This document shows, piece by piece, positions 1 through 7,390 of a DNA stretch of 7,390 bases. Below the pieces are notes generated by a model that was given only the letters and a program-made list of their open reading frames with translations, had not been told where the DNA came from and did not search any database. The stretch spans positions 1 through 7,390 of the forward strand of contig JACQUC010000245.1 in NCBI GenBank assembly GCA_016210495.1. Direction: 5' to 3'. The position numbers and the translations under genes were made by a program. This DNA is from Chloroflexota bacterium (GTDB lineage Bacteria > Chloroflexota > FW602-bin22 > JACPRP01). The stretch's first letter is position 1. Each line of letters opens with the position of its first letter.

Positions 1-117
1 ATGCCTACGGAGTTAGCTGACGGGTTCGGGCTGAAAGAGCCGCCCTATCTCGGCTAAACCAAGAATTCACCCCGGCTGAGTGGTTCCTCCGTTCTCCCGC
101 GGGAGATTCGGCCATCG
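1..117 (-). promoter_or_regulatory. c-di-AMP riboswitch (ydaO/yuaA family)
   Basis: This RNA aptamer binds cyclic di-AMP and usually switches off the gene downstream of it. Read on the minus strand from about 117 to 1, the hallmark blocks of the ydaO/yuaA family occur in order: GGCCGAATC (113-105), ACGGAGGAACCA (92-81), CCGGGGTGAATTC (75-63) and GAACCCGTCAGCTAAC followed by TCCGTAGGCAT (27-1). The opening GATGGCC and closing GGCAT can pair as the basal helix, so the aptamer looks complete and ends exactly at the window edge. A perfect palindrome at 93-106 (TCTCCCGCGGGAGA) forms an internal hairpin, and GGCT/AGCC pairing near 42-30 forms another. The expression platform and the regulated gene lie beyond base 1. 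Known targets of this class include cell-wall hydrolases, potassium transporters and osmolyte systems; which applies here cannot be seen. Recognition is by conserved primary-sequence blocks, not by a covariance search. Confidence 0.9.
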
Positions 118-199
118 GGTTTTCAATTGTCGAATGGATCCTGTATCCGATGGATTGACACTGCTGCCACCCAGAATACCTATCCATTGCCACCCTGGA

Positions 200-228
200 A
201 TACTAGCACACGCGAGTATGTCTGTCAA
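200..228 (-). promoter_or_regulatory. Sigma70-type promoter of the riboswitch leader
   Basis: On the minus strand there is a perfect -35 box TTGACA (228-223), a 17-base spacer, and a -10 box TAGTAT (205-200). TG plus one base stands just before the -10 box, as in extended -10 promoters. The predicted transcription start is near 193, giving about 75 bases of leader before the c-di-AMP aptamer. It lies 85 bases downstream of the cytochrome stop codon, so the gene beyond the left edge has its own transcript rather than depending on read-through from the hfl operon. The call rests on sequence match and its position ahead of the riboswitch. Confidence 0.72.
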
Positions 229-238
229 TAAGCAGAGA

Positions 239-283
239 GCCATAGCGGAGGCTATCACGAGCGTATGCCCAGGCACCTATGGC
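239..283 (-). other. Inverted repeat after the operon, possible weak terminator
   Basis: GCCATAG (283-277) and CTATGGC (245-239) form a perfect 7-base-pair inverted repeat around a 31-base loop. It lies between the cytochrome stop codon and the riboswitch promoter, where a transcription terminator would be expected. There is no run of T after the stem and the loop is long, so it is not a convincing intrinsic terminator. No gene is supported between 313 and the promoter. Confidence 0.25.
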
Positions 284-313
284 GGATACAAGTCATGGTT
301 GGACCAGATCCCG

Positions 314-658
314 CTAATTCTTGGTCCTCAGGCTTTCCAAATAGTGATGAACTTTCTCTTCCTCATCGGCCATAAACATAGTTATCTTGGCCATCCGATC
401 CCAATCCCTCGCCCAGTTCGCGTATTCGTTGGCGGGTGGCGCCGCGTGGCAGCTAGCACATCGCTGGACATAGATCTGCTCCACTGATCGTGTTGGGTCG
501 GGGGCTTCCTGCATAGCGTCCTTAGCGGATTGGTACAAGTATAGTATGCCCAAGCCGACGACGATTAGCGCCAGGATCATAAATAGCCACGTGCGGCCCT
601 TGAGGTGCATCGACTCGGCGGGTATTGCGTCGTTGAATGAATTGAGTTTCTCAGCCAT
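314..658 (-). CDS. Membrane-anchored small c-type cytochrome
   Basis: A 114-residue protein with one N-terminal membrane helix (about residues 23-42) and a short outward-facing domain carrying one covalent heme site, CASCH at residues 67-71. The helix lacks an obvious cleavage site, so it probably remains as an anchor. The axial histidine is H71; M89, M94 or M96 in the stretch DRMAKITMFMAD could be the distal ligand. The C-terminal helix (EEKVHHYLESLR) fits the closing helix of mono-heme cytochrome c domains. The domain after the anchor is only about 70 residues, near the lower limit for a class I cytochrome. The ATG at 658-656 directly abuts the TAA stop of the upstream hflK, with AGAGG just before it, which indicates tight translational coupling. 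It likely transfers electrons at the outer face of the membrane; the partner is unknown. Maturation requires a cytochrome c assembly system not seen here. Confidence 0.85.
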   Translation of the reverse strand: MAEKLNSFNDAIPAESMHLKGRTWLFMILALIVVGLGILYLYQSAKDAMQEAPDPTRSVEQIYVQRCASCHAAPPANEYANWARDWDRMAKITMFMADEEEKVHHYLESLRTKN

Positions 659-1876
659 TTACCTCTGCTCCAGAATGCGCAGGTTCACTTTCTCCCCATT
701 CTCGCCGGGGTCCACTACATATTTCTTGACCTTGGGCAGGATCTTCTCCATTGCTTCCACGTAGAGCCGATATCTCGTGACGTCTTCGGCTGAAGCCTGG
801 AGGCTGCGTTCGTATTCCGTGAAAGTATCCTCGAATCGTTTGGCCTCTCCTTTTGCCCGATTGGTAACGTCGGCCTTGTAGCCCTCGGCCTCGCGAATAG
901 CACGCTGCGCCTTGCCCCTTGCCTCGGGGACTATGCTGTTTTGATAGCCCTGGGCATCGTTGATCGCCTTGGCTCGATCCTCGCGGGCGCTGGCCACGTC
1001 GCGAAAGGCATCGGCCACTTCCTTCGGAGGGTTGACCTCTTGCAAGCTGATGTTCACCACCTGAAGCCCGCTTTCGTACTGGTCCAGCATCTTCTGCGTG
1101 TACCCTTCGAGCGCCTGCTGCAGTTCCGGGCGCCCGGTGGTCAGCAGATCGTCCACGTTGGTCCTTCCTCCCAGGGTCACCAGTGCGTCCTTGACGGCGT
1201 TGCGAATGAGTGGGTCGGCGCTGTAGGCGATCTTGAAGAGGTAGTCGGCGGGATCTTTCACCCGGTACTGCACGACTACCTTCGCGTTGATTATGTTCTC
1301 GTCGCCGGTCAGTATCTGGACGTCCTCGGGGGGATGGATATCCGTCGGGTGGTCGGGTATGGTAACCCCGATTCCCTCGCGACGGATCTGGGAGACGTTC
1401 ACTTTGTCGGCCTGTTCGATGGGCCAGGGAAGCCGATAGCGCAAACCCTCCCCCACGCGGCGATCGATCACCTGCCCGAAGCGCCTGACCACGGCCTCTT
1501 CGCCCGGGTTCACCACGTAGACACCGGACAAAACGTAGGCTGCTGCCAGAACGCCCAGAACTATGGTTTCCAGGTGCTGGTTGGTCAGAATGTGGCCGAA
1601 CGCGCCCCGAAGGTCCGCGGCGATAGTGCCCTCACCAGTTGCCAGCACCCGTGAGATCGAACTCCTAATCCCTGCCGCCATCATCCCCATCTGCCAGGCA
1701 AGCGATGTGGGATCAGGCTTCTCTTCCCCCTTTGCTGGGGAGTGCCCCTTGGGAGGATGGTGACTTGAGCTGGGCTCGCGCTCCTCCTTCCTCTGGAAGG
1801 ACTCATCCCACGGCAGTTCATCGTCGCCCGACTCAGGCACTGGACGTCCCCTGGAAGGTGTGAGATCCTCTTCCAT
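659..1876 (-). CDS. hflK: HflK-type SPFH membrane protein (second copy)
   Basis: A 405-residue HflK homolog, expected to assemble with HflC into a membrane cage that modulates the FtsH protease. A long charged, Pro/Ser-rich cytoplasmic N-terminus (residues 1-100) precedes one membrane helix (about 103-121, ending VLSGVYVVNPGEEAVV, the classic HflK entry into the SPFH domain). The family motifs follow: RYRLPWPIE (146-154), LTGDENIINAKVVVQYRVKDP (part of 189-209), and PPKEVADAFRDVASARED (283-300). A long helical region (about 300-360) follows, and the C-terminal LYVEAMEKILPKVKKYVV (371-388) is typical of HflK. Such proteins face the periplasm. The ATG at 1876-1874 has GGGAGG five bases upstream and starts 2 bases after the hflC stop. 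It differs from the upstream CDF-fused HflK by its long soluble N-terminus and an insertion around residues 168-185. Confidence in the family is very high. Confidence 0.95.
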   Translation of the reverse strand: MEEDLTPSRGRPVPESGDDELPWDESFQRKEEREPSSSHHPPKGHSPAKGEEKPDPTSLAWQMGMMAAGIRSSISRVLATGEGTIAADLRGAFGHILTNQHLETIVLGVLAAAYVLSGVYVVNPGEEAVVRRFGQVIDRRVGEGLRYRLPWPIEQADKVNVSQIRREGIGVTIPDHPTDIHPPEDVQILTGDENIINAKVVVQYRVKDPADYLFKIAYSADPLIRNAVKDALVTLGGRTNVDDLLTTGRPELQQALEGYTQKMLDQYESGLQVVNISLQEVNPPKEVADAFRDVASAREDRAKAINDAQGYQNSIVPEARGKAQRAIREAEGYKADVTNRAKGEAKRFEDTFTEYERSLQASAEDVTRYRLYVEAMEKILPKVKKYVVDPGENGEKVNLRILEQR

Positions 1877-1878
1877 GC

Positions 1879-2862
1879 TTACCTCCCGCCTGCCTGACCG
1901 GGTGAGGAAGGTCCGGCGGTGCTGGTGGCGCTACCGGGAACAATAGGGGACGTCGGTATCATAGCCGGAGTCTGGCCCTGCGGCCGATTCTGCACCTGGT
2001 TCAGGTACTTGAGAAGCTCCGAGTTAGAGGGCAGTACCACCGTGGTCTTGTCGTCGATGAACTTGCCGTAGGACTCCAGCGTGCGCAGGAACTTATAGAA
2101 CTCGGGGTCCTTGCCGTAGGCTTCGGCGTAGATGCGGATGGCCTCGGCGTCGCCCTCGCCTCGCAGCTTCTCAGCTTTAGCATAGGCTTCGGAAACGATC
2201 ACCCTCTGCTCGCGCTCGGCCTCGGCCCGAATCTTGGCCGACTCCTCGCTTCCCTCCGAGCGATACTTGCGCGCGATGGCCTCCCGCTCGCTCTTCATGC
2301 GGCTGAACACGGACAACCGGTTCTTCTCGGGGAAGTTCAGCAGCTTGGCCCTGACGTCGACCACTTTGATGCCGTATTTCTGGGCCTGGGTATCGCTTGT
2401 ACGCATCACATCCCCGAGCATTGCCGGCAGCTTCATCGCGCCCTGCTCGGTCGTCACCAGGGAAGCCAGTTCCTGCTTGCCGAGGGCCGTGCCGAGTCCA
2501 GAGGACACGATGTCTGCCAGCCGCGTCTCGGCCCGACTTCTATCCTGAAGGCTCTTCAAATACAGGATAGGGTCCGTGATGCGCCAGGCCACGTAGTTCT
2601 CCACCACGATGTTCTTCTTGTCGCTCGTCAGGAACTCGGCCTTGTTAGGGTTCAGCACCATTATCCGGTTGTCGTAGAAGGTGACGCTCTGGATAGGCTC
2701 GGGCCACTTCCATTGGAGTCCGGGCCGGGTAACCGCTTGGATCGGCTCGCCGAACTGAGTGACCACGGCGTACTGGGTCTCGTCGACCGAGAAGAAGATC
2801 AGGTTCCCGGCTAAAAATAGCAGGGTGGCCAGGACCAGGAACGGCACGATTTTGATTTTCAT
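1879..2862 (-). CDS. hflC: HflC-type SPFH membrane protein
   Basis: A 327-residue HflC homolog, the usual partner of HflK in the FtsH-modulating complex. An N-terminal signal-anchor helix (about residues 6-24) leads into the SPFH domain (VDETQYAVVTQFGEP, 26-40). The HflC signature blocks are present: NIVVENYVAWRITDP (84-98), NFPEKNRLSVFSRMKSERE (176-194), an Ala/Glu-rich helix (195-250), and the C-terminal DPEFYKFLRTLESYGK (252-267) followed by VVLPSNSELLKYL. A Pro/Ser/Gly-rich tail (about 291-327) extends beyond the usual family end. I chose the ATG at 2862-2860 because AGGAG lies 8 bases upstream and the membrane anchor starts there. The frame is open for another 75 codons upstream, but those residues are Arg/Pro-rich and unlike HflC, and they overlap the gene before. 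It is followed after 2 bases by hflK. Confidence 0.95.
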   Translation of the reverse strand: MKIKIVPFLVLATLLFLAGNLIFFSVDETQYAVVTQFGEPIQAVTRPGLQWKWPEPIQSVTFYDNRIMVLNPNKAEFLTSDKKNIVVENYVAWRITDPILYLKSLQDRSRAETRLADIVSSGLGTALGKQELASLVTTEQGAMKLPAMLGDVMRTSDTQAQKYGIKVVDVRAKLLNFPEKNRLSVFSRMKSEREAIARKYRSEGSEESAKIRAEAEREQRVIVSEAYAKAEKLRGEGDAEAIRIYAEAYGKDPEFYKFLRTLESYGKFIDDKTTVVLPSNSELLKYLNQVQNRPQGQTPAMIPTSPIVPGSATSTAGPSSPGQAGGR

Positions 2863-2870
2863 AAGTAAAC

Positions 2871-2875
2871 CTCCT
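2871..2875 (-). promoter_or_regulatory. Ribosome binding site of hflC
   Basis: AGGAG on the minus strand, 8 bases before the ATG at 2862. It decides the start of hflC against a 75-codon longer open frame reaching 3087, which has no comparable site and would overlap the end of the CDF-HflK gene. Confidence 0.85.
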
Positions 2876-2945
2876 GTCTGTTTATGTCTAATCAGGAAGA
2901 TCTCCCACAAACACTTGGCCAACGCCATCCGCGGCGGAAAGGGAT

Positions 2946-2983
2946 TTCGGGGGACACCCCCGAACCCCCGCCCTGTTGGGGCG
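2946..2983 (-). terminator. Tandem GC-rich hairpins between CDF-hflK fusion and hflC
   Basis: Two hairpins lie in the 128-base gap after the fusion gene. The first (2983-2969) has stem CGCCC/GGGCG and begins 7 bases after the stop codon. The second (2964-2946) has a perfect 8-base-pair stem TTCGGGGG/CCCCCGAA around a 3-base loop. Neither is followed by a proper T run; only CCCTTTCC follows the second on the minus strand. They may act as a partial terminator, a stop to 3' exonuclease, or a processing point that sets different levels of the fusion protein and HflC/HflK. A full termination role is unproven. I see no strong promoter in the rest of the gap. Confidence 0.5.
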
Positions 2984-2990
2984 TCGAGAA

Positions 2991-4601
2991 CTATCGCGAT
3001 CCGGAGTTCGGAGCGGGGGACGGCTGGCTTCCAGAGGGGCGTTGCTGCGGCAATTGCGGCAGAGCCGCGCCTTCGCCCACGAACCACAGGTCCACGGTGT
3101 TTTCTTTGATCTCCGGGCTGATCAGGAACTTTTTGACCTTGGGCAGCACCCTCTCCATTGCTTCCAGGTAAAGGCGCGTCAGAGTGACGTCCTTGGCTTT
3201 CGAGTACTCGACGACCTTGTCCTGGAAGCGCTGGGCGTCGCCCTGAGCGACGTTGATCTTCTCCGCACGGTAGGCTTCGGCCTCGCGCAACATCTTCTCC
3301 GCCTCGCCCCTGGCCTTCGGCACTATCTCGTTCTGGTACGCCAGCGCCTCGTTAATCACGGTGTTCTTGTCCTCACGGGCACTCGCCACGTCGACGAAGG
3401 CGTCCGCGACCTCCTTTGGTGGTGCTATGCTGATCAGTTGCACGTCCAGCACGCTGACACCCGCACGGTAACTGTCCAGAATCGACTGCAGTCGCTCTGC
3501 TGCGTGCGCTTCGGTTTCATCTCGGCCCGTCGTCAGGAGGTAGTCGATGTCCTTCTCACCCATTATCTGCCGTAGAGCGGTAGAAGCCGCGGAGCCCACT
3601 AGCTTGGTGGGATCGCTGACGCTGAAGATGTAGTCGGAGGCGTTGTTGATGTTGTACTGCACCGCCAGGCTCGCGGTTGCCAGGTTCTCGTCTCCTGTCA
3701 GGATCTCCGCGGAGGGAGTAGCGAAGCGCTTCACCTCCGCCACGTTGACGTTGGTCACGGCCTCGAACGGCCAGGGCAAGCGATAGTGCAGGCCGGGCCG
3801 CGCCTCACCCTGCTGCCACTGGCCGAACCGGAGAACGATGACCACCTCGCCGGGCTGGACAAAGTAGAAGCCAGAGAGAGCGTAGACTGCAACGAGCGCA
3901 GCGCCAAAGAGCCGCAGCATTCCGGCGGAGGGCTGCCAGGCGCTGCCCAGCAAGCCGTGCCCGTCCCTATGGAAGGAGGCATCATCTTGCGTCCCATACC
4001 CCCTTGGTCTGGCCAGGCGACGGGTGGCGTCGCCGAGGATGTGGTAGCCGGTGTAGGCGATGAAGAGGGCCACGAGCACGGCGGCCACCCGGTCGAGGGT
4101 GCGGAACCCGATCAGGTAGCCGAAAAGCCCGGCCACCACCACGACCGAGCTCCACATGTGCATCATAGAATGGTAGCCATCCGCTACCAGCGCCGGCGAG
4201 TTGGTCTGCTGTCCCACGTACAGCTTGAAGCGTCCCATGAAGTAGCTGATGGCAATAGTGACGAGCGATGCGAGCGCCACCACGAAGACGTTGGTCAGCT
4301 CATGCACGTGGCCGCCCACCGTCTGGGAGAACACGGTGTAGGCCATATAGAAGACGAAGATGGCCACGAAAAGGGCGACGGCGTGCTCGGTCTTTCCGGG
4401 CTTGCCTTCCTCCCGACGCTCCATTCTGGCAACGAACAGTCCAACCAGCACGACGCCGGTGACGAAGATGTCGGCCATCGAGTGCCAAGCGTCGGCGGTG
4501 AGGGCCATGCTGCCGGAGACGCGAGCCAGCAGGATCTTAATGCCGATGAGAAGCACGTTGGCCCCCATGGCGATCAGGAGAGTGTTCTCTTTCCTTCCCA
4601 C
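2991..4601 (-). CDS. Fusion of CDF transporter membrane domain and HflK SPFH protein
   Basis: A 536-residue protein joining two families in one open frame. Residues 1-195 are the six-helix membrane domain of a cation diffusion facilitator, a proton-coupled divalent-metal exporter family. Helices lie near 8-26, 32-57, 74-92, 102-121, 138-163 and 170-187. TM2 has TADAWHSMAD with the metal-site pattern H40-x3-D44; TM5 has ADGYHSMMH, H144-x3-H148, where the family normally has Asp at the last position. The usual C-terminal cytoplasmic CDF domain is missing. After a hydrophilic linker (about 193-228) a complete HflK follows: membrane helix 229-246, FVQPGEVVIVLRFGQ (247-261), LHYRLPWPFE (271-280), LTGDEN (301-306), PPKEVADAFVDVASARED (394-411), LYLEAMERVLPKVKKFL (477-493), and a Pro/Gln/Ser tail. 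The GTG at 4601-4599 is chosen for GGAGG four bases upstream; the next ATG (4568) lacks such a site and would cut TM1. The gene starts 36 bases after the isomerase stop. Confidence 0.9.
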   Translation of the reverse strand: MGRKENTLLIAMGANVLLIGIKILLARVSGSMALTADAWHSMADIFVTGVVLVGLFVARMERREEGKPGKTEHAVALFVAIFVFYMAYTVFSQTVGGHVHELTNVFVVALASLVTIAISYFMGRFKLYVGQQTNSPALVADGYHSMMHMWSSVVVVAGLFGYLIGFRTLDRVAAVLVALFIAYTGYHILGDATRRLARPRGYGTQDDASFHRDGHGLLGSAWQPSAGMLRLFGAALVAVYALSGFYFVQPGEVVIVLRFGQWQQGEARPGLHYRLPWPFEAVTNVNVAEVKRFATPSAEILTGDENLATASLAVQYNINNASDYIFSVSDPTKLVGSAASTALRQIMGEKDIDYLLTTGRDETEAHAAERLQSILDSYRAGVSVLDVQLISIAPPKEVADAFVDVASAREDKNTVINEALAYQNEIVPKARGEAEKMLREAEAYRAEKINVAQGDAQRFQDKVVEYSKAKDVTLTRLYLEAMERVLPKVKKFLISPEIKENTVDLWFVGEGAALPQLPQQRPSGSQPSPAPNSGSR

Positions 4602-4637
4602 GTTGCCTCCTTGTTCGGATAGCTGTCAGTGGTTGTT

Positions 4638-6128
4638 TCAGTGCGCAGTTGGCGGCTCCGACTGATTGCCGATTACAGATGACTGACCGCTTGTTATCTC
4701 CTTTGAGAGCTCTATTACTCGGTTGTCGTAGACGACGAGCTTCATGCGTCGTGCGAGCTCGGCCTCCATGTCTCTTAGCGCGCGATCGTGCTTCTCGGCC
4801 AGTAGGTCCTCTCTGGCCACAGCCTTGGCCTGCTCGAAGGTGAGGAGCATTGACTCCTGTCTCTCACGCACGCGCACGATATAGTTGCTATCGCCCATTG
4901 CGATCAACGGGCTGGTCTCTCCTAGCTTCAGATCGAAGACCCGTTCCGTGAAATCGTGGGCCAGAGCGTGGCTCAGCGAATCATCCTGTCGAGTCAGCCA
5001 GCGATCCAAGTCGCCGCCCTTGGCCGCCGTCTCGGGGTCCTCGGAGAACTCCTTCGCCACTTCGGCGAAGGCATCGGGTCGGTCCCTGGCGGACTGCAGC
5101 CTCTTCGCCACCTCGTCGATGCGCTCTCGGGCTTTCTTGCGGCTGTCCTCGCTGAAGCCCATAGCCACTCGGATGTAGCTGATCTTGACCCTGGGCGGCG
5201 CGACGTAATGCGAGCGGTGCTGGTCATAGAACTTCTTGACCTCTTCGTCGGTCGCTTGCAGTTTGTCTTGCACCTCCTCCTGGTGGAGAATCTCGGCGAG
5301 GACATGCTGCCTGGCTTCCTCGATCTCCTTCTTATTCTTCACGTCCAGCATCTGGCTTGAAGCGGAGTCCAAGACGAGGAGTCTCTCTACGAGTCGATCG
5401 ACCAGCTCTTTCTTGGCATCGAGATCCCGATACCGGGCCTGCACGTCGGGCGGGAAGTTCTGGTACTCGTCGAGGAACTCTCCGAGCGTGAAGCGGCGCC
5501 CACGAATGGTAAAGAGTGTCTTCTCTTTGTTTCCTGCGTAGATCGCGGTCGCTCGTTCCTCCGCCAACTTTCGGCGGATCTCGTCCCGCACTTCGTCGAA
5601 GCTCCTCTTCCGCTCCCGGCGCCTTTCCAGCACCTTGACCACACGGTAAGAGTCCCCTTCCTTGAAAACCGGGCTGACCTCGCCTTCTCGAAGAGGAAAG
5701 ACCTTCTCGTCGAACTCCGGACCTCTCGCACCTCGCACAACCTCATCGGCGCCAATGCCTTCGGCAGGCGCGTTGGGGGGCGCGAGCTCCTGGGCGACCA
5801 TGGCGAAATCCTCTCCGGCCTGAACTCGCGCCAAGACTTTCTCCGCCTTCTGCGCGGCCTCTTGTTCCTTGTCCTTTGACGCGAACTCGAAGTGCACCTC
5901 CTGGACGCGCACCCGCTCCAACTCGCGAAAATCGGCTTGCCTGGCCAGGTAGTATGAGGTCAGTTCCTCCTCCATTAGGTCGGGTACGGCCAGCAGTTGG
6001 TAATCGACCGAGACACTGGCCCGGGCTCTGAGGTCCCGTAGATAGCCAGCGATGTAGTCCTTCTCCTTGGCAGCGTGCAAAGTCTCCCTGATGGAATCCC
6101 GGACCTCAGCCAGAGGGCGATTGCCCAA
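4638..6128 (-). CDS. Peptidyl-prolyl isomerase, C-terminal part with two parvulin domains
   Basis: This is the larger part of a SurA/PpiD-like foldase, 496 residues when read from a TTG codon at 6128. The first residues complete the N-terminal chaperone domain begun upstream. Parvulin domain 1 spans about 74-170 (VRVQEVHFEFASKD, then FDEKVFPLREGEVSPVFKEG and YRVVKVLERR). A helical insert (about 205-305) precedes parvulin domain 2 at about 313-424 (VKISYIRVAMGF, FAEVAKEFSEDPETAAKGGD, ERVFDLKLGETSPLI, NYIVRVRERQE). A short C-terminal helix and the tail SSVIGNQSEPPTAH follow. It is in the same frame as the upstream segment 6830-6135, from which only a TGA and two codons separate it. The TTG has GAGGAG 12 bases upstream but lies inside a hairpin, so independent initiation is doubtful. 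More likely the two parts were or are one 730-residue protein. Domain assignment is firm; expression as a separate protein is not. Confidence 0.8.
   Translation of the reverse strand: MGNRPLAEVRDSIRETLHAAKEKDYIAGYLRDLRARASVSVDYQLLAVPDLMEEELTSYYLARQADFRELERVRVQEVHFEFASKDKEQEAAQKAEKVLARVQAGEDFAMVAQELAPPNAPAEGIGADEVVRGARGPEFDEKVFPLREGEVSPVFKEGDSYRVVKVLERRRERKRSFDEVRDEIRRKLAEERATAIYAGNKEKTLFTIRGRRFTLGEFLDEYQNFPPDVQARYRDLDAKKELVDRLVERLLVLDSASSQMLDVKNKKEIEEARQHVLAEILHQEEVQDKLQATDEEVKKFYDQHRSHYVAPPRVKISYIRVAMGFSEDSRKKARERIDEVAKRLQSARDRPDAFAEVAKEFSEDPETAAKGGDLDRWLTRQDDSLSHALAHDFTERVFDLKLGETSPLIAMGDSNYIVRVRERQESMLLTFEQAKAVAREDLLAEKHDRALRDMEAELARRMKLVVYDNRVIELSKEITSGQSSVIGNQSEPPTAH
4658..4685 (-). repeat. 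Degenerate 7-base tandem repeat
   Basis: Four tandem heptads on the minus strand read CAGTCAT, CTGTAAT, CGGCAAT and CAGTCGG (4685-4658). The consensus resembles CAGTAAT-type 7-base repeats that I recall from intergenic DNA of some bacterial genomes; I cannot search to confirm. The repeat overlaps the last codons of the isomerase gene and encodes an uncharacteristic tail (SSVIGNQSEPPTAH). This suggests the repeat invaded or expanded at the gene's 3' end. Confidence 0.55.
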
Positions 6129-6132
6129 TCGC
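6117..6132 (-). other. Hairpin just after the in-frame TGA
   Basis: GCGATT (6132-6127), loop GGGC, AATCGC (6122-6117): a perfect 6-base-pair stem that starts 2 bases after the TGA at 6137-6135 and includes the TTG codon. A second weak hairpin, CCTC/GAGG around TGGCT, follows directly. The first loop is too close to the TGA for a standard bacterial SECIS element. The second loop is at a more usual distance but has a short stem. It may be only coding sequence that happens to pair. Confidence 0.4.
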
Positions 6133-6134
6133 TC

Positions 6135-6830
6135 TCAGCTCTCCTCGTAGTACTTCTGTATGTCCGCCTCGTCCACCCTGATTTGACTCTGATGAATCTG
6201 GGCGCCGACGTCGTGAAGGTTTATCTCCTCGGCCACGTGTTTCATCGCGTGCTGGACGCTGTTCTTCTCGTCCAACTGTCGTTCTTTGGCCCAACGCTCG
6301 ACGACTCGGTGGACGGCGATATCCTGCACCAGATGTCGCAGGCCATCAGGGGAAGCCAGGGCTTTTCGATCACGCTCCGGAAGGGAATCCAGGGTTGCCA
6401 GGAGCTCCTCTTTGGTAATGGTGCCATCGTTGTAGGTGGCCACCACGTTCTTGTCGTCGGGTTCCGGCCAGAGCCAGGTTCCCAGGTTCTGCCAGACAAA
6501 CCAGATAAGTACAAGCCCGCCGACCAAAATCAAAGCTTGCCTGATATCAAAGCGTCTGCCACTTCCCTGGCTTGTTTCCTCATCTTTCTGTCCCGATGCC
6601 GCGGCAGGTTCGGGCAGGTCCTCCTCGCCAGGCACCGGCTCGGCAGCGCGAGGAGATGGTTCGGATGGAATTGAGCCGATGGGTCGGGCCTGGTCCTCAT
6701 CTGCGGTTGGCGCAGCGGTCGAAGACCCCGCGCTTAACCCATGGTCTTCGACTTTTGGAGCCGTCCCCTGCTCGCCGCTTCGCAGGGCTGCCTTGAAATC
6801 CTCTATCGCTTGTTTGATTACCTCGCGCAC
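6135..6830 (-). CDS. Peptidyl-prolyl isomerase/chaperone, N-terminal part ending at in-frame TGA
   Basis: These 231 residues are the front of a membrane-anchored SurA/PpiD-like foldase. Residues 1-97 form a hydrophilic, Pro/Ala/Glu-rich cytoplasmic segment, long for the family. One membrane helix spans about 98-115 (LILVGGLVLIWFVWQNLG). The extracytoplasmic SurA_N-like domain begins VVATYNDGTITKEELLATLD (129-148) and continues with DGLRHLVQDIAVHRVVERWAKERQL. It breaks off at IQKYYEES, in the middle of a typical helix. The next codons after TGA continue the family pattern in the same frame (ERLGNRPLAEVRDSIRETL), so the stop is internal to the ancestral gene. The start is GTG at 6830-6828, right after an in-frame TAG, with GGAG ten bases upstream; no in-frame ATG precedes the membrane helix. 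If terminated here, the product would be an anchored fragment without either isomerase domain. Confidence 0.8.
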   Translation of the reverse strand: MREVIKQAIEDFKAALRSGEQGTAPKVEDHGLSAGSSTAAPTADEDQARPIGSIPSEPSPRAAEPVPGEEDLPEPAAASGQKDEETSQGSGRRFDIRQALILVGGLVLIWFVWQNLGTWLWPEPDDKNVVATYNDGTITKEELLATLDSLPERDRKALASPDGLRHLVQDIAVHRVVERWAKERQLDEKNSVQHAMKHVAEEINLHDVGAQIHQSQIRVDEADIQKYYEES

Positions 6831-7020
6831 CTAGAACCTACTCCAGCGTGTGCCCATCAGGCAGGTATCTGCCGCTCTCCGGATGCTCCTGCTATTGTTG
6901 CCAGGTCGCTAGTCATAGCCGCTGCCGGAGAAATCCTGAGAATGCCCAGACCGACTAGGCCAAGCGTCTTGGACAGCGCTGAAACACAACTGAGAGAAAG
7001 CTGAGTATCATCGTTCGATT

Positions 7021-7048
7021 AGCTCCCCCTCAGGGGCGCGGGGGAGCT
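7021..7048 (-). terminator. GC-rich hairpin at the end of the lipoprotein gene
   Basis: AGCTCCCCC and GGGGGAGCT form a perfect 9-base-pair stem around a 10-base loop. On the minus strand it spans the last codons and the TGA stop (7032-7030) of the upstream gene. It resembles an intrinsic terminator, but AATCGAACG follows instead of a T run, so it may stabilise the mRNA 3' end instead. The next 190 bases (7020-6831) hold no convincing gene; I could not identify a clear promoter for the isomerase gene there. Confidence 0.5.
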
Positions 7049-7390
7049 CCTGACCTTCCTGTCGACACTCCTGTCTGGTTCGGTTGAGAGCCAGCCTCCG
7101 CCGGCTTTTGGCCCGGCACGATTGGATTTGGAGTGGGTGTGGGGGATACCGGAGGCGCAGGTTGCTTATCCTGGGAGGGCCCGACGAGAATCACGTTACG
7201 TGAGGGCTTGTAAGTGCTCACCAGCCGGAGCACCCTGGGCTCCTTGCCACTTTCGAGGACCGTGCGGATGATGGTGGACCGGAAGCCGTCTTCGGCAGTT
7301 GTCTTAGGCTTCGCTGAATGAAGGCTTAAAGACGGCTGAGAAGGTGAGGGTGCGGAACAAGTTTCTGCGGCAAGAGAGCAGGCGGAGAGA
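7030..7390 (-). CDS. Probable small lipoprotein with Pro-rich tail (5' end outside window)
   Basis: The frame is open from the right window edge to the TGA at 7032-7030, giving about 119 visible residues. At the very edge it reads LSAC (7389-7378), which fits a lipobox, with the cysteine as the future lipidated residue; the signal peptide would lie outside the window. A Ser/Pro-rich linker follows. A short folded-looking segment comes next (DGFRSTIIRTVLESGKEPR, then VLRLVSTYKPSRNVILVGP), and then a tail of about 50 residues rich in Pro, Gln, Gly and Ser. A GTG at 7233 could serve as a start for a 67-residue product, but that would cut through the plausible domain and lacks a strong ribosome site. 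I do not recognise the family. The lipoprotein call rests only on the lipobox-like residues at the edge. It is separated from the isomerase gene by a hairpin and 200 bases. Confidence 0.5.
   Translation of the reverse strand, partial: LSACSLAAETCSAPSPSQPSLSLHSAKPKTTAEDGFRSTIIRTVLESGKEPRVLRLVSTYKPSRNVILVGPSQDKQPAPPVSPTPTPNPIVPGQKPAEAGSQPNQTGVSTGRSGAPPRP

What the first reader, a model, noticed from the sequence alone, without database searches (positions are those of the whole stretch)
2991..4601. Metal-transporter membrane domain fused to a complete HflK
One open frame joins a six-helix CDF domain lacking its own C-terminal domain to a full HflK with its own membrane helix. The topology fits: CDF proteins have both ends in the cytoplasm, and adding the HflK helix as a seventh puts the SPFH domain outside, where HflK normally sits. 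The SPFH part therefore does not replace the cytoplasmic CDF regulatory domain. If the HflK part enters the HflK/HflC ring, several CDF units would be arrayed around FtsH. That would link metal flux or sensing to membrane proteolysis. I do not know of a described function for this architecture, though the fusion may already exist in databases unremarked.
Basis: partly seen in the sequence, partly recalled or inferred. Interest (0 to 1): 0.8.

Follow-up and report, generated by a model that had tools for sequence, protein, structure and literature searches.

The report
Metal exporter built into HflK scaffold
A bacterial membrane protein joins a zinc-type metal exporter to HflK, a subunit of a large membrane scaffold, and other bacteria join the same scaffold subunit to quite different metal exporters, which points to a widespread and apparently undescribed metal-efflux machine.

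Summary
Window 2991-4601 (-) is one 536-aa frame: a six-helix CDF domain without the CDF C-terminal domain, a cytoplasmic linker, and a complete HflK with its own membrane helix. Relatives carry the same fusion in 17 bacterial phylum-level groups and one archaeal bin, so it is not an assembly error. The CDF metal site is kept (His-Asp/His-Asp in 149 of 177 rows; window clade His-Asp/His-His). It belongs to a conserved module: parvulin foldase, CDF-HflK, HflC, second HflK, often with a heavy-metal P-type ATPase. 46 of 46 testable loci show three SPFH frames, against two in 9 of 10 ordinary hflKC loci. Most telling, related HflKs are fused to other metal exporters: P1B-ATPases, SO_0444 Cu/Zn exporters and another CDF.

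Best reading: a metal-efflux machine in which HflK arrays the exporter in or around an SPFH assembly, releasing metal on the side where the dome sits. Its link to FtsH proteolysis has no specific support: FtsH lies outside the module in 12 of 12 genomes. Assembly and transport were not tested. Ten full-text searches found no description.

The parts
2991..4601 (-). CDF-HflK fusion protein, 536 aa, GTG start
4011..4601 (-). CDF transmembrane domain, residues 1-197, six helices
   Evidence: PF01545; AF2 helices; YiiP match
4482..4484 (-). His40, TM2 metal-site residue
   Evidence: alignment
4470..4472 (-). Asp44, TM2 metal-site residue
   Evidence: alignment
4170..4172 (-). His144, TM5 metal-site residue
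   Evidence: alignment
4158..4160 (-). His148, TM5 metal-site residue, Asp in most relatives
   Evidence: alignment
3927..4010 (-). cytoplasmic linker, residues 198-225, His-rich across the family (2 His in the window)
3876..3926 (-). HflK membrane helix, residues 226-242
2994..3875 (-). HflK SPFH domain, long helix and C-terminal part, residues 243-536
1879..2862 (-). HflC, 327 aa, ATG at 2862
   Evidence: TIGR01932 212.3 bits on the longer ORF 1879-3087; start read
659..1876 (-). second HflK (K2), 405 aa, ordinary single-helix form
   Evidence: TIGR01933 241.8 bits; K2 branch; E. coli HflK match
4638..6128 (-). parvulin-type foldase, C-terminal piece
   Evidence: PF13145/PF13616/PF00639; matches residues 237-714 of the 718-aa foldase of L008
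6135..6830 (-). same foldase, N-terminal piece with a hydrophobic stretch (frame broken in the window)
   Evidence: matches residues 1-233 of the foldase of L008
314..658 (-). small protein with a hydrophobic stretch and one CxxCH, cytochrome c-like; membership of the module unsure
   Evidence: CxxCH read; PF13442 only below cut-off (18.8 of 27 bits); no convincing match among the ORFs of the related loci

Best explanation
The protein is the exporter subunit of a metal-efflux machine. Its CDF domain carries a divalent metal ion, most likely Zn2+ or a close relative, out of the cytoplasm. The HflK half builds that exporter into an SPFH assembly made with HflC and the second HflK, whose dome lies on the outer face of the membrane. 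Exporters are thus arrayed at fixed places in or around one scaffold, and metal is released at the foot of the dome. The cytoplasmic linker, His-rich in most relatives, probably gathers or senses the metal, replacing the lost CDF regulatory domain. The second HflK would share positions with the fused one and so dilute and space the bulky exporters. The membrane-anchored foldase looks after proteins on the outer face. Shown: the fusion, its conservation, metal-site residues, topology signal, gene company, change of exporter type among related HflKs. Inferred: transport, assembly into one dome, release inside or beside it, linker function, role of K2 and of the foldase.
For: Metal site: HDHD at positions 40/44/144/148 in 149 of 177 aligned rows, HDHH 8 (the window, counted twice, its near relatives and two others), HGHH 8, HDHE 8 and 4 single or gapped cases. 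CDF half more conserved than the SPFH half in close relatives (window against L008: 85.1% and 70.3%). Linker with at least 2 His in 149 of 176. Exporter change: HflK fused to P1B-ATPase (L061, L064, L067; PF00702 plus PF01145 in 120 of 120 listed hits, 108 of them also PF00122), to SO_0444 Cu/Zn exporters (L068, L071; 115 of 120 listed) and to another CDF (L055). In the tree, the P1B, SO_0444 and L055 HflKs share a branch (97; it also holds the long-branched CDF fusion L052), the main CDF-HflK set is another (24 of 28 CDF rows, 97), and a P1B-ATPase fusion (P0360) sits inside the SO_0444 set (96). One origin is rejected for the ATPase fusions (p-AU 9e-7) and for the SO_0444 fusions (p-AU 8e-4) (groups named after the tree was seen). 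Company: three SPFH frames in 46 of 46; foldase in 33 of 35; heavy-metal P-type ATPase in 18 of 35; any metal-handling gene sought in 22 of 35; 0 of 10 control loci had foldase or ATPase. ATPases beside the alphaproteobacterial fusions show CPC plus ADTGAT; the best-scoring equivalog for that of L040 is the Zn/Cd/Hg/Pb ATPase. A plasmid predicted to be conjugative carries the module among copper-handling genes and a heavy-metal P-type ATPase. An unfused P1B-ATPase directly follows an SPFH trio twice in one genome.
Against: No transport or assembly was measured. 17 of 35 well-covered loci have no P-type ATPase in reach and 13 of 35 have none of the metal genes sought. The neighbour profiles were built from genes of these same loci, which favours finding them there. 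Six alphaproteobacterial loci (L040, L041, L043, L044, L057, L062) are close kin, so the counts are not independent. HtrA is no commoner than in controls (6 of 35 against 2 of 10). Of six kinases tested, three score best with the heavy-metal sensor model, all below its cut-off, and the others score best with WalK or EnvZ models. The L040 ATPase does not reach the curated cut-off (846.7 of 1005 bits). The window itself shows no ATPase and no regulator among its ORFs. Its clade has His for the fourth site Asp, and 8 of 177 rows lack the TM2 Asp, so some members may not transport. Among distant relatives the CDF half is not always the better conserved one (L040: 40.7% against 45.9%).
Confidence: 0.55

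Rival explanations
1. Metal-responsive FtsH adaptor: the fused exporter is mainly a sensor or an anchor, and the SPFH assembly around FtsH changes its proteolysis of membrane proteins, metal transporters included, when metal is high.
For: The fused HflK is closest in structure to E. coli HflK (37% identity), which in E. coli forms a cage around FtsH (PMC12048511, passages seen). FtsH is present in 12 of 12 genomes. In 7 of 12 genomes no hflK over the cut-off was found outside the module (several are draft genomes).
Against: FtsH lies outside the module in all 12 genomes; it also rings in 11 of the 14 control genomes of that call, so its presence says little. 5 of 12 genomes have a separate hflK over the cut-off. 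A sensor role does not explain why P1B-ATPases and SO_0444 exporters are fused in the same place.
Confidence: 0.22
2. Membrane microdomain only: HflK serves as a clustering tag that brings exporter, ATPase and foldase into one patch, with no closed dome and no luminal role.
For: SPFH proteins are described as microdomain organisers (abstracts listed); the exporter type varies.
Against: Three SPFH frames are present in 46 of 46 testable loci, and the long helix of HflK is kept in the model, which points to a defined assembly and not to a loose tag.
Confidence: 0.15
3. Metal-loading chamber: exported metal is delivered in the dome to outer-face metalloproteins with the help of the foldase, as in cytochrome oxidase maturation, and not merely expelled.
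For: SCO proteins in 5, PCu(A)C in 7 and CopC/D-like in 2 of 35 loci; foldase in 33 of 35; a cytochrome c-like gene in the window; copper and oxidase-assembly genes flank the plasmid module.
Against: The copper genes are a minority; the CDF site and the ZntA-like ATPases point to divalent metals (recalled motifs); I found no client protein tied to the module across phyla, and did not search for one systematically.
Confidence: 0.08

Closest known systems
HflK-HflC complex of E. coli (FtsH modulator)
   Same: SPFH domain, long helix and order hflK-hflC; 37% identity of the HflK half.
   Different: A six-helix metal exporter replaces the HflK N-terminus; three SPFH genes in place of two; foldase and often a metal ATPase alongside; FtsH not in the module.
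CDF zinc transporters (YiiP/FieF, ZnT)
   Different: No cytoplasmic C-terminal domain, with HflK in its place; window clade has HDHH at the site.
CTD-less CDF proteins
   Same: No C-terminal domain; said to exist in PMC4994047 (passage seen).
   Different: In that passage they are said only to lack the domain; no SPFH partner is mentioned.
Stomatin domes enclosing AQP1 and UT-B (PMC12407830; abstract and section 8 read)
   Same: An SPFH ring surrounds a membrane transporter.
   Different: There the partner is a separate protein and, on my recollection, stomatin lies on the cytoplasmic side; here the exporter is part of the SPFH chain and the dome should face outward.
P1B-ATPases and SO_0444 family exporters
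   Same: Exporters of soft metal ions; they take the same N-terminal place in other HflK fusions.
   Different: Different protein families from CDF.

Membership tests
HflK (TIGR01933) | Score over the curated cut-off | tested here: met
   255.6 against 159.4 bits
HflK (TIGR01933) | Own membrane helix, SPFH on the outer face | tested here: met
   helix 226-242; positive-inside count 14 to 4; a prediction only
HflK (TIGR01933) | Forms a ring or dome with HflC around FtsH | not testable with these tools
   HflC and K2 are adjacent; no assembly or FtsH contact was tested
CDF family (TIGR01297, PF01545) | Score over the curated cut-off | tested here: met
   99.0 of 82.35 bits; 92.4 of 26.6 bits
CDF family (TIGR01297, PF01545) | Four-residue transport site in TM2 and TM5 | tested here: inconclusive
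   H40, D44, H144 kept; fourth residue is His148 in the window clade, Asp in most relatives
CDF family (TIGR01297, PF01545) | Cytoplasmic C-terminal dimerisation domain (most members) | tested here: not met
   PF16916 not reported for the fusion but found in two unfused relatives; not universal in the family (PMC4994047)
CDF family (TIGR01297, PF01545) | Metal/proton antiport | not testable with these tools
   no assay
FtsH-associated modulator system | Physical or genetic link to FtsH | tested here: inconclusive
   FtsH in 12 of 12 genomes but outside the module

The most novel reading that the evidence does not exclude
A new kind of efflux machine: an SPFH dome whose wall subunit is itself the metal exporter, so that ions are discharged into a walled compartment on the outer face of the membrane, kept from re-entry and handed on from there. 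The exporter cartridge has been exchanged several times in evolution (CDF, P1B-ATPase, SO_0444) while the dome trio HflK-HflC-HflK2 stayed.
Probability: 0.3. Interest if true: 0.92.

Novelty: new variant of a known kind. Interest (0 to 1): 0.77.

Why it matters
HflK/HflC are known mainly as modulators of FtsH. A broad set of fusions with three classes of metal exporter says that HflK paralogues serve metal transport in many phyla, and gives a direct handle on an open question: whether bacterial SPFH domes enclose and organise transporters. Because the exporter is covalently joined, its place relative to the dome can be fixed by one structure, and its role tested by one deletion. It also shows that proteins named 'FtsH protease activity modulator HflK' can carry a whole metal exporter.

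Tried and rejected
Assembly artefact or chance read-through: rejected, since relatives at 87, 75 and 75% identity (P0003, P0004, P0005) and loci from 17 bacterial phylum-level groups have the same fusion.

Degenerate CDF kept only as an anchor: considered, because the window clade has His148 for Asp. Not favoured, since three of four site residues are kept and the CDF half is the better conserved half among close relatives.

Copper as the general substrate: first suggested by the plasmid context, then weakened, because copper genes are a minority, the neighbouring ATPases whose motifs could be read are mostly ZntA-like or P1B-4-like (types assigned from recalled motifs) and the CDF site is of the zinc type (recalled).

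FtsH contact residue: PMC12048511 cites HflK Arg191 (passage seen), but by my count along the PDB chain position 191 is Ala and 193 is Arg, so I drew no conclusion.

Plasmid hits: 49 records matched, one of them over at least 80% of the query. Besides that one I opened four of the partial hits (H2, H5, H8, H21); they are hflK-hflC pairs of ordinary length, one with nhaA directly adjacent and one with nhaA a few kilobases away.

Prevalence: in 301 sampled Chloroflexota genomes two had the full-length match, one of them the centre genome chosen because it has the fusion (L008) and the other, by its contig, that of L001 (at most 8 candidates per genome were scored). The fusion is thus patchy. Rfam, promoter, repeat and tRNA tools were not used.

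Errors and limits of mine: searches used wrong coordinates for the window HflC (1879-2860), so that query or row was meaningless there; corrected. In the tree L048_3980 was labelled K2 but groups with HflC, which inflates the K2 change count. That tree is a quick one (SH-aLRT only, 24 of 91 inner branches under 80), and L052 has a long branch. Four of 28 CDF fusions (L048, L051, L052, L053) fall outside the main CDF-HflK branch. The ORF picker hid the fusion in L003, L039, L042 and L047 behind antisense ORFs; the six-frame search replaced it. The SPFH profile was built from fused HflKs only and missed one annotated SPFH gene in control L081, so 'three' counts frames that it can see. Controls are 10 loci that I chose (L059, L063, L066, L069, L072, L074, L079-L082; four are plasmids); L058, L060, L070, L073, L076 and L077 were left out as short or unclear. 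The 120 proteins and 56 loci overlap in part. L055 (157.8 bits) and L071 (158.6) fall just under the hflK cut-off of 159.4, L055 is under the CDF cut-off (76.1 of 82.35), and L051 is far under the hflK cut-off (61.6).

Full report
WHAT IS THERE. The window carries a run of genes on the minus strand with short gaps: a parvulin-type foldase (two pieces, 6830-6135 and 6128-4638), the fusion (4601-2991), HflC (2862-1879), a second HflK (1876-659) and a small cytochrome c-like protein (658-314). The fusion is a single 536-aa frame. Residues 5-196 match the CDF family and 245-497 match HflK, both over the curated cut-offs. No CDF C-terminal domain was reported; two unfused relatives found later do have it.

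THE TRANSPORT SITE. In 177 aligned rows (120 proteins, 56 loci and the window, with some overlap) the four site residues read HDHD in 149; HDHH, HGHH and HDHE each occur in 8, and 4 rows are odd or gapped. The window and its nearest relatives have HDHH. That HDHD suits zinc is recalled knowledge. The linker between the halves is rich in His: 11.9% against 1.7% overall, with at least two His in 149 of 176. Among close relatives the CDF half is better conserved than the SPFH half (85.1% against 70.3% for L008), although in distant ones such as L040 the order reverses (40.7% against 45.9%).

SPREAD. 119 of the 120 listed homologues carry both domains. A scan of one genome per species, capped at the 80 best of 114 confirmed matches, gave 75 loci, of which 55 hold the fusion; a plasmid (L078) makes 56. 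The labels cover 17 bacterial phylum-level groups and one Altiarchaeota bin; most are metagenome bins, but isolates are included, among them Aminobacter, Nitratireductor, Chelativorans, Anaerospora, Desulfosporosinus and a Vibrio. It is patchy: among 301 sampled Chloroflexota genomes only the chosen centre and one other had the full-length match. A plasmid of Aquibium oceanicum, predicted to be conjugative, carries the whole module.

THE MODULE. In 46 of 46 fusion loci with at least 2.6 kb downstream there are exactly three SPFH frames. In 35 loci with at least 4.5 kb upstream and 6 kb downstream I found the foldase in 33, a heavy-metal P-type ATPase in 18, a response regulator in 20, a histidine kinase in 19, HtrA in 6, PCu(A)C in 7, SCO in 5 and CopC/D-like in 2; 22 had at least one of the ATPase, SCO, PCu(A)C or CopC/D. 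Ten ordinary hflKC loci had no foldase, ATPase, regulator, kinase or copper gene; two had HtrA; nine showed two SPFH frames and one showed one. The neighbour profiles came from these same loci, which biases the comparison towards them. In six related alphaproteobacterial loci the order is regulator, kinase, CDF-HflK, HflC, HflK2, foldase, ATPase. Their ATPases carry CPC and ADTGAT; L014 and L015 carry HEGST (with SPC seen in L014). By recollection these are the zinc/cadmium and cobalt/iron types. Of six kinases and three regulators tested, three and two score best with the heavy-metal models, below the cut-offs; the rest score best with WalK, EnvZ or OmpR models.

OTHER EXPORTERS ON HflK. The strongest evidence came from relatives that lack this CDF. 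L061, L064 and L067 encode a heavy-metal P1B-ATPase fused to HflK, and the contig-cut L054 and L065 look the same; L068 and L071 encode an SO_0444 Cu/Zn exporter fused to HflK; L055 a different CDF fused to HflK (L055 and L071 fall just under the hflK cut-off). The first two are large families: 120 of 120 listed hits have PF00702 plus PF01145, 108 of them also PF00122, 115 of 120 have PF03773 plus PF01145 (the other five: three short proteins with no exporter domain, one with PF00202, and P0360 with a P1B-ATPase). In a quick tree of 94 SPFH domains the main CDF-HflK set (24 of 28 CDF rows) has support 97; the P1B, SO_0444 and L055 HflKs share a branch with support 97, which also holds the long-branched CDF fusion L052; most second HflKs share a branch with support 95; P0360 sits inside the SO_0444 set (96), and L071 sits among the second HflKs. 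L048, L051 and L053 fall elsewhere, with less certain places. One origin is rejected for the P1B fusions (p-AU 9e-7) and for the SO_0444 fusions (p-AU 8e-4), with the caveat that the groups were named after the tree was seen. So the exporter type differs, and has been exchanged, among closely related HflKs. What the scaffold keeps is metal export, not a particular fold. The second HflKs of the main CDF modules form a branch of their own (12 rows, 96), as do those of the P1B and SO_0444 modules with L055 (8 rows, 96, one of them the fused L071), as expected if the subunits stay together.

AN UNFUSED FORM. The genome of L034 holds two further trios in which a 643-aa HflK-like protein, HflC, a second HflK and a separate P1B-ATPase follow each other within 3 to 21 bases. 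Pfam was run on one of the two operons; the two ATPases were compared with fused and neighbouring ones by BLAST (31-40% identity). The ATPase thus also travels unfused.

FtsH. FtsH is present in 12 of 12 genomes but not in the module; 5 of 12 also have another hflK over the cut-off. A link to FtsH is neither shown nor excluded.

READING. I take this as a metal-efflux machine in which the exporter is built into an SPFH assembly. A dome that encloses a transporter has a structural precedent in stomatin with AQP1 and UT-B (PMC12407830, abstract and section 8 read). Whether metal is released inside or beside the dome is open.

LITERATURE. Ten full-text searches listed no paper whose title or abstract start describes the fusion; the search for HflK with 'cation diffusion facilitator' and 'fusion' and that for HflK with 'P-type ATPase', 'zinc' and 'fused' returned none. 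Passages only were seen of PMC2636767, where 'cation', 'transporter' and 'fused' do not occur, PMC13086221, where 'fused', 'fusion', 'cation' and 'P-type' do not occur, PMC12005517, PMC13220708, PMC12048511 and PMC4994047. The library holds open-licence papers only.

Noticed in passing
window 6135-6830 and 4638-6128 (-): The foldase is one 718-aa protein in L008 but is split by a frame break in the window; an assembly error or a true lesion.
   Followed up: partly
window 314-658 (-): Small protein with a hydrophobic stretch and one CxxCH directly after the second HflK; no convincing match among the ORFs of the related loci.
   Followed up: partly
L061:5931-9002, L064:5640-9068, L067:1418-4435: Heavy-metal P1B-ATPase fused to HflK; 120 of 120 listed hits have PF00702 plus PF01145, named ones including Blastocatellia and Bryobacteraceae.
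   Followed up: yes
L068:6840-8930, L071:615-2708: SO_0444 family Cu/Zn exporter fused to HflK; 115 of 120 listed hits.
   Followed up: yes
L086:2-6052 and L087:136-6180 (-): Two similar operons in one Lentisphaerae genome: 643-aa multi-helix HflK-like protein, HflC, second HflK, unfused P1B-ATPase.
   Followed up: partly
L083:2251-3438, L084:2454-3731: CDF with its own C-terminal domain plus a dinitrogenase FeMo-cofactor-type domain (PF02579), an odd architecture, in two Chloroflexota genomes.
   Followed up: partly
L081:9971-13340: Vibrio plasmid with hflK-hflC-nhaA in a row; a Roseibium plasmid (L079) also has nhaA a few kilobases from hflK-hflC. Perhaps another transporter tied to HflK/C.
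   Followed up: no
L051:7995-9674, L053:7989-9683: Divergent CDF-HflK in Vibrio and Photobacterium with three SPFH frames but no foldase or metal ATPase found by the profiles; linkers without the usual His cluster.
   Followed up: partly
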